Assembly (NCBI RefSeq): GCF_016904885.1
Contig: NZ_JADWYI010000001.1
Span: 2,170,001 to 2,234,000, forward strand
Origin: Archangium primigenium
Lineage (GTDB): Bacteria; Myxococcota; Myxococcia; Myxococcales; Myxococcaceae
Reading direction: 5' to 3'
DNA: 64,000 nucleotides
Position 1 is the first letter of the stretch; each line of letters starts with the position of its first letter. The notes below the pieces were generated by a model. It was given only the letters and a program-made list of their open reading frames with translations, was not told the origin of the DNA and did no database searches. The position numbers and the translations under genes were made by a program. Of this stretch, positions 1-64,000 are shown piece after piece.

Positions 1-94
1 AGGTCTCCCGGGCGGCGGCGTCCGCCCGGAGGTGCTCGGCGAGCAGCTGGCTGCCGAGCGGTGCGACATTACCTGGACGGTCGGTGGGAGCCAT
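1..94 (-). CDS. N-terminal fragment of an unrecognised protein, cut by the window edge
   Basis: An open frame on the minus strand starts at ATG 94-92 and leaves the window after 31 codons, beginning MAPTDRPGNVAPLGSQLL. A GGGGGAG sequence lies three bases upstream of the ATG and would serve as ribosome binding site. Third codon positions are mostly G or C, as in the real genes around it. The frame lies 113 bases downstream of the monooxygenase stop and points the same way, so it could be a following gene of the same transcript. Nothing in 31 residues identifies a family. A longer protein from the neighbouring contig sequence is needed to confirm that it is a gene. Confidence 0.45.
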   Translation of the reverse strand, partial: MAPTDRPGNVAPLGSQLLAEHLRADAAARET

Positions 95-207
95 GGCTCC
101 CCCATTCTCTTGCAGGCCGTGGCCCAAGGCGAGTTCCCTCCCCCGAGGCCACTTTTCGAGTGGTCCACCCGCGGCCCGCCACTCGTGCGGGAAGGGGGGG
201 CCGTCCC

Positions 208-1554
208 TCAGTTCCGGGGCGCGCTGGCCGGGAGCACCCGGGACGCCGCGCCCAGCAGGCCGTTCATGGCCTTGAGGGCCTGGTGGACCGCGCCGCGGGC
301 GAACCGGCTGCCCTCCATCATCTGCTTGAGGGTGGCGTGCGACTCGCTCACGGCCTTGAAGGCGTACGGGAGCATCTCGGTCTCGTACGCCTGCAGGGCG
401 GCGATCACCGACTTCTCCCCCTCGCTCACGCCGATGAGCCGCTGGGCGAGCAGGAGCGCGTCGCGCAGGGTGATGGTGGCCCCGTGCTCGCGCGGAGGCA
501 CCATGCCGTGGACGGCATCCCCGAGCAGGGTCACGGGCCGCGTGCCCCAGTGGGCGTGGGGCACGGCGGTGCGCAGGGGATTGAGGCCGAGGTGGGACGG
601 GGGCGTGCGTTCGATCATCCGGCGCAGGGCGGGGTGCCACGTGCGCGCCGTCTCGAACGCGATCTGCTTGAGCACGCCCACGTCCACCCGCTCCCCGTCT
701 CCGGCGCGCGCGAAGTGCGCGGTCGGGGCGATCAACCCCCAGGCGACGTGATCCGGCGGCAGGTCCGCGCCGGGGCCGGGCGCCGCGCACGCGTGGGCGG
801 CACCGGCGCGGAACTCCTGGCGGCTGAGCACCAGCATGGCGCTCGCCTTGTCCAAGACGAGCACCTGGGACTCGAGCCCCACGGCCTCGATCTCCCGGCG
901 CGTGTCCGGGGTGAGCAGCATCCGGCCGGTGAGCTCCCGGTAGCCGGTGTCGAGCTGCTCGGCGTGCTGGGGCAGCAACTGGCGCCGCACCCGGGACGTC
1001 GTGCCATCGGCTCCCACGAGCACGTCCGCCACCACCGAGGTGCCATCCGCGAAGTGCACGCGCACCTCGCCCGTGTCCCGCTCCTCGTAGCGCTCGAACA
1101 CCTTGCCATGGTGCACGGCGTCCTCGAGCCCGGCGCTCAGCAGCCGGTGCAGGGTGAGCCGATCGATGGAGTAGCTCGACTCACGCTTGCCGGAGATCGC
1201 GGCGGTGGACAACAGGAGCGTCTCCAGCCGCTCGCTCACCGTCCGGGACGGCTTCCACTCCTGCAAGGAGGCGCGCAGCCAGCCGAGGTGATCCGCGGGC
1301 AGGGTCTGCTCCAGGGCATGAAGGCTGGGCGGATGCAGGGGCACCCGGTAGCCCTGATGACGCAGGCCAGAGGCGGTGTCTTGCTCATACACCGCGACGC
1401 TCACACCCGCCTTGCGCAATCCCTGGGCGAGCGTCAGCCCCCCGATTCCCGCGCCGATGATCACCACTCGGGGCGGCTTGCCCTGGCGCGTGGGTCCGGA
1501 CGCTTCCTGGATGGAGTTTCCTCGGAATGGACACCGCTGTTCTTGTGGACTCAT
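208..1554 (-). CDS. FAD-dependent aromatic-type monooxygenase (PHBH fold)
   Basis: This 448-residue protein looks like a group A flavoprotein monooxygenase, which uses NAD(P)H and oxygen to hydroxylate small, often aromatic, substrates. The Rossmann fingerprint GAGIGG lies near residues 34-39. The second signature, LVGADGTTSR (DG motif), is near residue 180, and the third, LLGDAVHGMVPP (GD motif binding the FAD ribityl), is near 340. I chose the ATG at 1554 because AGGGGGAG sits just upstream. An in-frame ATG at 1587 would add 11 residues but has no such site. No partner genes indicate the substrate. It is transcribed away from the fibro-slime gene across a 214-base divergent region that holds an inverted repeat. 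The family assignment is firm and the substrate is unknown. Confidence 0.88.
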   Translation of the reverse strand: MSPQEQRCPFRGNSIQEASGPTRQGKPPRVVIIGAGIGGLTLAQGLRKAGVSVAVYEQDTASGLRHQGYRVPLHPPSLHALEQTLPADHLGWLRASLQEWKPSRTVSERLETLLLSTAAISGKRESSYSIDRLTLHRLLSAGLEDAVHHGKVFERYEERDTGEVRVHFADGTSVVADVLVGADGTTSRVRRQLLPQHAEQLDTGYRELTGRMLLTPDTRREIEAVGLESQVLVLDKASAMLVLSRQEFRAGAAHACAAPGPGADLPPDHVAWGLIAPTAHFARAGDGERVDVGVLKQIAFETARTWHPALRRMIERTPPSHLGLNPLRTAVPHAHWGTRPVTLLGDAVHGMVPPREHGATITLRDALLLAQRLIGVSEGEKSVIAALQAYETEMLPYAFKAVSESHATLKQMMEGSRFARGAVHQALKAMNGLLGAASRVLPASAPRN

Positions 1555-1623
1555 GTCTCCCCCTGAGCGAGTCGTGGGTTCACCCACTTGTTTCTCATCT
1601 TCGCGCGTCTTGGCGAGATTCTC

Positions 1624-1652
1624 ACCTCGCTGAGCAACTGAGCAGGCGAGGT
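1624..1652. promoter_or_regulatory. Operator-like inverted repeat between divergent genes
   Basis: ACCTCGC (1624-1630) and GCGAGGT (1646-1652) are perfect 7-base inverted arms. The 15-base spacer contains a direct repeat, TGAGCA-AC-TGAGCA. The element lies midway between the divergent monooxygenase (start 1554) and the fibro-slime gene (start 1769). Such symmetry in a shared promoter region suits a dimeric repressor site, but no regulator gene is adjacent, so the role is inferred. Confidence 0.35.
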
Positions 1653-1768
1653 CGATGAAACTGTTTTCTTTTGGTGAGGGTGGAAGGGAATACGGGAGGG
1701 GGTCTGGAGAGGTACACTTCGCCGTGACTCATCCCCCATCCCCCTCCCTCCTTCTGCTCGAGCCATCC

Positions 1769-3544
1769 ATGGTGAATCCCCCAACCCGCTCGCGGCTCGC
1801 GAGCCTGCTGATTGCTTCCCTCCTGTTGTCGGTCGCGGCCTGTGGTGGCGGCGACGGACCCTCGATTCCCTCCAAACCCGACGCGGGACTCGATTCGGAA
1901 AAGACCGACGGTGGCGGGTCCACCTCGCCCGACGCGGGGCCCCTGGGCCGCTGTGGCGACGGCATCAAGCAGGGCAACGAGGCCTGTGACGACGGCAACA
2001 CGGTGAGCGGCGATGGCTGCTCGGCCAACTGTTCGCAGGTCGAGCGCGGCTATGTGTGCGAGGCGCCGGGCAAGGCGTGCGCGCCGACGAACATCTGTGG
2101 CAACGGCAAGGTCGAGGGCACGGAGCAGTGCGACGACCGCAACACGGAGTCGGGCGACGGCTGCTCGTCCTCCTGCGTCACGGAGGCCGGCTGGACCTGC
2201 GTGTCGACGGGTGGCCGGTGCGTGGCGACCCTGTGCGGTGACGGCATCGTCGCCGGTGACGAGGAGTGCGAGGACGGCAACGCCACGTCGGGCGACGGCT
2301 GCAGCGCCACCTGCCGCCTCGAGGATGGCTTCAAGTGCCCCGTGGTGGGCGCGAAGTGCCAGCCCACCTACTGCGGTGACCGGCAGGTCGAGGGCACCGA
2401 GGAGTGCGACGACGGCAACAACAACATGGGCGATGGCTGCTCGCCCCTGTGCAAGCGCGAGCCCGAGTGCGGCATCGACGGCAAGTGCACGTCCAAGTGC
2501 GGCGACGGCGTGATCCTCCCGGGCGACACGACCGAGGAGTGCGATGACGGCAACACGCGCGCCAACGATGGCTGCTCGCCCACCTGCAAGAAGGAAGAGG
2601 GCTTCGTGTGCGAGCTCATCGAGAGCACGCCGCCGGACTCGGTGGCCATCCCCTTCGTGTTCCGTGACTTCCGGGGCAACGACCTGCCCGCCGATGGCGC
2701 CCTGCCCAAGGGCCACGTCGACTTCGAGAACAAGAACGTCGCCGAGCAGGGCATCGTGAAGTACGACCTGGGGACGGATGGCAAGCCCGTGTACAGCAAG
2801 GCCGCGGGCGCGGGTGGCACCCAGTCCACCAACAGCAAGGAGTCGTTCGACCAGTGGTACCGCGACACGGTCAACGTCAACAAGACGGTGGTCAAGACGC
2901 TCTCGTTGGGCCGCGATGGCAGCACGGGCACGTACGTCTACAACAACAGCAACTTCTTCCCCCTCGACAACGACGGCTGGGTGGCGGCCGGCAAGGAGCC
3001 GCTGCGCAACGACGGCAACGGCGTCAAGCGCAACTTCAACTTCACGAGCGAGACGCGCTACTGGTTCGAGTACAAGGGCAAGGAGAAGCTGTCCTTCACG
3101 GGCGATGACGACGTGTGGGTGTTCATCAACCGCAAGCTCGCCATGGACCTGGGCGGCGTGCACGGCCCGTCCTCGGGCACCGTGGACCTGACCAGCACCG
3201 CCAAGGCGACCGAGCTGGGCCTCAAGGTGGGCGGCATCTACGAGGCCGTGGTGTTCCAGGCCGAGCGCCACACGAACGGCTCCAACTACCGGCTCACGCT
3301 CAGCAACTTCCTCACCAGCCGCACTGAGTGCCGCGCCACCTGCGGCAACGGCATCGTGGACCCGGGCGAGGAGTGCGATGACGGCTTCAACGACGGCGCC
3401 TACAACGGCTGCGCCCGCGGCTGCGTGCTCGGGCCCCGCTGTGGTGACCGGGTCATCCAGCGCGAGCACGGCGAGACGTGCGACGACGGCAACCGCGATC
3501 GCGGGGATGGGTGCAGCGACATCTGCAAGATCGAGCTGAACTGA
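1769..3544 (+). CDS. Fibro-slime domain lipoprotein with Myxococcus Cys-rich (DUF4215) repeats
   Basis: This 591-residue protein is probably exported and lipid-anchored. It begins MVNPPTRSRLASLLIASLLL and has a lipobox SVAAC near residue 27. About five DUF4215-type repeats follow between residues 60 and 285, each of the form CGDG-x(n)-GEECDDGN-x(5)-GDGC-x(3)-C. A fibro-slime domain spans roughly 290-517, with FTGDDDVWVFINRKLAMDLGG and RHTNGSNYRLTL as its most typical stretches. Two more Cys repeats (near 524 and 556) close the protein. Fibro-slime domains occur in secreted carbohydrate-associated and matrix proteins; the Cys repeats are a myxobacterial hallmark of surface proteins. An upstream in-frame ATG at 1655 would place 38 residues before the signal peptide, so I rejected it. 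A hairpin follows the stop. The surface location is well supported and the ligand is unknown. Confidence 0.9.
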   Translation: MVNPPTRSRLASLLIASLLLSVAACGGGDGPSIPSKPDAGLDSEKTDGGGSTSPDAGPLGRCGDGIKQGNEACDDGNTVSGDGCSANCSQVERGYVCEAPGKACAPTNICGNGKVEGTEQCDDRNTESGDGCSSSCVTEAGWTCVSTGGRCVATLCGDGIVAGDEECEDGNATSGDGCSATCRLEDGFKCPVVGAKCQPTYCGDRQVEGTEECDDGNNNMGDGCSPLCKREPECGIDGKCTSKCGDGVILPGDTTEECDDGNTRANDGCSPTCKKEEGFVCELIESTPPDSVAIPFVFRDFRGNDLPADGALPKGHVDFENKNVAEQGIVKYDLGTDGKPVYSKAAGAGGTQSTNSKESFDQWYRDTVNVNKTVVKTLSLGRDGSTGTYVYNNSNFFPLDNDGWVAAGKEPLRNDGNGVKRNFNFTSETRYWFEYKGKEKLSFTGDDDVWVFINRKLAMDLGGVHGPSSGTVDLTSTAKATELGLKVGGIYEAVVFQAERHTNGSNYRLTLSNFLTSRTECRATCGNGIVDPGEECDDGFNDGAYNGCARGCVLGPRCGDRVIQREHGETCDDGNRDRGDGCSDICKIELN

Positions 3545-3567
3545 GCCACGCTTCCGGCTAGGAACAC

Positions 3568-3600
3568 GAGGCCGCTCCGGGATGTCTCCGGGGCGGCCTC
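3568..3600 (+). terminator. Hairpin downstream of the fibro-slime gene
   Basis: GAGGCCGC-T-CCGG and CCGG-G-GCGGCCTC pair as a 12-bp stem with one mismatch around a 7-base loop, 24 bases after the stop codon. It is followed only by TGTCGTT, so there is no real U-tract. In such a GC-rich genome it may still stop or protect the transcript before pabAB begins at 3632. Confidence 0.5.
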
Positions 3601-3631
3601 TGTCGTTCGCCCCGGCGTGTGCCTGACGGTC

Positions 3632-5722
3632 ATGAAGACGCTTCTCGTCGACAACTACGACTCCTTCACCTTCAACCTGTACCAGTTGTGCGCCGAGGTC
3701 TCCGGCACGCCGCCGCTCGTGGTGCGCAACGACGTCGACTGGGCCCACCTCCAGTCGCTCGACTTCGACCAGGTGGTGCTCTCGCCGGGCCCGGGCCGGC
3801 CCGAGCGCGCCACGGACTTCGGCGTCTGCACGCGCCTGCTCCAGCAGGCCACGTGGCCGGTGCTGGGCGTGTGTCTGGGCCACCAGGGCCTGGGCCATGT
3901 CCACGGGGCCCGGGTGGTCCACGCGCCCGAGGTGATGCACGGTCGGGCGAGCGCCATCCTCCATGACGGCATGGGGTTGTTCGCGGGGGTGCCCCAGGGC
4001 TTCTCCGCCGTGCGCTACCACTCCTTGATGGTGACGGACCTCCCCGCGTGCCTGGAGCGCACCGCCTGGACCGCCGACGGGCTCGTGATGGGCCTGCGCC
4101 ACCGGGACCTGCCCCAGTGGGGTGTCCAGTTCCATCCCGAGTCCATTCGCAGCGAGCACGGCCGGCGGCTGTTCGAGAACTTCCAGGCGCTGAGCCGGGC
4201 CTTCCTCCAGACGCATCGACGGCCCGTGCGCGCGGGGCCCGCGCCGTCCCTCGCCGCGGCGCGGGAGGAGGCGCGTGCGCCCGTCGCGGCGGAGCGCTTC
4301 ACCGTCCGCTTCCGACGCCTGCCGCTCTTCCCCGAGCCGGAGGCCGTCTTCCTCCACCTCTTCGGCGAGGCGCCCCGGGCCTTCTGGCTGGACAGCAGCC
4401 GGGTGGAGCCGGGCCTGTCGCGCTTCTCCTTCATGGGCGAGGCCGGGGGCCCGGAGGGCCTCGAGGTCCGCTACCACGTCCAGCCCCGGGCGTTGTGGGT
4501 GACGCGGGGGACGCACACCGAGCGCCGGGACGAGTCGCTCTTCGACTACCTGCGCCGCGAGCTCGCCCGACGCCGGGTGGTGTCCGAGGCGCTGCCCTTC
4601 GACTTCAACGGCGGCTTCGTGGGCTACCTCGGCTACGAGCTCAAGGCGGAGTGCGGGGGAGACGCGGCGCATGTGTCGCCCCTGCCGGATGCGCACCTGC
4701 TGCTGGCGGACCGGCTGCTGGCCTTCGATGCCCAGGAGCGTGTGGTGTATGGGGTGTGCCTCGCGCGAGAGGAGGACGCGGCCGGGGCGGAGGCCTGGCT
4801 GGACACGCTGGAGGCGCGGCTGCGCGCGGTGCCCCCGGCGCCGCCCCTCGCCGAGACGCCGGCCGGCCCCGCGCCCGAGGTCCAGTTCGCGCGCTCCCGC
4901 GAGCGCTACCTCGCCGACATCGCCGCCTGCCAGCGGGAGATCCGCGAGGGCGAGACTTACGAGGTGTGCCTCACCAACACCCTGCGCACCGCGCCCCCGC
5001 CGGAGCCGCTCGCCTACTACCGGCGCCTGCGCCGCGTGTCCCCGACGCCCTACGCCGCCTTCCTGCGCCTCGGGGACACCGCGCTCGCGTGCTCGTCACC
5101 CGAGCGCTTCCTGCGCATCGACCGCGCGGGGCTCGTGGAGTCCAAGCCCATCAAGGGCACCGTGGCCCGGGGCCGCGACGCGGAGGAGGACGCGCGGCTC
5201 GAGGCGGCGCTGCGCGCGAGCGAGAAGGAGCGCTCGGAGAACCTGATGATCGTGGACCTGGTGCGCAACGACCTGGGCCGCGTGTGCGAGGTGGGCAGCG
5301 TGCACGTGCCCGTGCTCATGGACGTGGAGCGCTACGCCACGGTGCACCAGTTGGTGAGCACCATCCGGGGCCGTCTGCGGCCCGAGTCGACGGCGGTGGA
5401 CTGCATCCAGGCCGCTTTTCCAGGCGGCTCCATGACGGGGGCGCCGAAGAAGCGCACCCTGGCGCTGTTGGACCGGCTGGAGGGCGCGGCGCGAGGCCCC
5501 TACTCGGGCGCCATCGGCTTCTTGGGTGTCGGGGGGGGCGCGGACCTCAACATCGTCATCCGCACCGCCGTCGTGTGTCCGGAGGCCCTGTCGCTCGGCG
5601 TGGGCGGAGCGGTGGTGGCGCTCTCCCAACCCGAGGCCGAGTGGGAGGAGGTGCTGCTCAAGGCGCGCGCCCCGCTGGCGGCGCTGGCTAGAAGCCGCTG
5701 GCCTGATCCAACTCCGTGTTGA
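3632..5722 (+). CDS. pabAB: Fused aminodeoxychorismate synthase (PabA-PabB)
   Basis: This 696-residue bifunctional enzyme makes 4-amino-4-deoxychorismate from chorismate and glutamine for folate synthesis. The N-terminal class I glutamine amidotransferase carries VDNYDSFTFNL at the start, the nucleophile in GVCLGHQG (near residue 92) and GVQFHPESI (near 167). After a linker, the chorismate-binding domain runs from about residue 220. Its motif PIKGT (near 505) has the Lys typical of PabB, where anthranilate synthase has PIAGT. This separates it from the trpE in the same window. FPGGSMTGAPKKRT and VDLVRNDLGRV are also present. I chose ATG 3632, five codons inside the longest frame, because homologues begin MKTLLVDNYD. 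The gene is alone: no pabC lyase follows. Its last 35 bases overlap the convergent marR-type gene. Confidence 0.92.
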   Translation: MKTLLVDNYDSFTFNLYQLCAEVSGTPPLVVRNDVDWAHLQSLDFDQVVLSPGPGRPERATDFGVCTRLLQQATWPVLGVCLGHQGLGHVHGARVVHAPEVMHGRASAILHDGMGLFAGVPQGFSAVRYHSLMVTDLPACLERTAWTADGLVMGLRHRDLPQWGVQFHPESIRSEHGRRLFENFQALSRAFLQTHRRPVRAGPAPSLAAAREEARAPVAAERFTVRFRRLPLFPEPEAVFLHLFGEAPRAFWLDSSRVEPGLSRFSFMGEAGGPEGLEVRYHVQPRALWVTRGTHTERRDESLFDYLRRELARRRVVSEALPFDFNGGFVGYLGYELKAECGGDAAHVSPLPDAHLLLADRLLAFDAQERVVYGVCLAREEDAAGAEAWLDTLEARLRAVPPAPPLAETPAGPAPEVQFARSRERYLADIAACQREIREGETYEVCLTNTLRTAPPPEPLAYYRRLRRVSPTPYAAFLRLGDTALACSSPERFLRIDRAGLVESKPIKGTVARGRDAEEDARLEAALRASEKERSENLMIVDLVRNDLGRVCEVGSVHVPVLMDVERYATVHQLVSTIRGRLRPESTAVDCIQAAFPGGSMTGAPKKRTLALLDRLEGAARGPYSGAIGFLGVGGGADLNIVIRTAVVCPEALSLGVGGAVVALSQPEAEWEEVLLKARAPLAALARSRWPDPTPC

Positions 5723-6188
5723 GCCGGCCTAGCAGCCGGGTGAGTTCCGTGCGATCCTGCTCGGGCCAGGCGTCGAAGATGGTCCGCAGTATCCTGAGCC
5801 GCCGGGAGCGGGCCGCGCTGAGATGCTCGGCGCCCTGGGGCGTGATGCGCAGCAGCACCGAGCGGGCATCGCTCTCGTCCGGGATGCCCTGCACCAGGCC
5901 CTGCTCCTCCATGCGGCCCAGGTGTCGGCTCGCGGTGGACTTGTCGATGCCGAAGCGGCGCGCCACGTCGCCCACGCGCGTGGGGCCTTCCTCCGCCAGC
6001 CGCATGAGCAGGGCGTAGGTCCAGCGATCCACTCCGTTCTCGTCGCGCTTGTTGCTCCACAGCGACAGCACCGAGCGCCGTACCAGCACGCTCAGCTCCC
6101 GCTCCAGCGCCGGGAGATCCTGTCCCTGAACCTGGGCCCGTGCCAGGGCCTCGGCTTGTGCCTGCTCTCCATCTGGCTGATCTGCCAT
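5688..6188 (-). CDS. MarR-family transcriptional regulator
   Basis: This 166-residue protein has the MarR layout. A helical N-terminal dimerisation part precedes a winged helix-turn-helix at about residues 69-118 (RVGDVARRFGIDKSTASRHL, then the DESDARS wing), and a C-terminal helix pair returns to the dimer interface. MarR proteins bind palindromic operators and release them on binding small phenolic ligands or after oxidation. The start at 6188 is set by GAGGACAC just upstream; longer frames lack a site. The 3' end overlaps the 3' end of pabAB by 35 bases in convergent orientation, so the two transcripts can pair. An imperfect palindrome about 110 bases upstream could be its own operator. 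Confidence 0.9.
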   Translation of the reverse strand: MADQPDGEQAQAEALARAQVQGQDLPALERELSVLVRRSVLSLWSNKRDENGVDRWTYALLMRLAEEGPTRVGDVARRFGIDKSTASRHLGRMEEQGLVQGIPDESDARSVLLRITPQGAEHLSAARSRRLRILRTIFDAWPEQDRTELTRLLGRLNTELDQASGF

Positions 6189-6518
6189 GTGTCCTCGATG
6201 GTTGGACCTCGCCCTATAGCGCGAGGGCTGCGTCCGCTTTCGGGCCGCGTGCATTCAGACAACGAGCGGACTTACCTCAGCCATTACCATTCGCACGTCA
6301 TGCCCCTCATGGGCCCCGTGTTCATGAGGTCGTGACGCGTCCTGACAGGGGCAAGGGGACTTCACCCGTGTGGGGAGTCGCGGGCGGGCGCCCCTTCGCG
6401 CGCCCCCTCCCGCTGGAGCGTGTCATCGCGGAGAAGACGACGTGGACGGTGCACGCGCGGGTGGGTGTCGTTTGAGGACACCGTTCTCACGCGCAGTGCG
6501 CGCCCGCCGCGGGGGCGC
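6189..6518. other. 330-base gene-free region holding a long imperfect palindrome
   Basis: No convincing coding frame is seen here. The palindrome at 6296-6337 reads CGTCATG-CCCCTCATG on one side and CATGAGG-TCGTGACG on the other. Its core is a perfect CCTCATG (6305-6311) and CATGAGG (6323-6329) pair around 11 bases. It lies about 110 bases upstream of the marR-type gene and 180 bases downstream of the metallophosphoesterase stop. An autoregulatory MarR operator or a transcript end are both possible. Confidence 0.4.
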
Positions 6519-7343
6519 TCAGCGCGCGGGGCCGGGGAGGATCTCCCGCAGGCACTGGGAGATGTCCCCGCGCCAGGTCCACTGCTTGGGGTAGCCGAGC
6601 GAGACCTCCTCGAAGCGCACGCCATCGCGCCACAGCGTGGCGGGCATGTGCAGGTGGCCGGTGACGACCACCTCGGCGCGAAAGCGCGTGTGCCAGTCCT
6701 CGGTCTTCTTGGTGCCGCACCACAGCGAGAAGCGGGGGATGCGCGGCAGGCGCACGTGCTCGTAGCGCAGGGGGAAGTGGTTGATGAGCAGCGTCTTGCA
6801 GTCGGCGGGCAGCGTCGCCAGCCGGGCCAGGGTCGACTCCACGCGCGCGGCGCACCAGGCGGCGCGCGTGGGGTAGGGGTCCGGGTGGAGCACGGCCTCG
6901 TCGGTGCACAGGATGTTGGCCGCGAGCGCCCAGTCCAGCGCGCCCTGCTCGGTGACGTCGTCCGGCCGGAAGGAGTAGTCGTAGAGCAGGAAGAGCGGCA
7001 CCAGCACGCGGTGGGGCCCCTCGCCGGGCCAGCGCGGGTAGGGGTCCTCCGGGGTGAGCACGCCATACGCGCGGCACTGCGCCACCCGGTCCTGGTAGAG
7101 CGCGTCCCCGCGCAGCGCGCCCGGCTCGCGCGACAGCGTCCACAGCTCGTGGTTGCCCGGAACCCACAGCACCCGCCCGAAGCGGGCCGTCAGCGTGCGC
7201 CAGGCGAAGTCCATGTCGTCGCGTGTCTCGCCCACGTCCCCGGCGACGATGAGCCAGTCGTCCGGATGGGACGCGAGCGATTCGAGCGCCCGCCGGTTGG
7301 GCTCGTAGCGGAGATGCAAATCACTGAGGGCGTAGAGCTTCAT
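6519..7343 (-). CDS. Calcineurin-like metallophosphoesterase
   Basis: This 274-residue cytoplasmic protein has the dinuclear metallophosphoesterase motifs in order. They are SDLHLRYEP (Asp8, His10), AGDVGE (near 34-39), PGNHELW (near 62-68) and a C-terminal VTGHLHMP (near 230). These residues bind two metal ions and cleave phosphoester bonds. The ATG at 7343 is the natural start, since the family begins directly with the first metal motif. A longer frame from 7517 runs into the divergent helicase promoter. The substrate cannot be told; the size and a GTKKTED insertion near the third motif suit small single-domain phosphoesterases. It is divergent from the double helicase, with 154 bases between the starts. 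Confidence 0.88.
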   Translation of the reverse strand: MKLYALSDLHLRYEPNRRALESLASHPDDWLIVAGDVGETRDDMDFAWRTLTARFGRVLWVPGNHELWTLSREPGALRGDALYQDRVAQCRAYGVLTPEDPYPRWPGEGPHRVLVPLFLLYDYSFRPDDVTEQGALDWALAANILCTDEAVLHPDPYPTRAAWCAARVESTLARLATLPADCKTLLINHFPLRYEHVRLPRIPRFSLWCGTKKTEDWHTRFRAEVVVTGHLHMPATLWRDGVRFEEVSLGYPKQWTWRGDISQCLREILPGPAR

Positions 7344-7497
7344 GCGGTTTCCGGGGACACCGTCCACTCTACTGGACGCCCGAGCGGGGGCGGGGTTTCT
7401 CGCGACGGGAAAGCAGCCAGCCGGGCGGCGGTGGGGGCGGGGCTTGTCGCTTTTCCTCCGTGCCGCGCCAGGGCAGCATGGGCGCCCCGTCTGGCCC

Positions 7498-10400
7498 ATG
7501 GAGAAGCCCCTTCCCACCCCTCGCTCCTCCGCGCGCGCGAAGGAGCCCCCCGCCTTCCGGGCCCCGGCCGCCGAGCCGGTGGACCTCGTCGTGCGCTCGG
7601 TGCTGCCCGAGGACGTGCTGGCGGCGCTGGAGAGTGAGCGGTCGCTCTACCGGTGGGTGATGCTCAAGGGGGCGGTGGACGTGCGGCTGGAGGACGAGTC
7701 CATGCTCGGCCTGACGCCCCTGCCGGCGGCGGACCCGAGCTGGAGCGGCGGCCAGCTCATCGGCTTCCTCCCCGACGAGCGCCGCTTCATCGGAGAGATC
7801 GTCCACCTGGATCCCACCACGGGCCGCGTCTTCCTCTCCACGCGCTCGATGGGCCACATCCCGCCGGCCGTCACCTCGGTGGACCGCTGGGCCTTCCAGC
7901 CCTACGATTTCTCCGAGGCGCTGGTGGCCGCCTCCAAGGCCTATGACGCGCGGGGCGCGGACGTGCGCGAGGCGCTCGAGCGGGTGCGGGGCCTCATCCC
8001 GGACGACGGCACCGGACCGAGCCAGGGCCCCGAGCACCTCTGGGAGAAGCCCTGGGCGCTGCTCTGGGGGCCGCCGGGCACGGGCAAGACGGAGACGATG
8101 GCGCGGCTGCTCGCCCAGGCCGTGCGGAACAACCCCCGCGAGCGCATCCTCGCGGTGGCGCCCACCAACCGCGCCGCGGACACGCTGGCCCTGCGCGTGG
8201 CGCGCATGTTGTCCCAGGCGGGTGCCCTGCATGCCCCGGACACCACGTGCCGCGTCTTCCGGGGGGGCCTGGGCGTGGGCCAGGAGCTCACCCGGGCCTT
8301 CCCCGCGCTCCTGCACGACGCGGGCTACCAGAAGCACGCGGCGCGCATCCAGCACATGGAGGAGCGCGTGCGCGAGGAGTTCCTCGGCAACGCGTCCTCC
8401 TCGCGCATGGCGGCGGTGAAGGCGGAGCTGCGCAAGGTGCGCGATGGGCTCACGGACGAGACGCTCTTCGTGGCGCGCGAGGGCTACGCCACGCTCATGG
8501 TGCTCACCGTGCACCGGGCGCTGCGGCTCGTGTCCGAGCTGGACGGGGCCCAGCGCTTCGACCGGCTGGTGGTGGACGAGGCGGGCATGGTGTCGCGCGC
8601 GGCGGTGGGGCTGCTCGCGCCGCTCGCGCGCAAGGTGCTGCTCGGGGGAGACCCCAAGCAGATTGGTCCGGTGAGCCGGGCGCTGGAGGGCGGGGAGCGG
8701 CCGGTGCAGACGTGGATGCGCAGCTCGCCCCTGTCGCACCTGGAGGACGCGCGCGCCGCGGCGGAGTTGCCGCACGTGCTGCTCCTGCGCGCCCAGCACC
8801 GCATGCACCCGCAGATTGGCGCGGTGGTGAGCCACTTCAGCTACGCGGGCATGCTGGAGGACGGCGAGGGGCCACGCACGCGCGCGCACAAGACGGTGGA
8901 CGCCTTCCCGGCGGCGCGCGCGTGCTGGGTGGTGCTGGACGAGGCCACGCGCGATGCGCGCCGGGTGTGCCACGAGCGCGGGGACTCGGGCCATGGCTAC
9001 CGGCGCCCCTTCTCCGCGGAGCTGGTGATGGCGCTCGCCGCGCCCGCGCTCAAGGCGGGGCTCAAGGTGCTCGCGGTGACGCCCTACCGGGCCCAGGCGG
9101 GCCTCCTGCGCGGCATGGCCGAGGAGCGGGGCTGGAACGAGTCGCGCTTCCAGGCCTCCACCATCCACCGGCAGCAGGGCACCGAGTACGACGTGGTGGT
9201 GGTGGACACGGTGGCCGCCGGACGCCCCTTCGCGCCCAGCGAGCTCACGCCCATGCTCAACGTGGCGGCCAGTCGCGCGCGCGAGTACCTCTTCGTCCTG
9301 TCCTCGCGCGCCGAGTCCGAGGCGGCCATCCCCTCGCAGCTGCTCGAGCTGCTCACCCCGGTGGCGCCGCGCCTGGAGCCGCGCTTCTCCCTGCAGCCGC
9401 TGCTGGTGATGCCGGGCGTGCGCGCGCGCACGGCGACGCGGCCCGACGGCCTGGGCCAGGAGATCGACGTGCTGCGGGAGATGGGGCCGCTCTTCACCCA
9501 GGAGCAGGTGTCGCTCTTCGAGCGGCGCTTCGACGAGGGGCACCACCTGGTGCGCGGGGTGGCGGGCAGCGGCAAGACGTACGTGCTGGCGCACTGGGTG
9601 GCGCGCTACCTCGCCGAGCACCCCGAGGCGCGCGTGCTGGTGTCCTTCTTCAACAAGGCGCTCACGCCGCTGCTCACGCGCCTGGTGGACTCGGCCTTGC
9701 GCCAGCGCCTGGGCCGGCGCGCCTCGTTCTACCTGCACCGCGTGACGCTCATGCACATGACGGGCACGGGCGGCTACGCGAAGGAGAGCTTCGACGCCGT
9801 CTTCGTGGACGAGGCGCAGGACCTGAGCGCCGCGGAGCTCGCCCACCTGTACGGGCTCGCCCGGCCGCTCTCGCGCGAGGAGGGCACGCCGCTCAAGGCC
9901 TTCCTGCTCTTCGCGGACGACTCCCAGAACGTCTACGGCCACAGCGCCGTGGAGGCCCTGCGCCAGGAGCTGCCGGACGGCCTGGACTTCACCGGCCGCG
10001 TGCGGGTGCTGCGCGAGACGTTCCGCTCCACGCGCCAGGTGTCCGAGCTGGCCTTCAACGTGGTGTTGGATCCGCTCGGCCTGCACCGGGTGGGCAACCC
10101 GGGCATGCGCGAGTTCATGCGCGCGAGCGAGCTGCGCGAGCAGGGCCTGTTGGAGGAGCCGGTGCCGGGGGTGGATGGGCTCTTCCGGCTGCGCAGCGGC
10201 GAGCGCGAGGGGTGGAGCCCCCAGGTGCGCGCCTTCGACTCGGCCCGGGACGAGGAGGCGTGGCTCGTGCGCGAGGTGAAGCGGCTGATGCGGCACGAGG
10301 GGGTGCGGCCCTCGGACGTGCTGGTGGTGGCGCCGGTGCGGCCCGCGCGGCTGGCCGAGGCGCTGGAGCGCGAGGGGCTCAAGGCGGTGGCCTTCGGCGG

Positions 10401-10713
10401 CCGGGGCGGCGAGGACGTGGCCGCCTTCAGCGTGGGCGCGGTGGACTACCTCCGGGTGACGACGGCCTTCTCCTGCAAGGGCCACGAGAGCCCCGTGGTG
10501 TTCTTCTGTGGCGTGGATGCCCTGGACGACATGGCGTGGATGGAGGGCAAGGCGGGGCGGCAGGAGCGCGAGCTGGAGCGCACGCGCCGCGCCCTCTTCT
10601 ACGTGGGGGCCACGCGCGCCATGGTGCGCCAGTACGTGAGCGGCCTGGGCGGCGCGCGCTTCACCCGGGTGGCCCAGGAGTACGCCCGCGCGCTCACGCG
10701 TGGCTCGCGCTGA
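7498..10713 (+). CDS. Protein with two tandem SF1 helicase modules (Upf1/DNA2-like plus UvrD-like)
   Basis: This 1071-residue protein contains two separate superfamily 1 helicase cores. The first has Walker A GPPGTGKT (near residue 190), Walker B VVDEAGM (near 360), GDPKQIGP (near 385), QHRMHPQI (near 434), STIHRQQGTEYD (near 555) and NVAASRARE (near 588), which matches the Upf1/DNA2 class. The second has GVAGSGKT (near 688), FVDEAQDLS (near 770), DDSQNVYG (near 812), RETFRSTRQ, TAFSCKGHE (near 988) and YVGATRAM (near 1034), which matches the UvrD/Rep class. Both have all the ATP-binding residues I can check, so both may be active. About 180 residues precede the first core, without a recognised domain. 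I used ATG 7498; the frame opens earlier, but that part overlaps the divergent gene start. Its cellular role is unknown: repair or defence are guesses. Confidence 0.9.
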   Translation: MEKPLPTPRSSARAKEPPAFRAPAAEPVDLVVRSVLPEDVLAALESERSLYRWVMLKGAVDVRLEDESMLGLTPLPAADPSWSGGQLIGFLPDERRFIGEIVHLDPTTGRVFLSTRSMGHIPPAVTSVDRWAFQPYDFSEALVAASKAYDARGADVREALERVRGLIPDDGTGPSQGPEHLWEKPWALLWGPPGTGKTETMARLLAQAVRNNPRERILAVAPTNRAADTLALRVARMLSQAGALHAPDTTCRVFRGGLGVGQELTRAFPALLHDAGYQKHAARIQHMEERVREEFLGNASSSRMAAVKAELRKVRDGLTDETLFVAREGYATLMVLTVHRALRLVSELDGAQRFDRLVVDEAGMVSRAAVGLLAPLARKVLLGGDPKQIGPVSRALEGGERPVQTWMRSSPLSHLEDARAAAELPHVLLLRAQHRMHPQIGAVVSHFSYAGMLEDGEGPRTRAHKTVDAFPAARACWVVLDEATRDARRVCHERGDSGHGYRRPFSAELVMALAAPALKAGLKVLAVTPYRAQAGLLRGMAEERGWNESRFQASTIHRQQGTEYDVVVVDTVAAGRPFAPSELTPMLNVAASRAREYLFVLSSRAESEAAIPSQLLELLTPVAPRLEPRFSLQPLLVMPGVRARTATRPDGLGQEIDVLREMGPLFTQEQVSLFERRFDEGHHLVRGVAGSGKTYVLAHWVARYLAEHPEARVLVSFFNKALTPLLTRLVDSALRQRLGRRASFYLHRVTLMHMTGTGGYAKESFDAVFVDEAQDLSAAELAHLYGLARPLSREEGTPLKAFLLFADDSQNVYGHSAVEALRQELPDGLDFTGRVRVLRETFRSTRQVSELAFNVVLDPLGLHRVGNPGMREFMRASELREQGLLEEPVPGVDGLFRLRSGEREGWSPQVRAFDSARDEEAWLVREVKRLMRHEGVRPSDVLVVAPVRPARLAEALEREGLKAVAFGGRGGEDVAAFSVGAVDYLRVTTAFSCKGHESPVVFFCGVDALDDMAWMEGKAGRQERELERTRRALFYVGATRAMVRQYVSGLGGARFTRVAQEYARALTRGSR

Positions 10714-10722
10714 ACACGCCTT

Positions 10723-10785
10723 CCAACCTCTGGGGTCGGGTCGTTGGAAGCCTGGGGTTTCGCGCCGCCCGACCTAAGAGGTTGG
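10723..10785 (+). repeat. Large stem-loop with alternative pairings after the helicase gene
   Basis: The arms at 10723-10740 (CCAACCTCTGGGGTCGGG) and 10768-10785 (CCCGACCTAAGAGGTTGG) match at 16 of 18 positions around a 27-base loop. Part of the left arm can pair instead with GTTGGAAG at 10743-10750. The upstream AACACGCCTTCC can pair with GGAAGGCGTT at 10811-10820. The region fills the 134-base gap between the helicase stop and the mbtH-like gene. It could terminate, attenuate or protect RNA. Confidence 0.5.
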
Positions 10786-10847
10786 CCAGGTCACGCGCTC
10801 CCGGCGGCGCTGGAAGGCGTTGACGCCCGCGGGGAGGGTGGGGTGGA

Positions 10848-11075
10848 ATGCACCCCATGAGCGAGAGCGCCGACAACATCCAGTACAAGGTCGTGGTCAA
10901 TCACGAGGAGCAGTACTCCATCTGGCCCGCGGACCGGGAGAACCCCCTGGGCTGGAAGGACGCGGGCAAGCAGGGCAACAAGGACGAGTGCCTCGCGTAC
11001 ATCAAGGAAGTGTGGACGGACATGCGCCCGCTGAGCCTGCGCCAGAAGATGGACGAGGCGGCCAAGAAGTCGTAG
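10848..11075 (+). CDS. MbtH-like protein, not linked to an NRPS
   Basis: This 75-residue protein matches the MbtH family, whose members bind and activate the adenylation domains of nonribosomal peptide synthetases. The family signature is visible: [10 protein letters not shown] near residue 18, a GW pair near 35, [10 protein letters not shown], and WTDMRPLSL near residue 57. The three conserved tryptophans are present. A GGAGGG lies about nine bases before the ATG at 10848. A second ATG three codons later (10857) would give the more usual N-terminus MSESADN. No adenylation domain or other NRPS gene lies anywhere in the window, so it probably serves synthetases encoded elsewhere. It follows the structured region after the helicase. 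Confidence 0.88.
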
Positions 11076-11103
11076 TCGCCGCGCGGGGCGCGGGCCTCGG
11101 GGC

Positions 11104-11475
11104 TCACCCGCGAGGCGCGGGCACCGCCGACAGCAGGAAGGCCCGCAGCCGCTCGGGCGGACAGGGCTTGAGCAGGATGGTGATGCCGGGCGGGACGATG
11201 TCGCGTCCGGGCAGCTGCGTGGTGTGCAGGCCGTAGCGCGTATGGGGCAGGCGCTCGCGCAGCGCGGCGATCAACGACAACCCATCCATGCCCGGCAGGA
11301 TGTACGCGGCGATGACGACGGAGGGGGCCTCGTCCTCGGCCATGCGCAGGGCTTCCTCCCCGCTGGTGGCCGCGCGCTTGTGCCCGGGCACGTCGCGCAA
11401 CAGCCGGCGCAGCGCGGAGAGTTGGAGGGGATCCTCGTCGACGAAGAGATAGGAGGGCGTGGTGTCCGTGGTCAT
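11104..11475 (-). CDS. Degenerate response-regulator receiver domain, single-domain
   Basis: This 123-residue protein folds as a stand-alone receiver by its pattern. LFVDEDPLQ gives the acidic pocket (Asp13-Glu14-Asp15). LPGMDGL follows beta-3, THR/Thr-rich LHTTQ follows beta-4, and LLKPCPPERL provides the conserved Lys near 103. The phosphoacceptor position four residues before the LPGMDG proline reads AAYILPGMDG, so Ala replaces Asp near residue 57. Phosphorylation in the usual way is therefore unlikely. The start at 11475 (MTTDTT) was chosen over a longer frame to 11553 that runs through the divergent promoter region. It is divergent from an XRE regulator with about 125 bases between. It may act as a constitutive or ligand-controlled protein-interaction domain. 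Confidence 0.78.
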   Translation of the reverse strand: MTTDTTPSYLFVDEDPLQLSALRRLLRDVPGHKRAATSGEEALRMAEDEAPSVVIAAYILPGMDGLSLIAALRERLPHTRYGLHTTQLPGRDIVPPGITILLKPCPPERLRAFLLSAVPAPRG

Positions 11476-11600
11476 CCGGAAACCCCTGCTTTCTCTATGT
11501 AACGTGACGGGTCCTCGGACGGAGATACTACCCCAGTCGTCCTGGGAAACCAACCTCCCGAGTCATATTGCCACCGATGAACCACTCGGGTCCCGGGACA

Positions 11601-11972
11601 ATGGCAAAAAAGCTCGCAACCAGGCTGGGAGAGTGCGCACGCGCAGCCCGGCAGCGCCTCAACCTCACACAAGAAGACGTGGCGGAGCGCGTGGGCATCG
11701 CCACGGAGGTGTACGGGCGCCTGGAGCGGGGAAACATGCTTCCGAGCGTCCCCACCTTCCGCAAGCTGTGCGCGGTGCTGGCGCTGTCCGCGGACGAGGC
11801 GCTGGGCCTGGCCGCCGAGGCGGCGCCGTCCTGGACACCGCCCCCCACGCCTCCCGAGGCCAGTGAGCCTGCGGAGCTGCGCCGGCTCTTGCGCCGCGCG
11901 CGCTTGTTGGACCGCAACTCCCTGCGCGTGCTGAGCCTCGTGGCCGCGCACCTGGGACAGAAGAACGGGTAG
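11601..11972 (+). CDS. XRE-family helix-turn-helix regulator
   Basis: This 123-residue protein starts MAKKLATRLGECARAARQ and has a lambda-repressor-type helix-turn-helix at about residues 8-62 (LNLTQEDVAERVGIATEVYG, then RLERGNMLPS). The remaining 60 residues contain a Pro-rich stretch and an Arg-rich helix with no recognised domain. Earlier in-frame starts exist at 11577 (ATG) and 11568 (TTG), but I used 11601 because the recognised domain begins there; no strong ribosome site decides it. It is divergent from the degenerate receiver gene and ends 14 bases from the convergent Bax1-like gene. It probably regulates one of these neighbours or itself. Confidence 0.82.
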   Translation: MAKKLATRLGECARAARQRLNLTQEDVAERVGIATEVYGRLERGNMLPSVPTFRKLCAVLALSADEALGLAAEAAPSWTPPPTPPEASEPAELRRLLRRARLLDRNSLRVLSLVAAHLGQKNG

Positions 11973-11986
11973 GTCGGACGTTCGTC

Positions 11987-13164
11987 TCACGGGGTGAGCC
12001 TCGCGCGCAGCCGCTTCGCCGATGGAAAACCGTGGAAGAGCACCACCTGCGGGTGTGCCTCCAGTGCCTCACGCTCCGGGGTGCTCTTGGCCAGCGCCCG
12101 ATCCACTCCCAACAACAAGCCTTCATCCGGCCGCGAGCGCAGCTCCTCGAGCCGACGCGCCAGGGGCCCCGCGTGCCACGCGTGGAAGAGCTCCAGCGCC
12201 ACCTCGCGGCGCGTCTGGCGGTGGCGGAACGTCACGTCGGGCACGCACAAGCCGGTGGCCCCCGTGTGTCGGGGCAGTGGCAAGAGATCCAGCTCCCACT
12301 CCGCGTCATCGAAGCCCTCCGCCAGCGACGCCACCTCGGGGGGGATGTGGCCCAGCGCGGCCCCATGAGGTGACACCAGGGGATCCTTCTCGTCCAGAAT
12401 CAGGGTCGCCTCGCGGCGCGCCTGGTGGAGCGGGGCGGACAGTCGCCAGTAGCGCAAGACGGGCACCACCGAGAGGAAGCTGGCCAGCTGCAGGCCGTAC
12501 TTCTTCTGCAGCGAGAGCATGGCGCCCGGCCCCTCCACCTCCAGCACCCAGTCCTCGCCCTCGCGGCGCACCTCGGCGACGAGCCGGCAGAACTTGAGCC
12601 AGCGCAGCACCTTGCGCACCCGGAGCAGCTCGGGCGCGAGCGCCCGGAGCGTCAGCCGGCGCGCGTCCATCAGCGGCCCCTGGGCCAAGGCGAGGTTGTA
12701 GCGATCGATGAGCTCCGCGGGCGAGAGCGCGTCCCAGCCGAGCAGCCGCCGGTGACCTGGGAGGTCGGCATACAGGGACTCGCGCAGGGCGGGCAGGGGC
12801 TGGGCGAGGGCCTCGGCGAGCCGGGCCTCGTAGTCCTCCACGCGCGCGTCGGGAGGCAGCGCGCGCCGCACCCGCGCCGCCTGCTGGAAGAGCACCGCGC
12901 GCGCCTCGCTGGCGCCCTCGCCGGGCTCCTCGAAGCGCATCCGGTCCACGAGCAGCTTCACCAGCCCCCGGGCCACCTTGGGCCGCGTGTGGGCGCCCGC
13001 GCGCAGCCCCAGCGCCTCCTCCACCTCGTCGCGCGACTGGCCGAGGCCCGCCTCCACGCTGGCGAGCAGCTCCCTGGCGAGCGCGAGCAGGGCGGGCTCC
13101 TCGCGCTTGACGAAGGTGGGGCGCAGCTTGGCGTCCCGCGTGCGGAAGAGCAGCAGCTCGCGCG

Positions 13165-13171
<7 letters not shown>
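11987..13171 (-). CDS. Bax1-like nuclease (DUF790), partner of the XPB helicase
   Basis: This 394-residue protein begins MLTRELLLFRTRDAKLRPTF, the typical start of DUF790 proteins. In archaea these are called Bax1 and bind the XPB helicase, adding a flap or bubble endonuclease activity. The C-terminal third, with LCVPDVTFRH and REVALELFH, resembles the PD-(D/E)xK nuclease core: Asp in PDV and Glu-x-x in VALELF. The gene starts at ATG 13171 and overlaps the stop of the XPB gene by seven bases (13165-13171), so translation of the pair is probably coupled. This linkage is the strongest support for the assignment. A much longer frame on this strand reaches 14008, but upstream of 13171 it is only a shadow of the helicase gene. 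Confidence 0.85.
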
Positions 13172-14550
<1,379 letters not shown>

Positions 14551-14754
14551 GTCCTGGGTGGAGAGATCGGAGTAACCCGATTCTCGCACCCACGCCAGCG
14601 CATGACCTTCCACGTCTCCCCGCCCGGTCAGGAGGCCGTCCATGACACGGGACGGCGGAGGTGCGCAGGGAATGTCCGAGGTTCAAAGTCATACACCGGG
14701 TGCGGGTGCGGGGCCCTCCTCTTCGTGTCGCATTGCCCCTAGGCTGCGCCCCCC

Positions 14755-15162
14755 ATGCGCCGCATCCTCATCCTGAGTCCTCATCGGCCCTCCCGGGAGT
14801 TGTTGTCCCGCCTGCTGGCGCAGCCGGACCTGTCCGTGGTCGCCATGGCGGACGCGGATGAACTGCTGGAGGCGCTCGCGGACGAGGAGCCCGCCCTGGT
14901 GGTGGTGGACGCGCGCCGGCCGGACGAGGACGCCCCCTTGATGTTGGGACTGCTCAAGCGGCGCTACCCGCGCCAGCCCCTCATCACCCTGGTGCCGGGC
15001 CGCCTGCGGGTCTTCGACGGCGGGGAGGAGCGGGTGCGCGAGGTCCACGACGGCTCGGCCGAGGCGCTGCACTTCCTGCTCGCGGAGCTGCAGCGCGCCA
15101 CGCGGGACCTGCTCGCCCAGCACCTGCTGCGGGTGCTGCGTCCGCCCATCGGCGAGGCCTGA
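14755..15162 (+). CDS. Small receiver-like protein, function unknown
   Basis: This 135-residue protein has the alternating hydrophobic strands and helices of a CheY-like fold: RRILILSP as strand 1, then ALVVVDARRPDEDAP with Asp52 in the phosphoacceptor place. The acidic pair that should follow strand 1 is replaced by PHRPS. The Lys expected after strand 5 is missing (ITLVPGRLRV). If it is a receiver, its chemistry is altered, so I do not assign a phosphorelay role. It is divergent from the XPB gene. A perfect hairpin followed by a T-rich stretch lies about 270 bases after the stop. It is the second incomplete receiver within 4 kb. Confidence 0.65.
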   Translation: MRRILILSPHRPSRELLSRLLAQPDLSVVAMADADELLEALADEEPALVVVDARRPDEDAPLMLGLLKRRYPRQPLITLVPGRLRVFDGGEERVREVHDGSAEALHFLLAELQRATRDLLAQHLLRVLRPPIGEA

Positions 15163-15464
15163 CCCGTCTTTTCCACCGCCCTCCGGGACGGCGCCTGGAG
15201 TTTTTTCGGGACGTCCGCGCCCCCCTTCACCGCCAACCCCCTGGAATCACGGAGCCTCCCCGCGCGGCGGCGCCTGGCATGGCGCGTGCTTTGGTGTCCC
15301 CTCGCGACACGGGGGAGGGCTTTCCGGGGGAAGGGCGGCGGGGGACTGGGGGACGGGGGCTGGGGGGCCTCCTGCTCCGAGGGCCGTCCGGGGGGAGGAA
15401 AGCAGGGCGAGGGAGGGGGGCGCCTTTCGAGGGAGCCCGGCTGGTGGGGGCCAGCCGGGCTCTT
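15163..15464. other. 302-base gene-free region with a dense G-run cluster
   Basis: I see no coding frame with normal codon bias here. From 15311 to 15420 the plus strand carries many G-runs of three to six (for example GGGGGAGGGC, CGGGGGAAGGG, ACTGGGGGACGGGGGC, CTGGGGGG), enough for several G-quadruplexes. The minus strand is correspondingly C-rich. The region ends in the terminator hairpin at 15433-15462. Confidence 0.55.
15433..15462. terminator. Perfect 12-bp hairpin, probably bidirectional terminator
   Basis: GAGCCCGGCTGG (15433-15444) and CCAGCCGGGCTC (15451-15462) pair perfectly around TGGGGG. On the plus strand the stem is followed by TTTCACTTTT, giving the better terminator for transcripts from the left. 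On the minus strand it begins two bases after the hydrolase stop codon, so it may serve both directions. Confidence 0.75.
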
Positions 15465-16433
15465 TCACTTTTGGGCGGCGAAGAAGGCCAGCACCTGGGC
15501 CTCTCCCCAGAAGACGGGAGCCCAGGCGCTGCCGGACACGAAACCGACATGACCTCCCCGGGCGGTCACCACCGGGTGGACGAGGGGGTTGGCGCCCAGG
15601 TCCCGCGGGTGGGTGGCGGCCGGAATCATCGGATCATCCTCGGCGCTCAGCAGCAGGGTGGGACGCCGGATGCGGTGCAGGTGCGGGCCCGAGGAGGCCT
15701 CGGCGTAGTAGTGCGCCGCGTCGCGGAAGCCATGCAGGGGCGCGGTGACGACGTCGTCGAAGCCCCGGATGGTGTTCACGCGCATGAGCGCCTGGGCGTC
15801 GAAGGCGCCGGGAAAGCGCAAGAGCTTCTCGCGGGCCTTGGCCTTGAGGGTGCGCAGGAAGCGCTGGCGGTAGAGGCGCGCGAAGGGCCCCGGCGCGTCG
15901 AGCGCGTGGGCGCAGGCGCTCAAGTCGTAGGGCGCGCTCACGGCGGCGGCGGCGGTGATGGGCGTGGCGTCCCCCGTCTCCTCCAGCACGCGCAGCAGCA
16001 CGTTGGCGCCGAGCGAGAAGCCCACCGCGTAGAGCGGACCGGTGAGCCGCTGGCGCAGGTGGAGCATGACGGAGAGCGCGTCGTGGATGTCGCCCGAGTG
16101 GTAGGAGCGCGCGAGCCGGTTGCTCTCGCCCCCACAGGAGCGGAAGTTGATGGCGGTGGCGCCCCAGCCCCGGTCGGCCGCGCCGCGCAGGATGGCGGTG
16201 ATGTAGCCCGAGCGCGAGGAGCCCTCGAGCCCGTGCAGGGTCACCACGTGCGGGGCCCCCGAGGGGCCGTCGAAGGAGTCCAGGTCGACGAAGTCCCCGT
16301 CGGGCAATTCCCAGCGCTCGCGCTTGAGGGGCGGCGCGAGCGTGGGACGCACGAGCGAGGCGTAGATGGTCTGCGCGTGGGGCGAACCGAGGCCCGTCGC
16401 GGGGACGAAGGCAGGGGTGGGTTGGAAGGACAC
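15465..16433 (-). CDS. Alpha/beta hydrolase of the YheT type
   Basis: This 322-residue protein follows the YheT/ABHD1-3 pattern. LHGLEGSSRSGY (near residue 67) forms the oxyanion region, GFSLGANVLL carries the nucleophile Ser140, LLSAEDDPMIP carries the acid (Asp266/267), and GGHVGF carries His295. The start motif GLGSPHAQTIY near residue 14 is characteristic of this family. Members hydrolyse esters; the physiological substrate is generally unknown. The gene lies 12 bases downstream of the Cys-cluster gene at 16446-16736, so both are probably on one transcript, perhaps with the acetyltransferase further upstream. A terminator hairpin follows directly. Confidence 0.9.
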   Translation of the reverse strand: MSFQPTPAFVPATGLGSPHAQTIYASLVRPTLAPPLKRERWELPDGDFVDLDSFDGPSGAPHVVTLHGLEGSSRSGYITAILRGAADRGWGATAINFRSCGGESNRLARSYHSGDIHDALSVMLHLRQRLTGPLYAVGFSLGANVLLRVLEETGDATPITAAAAVSAPYDLSACAHALDAPGPFARLYRQRFLRTLKAKAREKLLRFPGAFDAQALMRVNTIRGFDDVVTAPLHGFRDAAHYYAEASSGPHLHRIRRPTLLLSAEDDPMIPAATHPRDLGANPLVHPVVTARGGHVGFVSGSAWAPVFWGEAQVLAFFAAQK

Positions 16434-16445
16434 GGCCCGGGGATA

Positions 16446-16736
16446 TCACCCGGAGCGGGCGCGCCGCATGGAGGAACACCCGCTCTCGCGCACCCGCCGC
16501 GCTTCGTCCGTCAGCTCGAAGAGCACCAGGTACTTGTGCACCCGCTCCTCGAGCGTGGGCGCGTCGATGCGCCGGCACACCTCGTCCGCCGCGTAGTCGC
16601 GGCAGACCTGGGGCCGCCGGTCATACACCGTGCACAGGTTGTCGGCGCCCAGGTGGGGGCAGCGCAGGCCCAGGGGCTTGTCGAGCGCGGCGATGTCTGG
16701 CGCCACGCAACAGGCGCCACAGCGGGTGCAGTCCAT
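16446..16736 (-). CDS. YkgJ-family Cys-cluster protein
   Basis: This 96-residue protein has the YkgJ signature: MDCTRCGACCVAPDI at the N-terminus, then RCPHL, LCTVYDRRPQVCRDY and a later Cys near 51. These cysteines are thought to bind an iron-sulfur cluster or zinc. The family's role is not well established. I chose ATG 16736 because the family begins directly with the first Cys cluster; the frame continues to 16781 inside the upstream acetyltransferase gene. It lies 19 bases after the acetyltransferase stop (16756) and 12 bases before the hydrolase, which suggests a three-gene transcript. Confidence 0.85.
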   Translation of the reverse strand: MDCTRCGACCVAPDIAALDKPLGLRCPHLGADNLCTVYDRRPQVCRDYAADEVCRRIDAPTLEERVHKYLVLFELTDEARRVRESGCSSMRRARSG

Positions 16737-16755
16737 GGAGTCGGGCCACCCTAGC

Positions 16756-17745
16756 TCAAACCCAGAGGCCCCGCGGGACATGGAGCAGGCTGGAGGGCAG
16801 GCTGGAGGGCAGTCCGGAGGTGGGCTCCAGGGCCCGGGCCACCTCGGGCCGCAGGGGCCGCACCATGGGCAGCGCGTCCGGGCGCGCCACGCGCCGCGCG
16901 TGTGGATGCGTGGCCAGCAGGGGCTCGAGGCCGGGCTCCTCCCAGAGCACCACGCGCTCCAGGCCCGCGAGGTGGGCCTCGTGCCGGGCCGCGTCCAGCA
17001 GGGCGTGGGCCGACTCGGGCGAGCGCGCGTCGAACCACAGCACGACGAGCGTGTTGCTCTTGGCCACGAAGGACCAGACCAGGGTGTCCGTGCCCCGGGC
17101 CGCGCCGAGCGAGGGCGGCTGGGCTCGGCCGAGCTGCTCGGCGTAGATGCGCCCGCGCTCCAGGTGCCAGTCGAGCTGCTCGGGCGTGGGCCAGAAAGAG
17201 AAGGCGTCGTCGGGGGGACGCAGCCGCGCCAGCACCGGCCCGAGGCCCGAGGCCCGGGGCAGGGCCTGGACGTCCGGGGGCGGGGTGGGCGAGGGGGGGA
17301 GGTGCCAGTCCCAGGCGGGCTGGGGCAGGTAGCCCGAGCGCGCGTAGAGGCGGGGGCCCACGTCCGAGAAGAGCAGGGCGGCGTGGGCGCGGGGCCGGCG
17401 GGCGAGCTCCGCGGCGAGCAGGTCCATCAGGTGCGTGGCATGCCCCCGGCCCCGCAGGTGGGGCTCGGTGAAGACGCTGGCGATGGCGAAGCTGTCCCCC
17501 GGCTGGCGTGTCCCATCCGCGTCCCTCAGGAAGCTGCGGGTGCGGAACGTCTCGCACGAGGCGAGCACCGCGCCGTCTTCCGCGCACAAGAGCCAGGTGC
17601 GCATGTCCGCGCGGGACCAGGCGTGCGCGCGCAGCCGGTGCTCCCGGGCGGCATAGGCCTCGGGGGTGAGCAGGCTGCCCCACTCCGCGTAGGTGAGGGC
17701 ATCGCGTTCGGCCTTCTGCGCGTCGGTGGCGGGCACGAGGTGCAT
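16756..17745 (-). CDS. GNAT acetyltransferase with LYC1-like C-terminal domain
   Basis: This 329-residue protein has an N-terminal GNAT domain. Its acetyl-CoA loop reads VFTEPHLRGRGHATHLMDLL (near residues 92-111), and FSDVGPRLYARSGY is the following strand. A long C-terminal domain with HLERGRIYAEQLG and VWSFVAKSNTLVVLWFD resembles yeast Lyc1-type acetyltransferases. Lyc1 acetylates lysine, but the substrate here is unproved. ATG 17745 was chosen; the longer frame to 17907 crosses the terminator of the oxidase operon. Near the 3' end the plus strand has a tandem 12-base repeat, GGCTGGAGGGCA twice, encoding the low-complexity SSLPSSL segment. Confidence 0.82.
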   Translation of the reverse strand: MHLVPATDAQKAERDALTYAEWGSLLTPEAYAAREHRLRAHAWSRADMRTWLLCAEDGAVLASCETFRTRSFLRDADGTRQPGDSFAIASVFTEPHLRGRGHATHLMDLLAAELARRPRAHAALLFSDVGPRLYARSGYLPQPAWDWHLPPSPTPPPDVQALPRASGLGPVLARLRPPDDAFSFWPTPEQLDWHLERGRIYAEQLGRAQPPSLGAARGTDTLVWSFVAKSNTLVVLWFDARSPESAHALLDAARHEAHLAGLERVVLWEEPGLEPLLATHPHARRVARPDALPMVRPLRPEVARALEPTSGLPSSLPSSLLHVPRGLWV

Positions 17746-17799
17746 GGGCGGCGGGCCTCCATCGTCCCGCGAAAAATGTCCCGCGAGAGAATGCCCCGC

Positions 17800-17842
17800 G
17801 AAAAACAAAACGCGGCGCCGGGGACGAGTCCTCGGCGCCGCG
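17800..17842 (-). terminator. Intrinsic terminator of the act-cox operon
   Basis: Read on the minus strand, CGCGGCGCCGAGGA pairs with TCCCCGGCGCCGCG around a four-base loop (plus coordinates 17811-17842, one mismatch). TTTTGTTTTTCG follows directly. It lies 22 bases after the coxD stop. This is one of the clearest intrinsic terminators in the window and marks the end of the electron-transport operon. Confidence 0.88.
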
Positions 17843-17863
17843 GGGAAGACGTCCGGGGACGTC

Positions 17864-18295
17864 TCAGTGCGTGGGGACCAGCGGCGCCGGCCCCGTCTGC
17901 CCTTCATAGGGCAGCGACTGGCCGGTGGCCACCGGCCACTGCACCGGGTGGCCGTTGGGCGCCAGCGTGGGACGGAAGCGCGTGCCGATGTCGAACAGCG
18001 TGAAGAGCAGCAGCAGCACCACGAACAGCATGGAGCAGCCGAACACGAGCCGGTTGGCTCCCTGATGCTCGGACAGGTGCATGAAGTAGAGCGCCACCAA
18101 GGTGCCCTTCACCGACGCAATCACCAGCGCCAGCGCCAGACCCCAGTCCGGCATGTGCATGCGGCCGGTCACCACCGTGACGACGGTGAGCACCATCAGG
18201 GCGATCCAGATGATGACGTAGATGCCGGGGCCCGAGTGATGCTCGTGCCGCATGTCGTGTGATTCCTTGGACGACTCATTCGCGATCGCGGACAT
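17864..18295 (-). CDS. coxD: Cytochrome c oxidase subunit IV
   Basis: This 143-residue protein has three membrane helices at about residues 24-44, 50-73 and 82-103. It contains the subunit IV pattern GTLVALYFMHLSEH, with the His pair conserved in bacterial caa3 subunit IV. The N-terminus carries a His-rich MRHEHHSGPG. The subunit supports assembly and stability of the terminal oxidase in the cytoplasmic membrane. It is the last gene of the operon, 15 bases after coxC, and is followed by a strong terminator. An internal Met at residue 15 is an alternative start, but I see no better ribosome site there. Confidence 0.88.
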   Translation of the reverse strand: MSAIANESSKESHDMRHEHHSGPGIYVIIWIALMVLTVVTVVTGRMHMPDWGLALALVIASVKGTLVALYFMHLSEHQGANRLVFGCSMLFVVLLLLFTLFDIGTRFRPTLAPNGHPVQWPVATGQSLPYEGQTGPAPLVPTH

Positions 18296-18310
18296 GGAGG
18301 GTCGGTTCCC

Positions 18311-18977
18311 TTAGATGAGGTACAGCATGGGGAAGAGGAAGATCCACACCAGGTCCACGAGGTGCCAGTACATGCTGCCCAGCTCGACCGCGGTGTAGTT
18401 GCGGCCGCTGAACTCGTTGCGCCAGGCCTTCACCGTGATCCACGCCAGCACGATCATGCCGATGACCACGTGGAAGCCGTGCAGACCCGTCGAGAGGAAG
18501 TAGATGGCGTAGTACATCGGCACGCCGGCCACCTGCAACTCGGGGTTGGTATCGAAGAAGTAGGGACCGGGCAGCTGCCCCTCATGGAACTTGTGGGAGT
18601 ACTCGAAGTACTTGATGACGAGGAAGCCCAGCGCCATGGCGATGGTCAGCACGAACATCACCACCACCATGCGGTTCTTCGCCTCCCGGGCGTAGTGCAC
18701 CGCCATGGCGGCGGTGAACGAGGAGGTGATGAGCACGATGGTGTTCACGGTGCCCAGGAACAGGTCCAGGTGCCGGCTGGCGGCGGCGAACCCGTCGTGG
18801 AACATGAACCGGTAGTTCGCGTAGATGACGAACAGACCGGCGAAGAGCAGGATTTCCGTGGCCAGGAACAGCCACATGCCCAGCCGTGCCGCGTGCTGCT
18901 GCACGTCGAGCGACGCGAAGTGCGCGGCCACCTGGGGGACGGGAGGAGTCCCGGCCGGGTAGGCCGGGACGGCGGCG

Positions 18978-18988
<11 letters not shown>
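18311..18988 (-). CDS. coxC: Cytochrome c oxidase subunit III
   Basis: This 225-residue membrane protein has the seven-helix type of subunit III. Typical stretches are RLGMWLFLATEILLFAGLF near residue 35, TGLHGFHVVIGMI near 168, and YWHLVDLVWIFLFPMLYL at the C-terminus. The subunit binds lipid and protects the catalytic subunit against turnover inactivation. Its start (18988) overlaps the end of coxA by 11 bases, so translation is likely coupled. Confidence 0.93.
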
Positions 18989-20634
<1,646 letters not shown>

Positions 20635-20651
<17 letters not shown>

Positions 20652-21681
20652 AAACAGGTCCTTGTGTGGCACCGGTGCGGATGTCCGGGGTGCGCAGGGT
20701 CTTGATGTACTCGACGATGGCCGCGGTCTGCGGTCCCGTCAGCTTGCCCTGGAAGGTGGGCATGACATTGGGGAAGCCCGTCACGAGGTGGGCGCCCGGG
20801 TCCATCATGGACTGGGTGATGTAGGCCTCGTCCACGCGCAGGCTGGTGCCGTCCTGCATCGTCTCCATGCGGCCGTACATGCCCTGGAACGTGGGCCCGA
20901 TGTGCGGCTCGCCATTGACGGTGTGGCACTTGAAGCACCCCACCTCGGCCGCCACCTTCTGGCCCTGGGCGGACATGCGCGCCGTCTCCGGCTCGAGCGC
21001 CAGGTCCGCCAGCGCGTCCTGGCGGTTCTGCAGGCCGCCCTTGCGCTGCTCCTTCACCCACGCGTCCCACTCCTCGGGGCTGAGCACGACCACCTCGCCC
21101 AGCATCTTGGAGTGCGACAGGCCGCAGTATTCGGTGCAGAGGATCTGGTACGTGCCGGGCTTGGTGGCCTCGAACCAGGTCTGCGTGTAGCGGCCCGGCA
21201 CCGCGTCCATCTTGATGCGGAAGGCCGGCACGAAGAAGGAGTGGAGCACGTCACGCGAGGTGATGAGCAGACGCACCGGGCGGTTGGCCGGCACGTGCAG
21301 CACGTTCACCCCGTTGGGGCCCTCCGGGTAGGAGAACTTCCACATCCACTGCTTGCCCATGACGTAGACGTCCATCGAGTCCTTGGGCGGCGTCTGCACG
21401 TAGACGAAGTCCCGGAAGCCGATGACGAACCACGCCAGGAAGAACACGAGCGGCAGCGAGACGAAGACGAACTCCGTCTTCACCGACGGAATGACGTACT
21501 CCGTCGTCTGGTGGTCCGCCCGGCGCCGGTAGCGGAAGAAGAAGTAGATCGCCGCGGTGCCCGTGACGAACGAGCTCAACATCGTCACCGTGACGACGAA
21601 GTAGTGGAGCGAGTCCACCCGTTCCGCGAAGGTCGAGGCCTGCTCCGGGAGGAACAGGAGTTTGTTCAGCAACTCGTTCAT
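20635..21681 (-). CDS. coxB: Cytochrome c oxidase subunit II with fused cytochrome c domain (caa3 type)
   Basis: This 348-residue protein has two N-terminal membrane helices (near 28-50 and 69-90). A periplasmic cupredoxin domain carries the CuA ligands His147 (VLHSFFVP), Cys182, Glu184 and Cys186 (LCTEYCGLSH), His190 and Met193. A cytochrome c domain follows with CFKCH at 249-253 and a later MPTFQG axial Met. Electrons therefore enter through the attached heme c, which makes this a caa3 oxidase. The start ATG overlaps the sco stop by four bases. Confidence 0.95.
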
Positions 21682-22547
21682 GCTGCCGCGCCTTTCTTCA
21701 GCTCACGCCTCCAGTAGTACGCGAGCATGCTCGCGAGCGCGCCGAAGATCATGAGCGCGCCAATCCGGAGGAATCCAAAGATGTAGAAGCCGTACCGCCG
21801 TGTGGCGGTGTCATACTTGAAGCAGGTCAGGACGATACGATCAAAACTGGTGCCCACCCGGCCGCCCGCCGCTTCCACCAGGGCCAGCTTCATGTCCTGG
21901 GGCCTGAACGACGTGCCGTACAGATAGCGCGAGATGGAGCCCTCCGGGGTGATGACATTCACCACCGCGGGATGGACGTACTGCTTGCTCGTCGTGTCGT
22001 AGGCGAACTTGAAGCCCACCGAGTCCGCCAGCCGCTGGATGTTGTCCTCGGTGCCGGTGAGGAAGTGCCACGGCGCCGTCTCCGGCAGACCCATGGACTG
22101 CAGGTGCTTGCGCCGCCGCTCCAGGCTCTGCGCGGGCGTGTCCTGCGGATCGATGCTGACCGTCACCGCCTCGTAGTCCTCGCCGAGCTTGAGCCCCAGC
22201 TCGCGCATGGTGCGGATCTGCTCGTTGATGACGAGGTTACAGAGCAGCGGGCAGTTGTAATACACAAGCGTCAGCAACACCGGCCGGGTGCGCGGCAGCA
22301 CGTCCCGGAGCGCCACGGGCTTGCCCGAGGAGTCGGTGAACCTGGCCTCGAGGGCGACGAGCTCGCCCAGGTGCTCCAGCACGTCCACGCCCTTGAGCTG
22401 CGGGGGCGCGTCGGACTGGGCGTCGATGATGCTCTGGGGGGTCCGCCCGCCGCCGGGAAGGGCAAACGCCGACTGCCCGGCGCCGAGCGCCAGGAGCAGC
22501 GCGGCCAACACGGCGCGCGGGTTCATGCAAGAGCGGGGGGAGTACAT
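21678..22547 (-). CDS. SCO1/SenC-type copper chaperone with C-terminal membrane anchor
   Basis: This 289-residue thioredoxin-fold protein delivers copper to, or reduces, the CuA site of oxidase subunit II. It has an N-terminal signal sequence ending near QSAFA. The metal-binding Cys pair lies in YYNCPLLCNL (Cys99, Cys103) and the third ligand His192 in QYVHPAVVNV. A hydrophobic segment, FLRIGALMIFGALASMLAYY, near the C-terminus should anchor it in the membrane. ATG 22547 has AGAGAGG about ten bases upstream. An alternative at 22526 would shorten the signal by seven residues and has no clear site. It is embedded between the small membrane gene and coxB, matching its assembly role. Confidence 0.92.
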   Translation of the reverse strand: MYSPRSCMNPRAVLAALLLALGAGQSAFALPGGGRTPQSIIDAQSDAPPQLKGVDVLEHLGELVALEARFTDSSGKPVALRDVLPRTRPVLLTLVYYNCPLLCNLVINEQIRTMRELGLKLGEDYEAVTVSIDPQDTPAQSLERRRKHLQSMGLPETAPWHFLTGTEDNIQRLADSVGFKFAYDTTSKQYVHPAVVNVITPEGSISRYLYGTSFRPQDMKLALVEAAGGRVGTSFDRIVLTCFKYDTATRRYGFYIFGFLRIGALMIFGALASMLAYYWRRELKKGAAA

Positions 22548-22574
22548 CGTGCTTCGGCCTCTCTTACCGCGGGG

Positions 22575-23020
22575 CTACTGCTGGGGGGACGGCGCGGCGG
22601 GGGCGCGCGGGGCCGCCTGGTCGCGGATGAACTGATCCATGGCCTGGGAGATGGGCACATGGCTGCGCACGCCCGGCTGGTCACCCGTGCCCTCGTCCAG
22701 GGCCTTCTGCTGCGCGGCGATCTTCTCCTCCGCGTGCGTGTCCTGGCTGAAGAGCCGCTGGTTGACGATGCCGATCTCGTAGGCCGTCTTGTAGTCCTTG
22801 TCCGGGGTGATCAGCGCCGGGATGGGCGCGGGACCGCCGGGCGCGAACTCCTCGGTGGTGGCGATCTGCAGCCGCCAGGCCCAGATTCCACCCACGATGA
22901 AGATGACGAGGGCACCCACACCCACCTGGACGACCTTGCCGGTGAGGATGTGGTCCTCCTCGGCGGAAACGCCGTGCGCGCCATGGATGACGCGCGACTC
23001 AATCTCCACCTGGGACTTCT

Positions 23021-23024
<4 letters not shown>
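22575..23024 (-). CDS. Single-helix membrane protein of the act-cox operon, unknown role
   Basis: This 149-residue protein has a charged N-terminus (MKKSQVEIESRVIHGAHGVS), one membrane helix near residues 33-53 (VVQVGVGALVIFIVGGIWAW) and a long, Gln- and Ala-rich tail ending PAAPSPQQ. No heme, copper or iron-sulfur motif is present. Its start overlaps the actF stop by four bases (ATGA), so it is made together with the complex. Position suggests an accessory subunit of ACIII or an oxidase assembly factor, perhaps comparable to the small ActG/ActH subunits described in other ACIIIs. I cannot show sequence similarity. Confidence 0.75.
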
Positions 23025-24228
<1,204 letters not shown>

Positions 24229-24232
<4 letters not shown>

Positions 24233-24798
24233 CGGTTCTCCTGAGGCACCGGCTGCGTGCCGCCCGCGGTCGCCGAGCGGGCGGTCTGCAGGGCGCGAAC
24301 GTAGGCCACCACGGCCCAACGCTCCTGGATGTTGAGCTCACCCGCGAACGACGGCATGGCGCCGTAGCCCTCGGTGATGGCGACGTAGAAGTGGCCATCC
24401 GGCTTGTTGGCGATCTCGTGCAGCGAGGGCGGCAGGCGCAGCGCCATGTTCTCGGCGACCACGCTGTTGCCGTCGCCGAGCCGGCCGTGGCACTGGGCGC
24501 AGACGATGTTGTACTTCTTCTGGCCTTCCTCGAGCAGCGCGCGGTCCACCTTGAGCGAGCGGGGCAGGGCGCTGACGAACTGACCGGCGACGCGGCCCGT
24601 GGTCAGGGCCGGGTCACCCACCAGGCGCTCCCGGGGAACCGTGCCCTCGGGCGGGGTGCGCATGGCGCGACCGTCCGCCCAGAACGAGCTCGACTCGTAG
24701 TACTCGTACTTGGCCTGCTCCTCCATGCGCTGGAGGAACTCGGACGGGACATTACAAGCGGCCAGGGCGAGCCCGGCCACGGGGATGAGCCGCCTCAT
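24229..24798 (-). CDS. actE: ACIII monoheme cytochrome c subunit ActE
   Basis: This 189-residue lipoprotein has lipobox LAAC at residues 12-15. Its single heme c site CAQCH is at residues 100-104 and the probable axial ligand Met148 lies in GYGAMPSF. In ACIII it hands electrons from the multiheme subunit to the oxidase, here plausibly to the heme of CoxB. Four-base overlaps join it to actD upstream and actF downstream. Confidence 0.93.
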
Positions 24799-25349
24799 TC
24801 CTTCTCTCCCGTCACAACCGTCACCTGGGTGGCGCCCAGCGACTTGAGCTGCTCCATGATGGTGTCCGACTGCACGCTCACGGTCTTGGGCACGCTCAGC
24901 CAGTAGCCGTGCGTGGTGGCCGTGCGGAACGCGTCGTGCTCGTACACCGGGTGGTAGGGCTGCGGCAGCCGGCTGAGGCCCAGCAGACCAAAGAAGATGC
25001 CGAACGCCGCGAACAGCACGGTGAGCTCGAACGTGATGGGCACGTACGCCGGCAGGCTGTACTGGGGACGGCCACCCACGTTGATGGGGTAGTCGTAGCC
25101 GTTCATGTAGGCCATCATCGAGATGGCCGTCACCATGCCGGTGAGCGCGCCGATGAGCGCGATGAAGGGCACGCGCGAGGGCGGCAGGCCCAGGGCCTCC
25201 GAGCCGCCGTGCAGCGGGTAGGGGGAATAGGTGTCCATCCCCTCGTAGCCGTACTTCTCCCGCATCTGGCGCGTGGCATCCACCAGCGCCTCGGGGGTGG
25301 CGAACTCGGCGAGGAACCAGCTGTCCAGGACCTTGGTGTCAGCGGACAT
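24795..25349 (-). CDS. actD: ACIII subunit ActD (DUF3341)
   Basis: This 184-residue protein matches the ActD pattern. A cytoplasmic N-terminus contains VLDSWFLAEFATPEALVDAT and YSPYPLHGGSEALGL, followed by two membrane helices (near 61-84 and 104-125, FELTVLFAAFGIFFGLLGL) and a C-terminal tail. ActD is a structural subunit without cofactor. It starts two bases after the actC stop and overlaps actE by four bases. Confidence 0.92.
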   Translation of the reverse strand: MSADTKVLDSWFLAEFATPEALVDATRQMREKYGYEGMDTYSPYPLHGGSEALGLPPSRVPFIALIGALTGMVTAISMMAYMNGYDYPINVGGRPQYSLPAYVPITFELTVLFAAFGIFFGLLGLSRLPQPYHPVYEHDAFRTATTHGYWLSVPKTVSVQSDTIMEQLKSLGATQVTVVTGEKE

Positions 25350-25351
25350 GG

Positions 25352-26779
25352 TCAGTGCGCTCCGTGAGTGTCATGGCCGTGCGCGGCGTGGTGCGCGGCG
25401 TGCTTGAGCTCGAGCTGCAGCTCCTTCACCTCGCTGATGGCCACCGCGGGCACGAACTTGAGGAACAAGAGGAAGAGCGTGCTGAAGAGGCCCAGCGTGC
25501 CGATGTAGAGGCACCAGTCCACCCAGGTGGGGCTGTACAGGTCCCACGAGGAGGGCAGGAAGTCCTGCGTCAGCGACGTCACGATGATGATGAAGCGCTC
25601 GCACCACATGCCGATGTTCACCACGATGGAGGCCACCCACATGATGGGGATGCTCGTGCGGCACTTGCGGAACCAGAAGATGTTCGGGGTGATGACGTTG
25701 CAGGCGATCATCAGCCAGTACACCTGCCAGTACGGGCCCCGGGCGCGGTTCACGTAGAAGGTCCAGATCTCGTACTCGCTGCCCGAGTACCACGCGATGA
25801 AGTGCTCCATCATGTACCCGTAGGACACGATGAGGCCCGTCGCGAGGATGACCTTGTTCATGTTCTCCAGGTGGCGGTCGGTGATGACGTCCCGGAGGTT
25901 GAGGTACTTGCGCGCGGGGACGATGAGCGTGATCACCATCGCGAAGCCGCTGAACACGGCGCCGGCGACGAAGTAGGGCGGGAAGATCGTGGCGTGCCAG
26001 CCGGGGATGAGGCCCGTGGCGAAGTCGAAGGACACGATCGTGTGCACGCTGAGCACCAGCGGCGTGGAGAGGCCCGCGAGCAGCAGGTAGCCAATCTTGT
26101 AGTTGTGCCAGTGGCGGCCCGAGCCGCGCCAGCCGAGCGAGAACAGGCCGTAGATGGTGCGCTGGAGCTTGGTGGGCGAGGAGTCACGCAGCGCCGCCAG
26201 GTCCGGGATGAGGCCCACGTACCAGAAGAGCAGCGACACGGTGAAGTACGTGGACACGGCGAACACGTCCCAGTCCAGCGGAGAGCGGAACTGGGGCCAG
26301 GCGCCGAGCGTGCTCGGGTAGGGCAAGAGCCAGAAGGCGAACCAGGGACGCCCCGTGTGCAAGAGGGGGAACTGGCCCGCGCAGATGACCGCGAAGATGG
26401 TCATCGCCTCGGCGAAGCGGTTGATGCTCGTGCGCCACTTCTGCTGGAAGAGCAGGAGGATGGCGGAGATGAGGGTACCGGCGTGGCCGATACCGACCCA
26501 CCACACGAAGTTGACGATGTCGAACGCCCAGCCGTTGGGCTGGTTGTTGCCCCACACGCCGATGCCGCGCGCGAGGGTCATCGTCACGGCGACCAGGAAC
26601 ATGCCCAGGCCGACCAGGGCGATTCCGAACAGCAGGAACCAGCCCTTGCCCGGCTTGCGCCAGACGTGGTCGAGCAGCGTCTCGTTGAGCGTGGCGTCGT
26701 CGTGGTGCGGCGCGACGAGCGCCCGCGGCTCCAGCGGATCGACGCCCGGGGGGAAGTGGGAGGTGGCTGTCTCGGCCAT
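25352..26779 (-). CDS. actC: ACIII quinol-binding membrane subunit ActC (NrfD family)
   Basis: This 475-residue protein has about ten membrane helices of the NrfD/PsrC type. Recognisable stretches are [20 protein letters not shown] near residue 78, [19 protein letters not shown] near 240, and [14 protein letters not shown] near 335. It binds the quinol whose oxidation feeds electrons to the ActB and ActA cofactors. GAAGGAGG lies nine bases before the start, three bases after the actB stop. The C-terminus is His-rich ([16 protein letters not shown]). Confidence 0.95.
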
Positions 26780-26782
26780 GGC

Positions 26783-29989
<3,207 letters not shown>

Positions 29990-30012
29990 GGGGGCTCCGT
30001 CGAGCGTGGGCT

Positions 30013-30675
30013 TCAGCGGTGGCATGTGGAGCAGCTCGTGCGCGAGTGAACGTCGTTCTCGGTGTACAGCTTGTCCGCGAGCGCCTTGGCCTCGGCCGGA
30101 TCCTTCGGGGGCGTCCAGGTCAGGCTGGTGATGAACTCCTGCGGACGCAGGTTCGGCGCGGGGTTGCGGTGGCAGTCCAGGCACCACTGCATGGTGAGCG
30201 GAGCCACCTGCTCGATGGCGCCCATCTCGTCCACGCGCCCGTGGCACGTGACGCAACCGACGCCCTTGGCCACGTGGATGGCGTGGTTGAAGTAGACGAA
30301 GTCCGGCAGGTTGTGGATGCGCACCCACGGGATCGCCCGATCCGTGAAGTAGGCCTCCCGCACCACCGACAGGTACGGGCTCTTGTTCCACACCTGCGCG
30401 TGGCAGGACATGCAGACCGTGGTGGAAGGAATGCCCGCCGACGGCGACTTCTCGACGGAGAAGTGGCAGTAGCGACAGTCGATCTGCTCGTCACCCGCGT
30501 GATGCCGGTGGTCGAACTCGATGGGCTGTTCGATCGGACGGTGCTGGTTGGTGACGAACGGAGACCGTACGTACGCCATCAGACCGCCAAGCGCGATCGC
30601 GGGGAGGGCAAGGAGGGCCGCGGCCGAAGCGCGCGACGCCGTGTTCGTCCATCGTGGGAAGAGAGGACCGCTCAT
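30013..30675 (-). CDS. actA: ACIII pentaheme cytochrome c subunit ActA
   Basis: This 220-residue protein has an N-terminal membrane anchor (AAALLALPAIALGGLMAY, near residues 18-36) and five CxxCH heme c sites: CRYCH, CMSCH, CVTCH, CLDCH and CSTCH. This is the defining heme count of ActA. Two extra His-rich stretches (EFDHRHHAGDE and YFNHAIHVAKG) supply distal ligands. It is the first gene of the operon. The start at 30675 is preceded by nearly 400 gene-free bases that hold a structured element and a TTGACA sequence. Confidence 0.95.
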   Translation of the reverse strand: MSGPLFPRWTNTASRASAAALLALPAIALGGLMAYVRSPFVTNQHRPIEQPIEFDHRHHAGDEQIDCRYCHFSVEKSPSAGIPSTTVCMSCHAQVWNKSPYLSVVREAYFTDRAIPWVRIHNLPDFVYFNHAIHVAKGVGCVTCHGRVDEMGAIEQVAPLTMQWCLDCHRNPAPNLRPQEFITSLTWTPPKDPAEAKALADKLYTENDVHSRTSCSTCHR

Positions 30676-30797
30676 ACCAGGACCGGGGGGCTAGTCAGTG
30701 GACCCCTCCGGACGTCGCCACCGGGAGGACGGGGCGCTGGGACCGGAGAGAAGCACGGGGAGACTGGAACAAGAAGCGCATTGGCGTTGCTAAGGCA

Positions 30798-30828
30798 GCG
30801 AGGACTCCCACCTTCATGGGAGTTTCGC
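30798..30828 (-). promoter_or_regulatory. Structured leader hairpin upstream of actA
   Basis: On the minus strand GCGA-A-ACTCCCA pairs with TGGGAGT-CC-TCGC around TGAAGG. This gives eleven base pairs with a small internal loop, about 125-155 bases before the actA start. A second small hairpin, TGC-CTTA-GCA, follows. No U-tract is present. It may be a regulatory leader or a dispersed palindromic element. Confidence 0.4.
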
Positions 30829-30908
30829 GGAGACACCCGACCCCAACCCTCGAAAGAGATGGCGTGGGCGGGGTCGATCCTCCTCGTCCCTTCCCAACGC
30901 GGCGCGTG

Positions 30909-30937
30909 ACCATCGGGCATCATTATCAGGCTGTCAA
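30909..30937 (-). promoter_or_regulatory. Candidate promoter of the act-cox operon
   Basis: TTGACA is read on the minus strand at 30937-30932, in an AT-rich stretch. Seventeen bases on, the -10 position is only GATGGT, a poor match; a better-looking GATAAT lies five bases after TTGACA. The region is the best promoter site upstream of actA, but the exact start cannot be fixed. Confidence 0.3.
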
Positions 30938-31072
30938 CCTTTCTGTGTTCCGCTCTACAGGGTGCGCGGCGCGCGGGATACCACGACCCAGGACTCCTGG
31001 CGCGATCAGAAAGCAGAGCCGATGACGATCTCTTCTGGAATATGGAAGGGGGGTTGAAAGCCCCGGGTGGCC

Positions 31073-31429
31073 CTAGGGTTCCTCGGGCTCACGCCAGCGC
31101 TCCCGGCGCCTCGCGAGCAGCCGATCCACCAGCTCGCGCACCCGCGGATCCCGCTGGAAGTGGCGGTCGTGCCGGCTGCCCTTGCCCTGGTTGCAGCGCG
31201 CGCACGCCAGGCCCAGGTTGCCCAGGTCGTCCGAGCCCCCGTGCACCTGCGGCACGATGTGCTCGATGGTGGCGCGGCTGACGGGCTCGCCGTCCAGGCC
31301 GATGACCAGATGGGCGTTGCAGTGCAGGCACTTGCCGAGCCAGACCTCGCGGCCCCGGTGCTCGGTCCGTTCGAAGGTGGCGTCGGTGGCCACGATGCCG
31401 AGGACCCGGCGGCGTTTGGCGGCGCTCAT
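31073..31429 (-). CDS. HNH endonuclease domain protein
   Basis: This 118-residue protein has a complete HNH fold: CLHC (Cys34, Cys37), IEHIVPQVHGG with His57, DDLGNLGLACARCNQGKG with Asn71, and a second zinc pair (Cys76, Cys79). HNH proteins of this size are stand-alone nucleases found in defence, mobile elements or repair. The C-terminus is Arg-rich (LLARRRERWRE), suitable for DNA contact. The start at 31429 was chosen because upstream the frame runs into the divergent SDR promoter. No phage or restriction genes are adjacent, so its role is open. Confidence 0.85.
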   Translation of the reverse strand: MSAAKRRRVLGIVATDATFERTEHRGREVWLGKCLHCNAHLVIGLDGEPVSRATIEHIVPQVHGGSDDLGNLGLACARCNQGKGSRHDRHFQRDPRVRELVDRLLARRRERWREPEEP

Positions 31430-31532
31430 CCCTTCTCTTCCTAGGACCCGCGCGGGCCGCGCGCCACCGGGCCTGGAGTCGGGCGGGAGCGGCTGGCTCC
31501 CCTTCGGCCGCCCGGAATGCGAGCATGGCCCC

Positions 31533-32336
31533 ATGACGGAACAGACAGTGGTCATCACGGGGGCGTCCTCGGGCATCGGCGAGGAGCTGGCGGTGGCGCT
31601 CGCCGCGCGGGGCGCCCGGCTGGTGCTGGCGGCGCGGGACGCCACGGCGCTGGAGCGGGTGCGCGAGCGGTGTGAGCGGGCGGGGGGCCGCGCGCTCGTG
31701 GTCCCCACCGACGTGAGCGACCCCGAGGCCTGTCGCCGCCTGGTGGAGCGGGCCGTGGAGGCCTTCGGGGGCATCGACGTCCTGGTGAACAACGCGGGCG
31801 TCGTCATGCGGGGGCGCTTCGAGCAGGTGACCGACCTGTCCGTCTTCGAGCGGCTCATGCGGGTCAACTACCTGGGCTCCGTCTACTGCACCCACCACGC
31901 CCTGCCGCACCTCAAGGCCCGCCGGGGGCTGCTCGTGGCCGTCTCCTCCCTCACGGGCAAGTCGGGTGTCCCCGGCCGCAGCGGCTATTCCGCCACCAAA
32001 CACGCCATGCAGGGCTTCTTCGACTCGCTGCGCATCGAGCTGCTCGGCAGCGGCGTGGACGTGTTCGTCGTCTGCCCCGGCTTCGTCGCCACCCCCATCC
32101 GCTCCCGCGCCTACGGCCCCGATGGCTCGGTGGGCCACGAGGACATCGCCGAGGAGCAGGGCAAGCGCATCATGGACGCCGCCACCTGCGCGGCCCTCAT
32201 CCTCCGGGGCATGGACCGGCGCGAGCGCGAGCTGGTGATGGTGCCCGCCCCCCGGCTGCTGATGGCCCTGCGCGCGCTCCTGCCCGGGCTGGCGGACCGC
32301 ATCGCCTCACGAATGATGAAGCCCCAACGGCCTTGA
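31533..32336 (+). CDS. Short-chain dehydrogenase/reductase
   Basis: This 267-residue classical SDR has the cofactor motif TGASSGIG (residues 9-16), NNAG near 87, a catalytic Ser in VAVSSLTG and YSATK near 152-156. The pattern is that of NAD(P)H-dependent oxidoreductases acting on alcohols or ketones; a basic residue in AARD after strand 2 favours NADP. The C-terminal part resembles SDRs called DltE/YqjQ-like. ATG 31533 begins the protein directly before the first strand. It is divergent from the HNH gene and convergent with the Gre-like gene 13 bases away. The substrate is unknown. Confidence 0.9.
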   Translation: MTEQTVVITGASSGIGEELAVALAARGARLVLAARDATALERVRERCERAGGRALVVPTDVSDPEACRRLVERAVEAFGGIDVLVNNAGVVMRGRFEQVTDLSVFERLMRVNYLGSVYCTHHALPHLKARRGLLVAVSSLTGKSGVPGRSGYSATKHAMQGFFDSLRIELLGSGVDVFVVCPGFVATPIRSRAYGPDGSVGHEDIAEEQGKRIMDAATCAALILRGMDRRERELVMVPAPRLLMALRALLPGLADRIASRMMKPQRP

Positions 32337-32349
32337 GCCGCCGGGGACC

Positions 32350-32862
32350 TCAGCTCGTCGGCGGGTGATAGGTGACCTGGGTGACCGTGTACTCGATGGC
32401 CCCTCGGGGGCGCTCGACGCGGACGGACTCCCCTTCCTCCCGACCCAGCAGGGCCCGCGCCAGCGGCGACTCGACACTCAGCCGCCCCTCCTTCACCTCG
32501 GCCTCGTCCGGCCCCACGATGCGGTAGGACGTCTCCTCGCCCGCCTCGTCCTCCAGTCGCACCCAGGCGCCGAAGAAGACGTGCCGCTCGTCCGGGACCT
32601 CCGTCACCACCTGGACCTCCTCCAGGGTGGCCGCGACCTGCCGCGCCCGGTGGGCCCGCTGCCGGGCCGCCCCCTCACCCAAGCGGGCCTGGGTTTCCTT
32701 CTGCTCCTGGCTCAGGGGGGCCGTCAGCGCCGCCAGCTCCTCTTGCAAGGCGCGGTAGCCCTCGGCGGTGATGTAGCGCTTGTCTCCCGAGGCCGAGCGG
32801 GGACGCGGAGGCGGCAGGATGTCCTCCCCTCCCGCGTCCTCCTTGGTGAAGGCCTTCGACAT
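32350..32862 (-). CDS. GreA/GreB-family transcription factor with altered coiled coil
   Basis: This 170-residue protein has the Gre C-terminal domain: VFFGAWVRLEDEAGEE, SYRIVGPDEAE and SVESPLARALLG. It binds at the RNA polymerase secondary channel. The N-terminal coiled coil starts normally (YITAEGYRALQEELAAL), but it is about a dozen residues shorter than in GreA. The catalytic acidic tip GDxxEN reads GEGAARQR, so one of the two acidic residues is lost and the other is changed to Glu. It probably cannot stimulate RNA cleavage normally, and may act as a polymerase regulator as do some Gre homologues. GGGAG precedes ATG 32862 and a good -10 lies upstream. Confidence 0.85.
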   Translation of the reverse strand: MSKAFTKEDAGGEDILPPPRPRSASGDKRYITAEGYRALQEELAALTAPLSQEQKETQARLGEGAARQRAHRARQVAATLEEVQVVTEVPDERHVFFGAWVRLEDEAGEETSYRIVGPDEAEVKEGRLSVESPLARALLGREEGESVRVERPRGAIEYTVTQVTYHPPTS

Positions 32863-32900
32863 GGTGCTCCCTCGCCCGTGGGGGCCACGTGAACCCCTCT

Positions 32901-32906
32901 ATTATA
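32901..32906 (-). promoter_or_regulatory. Consensus -10 box upstream of the Gre-like gene
   Basis: TATAAT is read on the minus strand (plus strand ATTATA), giving a transcript start about 30 bases before the ATG at 32862. The -35 position at the usual distance is GC-rich and not recognisable. A perfect -10 is notable in such GC-rich DNA. Confidence 0.45.
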
Positions 32907-33062
32907 AGGATGCGGACCCCCGGGCGGCCCTTCCCCGGACGCCTGTCCGAAGCCGGGGGGCCCTCGTCTTCCCGCTCCCTCCTCGGTCCGGCGGGCCGCG
33001 CCTGCCGGGACGGGGGAGGACACCATCTTCATCCCCAAGACCACGACTTCAGGAGGTGGCGC

Positions 33063-33719
33063 ATGGCGAGGAAGACGCTGAAGGGCATCCGGGTGGGCGT
33101 GCTGGCGGCGGACGGCTTCGAGCAGGTGGAGCTCACGATTCCCGTGAAGGCCCTGCGCAAGCGGGGCGCGCAGGTGGACATCGTCTCCCTGCACAAGGGG
33201 AAGATCCGCGGCATCAACTTCATGTGGCCCGGCAAGAAGGTCGCCGTGGACGAGACCGTGGACCGGGTCCGGCCCAAGGACTTCGACGCCATCCTCATCC
33301 CCGGCGGCTTCCAGAACCCGGACGCGCTCCGGCAGAGCGATGCCGTGCTCGACTTCGTGCGGGAGATCGACCGGCTCCAGCGCCCCATCGCCACCCTGTG
33401 CCATGGGCCCTGGGTGCTCGTGTCCGCGGGGCTGGTGAGCGGGCGCAAGCTGTCGGCCTGGCCGGGCATCAAGGACGACCTGCGCAACGCCGGCGCGGAA
33501 TGGGTGGACGAGTCCGGCGTCCGCGACGAGCGCTGGTTCTCCAGCCGCGGCCCCCACGACATGCGCCACTTCATCAAGGGCATGGTGCAGCTCTTCGCCG
33601 AGCACGCCCCGCGCAACCACCCCGTGCCCGAGAGCCGCACGCACTGGGGCCGCTGGGCCCTGGCGGCCGTGATGGGCCTGGTGGCCATCCGGCCCCTGCG
33701 CACCGCCCTCGCGCGCTGA
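33063..33719 (+). CDS. DJ-1/PfpI family protein
   Basis: This 218-residue protein has the PfpI/DJ-1 fold, with the nucleophile in ATLCHGPW (Cys near 114) and the preceding acidic region ILIPGGFQNP. The Cys-His pair is typical of intracellular proteases, deglycases and chaperones of this family; the actual reaction is uncertain. AGGAGG six bases before ATG 33063 is the strongest ribosome site in the region and fixes the start. The last 20 residues (WALAAVMGLVAIRPLRTALA) form a hydrophobic C-terminal segment unusual for the family, possibly a membrane tail. It precedes the trpE leader. Confidence 0.87.
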   Translation: MARKTLKGIRVGVLAADGFEQVELTIPVKALRKRGAQVDIVSLHKGKIRGINFMWPGKKVAVDETVDRVRPKDFDAILIPGGFQNPDALRQSDAVLDFVREIDRLQRPIATLCHGPWVLVSAGLVSGRKLSAWPGIKDDLRNAGAEWVDESGVRDERWFSSRGPHDMRHFIKGMVQLFAEHAPRNHPVPESRTHWGRWALAAVMGLVAIRPLRTALAR

Positions 33720-33732
33720 CGCCTCTGGCGCC

Positions 33733-33795
33733 CGATGGGTTGGAGTTGCCGCCGGTGCTTCGAAAAGAGGATAACACCGGAAATCCAACCCATCG
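33733..33795 (+). promoter_or_regulatory. 63-nt inverted-repeat leader directly before trpE
   Basis: CGATGGGTTGGA (33733-33744) and TCCAACCCATCG (33784-33795) are perfect 12-base inverted arms. An inner stem pairs CCGGTG (33752-33757) with CACCGG (33775-33780). The structure ends two bases before the Shine-Dalgarno GAGG (33797-33800) of trpE. A promoter-like TTGCCG-N18-GATAAC lies within it. No Trp-rich leader peptide is present: only one Trp codon is found after the ATG at 33735. Confidence 0.6.
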
Positions 33796-33807
33796 CGAGG
33801 CACGCAG

Positions 33808-35298
33808 ATGAACGCTCAGGAGCGCAAGGCGGCCTACCGCCAGCGCGCGGAGAAGGGGGAGGCGGTCCCCGTCTCGGTGGTGCTCCCCGCCGACCTCGAC
33901 ACGCCCTTGTCTGCCTACCTCAAGCTCGGAGGGGCGGGGGGCTTCATCCTCGAGTCCTGCCACGGTGGCGAGCGCTTCGGTCGCTACAGCCACGTGGGTC
34001 CTGCGCCCGCGGGCCGCCTGCGGCTCGATGCCCGCGGGGGCACGCTCTGGCGGGGCCGGGAGTCGCGGCGCCTGGAGGGCAAACCCCTGGACGTGCTGCG
34101 CGCGGTGTGGCGCGAGAACGCCGTGGCCATGCTGCCCGGAGAGCCCCCATTCATGGGCGGGCTCGTGGGCTACCTCGGCTACAACTGCATGTCCTGGTTC
34201 GAGCGCCACGTGCCCGACCGGCACCCCACCGACACGTCCTTCCCGGACTCCGAGTGGCTGCTGTGTGATGACTTCGTCACCCTCGACTCGCGCACCCAGA
34301 CGCTCCACGCCACCGCCATCGCCCGGCCCGCGCTGCACGGTGGCGTCGAGGCGGCGCTCAAGGACGCCCAGGCGCGCGCCGAGGGGCTCGCGCAGCGGCT
34401 GCTCCGGCCCATCTCCGCCGAGGCCTACGCGCCCGAGCCCGTCGCCACCACGCCCCTGGACGTGAAGGTCGCCTGGGACCGCGCCGGCTACGAGGCCGCC
34501 GTGGAGCGCGTGAAGGAGTACATCCGCGCCGGCGACTGCATGCAGGTGGTGCTCGCCCGCCGCTTCGAGGCCCGTGGCGCCCCGCCGCCCCTGTCGCTCT
34601 ACCGCGCCCTGCGCCGCATCAACCCCTCGCCCTACCTCTTCCACCTGGACATGGGCGAGTCGCGCGCGCTCGTGGGCGGCTCGCCGGAGCTGCTCGTGCA
34701 GGTGCGCGACGGGGACGTGGTGGTGCGGCCCATCGCCGGCACCCGCCGCCGCGGCGCCTCCGAGGCCGAGGACCAGGCACTGGAGAAGGAGCTGCTCGCG
34801 GACGAGAAGGAGCGCGCCGAGCACATGATGCTCGTGGACCTGGGCCGCAACGACGTGGGCCGCGTGGCCGCGCCGGGCTCGGTGCGCGTCGAGGATCTGA
34901 TGGTCATCGAGCGCTACAGCCACGTGATGCACATCGTCTCGCAGGTGCGCGGCCAGCTCGACGCGAAGTACGACGCCCTGGACGCGCTCGCCTGGACGTT
35001 CCCCGCGGGCACCGTCTCCGGCGCACCGAAGATTCGCGCCATGCAGATCATCGACGAGCTGGAGCCCATGCGCCGCGGCCCCTACGCGGGCGCCGTGGGC
35101 TACCTGTCCTTCTGTGGCGCGCTGGACCTGGCCATCGCCCTGCGCACCTTCTACATCGATGGCGAGCGCACCATGTGGCAGGCGGGCGCGGGGCTCGTGG
35201 CGGACTCCGTGCCGTCCAAGGAAGCCGATGAGACCGAGGCCAAGGCGCGCGTGCTCGCCACGGCCCTCCAGCAGGCGCACCAGGGAGGCGTGCGATGA
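33808..35298 (+). CDS. trpE: Anthranilate synthase component I
   Basis: This 496-residue enzyme converts chorismate to anthranilate, with ammonia from the TrpG partner, at the start of tryptophan synthesis. The chorismate-binding domain carries PIAGTRRRG near residue 307 (Ala where PabB has Lys), VDLGRNDVGRV, YSHVMHIVSQVRG and FPAGTVSGAPKIR. The N-terminal region has LESCHGGERFGRYSHVG, which resembles the Trp feedback site of TrpE (LLES plus the following segment). GAGG seven bases before ATG supports the start. It overlaps trpG by four bases (ATGA). No other trp genes are in the window. Confidence 0.95.
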   Translation: MNAQERKAAYRQRAEKGEAVPVSVVLPADLDTPLSAYLKLGGAGGFILESCHGGERFGRYSHVGPAPAGRLRLDARGGTLWRGRESRRLEGKPLDVLRAVWRENAVAMLPGEPPFMGGLVGYLGYNCMSWFERHVPDRHPTDTSFPDSEWLLCDDFVTLDSRTQTLHATAIARPALHGGVEAALKDAQARAEGLAQRLLRPISAEAYAPEPVATTPLDVKVAWDRAGYEAAVERVKEYIRAGDCMQVVLARRFEARGAPPPLSLYRALRRINPSPYLFHLDMGESRALVGGSPELLVQVRDGDVVVRPIAGTRRRGASEAEDQALEKELLADEKERAEHMMLVDLGRNDVGRVAAPGSVRVEDLMVIERYSHVMHIVSQVRGQLDAKYDALDALAWTFPAGTVSGAPKIRAMQIIDELEPMRRGPYAGAVGYLSFCGALDLAIALRTFYIDGERTMWQAGAGLVADSVPSKEADETEAKARVLATALQQAHQGGVR

Positions 35299-35858
35299 TC
35301 CTCGTCATCGACAACTACGACTCGTTCACCTTCAACCTCGTGCAACTGCTCTACTCCCTGGGCGCCGAGGTGAAGGTGGTGCGCAACGACGAGATCGACG
35401 CCGCAGGCGTGGCCGCCTCGGGCGCCTCGCACCTGGTGGTGTCCCCGGGGCCGTGCACCCCCAACGAGGCCGGCGTGAGCATGGCCGCCATCCGCTCCGC
35501 GAAGGTGCCGGTGCTCGGCGTGTGCCTGGGCCACCAGTCCATCGGCGCGGTGTTCGGCGGCCAGGTGGTGCGCGCCCCCGAGCCCGTGCACGGCAAGACG
35601 GTGACCGTGCGCCACGAGAGCCAGAGCCTCTTCGTCGGCATGCCCGTGGGCTTCCAGGCCGCGCGCTACCACTCGCTCGTGGTGGACGCCGCGACGCTCC
35701 CGCGCGAACTGGAGGCCACGGCCTGGTCCCCCGACGGCCTCATCATGGGCCTGCGCCACCGCACCCTTCCGGTGGTGGGCGTGCAGTTCCACCCGGAGAG
35801 TGTCCTCACGCCCGAGGGGCCCAAGCTGGTGCGCAACTTCCTCGACGGGCGGCTGTAG
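35295..35858 (+). CDS. trpG: Anthranilate synthase component II, glutamine amidotransferase
   Basis: This 187-residue class I amidotransferase supplies ammonia to TrpE. It begins MILVIDNYDSFTFNLVQLL and has the oxyanion and nucleophile motif GVCLGHQSIG (Cys near residue 77), RYHSLVV, and the His-Glu pair in GVQFHPESV. The overlap with trpE suggests coupled translation and equal amounts. It ends 22 bases from the convergent gene at 35881. The protein could also serve PabB in some bacteria, but this window has a fused PabA, so dedication to TrpE is likely. Confidence 0.95.
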   Translation: MILVIDNYDSFTFNLVQLLYSLGAEVKVVRNDEIDAAGVAASGASHLVVSPGPCTPNEAGVSMAAIRSAKVPVLGVCLGHQSIGAVFGGQVVRAPEPVHGKTVTVRHESQSLFVGMPVGFQAARYHSLVVDAATLPRELEATAWSPDGLIMGLRHRTLPVVGVQFHPESVLTPEGPKLVRNFLDGRL

Positions 35859-35880
35859 GCCGCCGCCCGCCGTATGCGGC

Positions 35881-38103
35881 TCAGGGGACCGCGGGCGCCG
35901 CCACCGGGGCGGACTCGGGCTTGCCCGAGGGCTCCACGCGGATGCCCGAGCGGTCCGGCTCGTCCGTGGTGCGGATGACGGGCAAGAGGCTGCTCAGGTC
36001 ATCCGTCCAGCGCACGGGCGGGGTGATGTCGTACGCGAGCCGCTTCACCCGCTCGTCGCTCTCCGCGAGGAACGTCTCCCCACGCGAGAAGTCCTTGTCC
36101 GGCGCGAGCAGCACCCAGGTGTTGTCCTCGCTCTCGGCCTCGTCGTTGCCCTTGGTGTGCACGCGCGTGAGGTGCAGCCCGAGGTTGTGCGCGTGCGCGA
36201 GCGGAATGGGCAACAGGTCCAGGTGCACGTTGCTGATGTGCAGGGCGATGACGCCCCCGGGCGCCAGGTGCTGGCGGTAGAGCGCCACGGCCTCCTCGGT
36301 GAGCAGGTGCACGGGGATGGAGTCCGAGCTGAACACGTCCACCGCGAGCACGTCGAAGCCCTGGCCCTGACCCTTGGCCAACTCCTGCTCCAGGAGGATG
36401 CGCGCGTCGCCCTCGTGGATGCTGTACTTCGCCTTCGTGTCCTTGAGGAAGGTGAAGTAGTCGCCCTTGCCCTCGGCCAGCTCGATCACCTGGGGGTTGA
36501 TCTCATAGAAGCGCAGCGTGTCCTCGGGCCGTCCGAGCGCCGCCGTGGTGCCGATGCCCAGGCCCAGCACGCCGATGTTCAGCCCCGGCGCCTTGCCCGC
36601 CACCTCGCGCAGCCGACGCTGCTCCTGGATGGCCAGACCGAGCCCGCTGTCGGGCGTGTAGTACGCCGTGGGCTTCAGCCGCCGGCCATTCTGCGTGTAC
36701 TGCACGCCGTGGATGATGACGCCGTGGCGCAGCAGGAAGGCGTGGTTCTCGTTGCCCGGGCTCTTGTTCTGCCCCACCTGCACCACGCCGAAGAAGCCGC
36801 GCCAGGAGTCCAGCGGCCGGCGGGTGTCCGCGTCCGCCAGGTGCACGCCCACCGACACGAGCAGCAGGCCCAGCGCCGGGGCGAAGCGCACCGCCGCCCG
36901 GGGGATGCTCTCGTCGTCCGCGCGCCGCAGGAGCAGCATCGCCGCGAGCAGGCAGCACGCGCTGAGCGACAGGGGGAACTCCAGGTAGGTGCGCAGCACG
37001 TTGGGCGCCACCAGGTTCACGATCGCCGTGCCGAGAAAGCCGCCCACCGAGCCCCACAGGTAGAAGGCCCCCAAGTGGCGCGGCGCGGGCCGCAGCCGGT
37101 ACAGCTCGCCGTTGCACAGCAGCGCCCCGGAGAACAGCGTGAGGCAGTACACGAGCACCTGGATGGGCAGGGGCACGTGGGGACCCTCGTAGGTGATGCG
37201 CGCCACGCCGTACACCGAGCCGAGCAGCAGGAGCGCCGTGCCCGTGCGCGAGTAGAGCGCCTCGCGCTCGAAGGCGATGATGAAGGTGATGAGGTAGAGC
37301 GCCAGCGGGAGCACCCAGACGAACGGGCCCGCGGACACGTCCTGCGACATCTGGTTCGTCGTGGCCGTGAGCAGCACCGACGCCAGGGTGCTCAGGCCAA
37401 GCCAGCCCAGCGTGCGCGGCACCCCGGGCGCCGCCTCGTCCGCGCCCTCCGCCTCGGCCGGCTTCTCCTGCACGACCGCCGCCGCCGCGGGCTCCTCGAG
37501 CTTCATCGTGTTGCGGGCACACACCGCGCTGCCCACCGCGAACACCAGGAAGCCCAGGCCCCACGCCCATGCCTGCACGCCCCGGCTCAGCCAGGGCTCG
37601 GCGAGCAGCGGATAGGCCAGGAGCGCCAGGAGCGAGCCCGTGTTGCTCAGGGCATAGAGCCGGTACGGGGACACGCCGGGCTTCGCGCGGCTGAACCAGC
37701 TCTGCAGCAGCGGCGCGGAGGTGGACAGCGTGAAGAAGGGCAGGCCCAGGGTCGCCGCGAGCATCGCGAGCAGCCGCCAGGTGGAGATGCCATCCGCCGC
37801 CGGGCGCCACTCGGGGCCGGGGGCCACGGGCGAGCCCTCCACCAGCACGCGGCCCAGCAGCACCGCCGCCGTGATGCCGAGCAGGCCCAGGTGCACCCGC
37901 GCCTGCTTGCGCGGCGTCAGCCAGCGCGTGGAGACGTAGGAGTACGCGTAGCCTCCCAGGAGCATGGCCTGGAAGAACAGCATGCACGTCGTCCAGACGG
38001 TCGAGGTGCCGCCAAACCACGGCAGGGAGTACTTGCCCGCCAGGGGTTGCACGCCAAAGAGCAGGAACGCGCTGAGGAAGAGGGTCGCGGCGTAGGGAAG
38101 CAT
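35881..38103 (-). CDS. Membrane protein fused to a spermidine-synthase-like domain
   Basis: This 740-residue protein has many membrane helices in the first 480 residues. They are followed by a cytoplasmic Rossmann domain of the spermidine synthase/methyltransferase type: NIGVLGLGIGTTAA, LRFYEINPQVIELA, HEGDARILLEQE and LAVDVFSSDSIPVHL. The Asp in VDVF lies where aminopropyltransferases keep the catalytic Asp, but the polyamine pocket cannot be judged by eye. Such membrane fusions are common in environmental bacteria and have no settled function. ATG 38103 was chosen because the first helix follows directly (MLPYAATLFLSAFLLFGV). Confidence 0.8.
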   Translation of the reverse strand: MLPYAATLFLSAFLLFGVQPLAGKYSLPWFGGTSTVWTTCMLFFQAMLLGGYAYSYVSTRWLTPRKQARVHLGLLGITAAVLLGRVLVEGSPVAPGPEWRPAADGISTWRLLAMLAATLGLPFFTLSTSAPLLQSWFSRAKPGVSPYRLYALSNTGSLLALLAYPLLAEPWLSRGVQAWAWGLGFLVFAVGSAVCARNTMKLEEPAAAAVVQEKPAEAEGADEAAPGVPRTLGWLGLSTLASVLLTATTNQMSQDVSAGPFVWVLPLALYLITFIIAFEREALYSRTGTALLLLGSVYGVARITYEGPHVPLPIQVLVYCLTLFSGALLCNGELYRLRPAPRHLGAFYLWGSVGGFLGTAIVNLVAPNVLRTYLEFPLSLSACCLLAAMLLLRRADDESIPRAAVRFAPALGLLLVSVGVHLADADTRRPLDSWRGFFGVVQVGQNKSPGNENHAFLLRHGVIIHGVQYTQNGRRLKPTAYYTPDSGLGLAIQEQRRLREVAGKAPGLNIGVLGLGIGTTAALGRPEDTLRFYEINPQVIELAEGKGDYFTFLKDTKAKYSIHEGDARILLEQELAKGQGQGFDVLAVDVFSSDSIPVHLLTEEAVALYRQHLAPGGVIALHISNVHLDLLPIPLAHAHNLGLHLTRVHTKGNDEAESEDNTWVLLAPDKDFSRGETFLAESDERVKRLAYDITPPVRWTDDLSSLLPVIRTTDEPDRSGIRVEPSGKPESAPVAAPAVP

Positions 38104-38190
38104 GGGCGGGCGGCAGCATACGCGCGCTCTCACGTCCCGTACGAGTCCGCGCCGCTTTTCACGCCCGCCCGCCCGCTCCCGGGCCCACCC

Positions 38191-38355
38191 CTACCGCGAG
38201 TCCTTGCGCTTCTGCTGCCGGGCCTGCTCCGCTCGAAGCGCCCCGCCAATCCGGCGGCCCGCCACCAGGGTCATCTTCGAGACGGGATTGCCCTGCTTCT
38301 TGGGATGAGCGGGCTGGAAGCCTGGCTGGGAACCAGGCGAGCGCTTGTTCTTCAC
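38191..38355 (-). CDS. 54-residue basic protein, GTG start, unknown
   Basis: A short frame begins with GTG at 38355 and ends with TAG at 38191. The protein, starting KNKRSPGSQPGFQPAH after the initiator, is rich in Lys and Arg (KMTLVAGRRIGGALRAEQ, then RQQKRKDSR at the end) and has no hydrophobic segment. GGGGGTG lies six bases upstream of GTG. It fills the 277-base space between the membrane fusion gene and the PfpI-like gene, all in the same direction. High charge and small size suggest a nucleic-acid or ribosome-associated protein, but I recognise no family. Below-average certainty reflects its size. Confidence 0.5.
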   Translation of the reverse strand: MKNKRSPGSQPGFQPAHPKKQGNPVSKMTLVAGRRIGGALRAEQARQQKRKDSR

Positions 38356-38380
38356 GATGACACCCCCAGGGTGAATGGCC

Positions 38381-39142
38381 TCATTTCACGGACGCCTCGA
38401 GCTTCGCGCGGAAGCGTTCGGTGAACAGATAGGCATCGCCGGGCCAGCGTGCCGAGACATACCGCCCGCTCTCCACCACGAAGGCGGGCGCGTGGTCCGT
38501 GGCGGTGCCGCGCCGGGAATACTCGCGGGGACCGCGCTCGAACTGGCGGGGGTGGGCGAGCGCGTCGCGGACCTCGTCCTCCACGTAGGCCGGATAGGTG
38601 CGGTAGTAGCGCCCGACCTTCCAGGCAGTGAGGAAGTACGCCGCGCGCTCCATGTACTTGGGCAGGCACGTGGTGCGCTCGCCCGCGAGCAGGCTCTGGC
38701 CGGTGGCGGGATCCTTCGCCCGCGCGAGCACCAACACGCCATGGCAGATGGCGCCCACGGGCCGCCCGAGCTTCCAGAACGCGGCCACCTTGGCCTGGAG
38801 CGTCTCGCTGCCCAGGTACTGCCGCATGCCGGGCGCGTGGCCACCGGGGAGCACCAGGCCGTCGTAGTCCTCGGGGCGGATGGCGTCCCAGGCGATGGGC
38901 TGCTGGTACGCGGGCGAGGCGAGCATGTTCTCGTAGAAGCGCTTGGGCTCGGGTTCCGCGCCGAGCTTGCCGAAGACCACGCCCGTGAGCAGCAGGGGGT
39001 CCGCCGCGGCGACCTGGCCCTTCTCGGTGGCGAAGACCACCTGATGGCCCGCGTCCGTCAAGAGCCGCCAGGGCACGGCGACCTCCGTCACATCGAAGTC
39101 CTGGTCGGGAAGCGGAATGAGGACGCGGCGCACGGAGCTCAT
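38381..39142 (-). CDS. Type 1 glutamine amidotransferase-like (DJ-1/PfpI superfamily)
   Basis: This 253-residue protein has the fold's nucleophile in GAICHGVLVL (Cys near 137) and the typical LVLPGGHAPGMRQYLG before it. The early motif LIPLPDQDFDVTEVAVPW is that of Hsp31-like and amidotransferase-like members. The long C-terminal region with YYRTYPAYVEDEV and FVVESGRYVSARWPGDA belongs to the same subgroup. No partner synthase is present, so the reaction may be deglycation, proteolysis or none. Its start overlaps the end of the acyltransferase-like gene by four bases. It is the second PfpI-type protein within 6 kb, but it is not a close copy of the first. Confidence 0.85.
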   Translation of the reverse strand: MSSVRRVLIPLPDQDFDVTEVAVPWRLLTDAGHQVVFATEKGQVAAADPLLLTGVVFGKLGAEPEPKRFYENMLASPAYQQPIAWDAIRPEDYDGLVLPGGHAPGMRQYLGSETLQAKVAAFWKLGRPVGAICHGVLVLARAKDPATGQSLLAGERTTCLPKYMERAAYFLTAWKVGRYYRTYPAYVEDEVRDALAHPRQFERGPREYSRRGTATDHAPAFVVESGRYVSARWPGDAYLFTERFRAKLEASVK

Positions 39143-39969
39143 GGGCGAGGACCCTTACGTGAGCCGCATGGGACAGGCAATGCTCCTGCGCGCCCCTGCG
39201 GTGGTGAGGTCCGGCGCATCCGCTGTCCCATTTTCTTGAGGAACGCGCCTGCCCAACGAGGGCCCTCGAAGAGCAGGGTGCGCAGGAAATTGCCCTTGGC
39301 CAGCGTGTAGTGATGCTCGCCTCGGCTGGGAATGCGGAAGGTCAGCGCGTCCTTGTCCGTCCGGAACCCTCCGAGGGACTGCTGGCGGACCTGCGGCCGG
39401 GTGTAGGCGAAGTAGTGGCGATAGGCCGTGTTCGCGCGCAGGTACATGCCCGCGCAGCAGAGCAGCGCGGGCGCGAGCCGGTTGATTCCCTCCGTGCGCT
39501 CCACGACCAGCCGGCCCCACTCCACGAAGTGCGTGTCCCAACCCTTCTTCAACCACCCGGCCAGCTCCGCTTCCGGCACATACCTCAGGGTCTCGTACGG
39601 GTAGCGCGTGGCCCGGAGGGTCGCCACGGCCTGCGAGCCCCTCCAGATAGCGAAGACGAAGGATTGGGCGTCGTAGGCATCCGTCCCGGTGTCGGACAGC
39701 TCCTGGAGCAGGTACGGCAACTTGTCCTGATACACGCGCAGCCGCAGGGCGCCCACCGCCGCGAGCTCCTCGGGCGTCCTGGCCACGCCCAGACGCAACG
39801 TCACCGCGCGGGGCTTCTGGACGATGAGATTCAACAGTCCTTGGATGACGTGCATCCAGCGCTCCCGGGGAGCGTCGGGCCTGACGGGCCGTGGAACCTC
39901 GGTGAGTACCGGTCCGGGCGGCGGCGAGTCCTCCTCCACCGGGACCGCGGTCTGTTGCGACGTTCTCAA
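39139..39969 (-). CDS. GNAT-fold acyltransferase resembling N-acyl amino acid or AHL synthases
   Basis: This 276-residue protein has a central GNAT-like region. VGALRLRVYQDKLPYLL recalls the N-terminal R-x(3)-F/Y block of LuxI- and FeeM-type enzymes. THFVEWGRLVVERTEG recalls their E-x(2)-R region, followed by LLCCAGMYLRANTAYRHYFAYTR. These enzymes make acyl-homoserine lactones or acyl amino acids from acyl-ACP. I infer this class only; no regulator of the LuxR type is near. The start is best set at TTG 39969, which has AGAGGG six bases upstream; the frame also opens at GTG 39996 without a site. It is coupled to the PfpI-like gene. Confidence 0.6.
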   Translation of the reverse strand: MRTSQQTAVPVEEDSPPPGPVLTEVPRPVRPDAPRERWMHVIQGLLNLIVQKPRAVTLRLGVARTPEELAAVGALRLRVYQDKLPYLLQELSDTGTDAYDAQSFVFAIWRGSQAVATLRATRYPYETLRYVPEAELAGWLKKGWDTHFVEWGRLVVERTEGINRLAPALLCCAGMYLRANTAYRHYFAYTRPQVRQQSLGGFRTDKDALTFRIPSRGEHHYTLAKGNFLRTLLFEGPRWAGAFLKKMGQRMRRTSPPQGRAGALPVPCGSRKGPRP

Positions 39970-40132
39970 GGCACACCCTCTGGGAAGTTCTGACACCCGA
40001 CGGTGCGAATGAGCGTCTTTTTAACGCGTGTATGTCAAGACTTCACGCCGGGCACGTCGACAAACATTTACAGATATTTTCCCATCCGCTCACGTGCCGA
40101 GAATGCAGGGGCCCACCGCCGCCAATCAATGC
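39970..40132. promoter_or_regulatory. AT-rich promoter region of the acyltransferase-PfpI pair
   Basis: On the minus strand TTGACA lies at 40038-40033, about 65 bases before the TTG start, followed by an AT-rich GTTAAAAAGA. No good -10 stands at 17 bases. The stretch 40020-40090, with a run of five T (plus), is more AT-rich than any coding neighbour. It should hold the promoter, perhaps for an alternative sigma factor. Confidence 0.35.
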
Positions 40133-40627
40133 TCATGCTCGTCTACGCGACGAGGGCCTGCTCACGGTTGTGACCGATTTCGCGTGCGCGATGGCACTCA
40201 GGCCCTCCTTCCGGAGGAAATGTGCCTTGGGGACACGCAGCAGCCTTCGCTCGGCGTCCTCCAGCATGTCCCAGGCGTCCCGTGCTTGACGTGGGTAGAG
40301 GTGAAGCGATTGAACGTAGAGGCAGGCGATGTGAACGCGTAACGCGAGGTTGGAGAAACCCAGCCGCTGAACCACACGAAGTCGCGTACCGAATTCCTTC
40401 CAGGGCATGTCGAAGGCGTACGCCTGGGAGACCAGGTCTTCCGCGATGCTCCTCCGAATCCTCAGCCGACCGGTTTCGGTGGCTTCTCCCTTCAACCAGT
40501 GCTTCTCCAGCTCCAGTAAAGTGCGTTTGAACTCCGCGTAGGGCGCATCGGCATTGAGCAGTTCGAGGATTCGTCGGTCCTTCTCCTGCCCGCGCTCCAG
40601 TCCGCGTTCTTTCAGTGTGCGGCGCAT
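40133..40627 (-). CDS. Hypothetical helical protein paired with a Cys-rich lipoprotein
   Basis: This 164-residue protein begins MRRTLKERGLERGQEKDRRI and is mostly charged helix. AGGAG seven bases upstream makes the start at 40627 clear. There is no signal peptide or membrane helix, so it should be cytoplasmic. Segments such as LLELEKHWLKGEATET and AWDMLEDAERRLLRVPK suggest helical repeats, but I recognise no family. Its base composition is lower in GC than most neighbours. It lies 35 bases after the lipoprotein gene on the same strand. A partner relation, for example toxin and antidote or lipoprotein and cytosolic factor, is a guess. Confidence 0.75.
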   Translation of the reverse strand: MRRTLKERGLERGQEKDRRILELLNADAPYAEFKRTLLELEKHWLKGEATETGRLRIRRSIAEDLVSQAYAFDMPWKEFGTRLRVVQRLGFSNLALRVHIACLYVQSLHLYPRQARDAWDMLEDAERRLLRVPKAHFLRKEGLSAIAHAKSVTTVSRPSSRRRA

Positions 40628-40662
40628 GGTCAGTCTCCTGGACAGGGCTTGCCGTTCGCTTC

Positions 40663-41040
40663 CTAGGGCCAAGTGCCGTAGCGCATGCAGGCCTCGAAGC
40701 ACGCCTTGCACTGCGTTTCGTCCCAGACGCGGCCTTGGGTGTCACCTCCACCTGCTTCAATACACCTGCTGTAGGCCGGTGTGCAGATGTCCTTGCGCCA
40801 TTTCTCCTTTTCCGTCCGTGTCGGAAGCTTGGGAATCGCCGCGTTGATTCGCTGCGTGGGTGGGTGCGGCGATGGAGCACCGCACCGGTCATATTGGCCC
40901 GGGTTCAGCTTGAGGCAGCAAGTCACGGTGCTGTCCGTCTGGTTGCACTCCCGGTCGACGAGTGCCGCGTCCGGCCCCATGCAGCCCGAGGCCAACGTGG
41001 TGACGGCAAGGGTCCATCGGCACCAGGAGAGGTTTTTCAT
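40663..41040 (-). CDS. Small Cys-rich lipoprotein of unknown function
   Basis: This 125-residue protein has a signal peptide with lipobox LASGC near residue 20. The mature part carries nine more cysteines, including TCCLKL, ICTPAYSRC and the C-terminal pattern QCKACFEACMRYGTWP. It is probably exported and disulfide-bonded. A Pro-rich stretch (APSPHPPTQ) lies in the middle. Codon use is less GC-biased than around it, and this region from 40 to 41 kb may have a different history. I do not recognise the family. It is followed by the helical gene at 40133-40627 and preceded by the HTTM gene. Confidence 0.72.
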   Translation of the reverse strand: MKNLSWCRWTLAVTTLASGCMGPDAALVDRECNQTDSTVTCCLKLNPGQYDRCGAPSPHPPTQRINAAIPKLPTRTEKEKWRKDICTPAYSRCIEAGGGDTQGRVWDETQCKACFEACMRYGTWP

Positions 41041-41099
41041 AGACGTGACCTGGCTCACGGCATTTCGGGGCGGAACAGCGACCGTCGGTTGAGGAGTGC

Positions 41100-42419
41100 T
41101 CAGGGCGGCGCCACGTCCTGAAAGGGGAGCACCCAGGTGTGCGTGCCTTGCCAGGGGCTCACCGTGGCCAGGTTCACGCTCGGGTCCACGAGCCGCTGTC
41201 GGGGCCGACCATTGAGGCTCGCGAAGGCGTTCACCCGCACCTCCACGTCCGGATGGCCCTTCTCGGCGAAGTCCCGCGCCAGGTAGTGCGCGAACGTGAG
41301 CAGCATGTCCGGCTGCGTCGCCATCATCTTCACCTGGTAGGGCGCGAGGTACTTGCTCGGCGACACCACCCACCACTTGCCCGTGGCGGGCTCGCTCACC
41401 CGGAACTCCGCCACGCCGTCCTTCTCCATCAGCATGACGTTCCACGAGAAGCGAAAGCCCTCCTCGGTCCACATCACGTCCCCCGGGTAGAGCAGGTGCC
41501 GCAACGGCAAGAGGCACTGCACCCCGAGGAACGTGACCGCCAGCACCGGGCCCGTCCACGCACGCCGTACGGGGACGGCCTCCCGGGGGGGCTCCACCCG
41601 CGCGCCCCGCCGTGCCCACGCCGCGAGCCGCCTCGGCCAGTCCGGTGGGAAGAAGAGCAGGGCGCCGGAGATCATCACCCAGGGGAACATGCCGATGGGG
41701 AAGAGGATGCGCGTGATGACGTGGAAGACCACCACCGCCGCGAAGGCGAACGGCCGCGTGCGCCGCCATAGCAGCGCGGGCACCACGCTCAAGTCGAACA
41801 GCGCGCCGCCGATGCTGAACGCGTGCGGTACCCAGGACCACTCGAAGAAGCGTCCCAGCACCGGCAGATCCGTGCTCGCCCGGAGCCAGATCTTCAAGGG
41901 CTGGGCATGCCAGAGCCAATCACTCTTGAGCTTGGCCACGCCGCCAAAGAGATACACGAGCCCCACCTGCGCCCGTAGCAGCCATAGCCACCACGCGGGC
42001 ACGGCCTCGCGCTTTCCCACGCTTCCCAAAGGCAGGCACACCATCACCAGCCCCACGAGCGAGATGAAATAGTAATGGTTGAGGTAGTACGTGCGGTCGA
42101 TCAGATGCGCGTACGTGAACGTGAGCAGAAAGAGGATCGCGCTCGCCCGGTACGCCACGCCCGCGGCGATGCCCAGCGCGCCCAGGCCCATGAGCGCGAA
42201 GTGCAGGTACATGCCCTCGCGCGGCCAGGGGCGGATCCACTCCAGGCCCGCGAAGGGGAAGAGCACCTGGGGGGCGAGGTAGTGCTCCTCGATCCACCCG
42301 TAGGCGAAGAAGCGCGCGACGGCCACCGCCATCAGCAGCCCGAACAGCACCCGCCACACCGTCAGCGAGGCCGGGTCCACGGGCGCGAACAGCCGCGCGC
42401 GCGCCCGCTCAATCTCCAT
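41100..42419 (-). CDS. HTTM / vitamin K-dependent carboxylase-like membrane protein
   Basis: This 439-residue protein has several membrane helices in its first 300 residues and a soluble C-terminus. The pattern ARLFAPVDPASLTVWRVLFG, TYYLNHYYFI and VYLFGGVAKLKSDWL is that of the HTTM domain, named for its horizontally transferred transmembrane helices and shared with vitamin K-dependent gamma-carboxylases. The Lys in GGVAKL lies where the carboxylase active-site base is expected. The substrate is unknown. It overlaps the imelysin gene by 11 bases, so it belongs to the metal-acquisition-type operon. HTTM genes are often near imelysin genes, but the reason is unknown. Confidence 0.85.
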   Translation of the reverse strand: MEIERARARLFAPVDPASLTVWRVLFGLLMAVAVARFFAYGWIEEHYLAPQVLFPFAGLEWIRPWPREGMYLHFALMGLGALGIAAGVAYRASAILFLLTFTYAHLIDRTYYLNHYYFISLVGLVMVCLPLGSVGKREAVPAWWLWLLRAQVGLVYLFGGVAKLKSDWLWHAQPLKIWLRASTDLPVLGRFFEWSWVPHAFSIGGALFDLSVVPALLWRRTRPFAFAAVVVFHVITRILFPIGMFPWVMISGALLFFPPDWPRRLAAWARRGARVEPPREAVPVRRAWTGPVLAVTFLGVQCLLPLRHLLYPGDVMWTEEGFRFSWNVMLMEKDGVAEFRVSEPATGKWWVVSPSKYLAPYQVKMMATQPDMLLTFAHYLARDFAEKGHPDVEVRVNAFASLNGRPRQRLVDPSVNLATVSPWQGTHTWVLPFQDVAPP

Positions 42420-43515
42420 CGTTGTCGTTGAACTTGAGCGTCACGCCCAGGTTGGACACCACCTCGGTGGCGAGCGTGGCGCGCAGCGTGGAGAAGGCGG
42501 CCCGGGCGGCCTCCACCGACTCGCGGTTCTCCAGGAGCGCCGTGCGCAGCGGCGGCGGAATGGCCTCGAGCGCCCCGCGCAGCCGCGAGAGGTCCGCGCG
42601 CACCGTGCCGTCCAGCTTCTTGTTGGTGGAGGCCACGATGCCCGACAGGCCCGATTTGCCGTCCGCGCCGAACCACAGCCGCTCCATGCCGGCGACGTTG
42701 GCCCGCAGGTCCGCGATCGAGTTGTCGCTGCGCCGCGACCGCTCCTCGTCGGGACGCACCGTGCCGCCCGTCTCGAAGCCCAGGGGCTTGCTCAGCTTGA
42801 GCTCGGCCACCTCCACCGAGGAGATGAAGCGGTTGACGACCTCGTCCACCGCGTCCTTCTGCGTCGCGTAGCGGATGCTCGACACGCCCGCGTTGGCCAG
42901 GCGCGACACGAAGTCGCCGCCGTCCGGCTCCCACGCGGTGCGCACCGCCGTGGCGTCATTGTGCAGCACCTCGCCGAGCGCCCGGGCATAGGCGCGGCGG
43001 CGCGTGCCCGGCTCACCCTCGGCGGTGAAGCGCGCGAGCACCGCGGCACTGCCCTCCTTCGCGTCGAAGAGCAGGTACTCCAGCGCCATCATCCCCTTGC
43101 GGTTGGTGCCCAGCTGCTCGACGTTCTCCACCGTCAGCTTGGTGGTGCTCGTGAGCACGCTGTCGATGCCACTGGGCGACGACACCTGATCCACCGCGGA
43201 GACCGTGCGCAGGTTCTCCGAGGGGCCGATGCTCATGACCGCCAGCATGCCCCAGGGCTCGCGCACCGCGCGCCAGGCCGTCTGCGCCTGGGTGAGGGTG
43301 GCCTCGGTGGGGGTGGCGTCGAGCGCGTCGAGCGCCGTGGCCAGCGTGGCCGAGCGCGTGTCGAAGTCGCGGTACGCGGGGAGGATGGTGTCCTCGCCCA
43401 GGCTCTTGAGGAAGGCCGTGCGCAGGGTGGTGCCCTGGGCCTCGCCACAGCCCGACAGGGCGACGAGCGGCAGCACCACGGTGGCGGTCAGCAGGCGGCG
43501 AATGGTGGGGTTCAC
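42409..43515 (-). CDS. Imelysin-family lipoprotein with altered metal motif
   Basis: This 368-residue lipoprotein starts with GTG at 43515, overlapping the DUF1111 stop as GTGA. The lipobox is LSGC near residue 23. The fold matches imelysin (peptidase family M75-like, IrpA/IcmP group), with two similar helical halves. The family motif GxHxxE reads GMMALEYLLFD here, so Met replaces the conserved His. Imelysins are linked to iron uptake, and the altered motif suggests different ligand binding. It lies between the DUF1111 gene and the HTTM gene. Confidence 0.85.
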   Translation of the reverse strand: MNPTIRRLLTATVVLPLVALSGCGEAQGTTLRTAFLKSLGEDTILPAYRDFDTRSATLATALDALDATPTEATLTQAQTAWRAVREPWGMLAVMSIGPSENLRTVSAVDQVSSPSGIDSVLTSTTKLTVENVEQLGTNRKGMMALEYLLFDAKEGSAAVLARFTAEGEPGTRRRAYARALGEVLHNDATAVRTAWEPDGGDFVSRLANAGVSSIRYATQKDAVDEVVNRFISSVEVAELKLSKPLGFETGGTVRPDEERSRRSDNSIADLRANVAGMERLWFGADGKSGLSGIVASTNKKLDGTVRADLSRLRGALEAIPPPLRTALLENRESVEAARAAFSTLRATLATEVVSNLGVTLKFNDNDGD

Positions 43516-44891
43516 AGGGACTCCAGGAAGCGCAGCAGCGCGGCGCGCTCGGGGGCGGACAGGTGGCGGAAGTGCTCGCGGGCCCGCTCGGCCTCGCCAC
43601 CGTGCCAGAGGATGGCCTCCTCCAGCGAGCGCGCGCGCCCGTCGTGCAGGAAGCGGGTGTGGCGGTTGACCGTCTTCACCAGCCCAATGCCCCAGAGCGG
43701 CGGCGTGCGCCACTCGCTCCCGGTGGCCTCGAAGTCCGGGCGGCCGTCGGCCAGGTCCGGCCCCATGTCGTGCAGGAGCAGGTCCGTGTACGGGAAGATG
43801 ACCTGGCCGGACAGCTCGGGCGCGTCCGCCATCGTGCCCGTCTCGTGGCGCGGCACGTGGCAGGACGCGCAGCCCGCCTCGCGGAAGAGCGCGCGGCCCT
43901 CGAGCACCTCGGGCTCGTTCGGCTCGCGGCGCGCGGGCACGGCGAGCATGCGCGTGTAGAACGTCACCTGCTCCAGCTTGCGCGCGTCCAGCTCGGGTTC
44001 GCCGCCGTTGGGCGCCGCGCGGCAGGCCTCCTGCGCCGGAGGACAGTCATGGGTGGGGAACAGGTCCGAGGTGATGCCCAGATCCCCTCGGAACGCGCCC
44101 GCGTTCTGGTGCTGGAGCGAGGGCTTGTTGGCCTTCCAGCCGAAGCGGCCCACGCGCGTCGCGCGGTGCTCCACGTCCCAGACGTGGTTCACGCGACCGG
44201 AGATGCCATCTCCGTCCCGGTCCTCGGGGTCCGCGAGCGCCTCCAGCCGGGCCTCGGGAATGGCCTCCAAGAGGCCCAGGCCCACCATCACCGGCGCCAC
44301 GCGCGGGCTCATCATCAGCTGGGGATGGGGCGGCCCGAACGCCAGGTCACGCAGGGTGTACTGGGGCACTTCCAGCGACCAGGGCGTGCCGTCCGCGTAC
44401 TGGCCCGGGCGCTCGGTGCGGCCGAGCTCCACCCAGCCCTCGGCGGGCACGCCCAGGATGGCGAGCGGCTGGAGCTGCCCGCCGTAGACGGGATCCTCCA
44501 GCGGTCCGCCGTACGCGTCCTCGCCGGGGATGCTCAGCCGGAAGAGCAGCGCCTGGGCCTTCTCGCCCGGCTCGGTGGGCGGCTTGCCGCGCCCATCCTT
44601 GAAATGACATGCGGCGCACGAGGCGGCGTTGAACGTGGGGCCCAGGCCGTCGAGCCCCTCGGTGGACGCGGGCGCCGTCACCCAGTTGCGGTTGAAGAGC
44701 GCGTTGCCCACGAAGAACGCATCGCGCCGCTCGCCCTGGAGGTTGCGGGCCACCAGGGTGAAGGCGTTGCGCGTGGTGTCGTGGACGGTGGTGGCCCCGC
44801 CCGGCAGCTCCTCGCCGGGCTCGGGTCCTTCCTCTTCACGCTCGCCGCCACAGGCGAGCAGACAACACAGGGTGATGAGCGCGCGCCGCAT
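43512..44891 (-). CDS. Di-heme DUF1111 oxidoreductase-like lipoprotein
   Basis: This 459-residue protein has a short lipoprotein signal (MRRALITLCCLLACGG). It has two c-type heme sites, CAACHFKDGRG near residue 98 and CASCHVPRHETG near 345. Sequence stretches such as GRFGWKANKPSLQHQNAGA, PYTDLLLHDMGPDLADG and WGIGLVKTVNRHTRFLHDG mark the DUF1111 family, sometimes called thiol or di-heme oxidoreductase and distantly related to cytochrome c peroxidases. The genomic pairing with imelysins is known in many bacteria and suggests a redox step in iron handling. It lies nine bases after the first imelysin gene. Confidence 0.88.
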   Translation of the reverse strand: MRRALITLCCLLACGGEREEEGPEPGEELPGGATTVHDTTRNAFTLVARNLQGERRDAFFVGNALFNRNWVTAPASTEGLDGLGPTFNAASCAACHFKDGRGKPPTEPGEKAQALLFRLSIPGEDAYGGPLEDPVYGGQLQPLAILGVPAEGWVELGRTERPGQYADGTPWSLEVPQYTLRDLAFGPPHPQLMMSPRVAPVMVGLGLLEAIPEARLEALADPEDRDGDGISGRVNHVWDVEHRATRVGRFGWKANKPSLQHQNAGAFRGDLGITSDLFPTHDCPPAQEACRAAPNGGEPELDARKLEQVTFYTRMLAVPARREPNEPEVLEGRALFREAGCASCHVPRHETGTMADAPELSGQVIFPYTDLLLHDMGPDLADGRPDFEATGSEWRTPPLWGIGLVKTVNRHTRFLHDGRARSLEEAILWHGGEAERAREHFRHLSAPERAALLRFLESL

Positions 44892-44900
44892 GTCGGGAGG

Positions 44901-46067
44901 TCACTCCAGGTTGAGCGTGATGCCCAGCGCGGTGGCCACCTCGACGAGCGTGTCCGTCTGCGCGCGCAGGGCGTCGATGGCGGCCTTCACCTTCTGCCGC
45001 CCGGGGCTGCTGTCCGCGCCGAGGATAGCCTGATCGAAGGGCGCCGGAATGGCCCGGATGGCGTCCAGGCTGGCCTTCAGGCGAGCCTTCATCTTCTGGT
45101 CCAGCGCGGGGTTCACCGCGGCCACCAGCGTGCTCAGGCCCTGGCCGGACACCGAGCCGTACGCGCCCAGGTACACGTTCTGGATGCCCAGCGCGTTGTT
45201 GTAGAGGTCCTGGTGCGTGTTGTCGCTGAAGCAGGAGTGCTCGTCCTCCTGGTCCTTGTTGTCGTAGGCCACCGCCATGCGCTCACCGGCGAGCTCAGCG
45301 CCGCTCAGGCTGCCCAGGCCGGTGAGGATCTTCAGCACCGCCTCCTTGGGGGCCTCGGCGGTGAAGCGCCGCGCGTAGTTGTCCTGGCCGGGCGCCCACT
45401 GCACCTGCACGGACTCCAGGTCCTCGATGAGCTGGCGCGTGGCGAGCGTGAGGTACTGCCGGCGGCGGTCGGCGTTGGGGCGCGTGCCCCCGTCCACGAA
45501 GTCCGTGAACGGCCGGTCACCCGGGCCCGTCTCGGACGTGTCCTCGCCCCACAGCAGGAACTCGATGGCGTGGTAGCCCGAGGAGATGTTCACCTCGCTG
45601 TCGCGCTCGTTGGCCTCCAGCAGGGTGCCCTGGGTGAGGCTGGGGTAGTTCACCGTGTCGGCGATGATGCCCACGGTGTTGGAGCCCGCCGCGCCGTCGA
45701 TGTAGTTCTCGTCCAGCGGCCAGGCGTTGATCTGCCCCTCGGGGCCGTCGTCCTCGTTGTCGATGGGGCCGCCGTAGAAGCGGAACGCCTCGCTCTGGCC
45801 GTAGGAGTCACGCGCGGCGAGCCACGCCGTGCGCGCGGCCTCCAGGCGCTCCTTGCTGGGGCTGGCCACGAAGGCGTCGATGACCGTCTGCATCGCCTTG
45901 GCCTGCTTCACCGCCTCCGTGTAGTTCGCGTACGTCAGCGCCGCGTAGTTCTGGATGACCGGCCGCGCGCTCTGCTCGGGGAGCGGATCCACCACCACCG
46001 CGTCCTCTCCACAGCTCGTGAGCAACAGCGCGCCCGTCATCAGTGCGACCCACCCGTGCTTCTTCAT
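44901..46067 (-). CDS. Imelysin-family lipoprotein with canonical GxHxxE motif
   Basis: This 388-residue lipoprotein has the signal MKKHGWVALMTGALLLTSC with lipobox LTSC. The imelysin signature SSGYHAIEFLLWGED (near residue 162) contains the canonical GxHxxE metal motif. The downstream RRRQYLTLATRQLIEDLE helix is also typical. Members are periplasmic or surface proteins induced in low iron and thought to bind metal or heme-type ligands. GAGGAG five bases upstream fixes the start. It is the first gene of a four-gene operon (imelysin, DUF1111, imelysin, HTTM). Confidence 0.92.
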   Translation of the reverse strand: MKKHGWVALMTGALLLTSCGEDAVVVDPLPEQSARPVIQNYAALTYANYTEAVKQAKAMQTVIDAFVASPSKERLEAARTAWLAARDSYGQSEAFRFYGGPIDNEDDGPEGQINAWPLDENYIDGAAGSNTVGIIADTVNYPSLTQGTLLEANERDSEVNISSGYHAIEFLLWGEDTSETGPGDRPFTDFVDGGTRPNADRRRQYLTLATRQLIEDLESVQVQWAPGQDNYARRFTAEAPKEAVLKILTGLGSLSGAELAGERMAVAYDNKDQEDEHSCFSDNTHQDLYNNALGIQNVYLGAYGSVSGQGLSTLVAAVNPALDQKMKARLKASLDAIRAIPAPFDQAILGADSSPGRQKVKAAIDALRAQTDTLVEVATALGITLNLE

Positions 46068-46102
46068 GGCGACTCCTCGTGACTTGGAATTGGCAGGGGC
46101 TC

Positions 46103-46128
46103 CTATTGAATCTGCGAAGCAAAGTCAA
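46103..46128 (-). promoter_or_regulatory. Candidate promoter of the imelysin operon, built on the previous terminator
   Basis: On the minus strand the T-tract of the upstream terminator reads TTTTTGACTTTG and contains TTGACT (46128-46123), a good -35. CAATAG follows 14 bases later, a poor -10 at short spacing. The translation start is 36 bases beyond. I find no clear Fur box. The arrangement would let the operon start where the previous one ends. Confidence 0.3.
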
Positions 46129-46157
46129 AAACGGTCGCCCCGTGCGAGCGGCGACCG
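46125..46157 (-). terminator. Intrinsic terminator of the RCC1-RCC1-DUF1111 operon
   Basis: On the minus strand CGGTCGCC and GGCGACCG (plus 46132-46139 and 46150-46157) form a perfect 8-bp stem with a 10-base loop. TTTTTGACTTT follows directly. It begins 10 bases after the DUF1111 stop, so it separates the two DUF1111-containing operons. Confidence 0.85.
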
Positions 46158-46167
46158 AGCGCGGACC

Positions 46168-47606
<1,439 letters not shown>

Positions 47607-47610
<4 letters not shown>

Positions 47611-49049
47611 GGCCACTCCACCCGGAGGGGCACGGCGGAGCGGGAGGCGCCGGACGAGGACGTGCTCGCGCCAAGCTGCCCGCTGGTGTTGGCGCCCCAG
47701 GCGAAGCACGCGTCCGGCCCGGTGAGCGCCAGCACGTGCAGCGAGCCCGGCCCCACCGCGCGCGCGGCCCCGAGGCCCTTCACCTGCACGGCGCGGGGAC
47801 GCTCGGCGGTGGTGCCGTCGCCGAGCTGGGCGTTGGAGTTCTGCCCCCACGCCCAGAGCGCGCCCGTGGCCGAGAGCGCGAAGCTGCTGTGGGCCTGGGC
47901 GGACACGGACTCGGCGCCGGTGACGTCCAGCACCTCCACGGGCTGGGCGCGGCCTCCGAGTATGCCGCTCTTGCCCTGGCCGAGCTGCCCCGAGGAGCCC
48001 ATGCCCCAGGCACGCACGCGGCCATCCTCGCCCAGCGCCAGCACATGGGCCCGGCCGGCCGCCACGTCCACCACCCGCTCCAGGTGCGTCACCTGGAAGG
48101 GCTCGGGGTGGGGCGCGTCGTCCACCTCGCCGTTGCCGAGCTGCCCGTCGCCATTGGAGCCCCAGACGAACACGGCGCCATCCGCGCGCAGGGCCACGGA
48201 GTGCGCGCTGCCCGCGGCCACGCGGACGATGCGGTCGAGCCCCGGCACGCGGGTGGGTCCATCCACGGTCGTGGTGGAGCCGAGGCCCAGCTGGCCCGCG
48301 GCATTGGCCCCCGCGGCGAGCACCGTGCCATCCGCGAGCAGCAGGAGCGCGTGCGCGCCCCCGAGGGACGCGCCCACCACCGGCGCGGGCGTGGGAATGC
48401 GCGTGGGGACGTGGGCCGCCTCGCGTGGGGGCACCAGGCCCTGGGGCAGCGAGCCCCACGCCCAGGCGCTCCCGTCCTCCTGGAGCACGAGTGTCCCGGA
48501 GGCGCCCGTCACCACGGTGCTCACCCGGTCGAGTCCCGGCACGGACGCGGGGCGGACGGGGCCCGTGTCCGTCCGCCGCCCGAGCTGGCCCGCGCCATTG
48601 TCTCCCCAGGTGTACAGCTGGCCGTCGCGCACGGCGGCCGAGTGGGACAGACCTCCGGCGAGGGGGCTGCCCAGCACGAAGCGCACCTCGGCCACGCCCG
48701 TGTTGCCCGCGGCGTCCACGGCCTCCACGCGCAGCACGTTGGCGCCGGGCCGGGGCGTGCCCTCGAGGGTGAAGTCGCCCGTGGGGGACAGGTCCACCGG
48801 GGCCTGGCCATTGAGGGACCACGCGGCGCGCACCACGCCCCGGTCATCCGCGAGCGTCCCGTGCGCACGGAACTGGTACACCGCGCCCACCTGGCCTTCG
48901 CGCGGCGAGAGCAGGCGGACCTCGGGGGCCTGGGTGTCGGGCGGGGTCGGGGCCTCGGGGGGAGGCGGGGACGGGACTTCCGGCGCGGGGCCACAGGCCG
49001 CGGCCACGCCCAGCAGCAGCAGGGCCAGTCCCCGACGGGCGCCGCTCAC
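47607..49049 (-). CDS. RCC1-repeat lipoprotein, second of a pair
   Basis: This 480-residue lipoprotein starts with GTG at 49049, overlapping the previous stop as GTGA. The lipobox is AAAC near residue 19. A Pro-rich linker and an Ig-like domain (about residues 40-125, TQAPEVRLLSPREGQVG) precede six or so RCC1 repeats: SHSAAVRDGQLYTWGDNGAG, AHSVALRADGAVFVWGSNGD and similar. RCC1 repeats form seven-bladed propellers used for protein or ligand binding; in myxobacteria many are secreted. It is translationally coupled on both sides. The partner of the propeller is unknown. Confidence 0.9.
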
Positions 49050-50635
49050 GGCAGCACCACCCGCTGCGGCAGGGGGTAGGCCCAGTTCTCCAGCAGGTCC
49101 GCGCGGCCCAGCGAGCCCTTGGCGCTCCAGCCCCAGGTGTACACGGTGCCGTCCGGGTGCAGGGCGACGACATGGGTGGCGCCGGGCGTCACGTCGGCGA
49201 GGCCGAGCAGCGGCTCGGCGGGCGCCACGCGCAGCAGCACCGGGGTGGTGGGCACCGACAGCTCCGTGGTGTCGCCCGTGCCCAGCTGGCCGTTGAAGTT
49301 CTGGCCCCAGCCCCACAGCGAGCCGTCCCGGCGTCGGGCGAAGCTCATGTTCCCCTGGGCGTGCACGGAGATGGCGTCGGTGATGGCTTGCACCGGGGCG
49401 GGCGTGGCGCGCTGGCTGTCCTTGCCGCCCTGGCCGTCGCCGAGCTGGCCGCTGGCGTTGAGGCCCCAGGCGGACAGGGTGCCGTCGCGGTGCAGCGCGA
49501 GCACGTGGTCGCGGCCGTTGGCGATGTCCACCACGTCCGTGAGGCCGGGCACCCGCACGGGCTCGGGGTGGTTGTCCGCGTCGGCCGCGCCGGAGCCCAG
49601 GTTGCCGTAGCTGTTGCGGCCCCACACCCAGACGGTGCCATCGGCGCGCAGGGCCGCCGAGTGCTGCGAGCCACCGAGCACGCGCACCACGTCGGTGAGG
49701 CCCCGCACGGGCACCGGGTAGGTCTTGTCCTCGGTGGTGCCGTCGCCGAGCTGCCCGTTGTTGTTCTTGCCGAAGGCGGACACGTGGCCGTCGCGGTGGA
49801 GCACGAGCATGTGCGTGTAGCCGATGGCGGCCATCACCGCGTCGGAGATGCCGGGCACGCGCGTGGGGATGTCGCGCGGCAGGGTATCCGGGGGGCCGGG
49901 CCGCCCGATGCCGAGCTGGCCGCTGCCGTTGTCACCCCACGTGTACACCGAGCCGTCCGCCCGGAGCGCCAGCGAGTTGTTCTGCGCGATCACCAGCGTG
50001 GCCACGTCGCTCAGGACCGTCACCTTCACGGGCGCGTTCGTGTCCGTGGTGCCGCCGTGGCCGAGCTGGCCCCGGTTGTTGCGGCCCCAGGTGTAGAGCG
50101 TGCCCTCGCGGATGACGCCGCTGTGCAGGCCGCCCGCGCCCGTCTGCGTGCCGAAGAGGAAGGACACGGTCTGCTCGCGCTCGTTGCCGTGGATGTCCCG
50201 GCTCACCAGCACCAGCGTGTTGAGGCCCGGCCGGGGCTTGAGCTCCACGCTCAGCTCGTGGCGCGTGGCGCCCTGGGGCTCGCGCTCGCCGTGGGCGGTG
50301 TCCGCGTTGAGCTTCCAGCCGATGAAGGCGATGCCCGACGCGTCCGTCACCGTGCCCGTCAGCTGCACGCGCCACGTGCTGGGCCGCGTGTCCGCGCTCG
50401 GCGAGGTGAGGGTGATGACCGGCGCCTCCGTGTCCTTCTGGGGCTCGGGCGGCGGCGGCTCGGTGGGCGGCTGGGGCGGGGACTCCGGGCCCGGTCCGGG
50501 CTCCACGGGCTCCGTCGTTCCCGGCGCCTCCGGCTCCGAGGACCCGGGCGGCGTCGAACCCCCACAGGCGGCGCCGGTCAGCGCCAGCGTGAGCAGGAGG
50601 GCATGAAATTTGAAATTGATTCGCAGTATCGACAT
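49046..50635 (-). CDS. RCC1-repeat lipoprotein, first of a pair
   Basis: This 529-residue lipoprotein has signal MSILRINFKFHALLLTLAL and lipobox TGAAC. A Pro/Glu-rich linker (PGPGPESPPQPPTEPPPP) leads to an Ig-like domain (near residues 80-165). Seven RCC1 repeats then follow to the end, for example NSLALRADGSVYTWGDNGSG and DHVLALHRDGTLSAWGLNAS. The layout is the same as its neighbour, so the two are tandem paralogues. ATG 50635 was chosen; an upstream ATG at 50659 would extend the signal by eight residues. It is the first gene of the operon with the second RCC1 and DUF1111. Confidence 0.9.
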   Translation of the reverse strand: MSILRINFKFHALLLTLALTGAACGGSTPPGSSEPEAPGTTEPVEPGPGPESPPQPPTEPPPPEPQKDTEAPVITLTSPSADTRPSTWRVQLTGTVTDASGIAFIGWKLNADTAHGEREPQGATRHELSVELKPRPGLNTLVLVSRDIHGNEREQTVSFLFGTQTGAGGLHSGVIREGTLYTWGRNNRGQLGHGGTTDTNAPVKVTVLSDVATLVIAQNNSLALRADGSVYTWGDNGSGQLGIGRPGPPDTLPRDIPTRVPGISDAVMAAIGYTHMLVLHRDGHVSAFGKNNNGQLGDGTTEDKTYPVPVRGLTDVVRVLGGSQHSAALRADGTVWVWGRNSYGNLGSGAADADNHPEPVRVPGLTDVVDIANGRDHVLALHRDGTLSAWGLNASGQLGDGQGGKDSQRATPAPVQAITDAISVHAQGNMSFARRRDGSLWGWGQNFNGQLGTGDTTELSVPTTPVLLRVAPAEPLLGLADVTPGATHVVALHPDGTVYTWGWSAKGSLGRADLLENWAYPLPQRVVLP

Positions 50636-50690
50636 GGCCTGGGCTTCTACCAAGGCCATTCTTCACGGTGCAAGGCGCGGGGGGAGCGGT

Positions 50691-52208
50691 TCAGGGCGCC
50701 ACGCAGGTGAAACTGTCCGCGAGGTTCGGATTGCCGGCGCCGGAGTAGCGCGGATAGAGCGGGTACTTGCAGACGGGGCGGGAGAGGACGGGCGCGCCCG
50801 TGGCATCCGGCGTGTGGGCGAGGAGCGGGGTGCGCGAGGGGGGCACGCCGCGCTCCACCCAGGTCTCCAGCGCGGAGAGCCAGTCCACCTGGTTGGGGCC
50901 CGGGCCGGGGATGCCGCCGCAGTGGTGGACGCCCGGGGCGGGGAAGTACTCCACGAAGGTGTCCGCCTGGGCCTGTCCTCCCGCCGCGCGCACCACGGCC
51001 TCGTAGTACGCGTCCGTGCCGCGCGAGCTGATGATGCCGTCGGCGCTCCCGTGCCGGAGGATGAGCTTGCCGCCCCGCGCCCGGAAGCGGCTCAGGTCCG
51101 GGTCGAGCGCGGACACCTGGGCCGTCACCTCCGCGATGCGCTCGCGCCACGCGCCGGGCTGGAAGCGCAGCGGGTCGAAGCCGGGGTCCCGGGTGATGAA
51201 GTAGCGGATGAGCTCGCGCGAGAGGACCTGGCCCGCCGAGCGCTCGAAGTCGCCCGGCTCCAGCCGCCACGCGGCCCAGCCGCCCGGATCCTCCGCGTCT
51301 CCCACCGGCCAGCCCGGGTAGAGCACCTGCCCGTCGACCACCACGGGGGCGGCGAGCGCGCGGGCCGAGGCCACCTGGGCGGGCGTCAGGCACGTGTCGC
51401 GCTCCGGGCCCTGGCACTGGAGGACGCCGGGGTCGAACGCGCAGCCGGGGTGGGAGACGATGCCGTCGGCGAGGCCGTCCTTCGCGTCACAGGCGGCGAG
51501 CATCGCCTGGCCCAGGTGCGAGAGCTGGGCGCGCGAGGGCAGGGCGCCCGGGAGCGCGAGCCGCTGGGCGTGCTGGTTGAACGCGAGCATCAGCGACACG
51601 AAGTCGTGCGCGGGCGCGTGGATGACGAGGCCGTCGAAGTCCTCGGGCCAGCGCTGGGCGGCGATGAGCCCCTCGCGCCCGCCGTTGGAGCAGCCCTCGA
51701 AATACGTCTTCGTGGCGTCCTGGCCGTAGTGCGCGCGGATGAGGGCCCGGGCCACGGGCAGCACGCGGTGCACGGACAGGGAGGCGAAGTCCTCGAGCGG
51801 CCCGGGCTCCAGCGCGAACGCGCCCTGGGCGGGTGTGCCGGTGTGGCCACCATCCGAGGCGACCGAGGCATAGCCCCGGGCGAGGTTCTCGTCCGCGGGG
51901 AAGATGACGCCGTCATAGCCGCCCCCCCCATTGTAGACGGTGCGGCCATTCCACCCGGTGGGCAGCCGCACCTCGAAGTGGAGCGAGGGCGGCAGCTCGC
52001 CCCGCACCCGGCAGTACTCCGGCACGGGCCCCTGGGCGGGCACGCGCGTGGCCTGGGTGAGCGTGGCGCCCTGCACGGCGAGGGCGGCGAGGCGCTCGCA
52101 GTCGGGGGCGCGGGCCTCGGGAGCGGCGGAGGGGGAGTGGGTGCAGGCGGCCACGCCCAGCAGCAGCGTGGCGAGGGTGGAGCGCGAGGCGCCGGGGAGC
52201 GGGGACAT
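50691..52208 (-). CDS. Tannase/feruloyl-esterase-family lipoprotein
   Basis: This 505-residue protein has a lipoprotein signal with lipobox GVAAC near residue 22. It has the fungal tannase/feruloyl esterase pattern. The nucleophile is in EGCSNGGREGL, the acid in HGSADGIIS and the histidine in GVHHCGG. The Cys before the Ser and the Cys after the His form the family's characteristic disulfide (CS-D-HC motif). Such enzymes cleave esters of phenolic acids, fitting plant-derived or aromatic substrates. It lies 10 bases after the histidine phosphatase gene and was probably co-transcribed. Confidence 0.88.
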   Translation of the reverse strand: MSPLPGASRSTLATLLLGVAACTHSPSAAPEARAPDCERLAALAVQGATLTQATRVPAQGPVPEYCRVRGELPPSLHFEVRLPTGWNGRTVYNGGGGYDGVIFPADENLARGYASVASDGGHTGTPAQGAFALEPGPLEDFASLSVHRVLPVARALIRAHYGQDATKTYFEGCSNGGREGLIAAQRWPEDFDGLVIHAPAHDFVSLMLAFNQHAQRLALPGALPSRAQLSHLGQAMLAACDAKDGLADGIVSHPGCAFDPGVLQCQGPERDTCLTPAQVASARALAAPVVVDGQVLYPGWPVGDAEDPGGWAAWRLEPGDFERSAGQVLSRELIRYFITRDPGFDPLRFQPGAWRERIAEVTAQVSALDPDLSRFRARGGKLILRHGSADGIISSRGTDAYYEAVVRAAGGQAQADTFVEYFPAPGVHHCGGIPGPGPNQVDWLSALETWVERGVPPSRTPLLAHTPDATGAPVLSRPVCKYPLYPRYSGAGNPNLADSFTCVAP

Positions 52209-52218
52209 GCCCCGAAGC

Positions 52219-52815
52219 CTAGCCGGGAGCCAGGTGGGACGTGTCGTTCCAGCGCTGGATGACGGGCTGGCGGGAGTCCGGGTCGAGCGCCACCACGCTG
52301 ATCGCCGCGGTGCCGAGCACGAAGAAGCGCCCGTCGCCCGGCGGCAGGCCGAGCCAGCGCGCGCCGAGCACCCGCAGCAGGTGGCTGTGGGCGAAGACGA
52401 GCACCGCGCCGTCCACGGCGCGGGCCTCGGCGATGACGCGATCCACGCGGGCGCCCACGTCCTGGGGCGACTCGCCCTGGGGCACGCCGTCCGTCCAGAT
52501 GCGCCAGTCGGGCCGGTGGGCGCGGATCTCGTCCTTCGTCTTGCCCTCGTACGCGCCGTAGTCCCACTCCATCAGATCCGGGCGCGGCGCGGCCACGTCC
52601 CCAAAGCCCGCCAGGGCGCACGTCTCGCTCGCGCGGCTCAGGGGGCTGGTCCACACGGCGGCGAAGGTCCACGCACGCAAGGGCTCGCGCAGCCGCGTCG
52701 CCATCTGACGCCCCTCGTCGAGCAAGGGAATGTCCGTGCGGCCGGTATGCTGGCCGCTGCGGCTCCAGGCGGTTTCCCCATGGCGGACCAGGACGAGCAC
52801 GGACGGCTTCTTCAT
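52219..52815 (-). CDS. Histidine phosphatase family protein
   Basis: This 198-residue protein has the phosphoglycerate-mutase-like signature VLVRHGETAWSRSG near residue 9. The phosphorylated His is followed by Arg-His-Gly. The second catalytic His is in VLVFAHSHLLR near residue 150. Also present are TSPLSRASETC and the Glu in MEWDYGAYEGKT. The substrate could be a sugar phosphate, phosphoserine or a nucleotide derivative. ATG 52815 is chosen because homologues start just before VRHGET; the frame extends to 52995 without a good site. It is divergent from the MMPL transporter. Confidence 0.9.
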   Translation of the reverse strand: MKKPSVLVLVRHGETAWSRSGQHTGRTDIPLLDEGRQMATRLREPLRAWTFAAVWTSPLSRASETCALAGFGDVAAPRPDLMEWDYGAYEGKTKDEIRAHRPDWRIWTDGVPQGESPQDVGARVDRVIAEARAVDGAVLVFAHSHLLRVLGARWLGLPPGDGRFFVLGTAAISVVALDPDSRQPVIQRWNDTSHLAPG

Positions 52816-53014
52816 GAAGGCGATGACCTCGGGAGGGAGCACGGGTGAAGCGCGGGCGCCGCACCACAGGTTCCGAAAAAGAGCAAGCGGGCGGGCGTGG
52901 CTTTTAAGAAGTGTTACGTCGGACCCCGGCTCCTTGGGGCCCGGACGATTTCGTGACACAACCGCGAGGCGACGGGAAGTGCCGGACCCGTTCATCGCTC
53001 ATCCGTGAGGCAGC

Positions 53015-55483
53015 GTGCGTTTCCCTGTGGACTTCGACGGTGCAATGGGGCGCTTCGCCCGACTGTCCTACCAACGGCCAGGACGGGTGCTCCTGGGCGC
53101 CCTCCTGGTGGCGCTCCTGGCGGCGGGGTTCGCCGCGCGCCTGGGCTTCCATGGCTCATTCGTGGAGCTGTTGCCCTCGCACACCGTGGAGGTGAGCGAC
53201 CTGGAGGCGGTGTCCCAGAAGGCCGGAGGGGATGGCTACCTCGTGCTCCGGGCCCAGGGCGCGGCGCCCGAGGAGCTGCGCCGCTTCGCCCACGCGCTCG
53301 CGCCTCGGCTGGAGACGCTGGAGGAGGTGCGCTACGTCGAGTACCGCTACGACACGCGCTTCTTCGCGGACCGCGCCCTGCTGCTCTTGTCCGCGCCCCA
53401 GCTCAAGGGCCTGCGCGAGGACCTGGAGGAGGCGCTGCGGCAGCAGAAGCTCGCGGCCAACCCGCTGTTCGTGTCGCTGGACGACACGCCGCCGCTCACC
53501 TTCGAGGAGATCGCGCGCAAGCACACGCCCAAGCTCGGGGTGAGCGAGTACCTCACGTCCCCGGACGGGCGCGAGCTGTACCTCTTCGTCAAGCCGGCGG
53601 GCGTCGCGGGTGACCTGGTGTTCGCCCAGGAGCTGGTGGCCGCGGTGCAGGCCACGAGCGACGCGGTGGCCAAGGACTTCCCCGGCGTGCGCACGGACGC
53701 CACGGGCACGCACGTGCTGCGCATCGAGGAGGATCGGCGCATGCGCGAGGACCTCACGCGCGCCTCCATGCTCTCGGGCCTCATCGCCGCGGCGATCGTC
53801 GCCCTGTCGTGCCGGCGCCTCACCGCGCTGGCGGTGGTGGGCGCGCCCGTGGGCGCGGGCCTGCTCGTCACCTTCGCCGTGGTGCAGGTGACCATCGGCT
53901 ACCTCAACATCATCACCGGCTTCCTGGTGGCCATCCTCATCGGCCTGGGCATCGAGTACGGCCTGCACCTGTTCCTGCGCTACGCCGAGGAGCGTCGCGA
54001 GCTGCCCGCCGAGGCCGCGCTGGTGGCCGCCATCCAGGGCACCTGGGCCGGCGCGCTCACCTCCGCCTGCACCAACGCCGCCGCCTTCGCCGCGCTCACG
54101 CTCGCCCAGTTCCAGGCCTTCGCCCAGTTCGGGTGGATCGCCGCCTCGGGCGTGATGTGCACCGTGCTGGCCACCTACCTGCTGGGCCCCGCGCTCGTCG
54201 CCCTCACCGAGCGCCTGCGGCCCTCGCGCGCCGCGGCGCCCCTGCCGCACCGGCCCCGCCGCTCGGCCCCGCGGCCCGTGCCCCGCATGCTGCTGGTGGG
54301 CATCGTGGTGGGCGTGGGCGCCATCGTGGCCTACTCGGCCTCGGTGGCCCACACGGTCGGCTTCGAGCCCAACATGCGCAAGCTGCGCGGGGAGTTCGCC
54401 GCCACGCGCCTGGACGATCACATCATCTCGCAGCTGGGTCGGCGCCACTCGCCCACCGTCTTCCTGTCGCCGGACGTGGCCCAGGCGGGTCAGCTCGCCA
54501 CCACGCTGCGCGACCTGGAGGCCCGGCACGGCAAGGACCGCACGTTCGCCGACGTGGTGTCGCTCAATGACTTCCTGCCCCGTCAGGGCGCGGACGTGGA
54601 GGCCGAGCGCGCCGCGCTGCGCGCCTTCATGGACGACCTGCCCGAGAGCGCCCGGACGTCGGACCGGCTGCGTCCGGCGTTGGATCGGCTGGAGACGCTG
54701 CTCGCCGCGAAGCCCTACGGCGTGGAGGCCGTGCCCTCGGAGGTGCGCCGCCGCTTCACGGCGCTGGATGGCGCGGGCAGCTTCGTGATGGCCTTCAAGC
54801 GCGAGTCCCTGTCGGACACGGACGCGCTGCACCGCTTCGGCGCGCAGATGGACGAGTTGCGCGAGGTGGCGCGGGCGCGCGGCCTGGACATGAAGGTGCT
54901 CGACTCCAACCTCATCGCCTACCGCATCTTCGAGCTGGTGCGGAAGGACGGCCCGGGCCTCTTGCTGGCCGCGGGGCTGGCGGTGTTCGCGATGATGGCC
55001 ATGAGCCTGCGCAGCCTGCGGCGCGCGGGCCTGGTGGCGGGGCCGCTGTACGTGGGGCTCGCGTGCCTGCCCGCGGCGATGCACCTGTACGGCCTCAAGC
55101 TCAACTTCATCAACGCGGTGGTGCTGCCCAACCTGCTGGCCATCGCGGTGGACAACGCGGTGCACCTCTACCACCGCTACCGCGAGGAGGGCCCCGGCTC
55201 GCTCGCCCACGTGGTGCGCACCACGGGCGTGGCGGCGGTGGTGGCCACCCTGTCCAACGCGGCCGGCTACGGCGCGCTGCTCACCGCGCGCCACCCGGGG
55301 CTCAAGTCCATCGGCGAGCTGGCCCTGCTGGGCGTGGCCTGTGCCTTCCTCGGCACCACCGTGCTCTTCCCCGCGCTGCTCGCGCTGCTCGAGCGCCAGC
55401 CCCCGGGCTCGCGCCTGGAGGAGGACGAGCGCCTGCTGCCGCTGCCGGCCGAGCCGGAAGAGGAAGTCCAGCGCTCCGCCTGA
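53015..55483 (+). CDS. MMPL-family RND transporter
   Basis: This 822-residue protein has the two-fold RND layout. One membrane helix near residues 24-42 precedes a periplasmic loop with ELLPSHTVEVSDLE. Five or six helices follow around 250-395 (GFLVAILIGLGIEYGLHLFL), then a second large loop, and helices near 645-805 (LNFINAVVLPNLLAIAVDNAVHLYH). This pattern fits MMPL proteins that export lipids or hopanoids. The start is GTG 53015 with GTGAGG upstream; ATG 53045 is an alternative. It is followed by a small lipoprotein 31 bases on, which suggests one transcript. Confidence 0.9.
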   Translation: MRFPVDFDGAMGRFARLSYQRPGRVLLGALLVALLAAGFAARLGFHGSFVELLPSHTVEVSDLEAVSQKAGGDGYLVLRAQGAAPEELRRFAHALAPRLETLEEVRYVEYRYDTRFFADRALLLLSAPQLKGLREDLEEALRQQKLAANPLFVSLDDTPPLTFEEIARKHTPKLGVSEYLTSPDGRELYLFVKPAGVAGDLVFAQELVAAVQATSDAVAKDFPGVRTDATGTHVLRIEEDRRMREDLTRASMLSGLIAAAIVALSCRRLTALAVVGAPVGAGLLVTFAVVQVTIGYLNIITGFLVAILIGLGIEYGLHLFLRYAEERRELPAEAALVAAIQGTWAGALTSACTNAAAFAALTLAQFQAFAQFGWIAASGVMCTVLATYLLGPALVALTERLRPSRAAAPLPHRPRRSAPRPVPRMLLVGIVVGVGAIVAYSASVAHTVGFEPNMRKLRGEFAATRLDDHIISQLGRRHSPTVFLSPDVAQAGQLATTLRDLEARHGKDRTFADVVSLNDFLPRQGADVEAERAALRAFMDDLPESARTSDRLRPALDRLETLLAAKPYGVEAVPSEVRRRFTALDGAGSFVMAFKRESLSDTDALHRFGAQMDELREVARARGLDMKVLDSNLIAYRIFELVRKDGPGLLLAAGLAVFAMMAMSLRSLRRAGLVAGPLYVGLACLPAAMHLYGLKLNFINAVVLPNLLAIAVDNAVHLYHRYREEGPGSLAHVVRTTGVAAVVATLSNAAGYGALLTARHPGLKSIGELALLGVACAFLGTTVLFPALLALLERQPPGSRLEEDERLLPLPAEPEEEVQRSA

Positions 55484-55514
55484 TATGCCGGGCGCGCGCG
55501 GACGTTGTGAGCGC

Positions 55515-56075
55515 ATGACACCTCGTTCGCGCGCGTCGATGGGCTGGGTCTCGCTGGGTTGTGTGCTGATGTGGTTCACGGGTTGCGCCACGATCGACCG
55601 GCGGCAATTGCTCGAGCGCGGGGCCGCCGCCATCACCTACCGGCTGCCCCCCGAGCGGCTCCTGGACGTGGCCCGGGAGCTCCTCCTGGAGGAGGGCTAC
55701 GCCCTGGTGCCGAGCACGGATCCGCTCTACGTGCGCACCGCCTGGCGGGTGAAGTTCGACGACACCCTGGACATCGGAGGCCTGCGGCAGCGGCACTTCG
55801 TCCTGGTGAAGCGGCTCGACGAGGGCCTCTGCGCGGTGAACGTGTACCGGATGTCCAGCACCTCCGTGGGCCGGACCGCGCCCCATCCCGTCTCGTCCCA
55901 TGTGGACGAGAAGACGGGCACGCAGAAGATGACCCAGGGAGACCCCATGTCCCCCGGCCGTCCGGTGCTCGAACGGGACCTGGAGCTGGAGTGGCGCCTC
56001 CTCTCGCGCCTCTCTCCCGCCACCGCGCACGCGCTGGAGTCCCAGGTGGATGCCTACCTCGCCCAGCACCCGTGA
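55515..56075 (+). CDS. Lipoprotein of unknown function
   Basis: This 186-residue protein has a signal ending in a FTGC lipobox near residue 24 (VLMWFTGCATID). The mature part, including ITYRLPPERLLDVARELLLE and GYALVPSTDPLYVRTAW, has alternating helix and strand but no recognised motif. It follows the MMPL transporter by 31 bases in the same direction and could be its outer-membrane or periplasmic partner. It ends 27 bases from the convergent histidine kinase gene. Confidence 0.82.
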   Translation: MTPRSRASMGWVSLGCVLMWFTGCATIDRRQLLERGAAAITYRLPPERLLDVARELLLEEGYALVPSTDPLYVRTAWRVKFDDTLDIGGLRQRHFVLVKRLDEGLCAVNVYRMSSTSVGRTAPHPVSSHVDEKTGTQKMTQGDPMSPGRPVLERDLELEWRLLSRLSPATAHALESQVDAYLAQHP

Positions 56076-56102
56076 GGCCCGAGCGGCGCCTCGCGCGGAC
56101 CG

Positions 56103-57434
56103 TCAGGCCTGGGCGAGCGGGAGCGTCGCCGCGGTGGGCAGGCTCAGCACGAAGCGGGCGCCGCCCGCGGCGTGGTTCTCCGCGTGCAGGGAGCCGCCCA
56201 CCCGGGCCACGTACTCGCGGCACAGGGCGAGTCCCAGTCCCGTGCCCTTGCCCGGGGGCTTGGTGGTGAAGAAGGGCTCGAAGAGGCGCGCCAGCACCTC
56301 GGGGGGAATGCCCGGACCGTTGTCGTCCACCCAGAGGATGACCCCCTCCGCCGCGAGCCGCGCGCTCACGGTGATGTGGGGGCGGCGGGGGGGCTGGGCC
56401 ATGTCCACCGCATCGGCCGCGTTGAGCAGCAGGTTCACCAGCACCTGCACCATGTGGCGCTGGCCCAGGCGCACCTCGGGCAGTCCCGGGGCGAGCACCA
56501 GGTGGACCGCGCCCTCCTCGCGCAGCCGCATGGAGACGAGCCGCCGGGCCTCCTGCGCCGCTTGCTCCAGCTGGCCCCGCTCCTCCTCGCCCATCACCCC
56601 CGCGCGCGAGAAGCCCCGCAGGTCCGTGACGATCTGCTGGATGCGCAGCACGCCCTGCTGGGTCTCGCCGAGCACCTCCTCCATCTCCTGCCGGTCGAGG
56701 GGCTCGTGGGCACTGCCGAGCTGGCGTCGCACGTGGCTCAGGTTGGCCTTCACGTACGCCAGGGGGTTGTTCACCTCGTGCGCCACGCCCGCGGCGAGCT
56801 GGCCCACCAGCACGAGCCGCTCCACGTCCGAGCGTTCGCGCTCGGCGCGCGCCCGCAGCCGCTCGCTCTCCGCGAGCTGATCCAACGCCTGGAGCCGCTC
56901 CGCGTGCGCCGCCTGCTGCGCCTCGATCATGCGCCGGTACATGCGCGTGCCGAAGAGGGCCAGGGCCAGGAGCGTGGTGAAGCTCACCGACTGCAGGAGG
57001 ATGCGCTCGGGGGGCACTCCGGCCAGCGCGTTGAGCAGGATGACCACGCCGAGTCCCGCGCCTCCGGCGATGAGCGTGGGCATGCGGCTGTCGGGGGAGA
57101 ACACCGACAGGATGAAGGGCATCACGAAGAACACCTGGAAGTAGGGGCTCTGCGGCCCGCCACTCAGGTGGACGAAGAAGGTGGTGGTCACCAGGGACAG
57201 GCCGGCGGCGAGCGCTCCCGCCCAGCGCATGCTGATCCACCCCGCGCCCACGCCCAGGCCCATGAGGCAGAAGCTCACGATGCTCAGCAACTGCACGCCC
57301 ACGAGCCCCGGTGGGACGTCACGTGTCACCACGCAGTGCAGCACCAGTCCGCCCAGGAGCGCGCTCGCGCCAACGAAGTAGTTGCGGCGCTGCATGCGCA
57401 GCAGGGCTTCACGGGGCGACGGGCGGGGGTTCAT
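56103..57434 (-). CDS. Membrane sensor histidine kinase
   Basis: This 443-residue kinase has six predicted membrane helices in the first 165 residues. A coiled-coil linker (MIEAQQAAHAERLQALDQL) follows, then the H-box GQLAAGVAHEVNNPLAYV (His219) of the HisKA group and the ATPase domain. The N-box is VLVNLLLNAADAV, the G1-box is VDDNGPGIPPEV and the F/G2 region is FEPFFTTKPPGKGTGLGL. The membrane part has no large periplasmic loop, so it may sense within or at the membrane. No response regulator is next to it, so it is an orphan kinase. Confidence 0.93.
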   Translation of the reverse strand: MNPRPSPREALLRMQRRNYFVGASALLGGLVLHCVVTRDVPPGLVGVQLLSIVSFCLMGLGVGAGWISMRWAGALAAGLSLVTTTFFVHLSGGPQSPYFQVFFVMPFILSVFSPDSRMPTLIAGGAGLGVVILLNALAGVPPERILLQSVSFTTLLALALFGTRMYRRMIEAQQAAHAERLQALDQLAESERLRARAERERSDVERLVLVGQLAAGVAHEVNNPLAYVKANLSHVRRQLGSAHEPLDRQEMEEVLGETQQGVLRIQQIVTDLRGFSRAGVMGEEERGQLEQAAQEARRLVSMRLREEGAVHLVLAPGLPEVRLGQRHMVQVLVNLLLNAADAVDMAQPPRRPHITVSARLAAEGVILWVDDNGPGIPPEVLARLFEPFFTTKPPGKGTGLGLALCREYVARVGGSLHAENHAAGGARFVLSLPTAATLPLAQA

Positions 57435-57562
57435 CGGAAGCGGAAGCTAACGCGACCCCCCCCACGCCCGCTGGACCCGGGGCCGCGGGGGGGAGGCCCG
57501 GCCCCATGACTGCTCACCAACGGACAGCGGCCTCATCCCCCTGTCCCGCGAGTGTCTTCTGC

Positions 57563-57612
57563 CCGCACCCCGGGTTGGTGTGGGTGCGGCACCGCCTCAC
57601 TCCAGGTGAGGC
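57563..57612 (-). terminator. Two tandem hairpins after the glycoside hydrolase gene
   Basis: GCCTCAC (57594-57600) and GTGAGGC (57606-57612) form a perfect 7-bp stem with a 5-base loop, 14 bases after the stop. Next, CCGCACCC (57563-57570) and GGGTGCGG (57582-57589) form an 8-bp stem. No U-tract follows on the minus strand, so this may be a processing or stability element as well as a transcript end. Confidence 0.5.
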
Positions 57613-57626
57613 CTCGCCGCGGGCGA

Positions 57627-60600
57627 TCAGCCGCCGTGGACATTCACGATGTCGAAGCCGCCCGTGAGTCCGCCCCAGGTGCGCAGGCCGATCCGGCCGG
57701 AGGCGTACTGCGCATCGCGGCCGGTGCCCAGCGTCTGCCACGTCCCGCCGGGCTGCCAGACGCCCATCGTCAACGCATCGCCCTGCACCGAGAAGCGGAT
57801 GTTCATGTACTGGCCCGCGCCGGACGGCCAGGGGTAGAGGCCGCCAGCCAGGAGGGTCCACGTGCCGCCGTTGTTCTTCGACACCGCCCACGTGTAGCCG
57901 GCGCTCGTGCGCTTGAACTCCGCCTGGTAGTAGTGGGTCGCGTCCTGGGCCCGGGCGATCAGCGCGATGCCGGCGTTGAGGGGCGCGTTGTGGGCGAGCA
58001 CCGAGGCGTCCATCGTGTACGCCCGCCAGCCGGCACTGCCCCCGAGCGTGAGGTTGTCGCCGGTTCCGGTGGCGCAGTACTCGGTGGAGACGGGGCGGCA
58101 CAGCGACCAGGTGCCGAGCTGCGGCGACCACTGCTGGGTCGTGTTGCCCTCGAAGTCGTCCTGGAAGAGCCGGGGCTGCCAGGCCGGCTCCACCCGCCAG
58201 AGGTGATCGCTGGTGCCGTTGTCGCTGAACTGCACCACGTTGGCGCTGTCCGCCTTCGACATGCCGTCCACGCCCAGCACGAGCCCGCTGTGGCGGTTGA
58301 GGATCTTGAACTGTCCGCCGCCCGCGTCGACGAAGCGCCAGAGCTGATCGTTCGTCCCGCTGTCCTGGTGCTGCTGGATCCGCGCGCTCAGGGCCTGGGA
58401 GGCGCCCTGGACGGCGAGCACCAGGCCACTGTTGAGGTTGAGGACCTTGAACCAACCGCCGCCCGCGTCGACCAGCTCCCACTGGTGGTCCAGCGTCCCG
58501 TTGTCGGCGTACTGCTGCACCTGGGCGCTGTTGTCCTGGGACGCCGCGGCGATGCCCATGAGCTTGCCGCTGTTGACGTTCTGCAGGAGGAAGACGGGCG
58601 CCGACCAGACCTCGAACTCGCTGAGGCCCCAGCCGGTGCCGCCTCCGGCGTTGGGCGCGACCACGCGCAGCTGGGTCGTGGTCAGCGGCGGGAAGGTGAT
58701 GTGATTGACCGTGGTGGCCGTGGGCGCCGAGGGCGTGCGCGTCTGCCCGGGCACGCTCGCCCAGGCGCCGCCGGTCCAGTACTGCAAGTCATAGCTCCGG
58801 GGCGTGCGCACGCCCCCGCCGTCGTCATAGAAGTACAGCCGGACGTCCGAGGTGGTGATGGGGTGCTGGTACCTCACGCCGAAGTGATCGCTCGCCTGCG
58901 CGGTGGCGTAGGTCGTCCAGCGGGTGTTCTGGGGAATGCCGTTGCGGAAGACGAGGCCGTCGATCGCGTTCCAGGCGTTGTCCCCGGCGCCCCCGAACGT
59001 GTACGACGCGAACGGCTGCGCCTTGTAGGCGATGCGCTGGCCGTTGGCGGCGATGTTCACCTTGCCCCCGCCGTTGGACTGCACGAGCGGCGCGCCCACG
59101 GTGACGGTGACGGCGCCCAGGCCCGTCTGGGTGGCGACCCGCGCGCCATCCACGAAGACGTGCAGACCCACGCCCTGGCCGTAGCGCGTGCCCAGCCGGT
59201 CCCACAGCACGGTGACGTTGTGGCCGTGGTACGGGAGGTTCTCCAGCGCGAAGTAGTCCCAGGTCGCGGGGGCGAGCGGCTTGAGCGTCAGCGTGTCGTC
59301 GGCCTGGCCGCGCACGCCGAGGAGCCCGGAGATGACGTTGTCGGTGTAGGTCGAGTGGTTGTAGTCCTCGCTGTGCCCGGCGCCATCGTAGATCCACGTG
59401 TTGGCGTCGGCGTCGTGCGCCTCGGCGACGTAGGGGACGCCGTTCTTGTACTGCGTCGCCGCGTAGCCCCGGAGCAGTTGGACGTAGTTCGCGGCGGTGA
59501 TCGTCGTCTGGGCGGGATAGTCGATGAGCAGGTTGGCCAGACCCGTCAGGGTCTGCGAGGTCTCATAGGGCCAGGACGGGCCGGTCCAGCGGCAGCAGCC
59601 CTTGTTGGCCTCGTGGTTGAACCACTTGCTGCGCCGCTCGACGGTGGTGGGCCCGTAGGTCGCGGCGAAGCCCTGCGGATCGAGCAGCTGGGCGAACGCG
59701 GTGGCGTCCGAGGCCTGGGGCAGGTGGAACATCCACGGCACGAAGCCATGCTCCTCGCGCGTGCCGAGCAGGGTGTAGCCCGGGTTGTTGTCGCGGTGCA
59801 TGTGGTAATAGAAATTCCGGCTCGCGTCCCACAGCCGGGCCCGGGTCGCGGTCCTGAGCGCGTCCGCCCGGTTGTTGTACTCGGTGGTGGTGGCCGTGTC
59901 GCCCGCGAGCCCGGCGATCTGGGCGATGGCCCGCGCATCCCCATACTGATAGGCATTGAGGGTGGGCCGGTAGCCGGCTCCGCCGTGGTAGGGGTCCGGG
60001 CTCTCGTAGGACGCGGGCGTGAGCTCGGTGGCGTCCCAGACGGGCACCTGCCAGTAGAGGCCCAGCGTGGCATTGAAGTGGTTGTCCCAACCCCGGTACT
60101 GCTTGATCAGGTTGGGCAGCTGGGCGACCACGAACGCCTTGTCCCCGGTGACCAGGTAGTGCTGCCACACCGAGCTGGCGGCCCAGAAGCTGTACTCGTG
60201 GGCCCAGTCCGAGGTGTTCGGGTTCACCGACTCGACCATGGGCTTGGGGAACTGTCCGGGCCCCGCGAGCCAGTAGTTGATGACGTCCTTCACGTACTGC
60301 TGATCCCTCAGCCAGCGGCCCTCGTGGATGTGGTGCCCGGCCGCCGCGACGATGCCGCCGTAGGGCGCGCCGTAGAACACCGGCGTGAGGAACTCGTTGG
60401 ACAGGTAGCCGTACTCCGCGCCCGTGTAGACCAGGTGCTCCTTGTAGGTCTGCCAGCGGTAGTAATAGACCTCCTGGATCTGCCGGTCCGGCACCTCGAG
60501 GAAGGGGATGTTGGCCTCGAACCACGGCTTGTCGTTGATGCCGCCCAGGAGCGCGGTGTGATCGAGGAAGGCCGTGCCTCCCGTGGGATTGCGCGCGTAG

Positions 60601-60692
60601 ACGGTGGGCGCGTTGATCGCCCAGGCCGAACCCGCCACGCCAGCGGTCGTGGCGGCGAGCAGGGCGGCGGCGGCGATGCGAGGGGCGGGCAT
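57627..60692 (-). CDS. Secreted multidomain glycoside hydrolase with lectin and carbohydrate-binding domains
   Basis: This 1021-residue protein has a signal peptide cleaved near AWA-INAP (residue 24). The first 550 residues look like an (alpha/alpha)6-barrel glycosidase of the MGH1/GH63-like clan: DWAHEYSFWAASSVWQHYL, GCCRWTGPSWPYETSQTL and GHSEDYNHSTYTDNVISG. An F5/8 type C-like domain (near 570-697) follows, and then a ricin-type trefoil (near 700-830) with QxW-type DHQWELVDAG, DQLWRFVDAG and DHLWRVEP. A C-terminal LamG/DUF1080-like jelly roll begins at QDDFEGNTTQQW. AAAGGAG seven bases upstream fixes the start. It probably degrades external polysaccharide. The combination is common in actinobacteria. 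Confidence 0.87.
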   Translation of the reverse strand: MPAPRIAAAALLAATTAGVAGSAWAINAPTVYARNPTGGTAFLDHTALLGGINDKPWFEANIPFLEVPDRQIQEVYYYRWQTYKEHLVYTGAEYGYLSNEFLTPVFYGAPYGGIVAAAGHHIHEGRWLRDQQYVKDVINYWLAGPGQFPKPMVESVNPNTSDWAHEYSFWAASSVWQHYLVTGDKAFVVAQLPNLIKQYRGWDNHFNATLGLYWQVPVWDATELTPASYESPDPYHGGAGYRPTLNAYQYGDARAIAQIAGLAGDTATTTEYNNRADALRTATRARLWDASRNFYYHMHRDNNPGYTLLGTREEHGFVPWMFHLPQASDATAFAQLLDPQGFAATYGPTTVERRSKWFNHEANKGCCRWTGPSWPYETSQTLTGLANLLIDYPAQTTITAANYVQLLRGYAATQYKNGVPYVAEAHDADANTWIYDGAGHSEDYNHSTYTDNVISGLLGVRGQADDTLTLKPLAPATWDYFALENLPYHGHNVTVLWDRLGTRYGQGVGLHVFVDGARVATQTGLGAVTVTVGAPLVQSNGGGKVNIAANGQRIAYKAQPFASYTFGGAGDNAWNAIDGLVFRNGIPQNTRWTTYATAQASDHFGVRYQHPITTSDVRLYFYDDGGGVRTPRSYDLQYWTGGAWASVPGQTRTPSAPTATTVNHITFPPLTTTQLRVVAPNAGGGTGWGLSEFEVWSAPVFLLQNVNSGKLMGIAAASQDNSAQVQQYADNGTLDHQWELVDAGGGWFKVLNLNSGLVLAVQGASQALSARIQQHQDSGTNDQLWRFVDAGGGQFKILNRHSGLVLGVDGMSKADSANVVQFSDNGTSDHLWRVEPAWQPRLFQDDFEGNTTQQWSPQLGTWSLCRPVSTEYCATGTGDNLTLGGSAGWRAYTMDASVLAHNAPLNAGIALIARAQDATHYYQAEFKRTSAGYTWAVSKNNGGTWTLLAGGLYPWPSGAGQYMNIRFSVQGDALTMGVWQPGGTWQTLGTGRDAQYASGRIGLRTWGGLTGGFDIVNVHGG

Positions 60693-60840
60693 CGGGCACT
60701 CCTTTCGAGAACGGCGGGGACGGCGCGTGGATGCTGCGGCCCCTCTCGCTCGTGGGTCAAGGAATTCATGAATTGCGGACTTGTGAGGGCGCCGGGGACA
60801 CGACATCGTGCGCGGCCTCGTATGCGTGCCTGGGAGGCCG

Positions 60841-61257
60841 ATGGTGGAAGCGGGTTATGAGCTGGTGGTCGAGGTGCCCTCCGCGGAGGACTACCGGCGG
60901 TTGCGCGTCGTGTCGGGGTTGAGCCCCAAGAGCGCGGAGGCCGCGGCGGCGGGTCTGCCCCGCACCCTGTTCGCGGTGGTGATCAAGACCGGGGGGCAGG
61001 TGGTCGGCATGGGGCGGGTGGTGGGCGATGGCGGCTTGTTCTTCCAGGTCGTGGATATCGCCGTGGAGCCCCAGCACCAGGGCCGGGGGCTGGGCAAGGC
61101 GATCGTCGGCCGGCTCGTGGAGCACCTGCGCGCCACGGCCCCGGTGAGCGCCTACGTCAGCCTGATCGCCGATGGGGACGCCCACCGGCTCTACGAGCAG
61201 TTCGGCTTCAAGCCGACGGCCCCGGCCTCCATCGGCATGGCCTTCGTGGTCCGCTAG
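60841..61257 (+). CDS. GNAT-family N-acetyltransferase
   Basis: This 138-residue protein has the GNAT core: DIAVEPQHQGRGLGKAIVG as the acetyl-CoA loop (near residues 75-93) and RLYEQFGFKPT near the end. ATG 60841 has GGGAGG just upstream; a GTG at 60808 adds 11 residues but has none. It is divergent from the glycoside hydrolase, and the pirin gene follows 75 bases later. The acceptor substrate is unknown. Confidence 0.88.
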   Translation: MVEAGYELVVEVPSAEDYRRLRVVSGLSPKSAEAAAAGLPRTLFAVVIKTGGQVVGMGRVVGDGGLFFQVVDIAVEPQHQGRGLGKAIVGRLVEHLRATAPVSAYVSLIADGDAHRLYEQFGFKPTAPASIGMAFVVR

Positions 61258-61332
61258 CCCGCGCGCGCGCAACAGCGTGTTCCGTGTTTCGCGCCTGTTG
61301 GAGGACGCCTCCTTCCGTCTACCGTTCCGGCC

Positions 61333-62250
61333 ATGAGCACCTCTCCCTTGGAAGCGGCGGAAGTCGAACTCGTTCTCGCGGCACGCAGCTCGGACCTGGG
61401 CGGTGGCCTCCAGGTCCTGCGGGCCCTGCCCCAGGCCCGGCGCCGCATGGTGGGCCCCTTCGTGTTCCTCGATCAGATGGGCCCGGTGGACTTCGCGGCG
61501 GGCAGGGCCGCGGACGTGCGCATGCACCCACACATCGGCCTGTCCACCGTCACCTACCTCTTCGCGGGCGAGGGCGTGCACAAGGACACCGTGGGCAGCG
61601 TGCAGCGCATCCTCCCCGGCGACGTCAATTGGATGACCGCGGGCCGGGGCATCGCCCACTCCGAGCACATCACCCACGCCACGGGCGCGCCGGGGGGCCG
61701 GCTGTACGGCATCCAGATCTGGGTGGCCCTGCCCAAGGCCCACGAGGAGGTGGCGCCCGCCTTCGTGCACCACGCGGCGGCCACGCTGCCCGAGTTCGGG
61801 GAGGGCGGGGCGCGCATCCGCCTGGTGGCGGGCTCGCTCTTCGGCGAGCGCTCGCCGGTGAAGACGCACTCGGAGCTCTTCTACGCGGACGTGGCGCTGG
61901 AGCCCGGCGCGGTGCTGGGCCTGCCCACCGAGCACGAGGAGCGCGCCGTCTATGTGGTGGAGGGCGCGCTGGAGCTGAGCACGGGGACGCTCCCGCCCGG
62001 CCACATGGCGGTGTTCCAGCGCGGCGCCGAGGTGTGCCTGCGCGCGAGCGAGGGCGCCCGGGTGCTCTTGCTCGGGGGCGCGCCGCTGGACGGTCCCCGC
62101 CACATCTGGTGGAACTTCGTCTCCAGCTCCCAGGAGCGCATCGAGCAGGCCAAGGAGGACTGGCTCGCCCAGCGCTTCGGCCGCATCGAGGGGGCGACGG
62201 ACTTCATCCCCCTGCCGGGCTCGCCGCCGCCCCCCGTCAGCTATCCGTAG
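61333..62250 (+). CDS. Pirin-family protein
   Basis: This 305-residue bicupin protein has the metal-binding residues of pirins: HPHIGLSTVTYLF (two His near 65) and HSEH (near 109), with a Glu in the same strand. The family signature GPFVFLDQMGP and the GIQIWVALP strand are also present. Pirins bind iron; some have quercetinase activity and others regulate transcription or metabolism. The C-terminal cupin (VYVVEGALELSTG) is intact. It lies in the same direction as the acetyltransferase, and a sigma-54 candidate follows it. Confidence 0.93.
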   Translation: MSTSPLEAAEVELVLAARSSDLGGGLQVLRALPQARRRMVGPFVFLDQMGPVDFAAGRAADVRMHPHIGLSTVTYLFAGEGVHKDTVGSVQRILPGDVNWMTAGRGIAHSEHITHATGAPGGRLYGIQIWVALPKAHEEVAPAFVHHAAATLPEFGEGGARIRLVAGSLFGERSPVKTHSELFYADVALEPGAVLGLPTEHEERAVYVVEGALELSTGTLPPGHMAVFQRGAEVCLRASEGARVLLLGGAPLDGPRHIWWNFVSSSQERIEQAKEDWLAQRFGRIEGATDFIPLPGSPPPPVSYP

Positions 62251-62370
62251 CGCCTTCGCCGGGTGGCGGGCGTCCCGGATTTGTCAGCGCGGTGGACGAG
62301 AATTGTCACTGTTTGTCCGCGCCGGGGCGGGGCGGAGAGGAATAACAGGCGGTTGCCCGCCCGCCGGACG

Positions 62371-62386
62371 TGGCATGACGCGTGCT
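62371..62386 (+). promoter_or_regulatory. Candidate sigma-54 promoter upstream of the RCC1 gene
   Basis: TGGCATGACGCGTGCT has GG and GC exactly ten bases apart and matches most of the TGGCACG-N4-TTGCW consensus; the -12 T of TTGC is G here and the C of GGCAC is T. The transcript would start about 90 bases before the ATG at 62487. Myxobacteria use many sigma-54 promoters. No activator site is clear in the 236-base gap. Confidence 0.45.
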
Positions 62387-62486
62387 TCGTGGACGAGATG
62401 ACATGGCGTGGGCGTCTGGACCGCGTGGCCGAGGGCCGCGGGGGGAGATGTCTCGCCAGGTCACTCCCCCTTCCCACGAGCTCCGA

Positions 62487-64000
62487 ATGATCCGAGGACT
62501 GAAGTCCTGGTGTGTCTGTGTTTTGTCGTTGTCGGCGGGCCTGTCCGTGGCCGCTCCTTCACCCCTGCCCGAGGCGGAGGCCCTCGCGGCGGAGGCGGGC
62601 GCGCTGAAGGGCCGCGCGCCGGGTCGCGCGACCCTGGCGGTGGGGGCGGACCATTCGCTGGCGGTCGCCCTGGACGGCACGGTGTGGGCCTGGGGTGACA
62701 ACTCCATTCGTCAATTGGGGGTGTCGGACTCCTGGTCCGTGCGGACGCGGGCCGCGCCGACCCGGGTGCCGGGTTTGACGAACATCGTCTCCGTGGCGGC
62801 GGGTCAGTATCACAGTCTGGCCTTGGGCGCGGACGGCCGGGTCTGGTCCTGGGGCGACAACATGTTCGGACAGTCGGGTCAGGGGAGGATCGACACCTGC
62901 GTGTTTGGCTGCCTCCCCGCGCTCGTTCCAGACCTGTCGGGGGTGGTCGCCATCGCGGCCAACGGGGAGTATTCCCTGGCCTTGAAGGCCGATGGCAGTG
63001 TGTGGGGCTGGGGGGTCTCGTCTCACGCACAGCTCGGTGTCTATGAATGGGCGCTCTTCGAGCCCACCGCCATTCCGGGGGTCTCCGAGGTGACGTCCCT
63101 GGCGGCCGGCATGCGGCATGTGCTGGCCACCCGCCGGGATGGCGCGGTCTGGGCGTGGGGCGCCAATCACCTGGGTCAGCTGGGGCGTGGGGTCGTGCAC
63201 GGCCCGGGCTATCCCGGGCCCGTCCCGGGTTTCACGGGAGGGTCGTCCGTCGCGGCGGGTGAGTCCCACAGTCTGGCCTCGCGGTGGGACGGCTCGGTCT
63301 GGGCCTGGGGCCAGGGGTCGGTGGGAGAGTTGGGGTTGGGTGACCCGGCGACCGCGCCTCGGACCTCTGCCGTGCGCGTGCCCGGGCTCTCGCTCGTGCG
63401 GGACGTCGTGGCGCGGCAGCGCTCCAGCTTCGCGCTGCGGTGGGATGGAACGGTCTGGGGCTGGGGGCTCAACACCGGGCATCAGCTCGGGCACCTGCCG
63501 GCGGAGAACCAGGTCACGCCCGTGCGGCTCCAGGGGCTCCAGGGCATCGTGGAACTCGCGAGTGGGTCCGCGCATGGGCTGGCCCGTGACTGGACCCAGT
63601 CCGTGTGGGGCTGGGGCGATGACACCCAGGGCCGGGTGGGACTGGGCTCCGCGTGGCGGCTCGAGCCCGTCGTGCTGCCCGGGCTCCAGGACGTGGTCAA
63701 GACGGCGCCCTCGCTGGCGCTGCGCGCGGACGGCTCGGTCTGGTCCTGGGCGGAGGGCGCGCCGCCCGCGCGCGTCGCGGGGCTCACCCACGTCGTGGAT
63801 GTGGCGCGGTGGAATGGGGAGGGCCTGGCCGTGCGCGCGGATGGCTCGCTGTGGCGCTGGAGCGCGACCCAGGCGCCCCAGCCCGTGCCGGGTCTGTCCG
63901 ACATCGTGGCGCTGTCCGTCACCTCCCATGTGCTCGCCTTGGGCCGGGACGGACGGGTGTGGGCCTGGGGGTTCAACCAGTCGGGCCAGCTGGGCGACGG
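62487..64000 (+). CDS. RCC1-repeat secreted protein, cut by the window end
   Basis: The frame starts at ATG 62487 and is open to the end of the window (504 codons and more). A signal peptide begins MIRGLKSWCVCVLSLSAGL and is likely cleaved after SVAA. At least nine RCC1 repeats follow with little linker, for example DHSLAVALDGTVWAWGDNSI, QYHSLALGADGRVWSWGDNM and SHVLALGRDGRVWAWGFNQ. No lipobox is present, unlike the two RCC1 lipoproteins at 47-50 kb, and the repeats begin about 45 residues from the start. It is probably a secreted beta-propeller. The ribosome site (GAGC) is weak. Confidence 0.85.
   Translation, partial: MIRGLKSWCVCVLSLSAGLSVAAPSPLPEAEALAAEAGALKGRAPGRATLAVGADHSLAVALDGTVWAWGDNSIRQLGVSDSWSVRTRAAPTRVPGLTNIVSVAAGQYHSLALGADGRVWSWGDNMFGQSGQGRIDTCVFGCLPALVPDLSGVVAIAANGEYSLALKADGSVWGWGVSSHAQLGVYEWALFEPTAIPGVSEVTSLAAGMRHVLATRRDGAVWAWGANHLGQLGRGVVHGPGYPGPVPGFTGGSSVAAGESHSLASRWDGSVWAWGQGSVGELGLGDPATAPRTSAVRVPGLSLVRDVVARQRSSFALRWDGTVWGWGLNTGHQLGHLPAENQVTPVRLQGLQGIVELASGSAHGLARDWTQSVWGWGDDTQGRVGLGSAWRLEPVVLPGLQDVVKTAPSLALRADGSVWSWAEGAPPARVAGLTHVVDVARWNGEGLAVRADGSLWRWSATQAPQPVPGLSDIVALSVTSHVLALGRDGRVWAWGFNQSGQLGD

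What the first reader, a model, noticed from the sequence alone, without database searches (positions are those of the whole stretch)
41100..50635. Two adjacent DUF1111 operons linking di-heme enzymes, imelysins, RCC1 propellers and an HTTM carboxylase-like protein
Imelysin-DUF1111-imelysin-HTTM is a recurring metal-acquisition-type set of unknown chemistry. Beside it a second operon couples a paralogous DUF1111 to two RCC1-repeat lipoproteins by 4-base overlaps. RCC1 propellers as partners of di-heme enzymes are, to my knowledge, not described. Together the genes may form a surface redox system that captures iron or modifies a secreted peptide, with HTTM as the modifying enzyme.
Basis: partly seen in the sequence, partly recalled or inferred. 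Interest (0 to 1): 0.68.

Follow-up and report, generated by a model that had tools for sequence, protein, structure and literature searches.

The report
Propeller-paired di-heme enzyme beside imelysin cassette
A bacterium carries a conserved gene pair in which a wheel-shaped RCC1 protein is made together with a two-heme redox enzyme, next to a known kind of iron-linked gene set; the pair recurs in its phylum and is fused into one protein in a relative, so the two parts very probably work together, though their chemistry is still unknown.

Summary
All seven genes are on the minus strand: RCC1-A, RCC1-B, DHOR-B (DUF1111), a 100-base gap, then imelysin-1, DHOR-A, imelysin-2, HTTM. The second set is a known kind of imelysin/di-heme cassette. 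The first is the interesting part. An RCC1 gene lies directly upstream of one DHOR subfamily in 21 of 40 fetched Myxococcota loci and in 7 of 7 genomes with strong RCC1 hits in a second draw (one already known). In one relative the two are a single 1067-residue frame. DHOR-linked RCC1-A proteins share a terminal-blade tryptophan signature: 29 of 29, against 0 of 25 unlinked RCC1 ORFs whose C-terminus is held. The DHOR-B model has the bCcP/MauG/hydrazine-synthase-gamma fold, which has a propeller partner in hydrazine synthase. In the papers I found, such a pair is mentioned once, in Leptospira, where both genes rise with H2O2 (PMC7567364). My reading: a 1:1 RCC1-DHOR redox complex (inferred) that became a neighbour of the imelysin cassette in this genus. 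HTTM keeps the carboxylase catalytic Lys and His; its substrate is unknown. The chemistry is unproven.

The parts
49046..50635 (-). RCC1-A: lipoprotein-like N-terminus, sub-threshold Ig-like match, RCC1 propeller with terminal-blade Trp signature (alternative start 50659)
47607..49049 (-). RCC1-B: RCC1 propeller protein, 42% identical to RCC1-A, without the Trp signature
46168..47610 (-). DHOR-B: di-heme oxidoreductase (DUF1111/PF06537), two CxxCH, bCcP/MauG-type predicted fold
46136..46150 (-). weak terminator-like hairpin with T run between the two sets
   Evidence: not above chance
44901..46067 (-). imelysin-1 (Peptidase_M75, GxHxxE, sub-threshold LruB match), lipoprotein-like
43512..44891 (-). 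DHOR-A: imelysin-linked di-heme oxidoreductase
42409..43515 (-). imelysin-2 (Peptidase_M75), lipoprotein-like
41100..42419 (-). HTTM plus VKGC lumenal domain; vitamin K gamma-carboxylase homologue with the GGCX K218 and H160 equivalents (K163, H115)

Best explanation
RCC1-A and DHOR-B are two parts of one envelope redox unit. DHOR-B is a di-heme enzyme of the bCcP/MauG superfamily that binds an RCC1 beta-propeller lipoprotein, probably 1:1, with the propeller's Trp-rich last blade at or near the joint. It most likely uses peroxide (or O2) to oxidise its partner or a captured metal or organic substrate. RCC1-B is probably a diverged duplicate. In this genus the unit has become a neighbour of a conserved imelysin-DHOR-imelysin cassette with a gamma-carboxylase-like HTTM protein, a kind of cassette linked to iron uptake in other bacteria. 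Shown: gene order, linkage, fusion, shared Trp signature, predicted fold. Inferred: the physical complex, the peroxide chemistry, the link to iron.
For: RCC1 directly upstream of DHOR in 21 of 40 fetched loci, 20 with a 4-base overlap if the nearest ATG/GTG/TTG is taken, 7 of these by TTG. A natural RCC1-DHOR fusion in G094, the DHOR part by eye without a signal peptide. In a draw of 282 genomes from G175's phylum, 7 of 7 genomes with a hit at E <= 1e-40 have DHOR next to it; G175 itself was known, so 6 are new; rpoB puts these inside Myxococcota. RCC1-linked DHORs lie on one side of the tree (29 plus two orphans, support 0.84). Trp signature in 29 of 29 RCC1-A and 0 of 25 unlinked ORFs with C-terminus held. 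DHOR-B model pLDDT 93, pTM 0.90; VIA Z 16.5 to hydrazine synthase gamma, 16.3 to bCcP, 15.7 to MauG. Hydrazine synthase pairs such a subunit with a beta-propeller. An invariant DHOR Trp aligns with a bCcP Trp. In Leptospira an RCC1/two-heme pair and an imelysin operon are both induced by H2O2. The two systems are also neighbours in G200 and G220, close relatives of each other. One RCC1-RCC1-DHOR operon is followed by a TonB receptor.
Against: No interface was predicted: no complex prediction was available and the RCC1-A model is poor (pLDDT 63). The fusion was seen in one genome only. The propeller of hydrazine synthase is not described as RCC1 in the passages I saw. RCC1-B lacks the Trp signature (0 of 6). 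Other neighbours of RCC1-DHOR vary (secretion ATPase, GH92, citrate transporter), so an iron role is not general. The sigma-70-type scan found no promoter-like site. The Leptospira genes could not be checked by sequence here; that its two-heme protein is a DHOR is my inference. Of 42 genomes searched with the fusion, one showed a pair in the listed rows, and the list was cut.
Confidence: 0.55

Rival explanations
1. Maturase and substrate: DHOR-B works like MauG or MbnH and chemically modifies tryptophans in the last blade of RCC1-A, making a cofactor or a metal site; RCC1-A is the working protein.
For: Fold match to MauG and to a MauG-like protein associated with copper homeostasis; three invariant Trp in the terminal blade, a motif not found in unlinked RCC1.
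Against: The Trp could be structural; a fusion suits a permanent complex at least as well as a one-off maturation; the MauG axial Tyr was not assigned.
Confidence: 0.2
2. All seven genes form one iron-capture system: RCC1 and imelysins bind iron, both DHORs oxidise it, HTTM makes gamma-carboxyglutamate metal sites on the imelysins.
For: Adjacency in 4 of 4 genus members and in a second lineage, G200/G220; imelysin cassettes are Fur-responsive elsewhere; HTTM keeps the catalytic Lys and His in 24 of 24 sequences.
Against: RCC1 was found in 0 of 80 imelysin loci of the scan; another genus of the family (G142) keeps the two operons far apart; no HTTM-specific Glu columns in the imelysins.
Confidence: 0.2
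3. Neutral neighbours: RCC1 and DHOR are inherited together by operon inertia with no physical or functional tie.
For: RCC1 genes are common in this genome (7 ORFs, counted).
Against: Same order across deep lineages, the fusion, the subfamily match and the Trp signature.
Confidence: 0.05

Closest known systems
Imelysin / DUF1111 cassette (P. aeruginosa PA4370-PA4373; Leptospira LruB operon)
   Same: imelysin, DHOR, imelysin in the same order; GxHxxE in the first imelysin; seen in records of many phyla
   Different: ends in HTTM here and in 22 of 80 scanned loci; one Burkholderiales locus checked has DUF1513 instead; RCC1 in 0 of 80
Leptospira LIMLP_07150-07145 (RCC1 and two-heme thiol oxidoreductase)
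   Same: RCC1 gene directly upstream of a protein with two heme-binding cytochrome c-like domains, both induced by H2O2 (PMC7567364, passages)
   Different: one RCC1; locus tags far from the imelysin operon; sequence not compared here
bCcP / MauG / MbnH superfamily
   Same: predicted fold, two CxxCH, aligned Trp and, weakly, a C-terminal HDG motif
   Different: separate Pfam family; 463-residue model against chains of about 300-360; no close solved relative by sequence; partner is an RCC1 propeller
Hydrazine synthase gamma and beta subunits
   Same: MauG-like di-heme subunit in a complex with a seven-bladed propeller
   Different: propeller not called RCC1 in the passages seen; an alpha subunit was not sought here
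EfeUOB
   Same: imelysin domain with a heme peroxidase in one operon
   Different: no Ftr1-type permease among the seven genes; EfeO model far below cut-off

Membership tests
DHOR (PF06537, DUF1111) | profile match over cut-off | tested here: met
   317.7 and 336.4 bits, cut-off 22
DHOR (PF06537, DUF1111) | two c-type heme motifs CxxCH | tested here: met
   positions 113 and 362 in DHOR-B, 92 and 341 in DHOR-A; 96 of 98 DHORs compared have at least two
bCcP/MauG superfamily | shared fold | tested here: met
   VIA Z 15.1-16.5 over 220-255 residues for HZS gamma, bCcP, MauG and a MauG-like protein; Foldseek alone gave two hits at E <= 0.001
MauG (TTQ maturase) | modifies Trp of a partner | not testable with these tools
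   needs biochemistry
MauG (TTQ maturase) | Tyr axial heme ligand | not tested
   no residue-level structural alignment available
Imelysin cassette (ICMP/LruB type) | imelysin-DHOR-imelysin order | tested here: met
   same order in other loci
Imelysin cassette (ICMP/LruB type) | GxHxxE in the first imelysin | tested here: met
   G164, H166, E169 invariant in 8 of 8 aligned sequences
Imelysin cassette (ICMP/LruB type) | Fur / iron regulation | not testable with these tools
   no expression data; no Fur-site search was run
LruB equivalog (NF047655) | score over cut-off | tested here: not met
   imelysin-1 164.1 bits, cut-off 850
EfeO (EfeUOB) | equivalog score over cut-off | tested here: not met
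   16.1 bits, cut-off 270
Vitamin K gamma-carboxylase | HTTM plus lumenal domain | tested here: met
   PF05090 and PF22777 over cut-off; human GGCX E 7e-44
Vitamin K gamma-carboxylase | catalytic K218 and Glu-pocket H160 | tested here: met
   K163 and H115 by hand-counted alignment, invariant in 24 of 24; roles in PMC12589487 (passages)
Vitamin K gamma-carboxylase | Glu substrate carboxylated | tested here: inconclusive
   no HTTM-linked Glu columns in imelysins, two in DHOR, no more than other residues
RCC1 propeller | RCC1 repeats over cut-off | tested here: met
   7 and 6 repeats

The most novel reading that the evidence does not exclude
RCC1-A is a new kind of protein-derived cofactor carrier: DHOR-B, a MauG-like di-heme enzyme, oxidises the conserved tryptophans (W501, W503, W518) of the propeller's last blade with peroxide, creating a Trp-derived redox centre or metal site at the cell surface. 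It would stand beside MauG with methylamine dehydrogenase (recalled) and the hydrazine synthase gamma/beta pair as another di-heme/propeller pairing, and would give bacterial RCC1 proteins an enzymatic role.
Probability: 0.18. Interest if true: 0.85.

Novelty: new variant of a known kind. Interest (0 to 1): 0.57.

Why it matters
DHOR (DUF1111) proteins occur in 82 of 146 Myxococcota genomes searched, and I found no solved structure close in sequence. A propeller partner, fused in one genome, with a specific Trp signature gives a concrete handle on what these enzymes act on, and links bacterial RCC1 propellers to di-heme chemistry in a directly testable way.

Tried and rejected
Glutamates specific to HTTM-bearing cassettes as carboxylation sites: none in the imelysins; two in DHOR, no more than other residues. 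RCC1-DHOR in other phyla: draws from the phyla of G168 (246 genomes), G151 (349), G153 (296), G157 (301) and G167 (288) gave 24 RCC1 hits in 19 genomes. Thresholds were 1e-35 or 1e-40 and only the top few candidates per genome were scored. My first checks used short flanks that held 400 or more bases downstream for only 9 of 24, so I fetched 23 wider regions: 0 of 23 hold a DHOR and 0 of 25 RCC1 ORFs the motif, with C-terminus and 600 or more downstream bases held for 20 of 25. G168 is labelled Planctomycetota but its rpoB groups with Myxococcota, so that draw's phylum is uncertain. I found no way to reach Leptospira sequence with these tools. First rpoB tree discarded: antisense ORFs had been taken; redone. 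First DHOR clade count mislabelled the window row; redone. IQ-TREE failed and timed out, so only FastTree results are used. RCC1-A model too weak to use. PHROGs gave RCC1 and tail-protein hits for RCC1-A and none for DHOR-B. Paper searches: imelysin with HTTM gave none; RCC1 with imelysin gave one; RCC1 with 'thiol oxidoreductase' gave three, of which I saw passages of the Leptospira one and only the listing of the others; LruB with carboxylase gave one, listing only; MbnH/MauG terms gave none.

Full report
What is there. The seven genes lie on the minus strand as described. Order of transcription: RCC1-A (50635 or 50659 to 49046), RCC1-B (49049-47607), DHOR-B (47610-46168), a gap of 100 bases, imelysin-1 (46067-44901), DHOR-A (44891-43512), imelysin-2 (43515-42409), HTTM (42419-41100). 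Pfam supports every name; HTTM also carries the vitamin K carboxylase lumenal domain. The six proteins other than HTTM start with a signal-like stretch and an early Cys, read by eye as lipoprotein-like. The genome (9.49 Mb) holds 3 imelysins, 3 DHORs and, counted by me from the matches, 7 RCC1 ORFs.

The imelysin set is a known kind. As far as the contigs reach, 78 of 80 hold a DHOR, 62 of 80 a second imelysin, 22 of 80 an HTTM and 0 of 80 an RCC1; in L115 the DHOR is distant and in L134 only a fragment. PMC3143127 (passages) describes the imelysin-DUF1111 link and Fur control in Pseudomonas. PMC5609570 (one passage) lists a TonB-receptor/gamma-carboxylase/imelysin group among Fur-affected genes of Riemerella. 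In one Burkholderiales locus checked, DUF1513 follows the second imelysin; I recall it, from no call, as a predicted propeller family.

The RCC1-DHOR pair is the interesting part. DHOR occurs in 82 of 146 genomes drawn from the phylum; the match list was cut. I fetched 40 loci picked by hand, mostly from the top of that list plus a few lower rows, so they lean towards high-scoring hits. In 21 of 40 an RCC1 gene is directly upstream on the same strand: 20 with a 4-base overlap if the nearest start is taken (7 of these need TTG), one (L053) with an 8-base gap. In one more (L069 = L251, G094, a one-contig genome) RCC1 and DHOR form a single 1067-residue stop-to-stop frame, RCC1 at 168-633 and DHOR at 640-1067. 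In the other 18 no RCC1 was found. Searching 42 of the 80 imelysin-bearing genomes with the fusion showed one pair, in G175, in a list that was cut. A draw of 282 genomes from G175's phylum with the RCC1 part gave 7 genomes at E <= 1e-40, G175 among them, and all 7 have DHOR next door; in G239 the order is RCC1-RCC1-DHOR, as in the window. An rpoB tree puts these seven inside Myxococcota, in several branches. Five other draws (1480 genomes in all) gave 24 weaker RCC1 hits; 0 of 23 wider regions around them hold a DHOR.

Subfamily and signature. In a tree of 98 DHORs all 29 RCC1-linked ones lie on one side of a split (support 0.84) with two orphan DHORs, one of them this genome's third; 24 of the 29 form one clade (0.888). 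In the smaller first tree DHOR-A groups with other imelysin-linked DHORs (0.972), not with DHOR-B. The two are 58% identical over 436 residues, so the split is old but not extreme. Linked RCC1-A proteins keep W501, W503 and W518 in 29 of 29. The motif WGW-x3,4-G[ST][LF]G-x6,9-W is in 29 of 29 RCC1-A, 0 of 6 RCC1-B and 0 of 23 unlinked ORFs, but 11 of those 23 are cut at the C-terminal end. With the wider regions it is in 0 of 20 ORFs with C-terminus held, plus 0 of 5 whole unlinked ORFs of this genome, 0 of 25 together. The motif was written from the linked sequences, so 29 of 29 is partly by construction; the absence elsewhere is the test. In the fusion this last blade runs straight into DHOR.

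How the two operons met. In G142, another genus of the family, a histidine phosphatase gene stands directly upstream of imelysin-1, and its own RCC1-DHOR pair lies about 9 Mb away. In the window and three congeners RCC1-RCC1-DHOR-B sits between them. With one outgroup genome, the adjacency looks derived in this genus. In G200 and G220, close relatives of each other, an RCC1-DHOR pair lies under 2 kb from an imelysin-DHOR pair. In G239 RCC1-RCC1-DHOR is followed about 70 bases on by a TonB receptor, with another TonB receptor some 3.6 kb upstream. Against a general iron role, other pairs have unrelated neighbours.

Mechanism. The DHOR-B model is good (pLDDT 93, pTM 0.90; 46 aligned sequences). 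Foldseek gave two significant hits, hydrazine synthase gamma and a bCcP; VIA-align gives Z 16.5 to hydrazine synthase gamma, 16.3 to bCcP, 15.7 to MauG and 15.1 to a MauG-like protein tied to copper homeostasis, within 1.4 of each other. A profile search aligns the invariant DHOR Trp (GWKAN) with a bCcP Trp, at E 7e-4 for the best bCcP; that this is the Trp between the hemes I recall. Hydrazine synthase joins a MauG-like subunit to a seven-bladed propeller (PMC12607021, PMC12758564; passages). That methylamine dehydrogenase's large subunit is a propeller, and that MbnH makes kynurenine in MbnP, I recall. In Leptospira, at a lethal H2O2 dose, the RCC1 gene and the two-heme gene downstream rise (log2 about 5 and 2.2), as do LruB, a neighbour with one cytochrome c-like domain, and a second imelysin; both imelysins are also reported up under iron limitation (PMC7567364, passages). 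I therefore commit to a 1:1 RCC1-DHOR redox complex using peroxide (0.55). Whether the RCC1 Trp residues are relay, interface or substrate is open.

HTTM. It matches human GGCX at E 7e-44. The equivalents of K218 and H160, counted by hand on that alignment, are invariant in 24 of 24 bacterial HTTMs. In GGCX K218 is the base that deprotonates vitamin K hydroquinone and H160 helps hold the Glu (PMC12589487, passages). A carboxylase-type reaction is plausible, but a search for HTTM-linked Glu positions found none in the imelysins.

Noticed in passing
window 50691-52208 (-): A tannase/feruloyl esterase gene lies between the histidine phosphatase and RCC1-A; it gave no tblastn hit in the three congener loci examined (L040, L042, L044), so it looks like a later insertion.
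   Followed up: partly
window 62600-64000 (+), continuing as L255: Another RCC1 protein runs off the window end; no Trp signature, and the DHOR search of this genome puts none there.
   Followed up: partly
L248:6314-7723 (-): A 470-residue protein that looks like an outer-membrane barrel by eye, without a Pfam match, precedes the imelysin in the G200 lineage where both DHOR systems are neighbours.
   Followed up: no
L078:8001-10406 (-): This genome's third DHOR carries an N-terminal carbohydrate-binding module (CBM_56), suggesting a DHOR that acts near a polysaccharide.
   Followed up: no
L131 / G168: A MAG labelled Planctomycetota whose rpoB groups with Myxococcota; mislabelled or contaminated.
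   Followed up: no
L087:13618-14838 (+): DUF1513 follows the second imelysin in a Burkholderiales cassette without HTTM; if it is a propeller, as I recall, propellers recur as partners of DHOR cassettes.
   Followed up: partly
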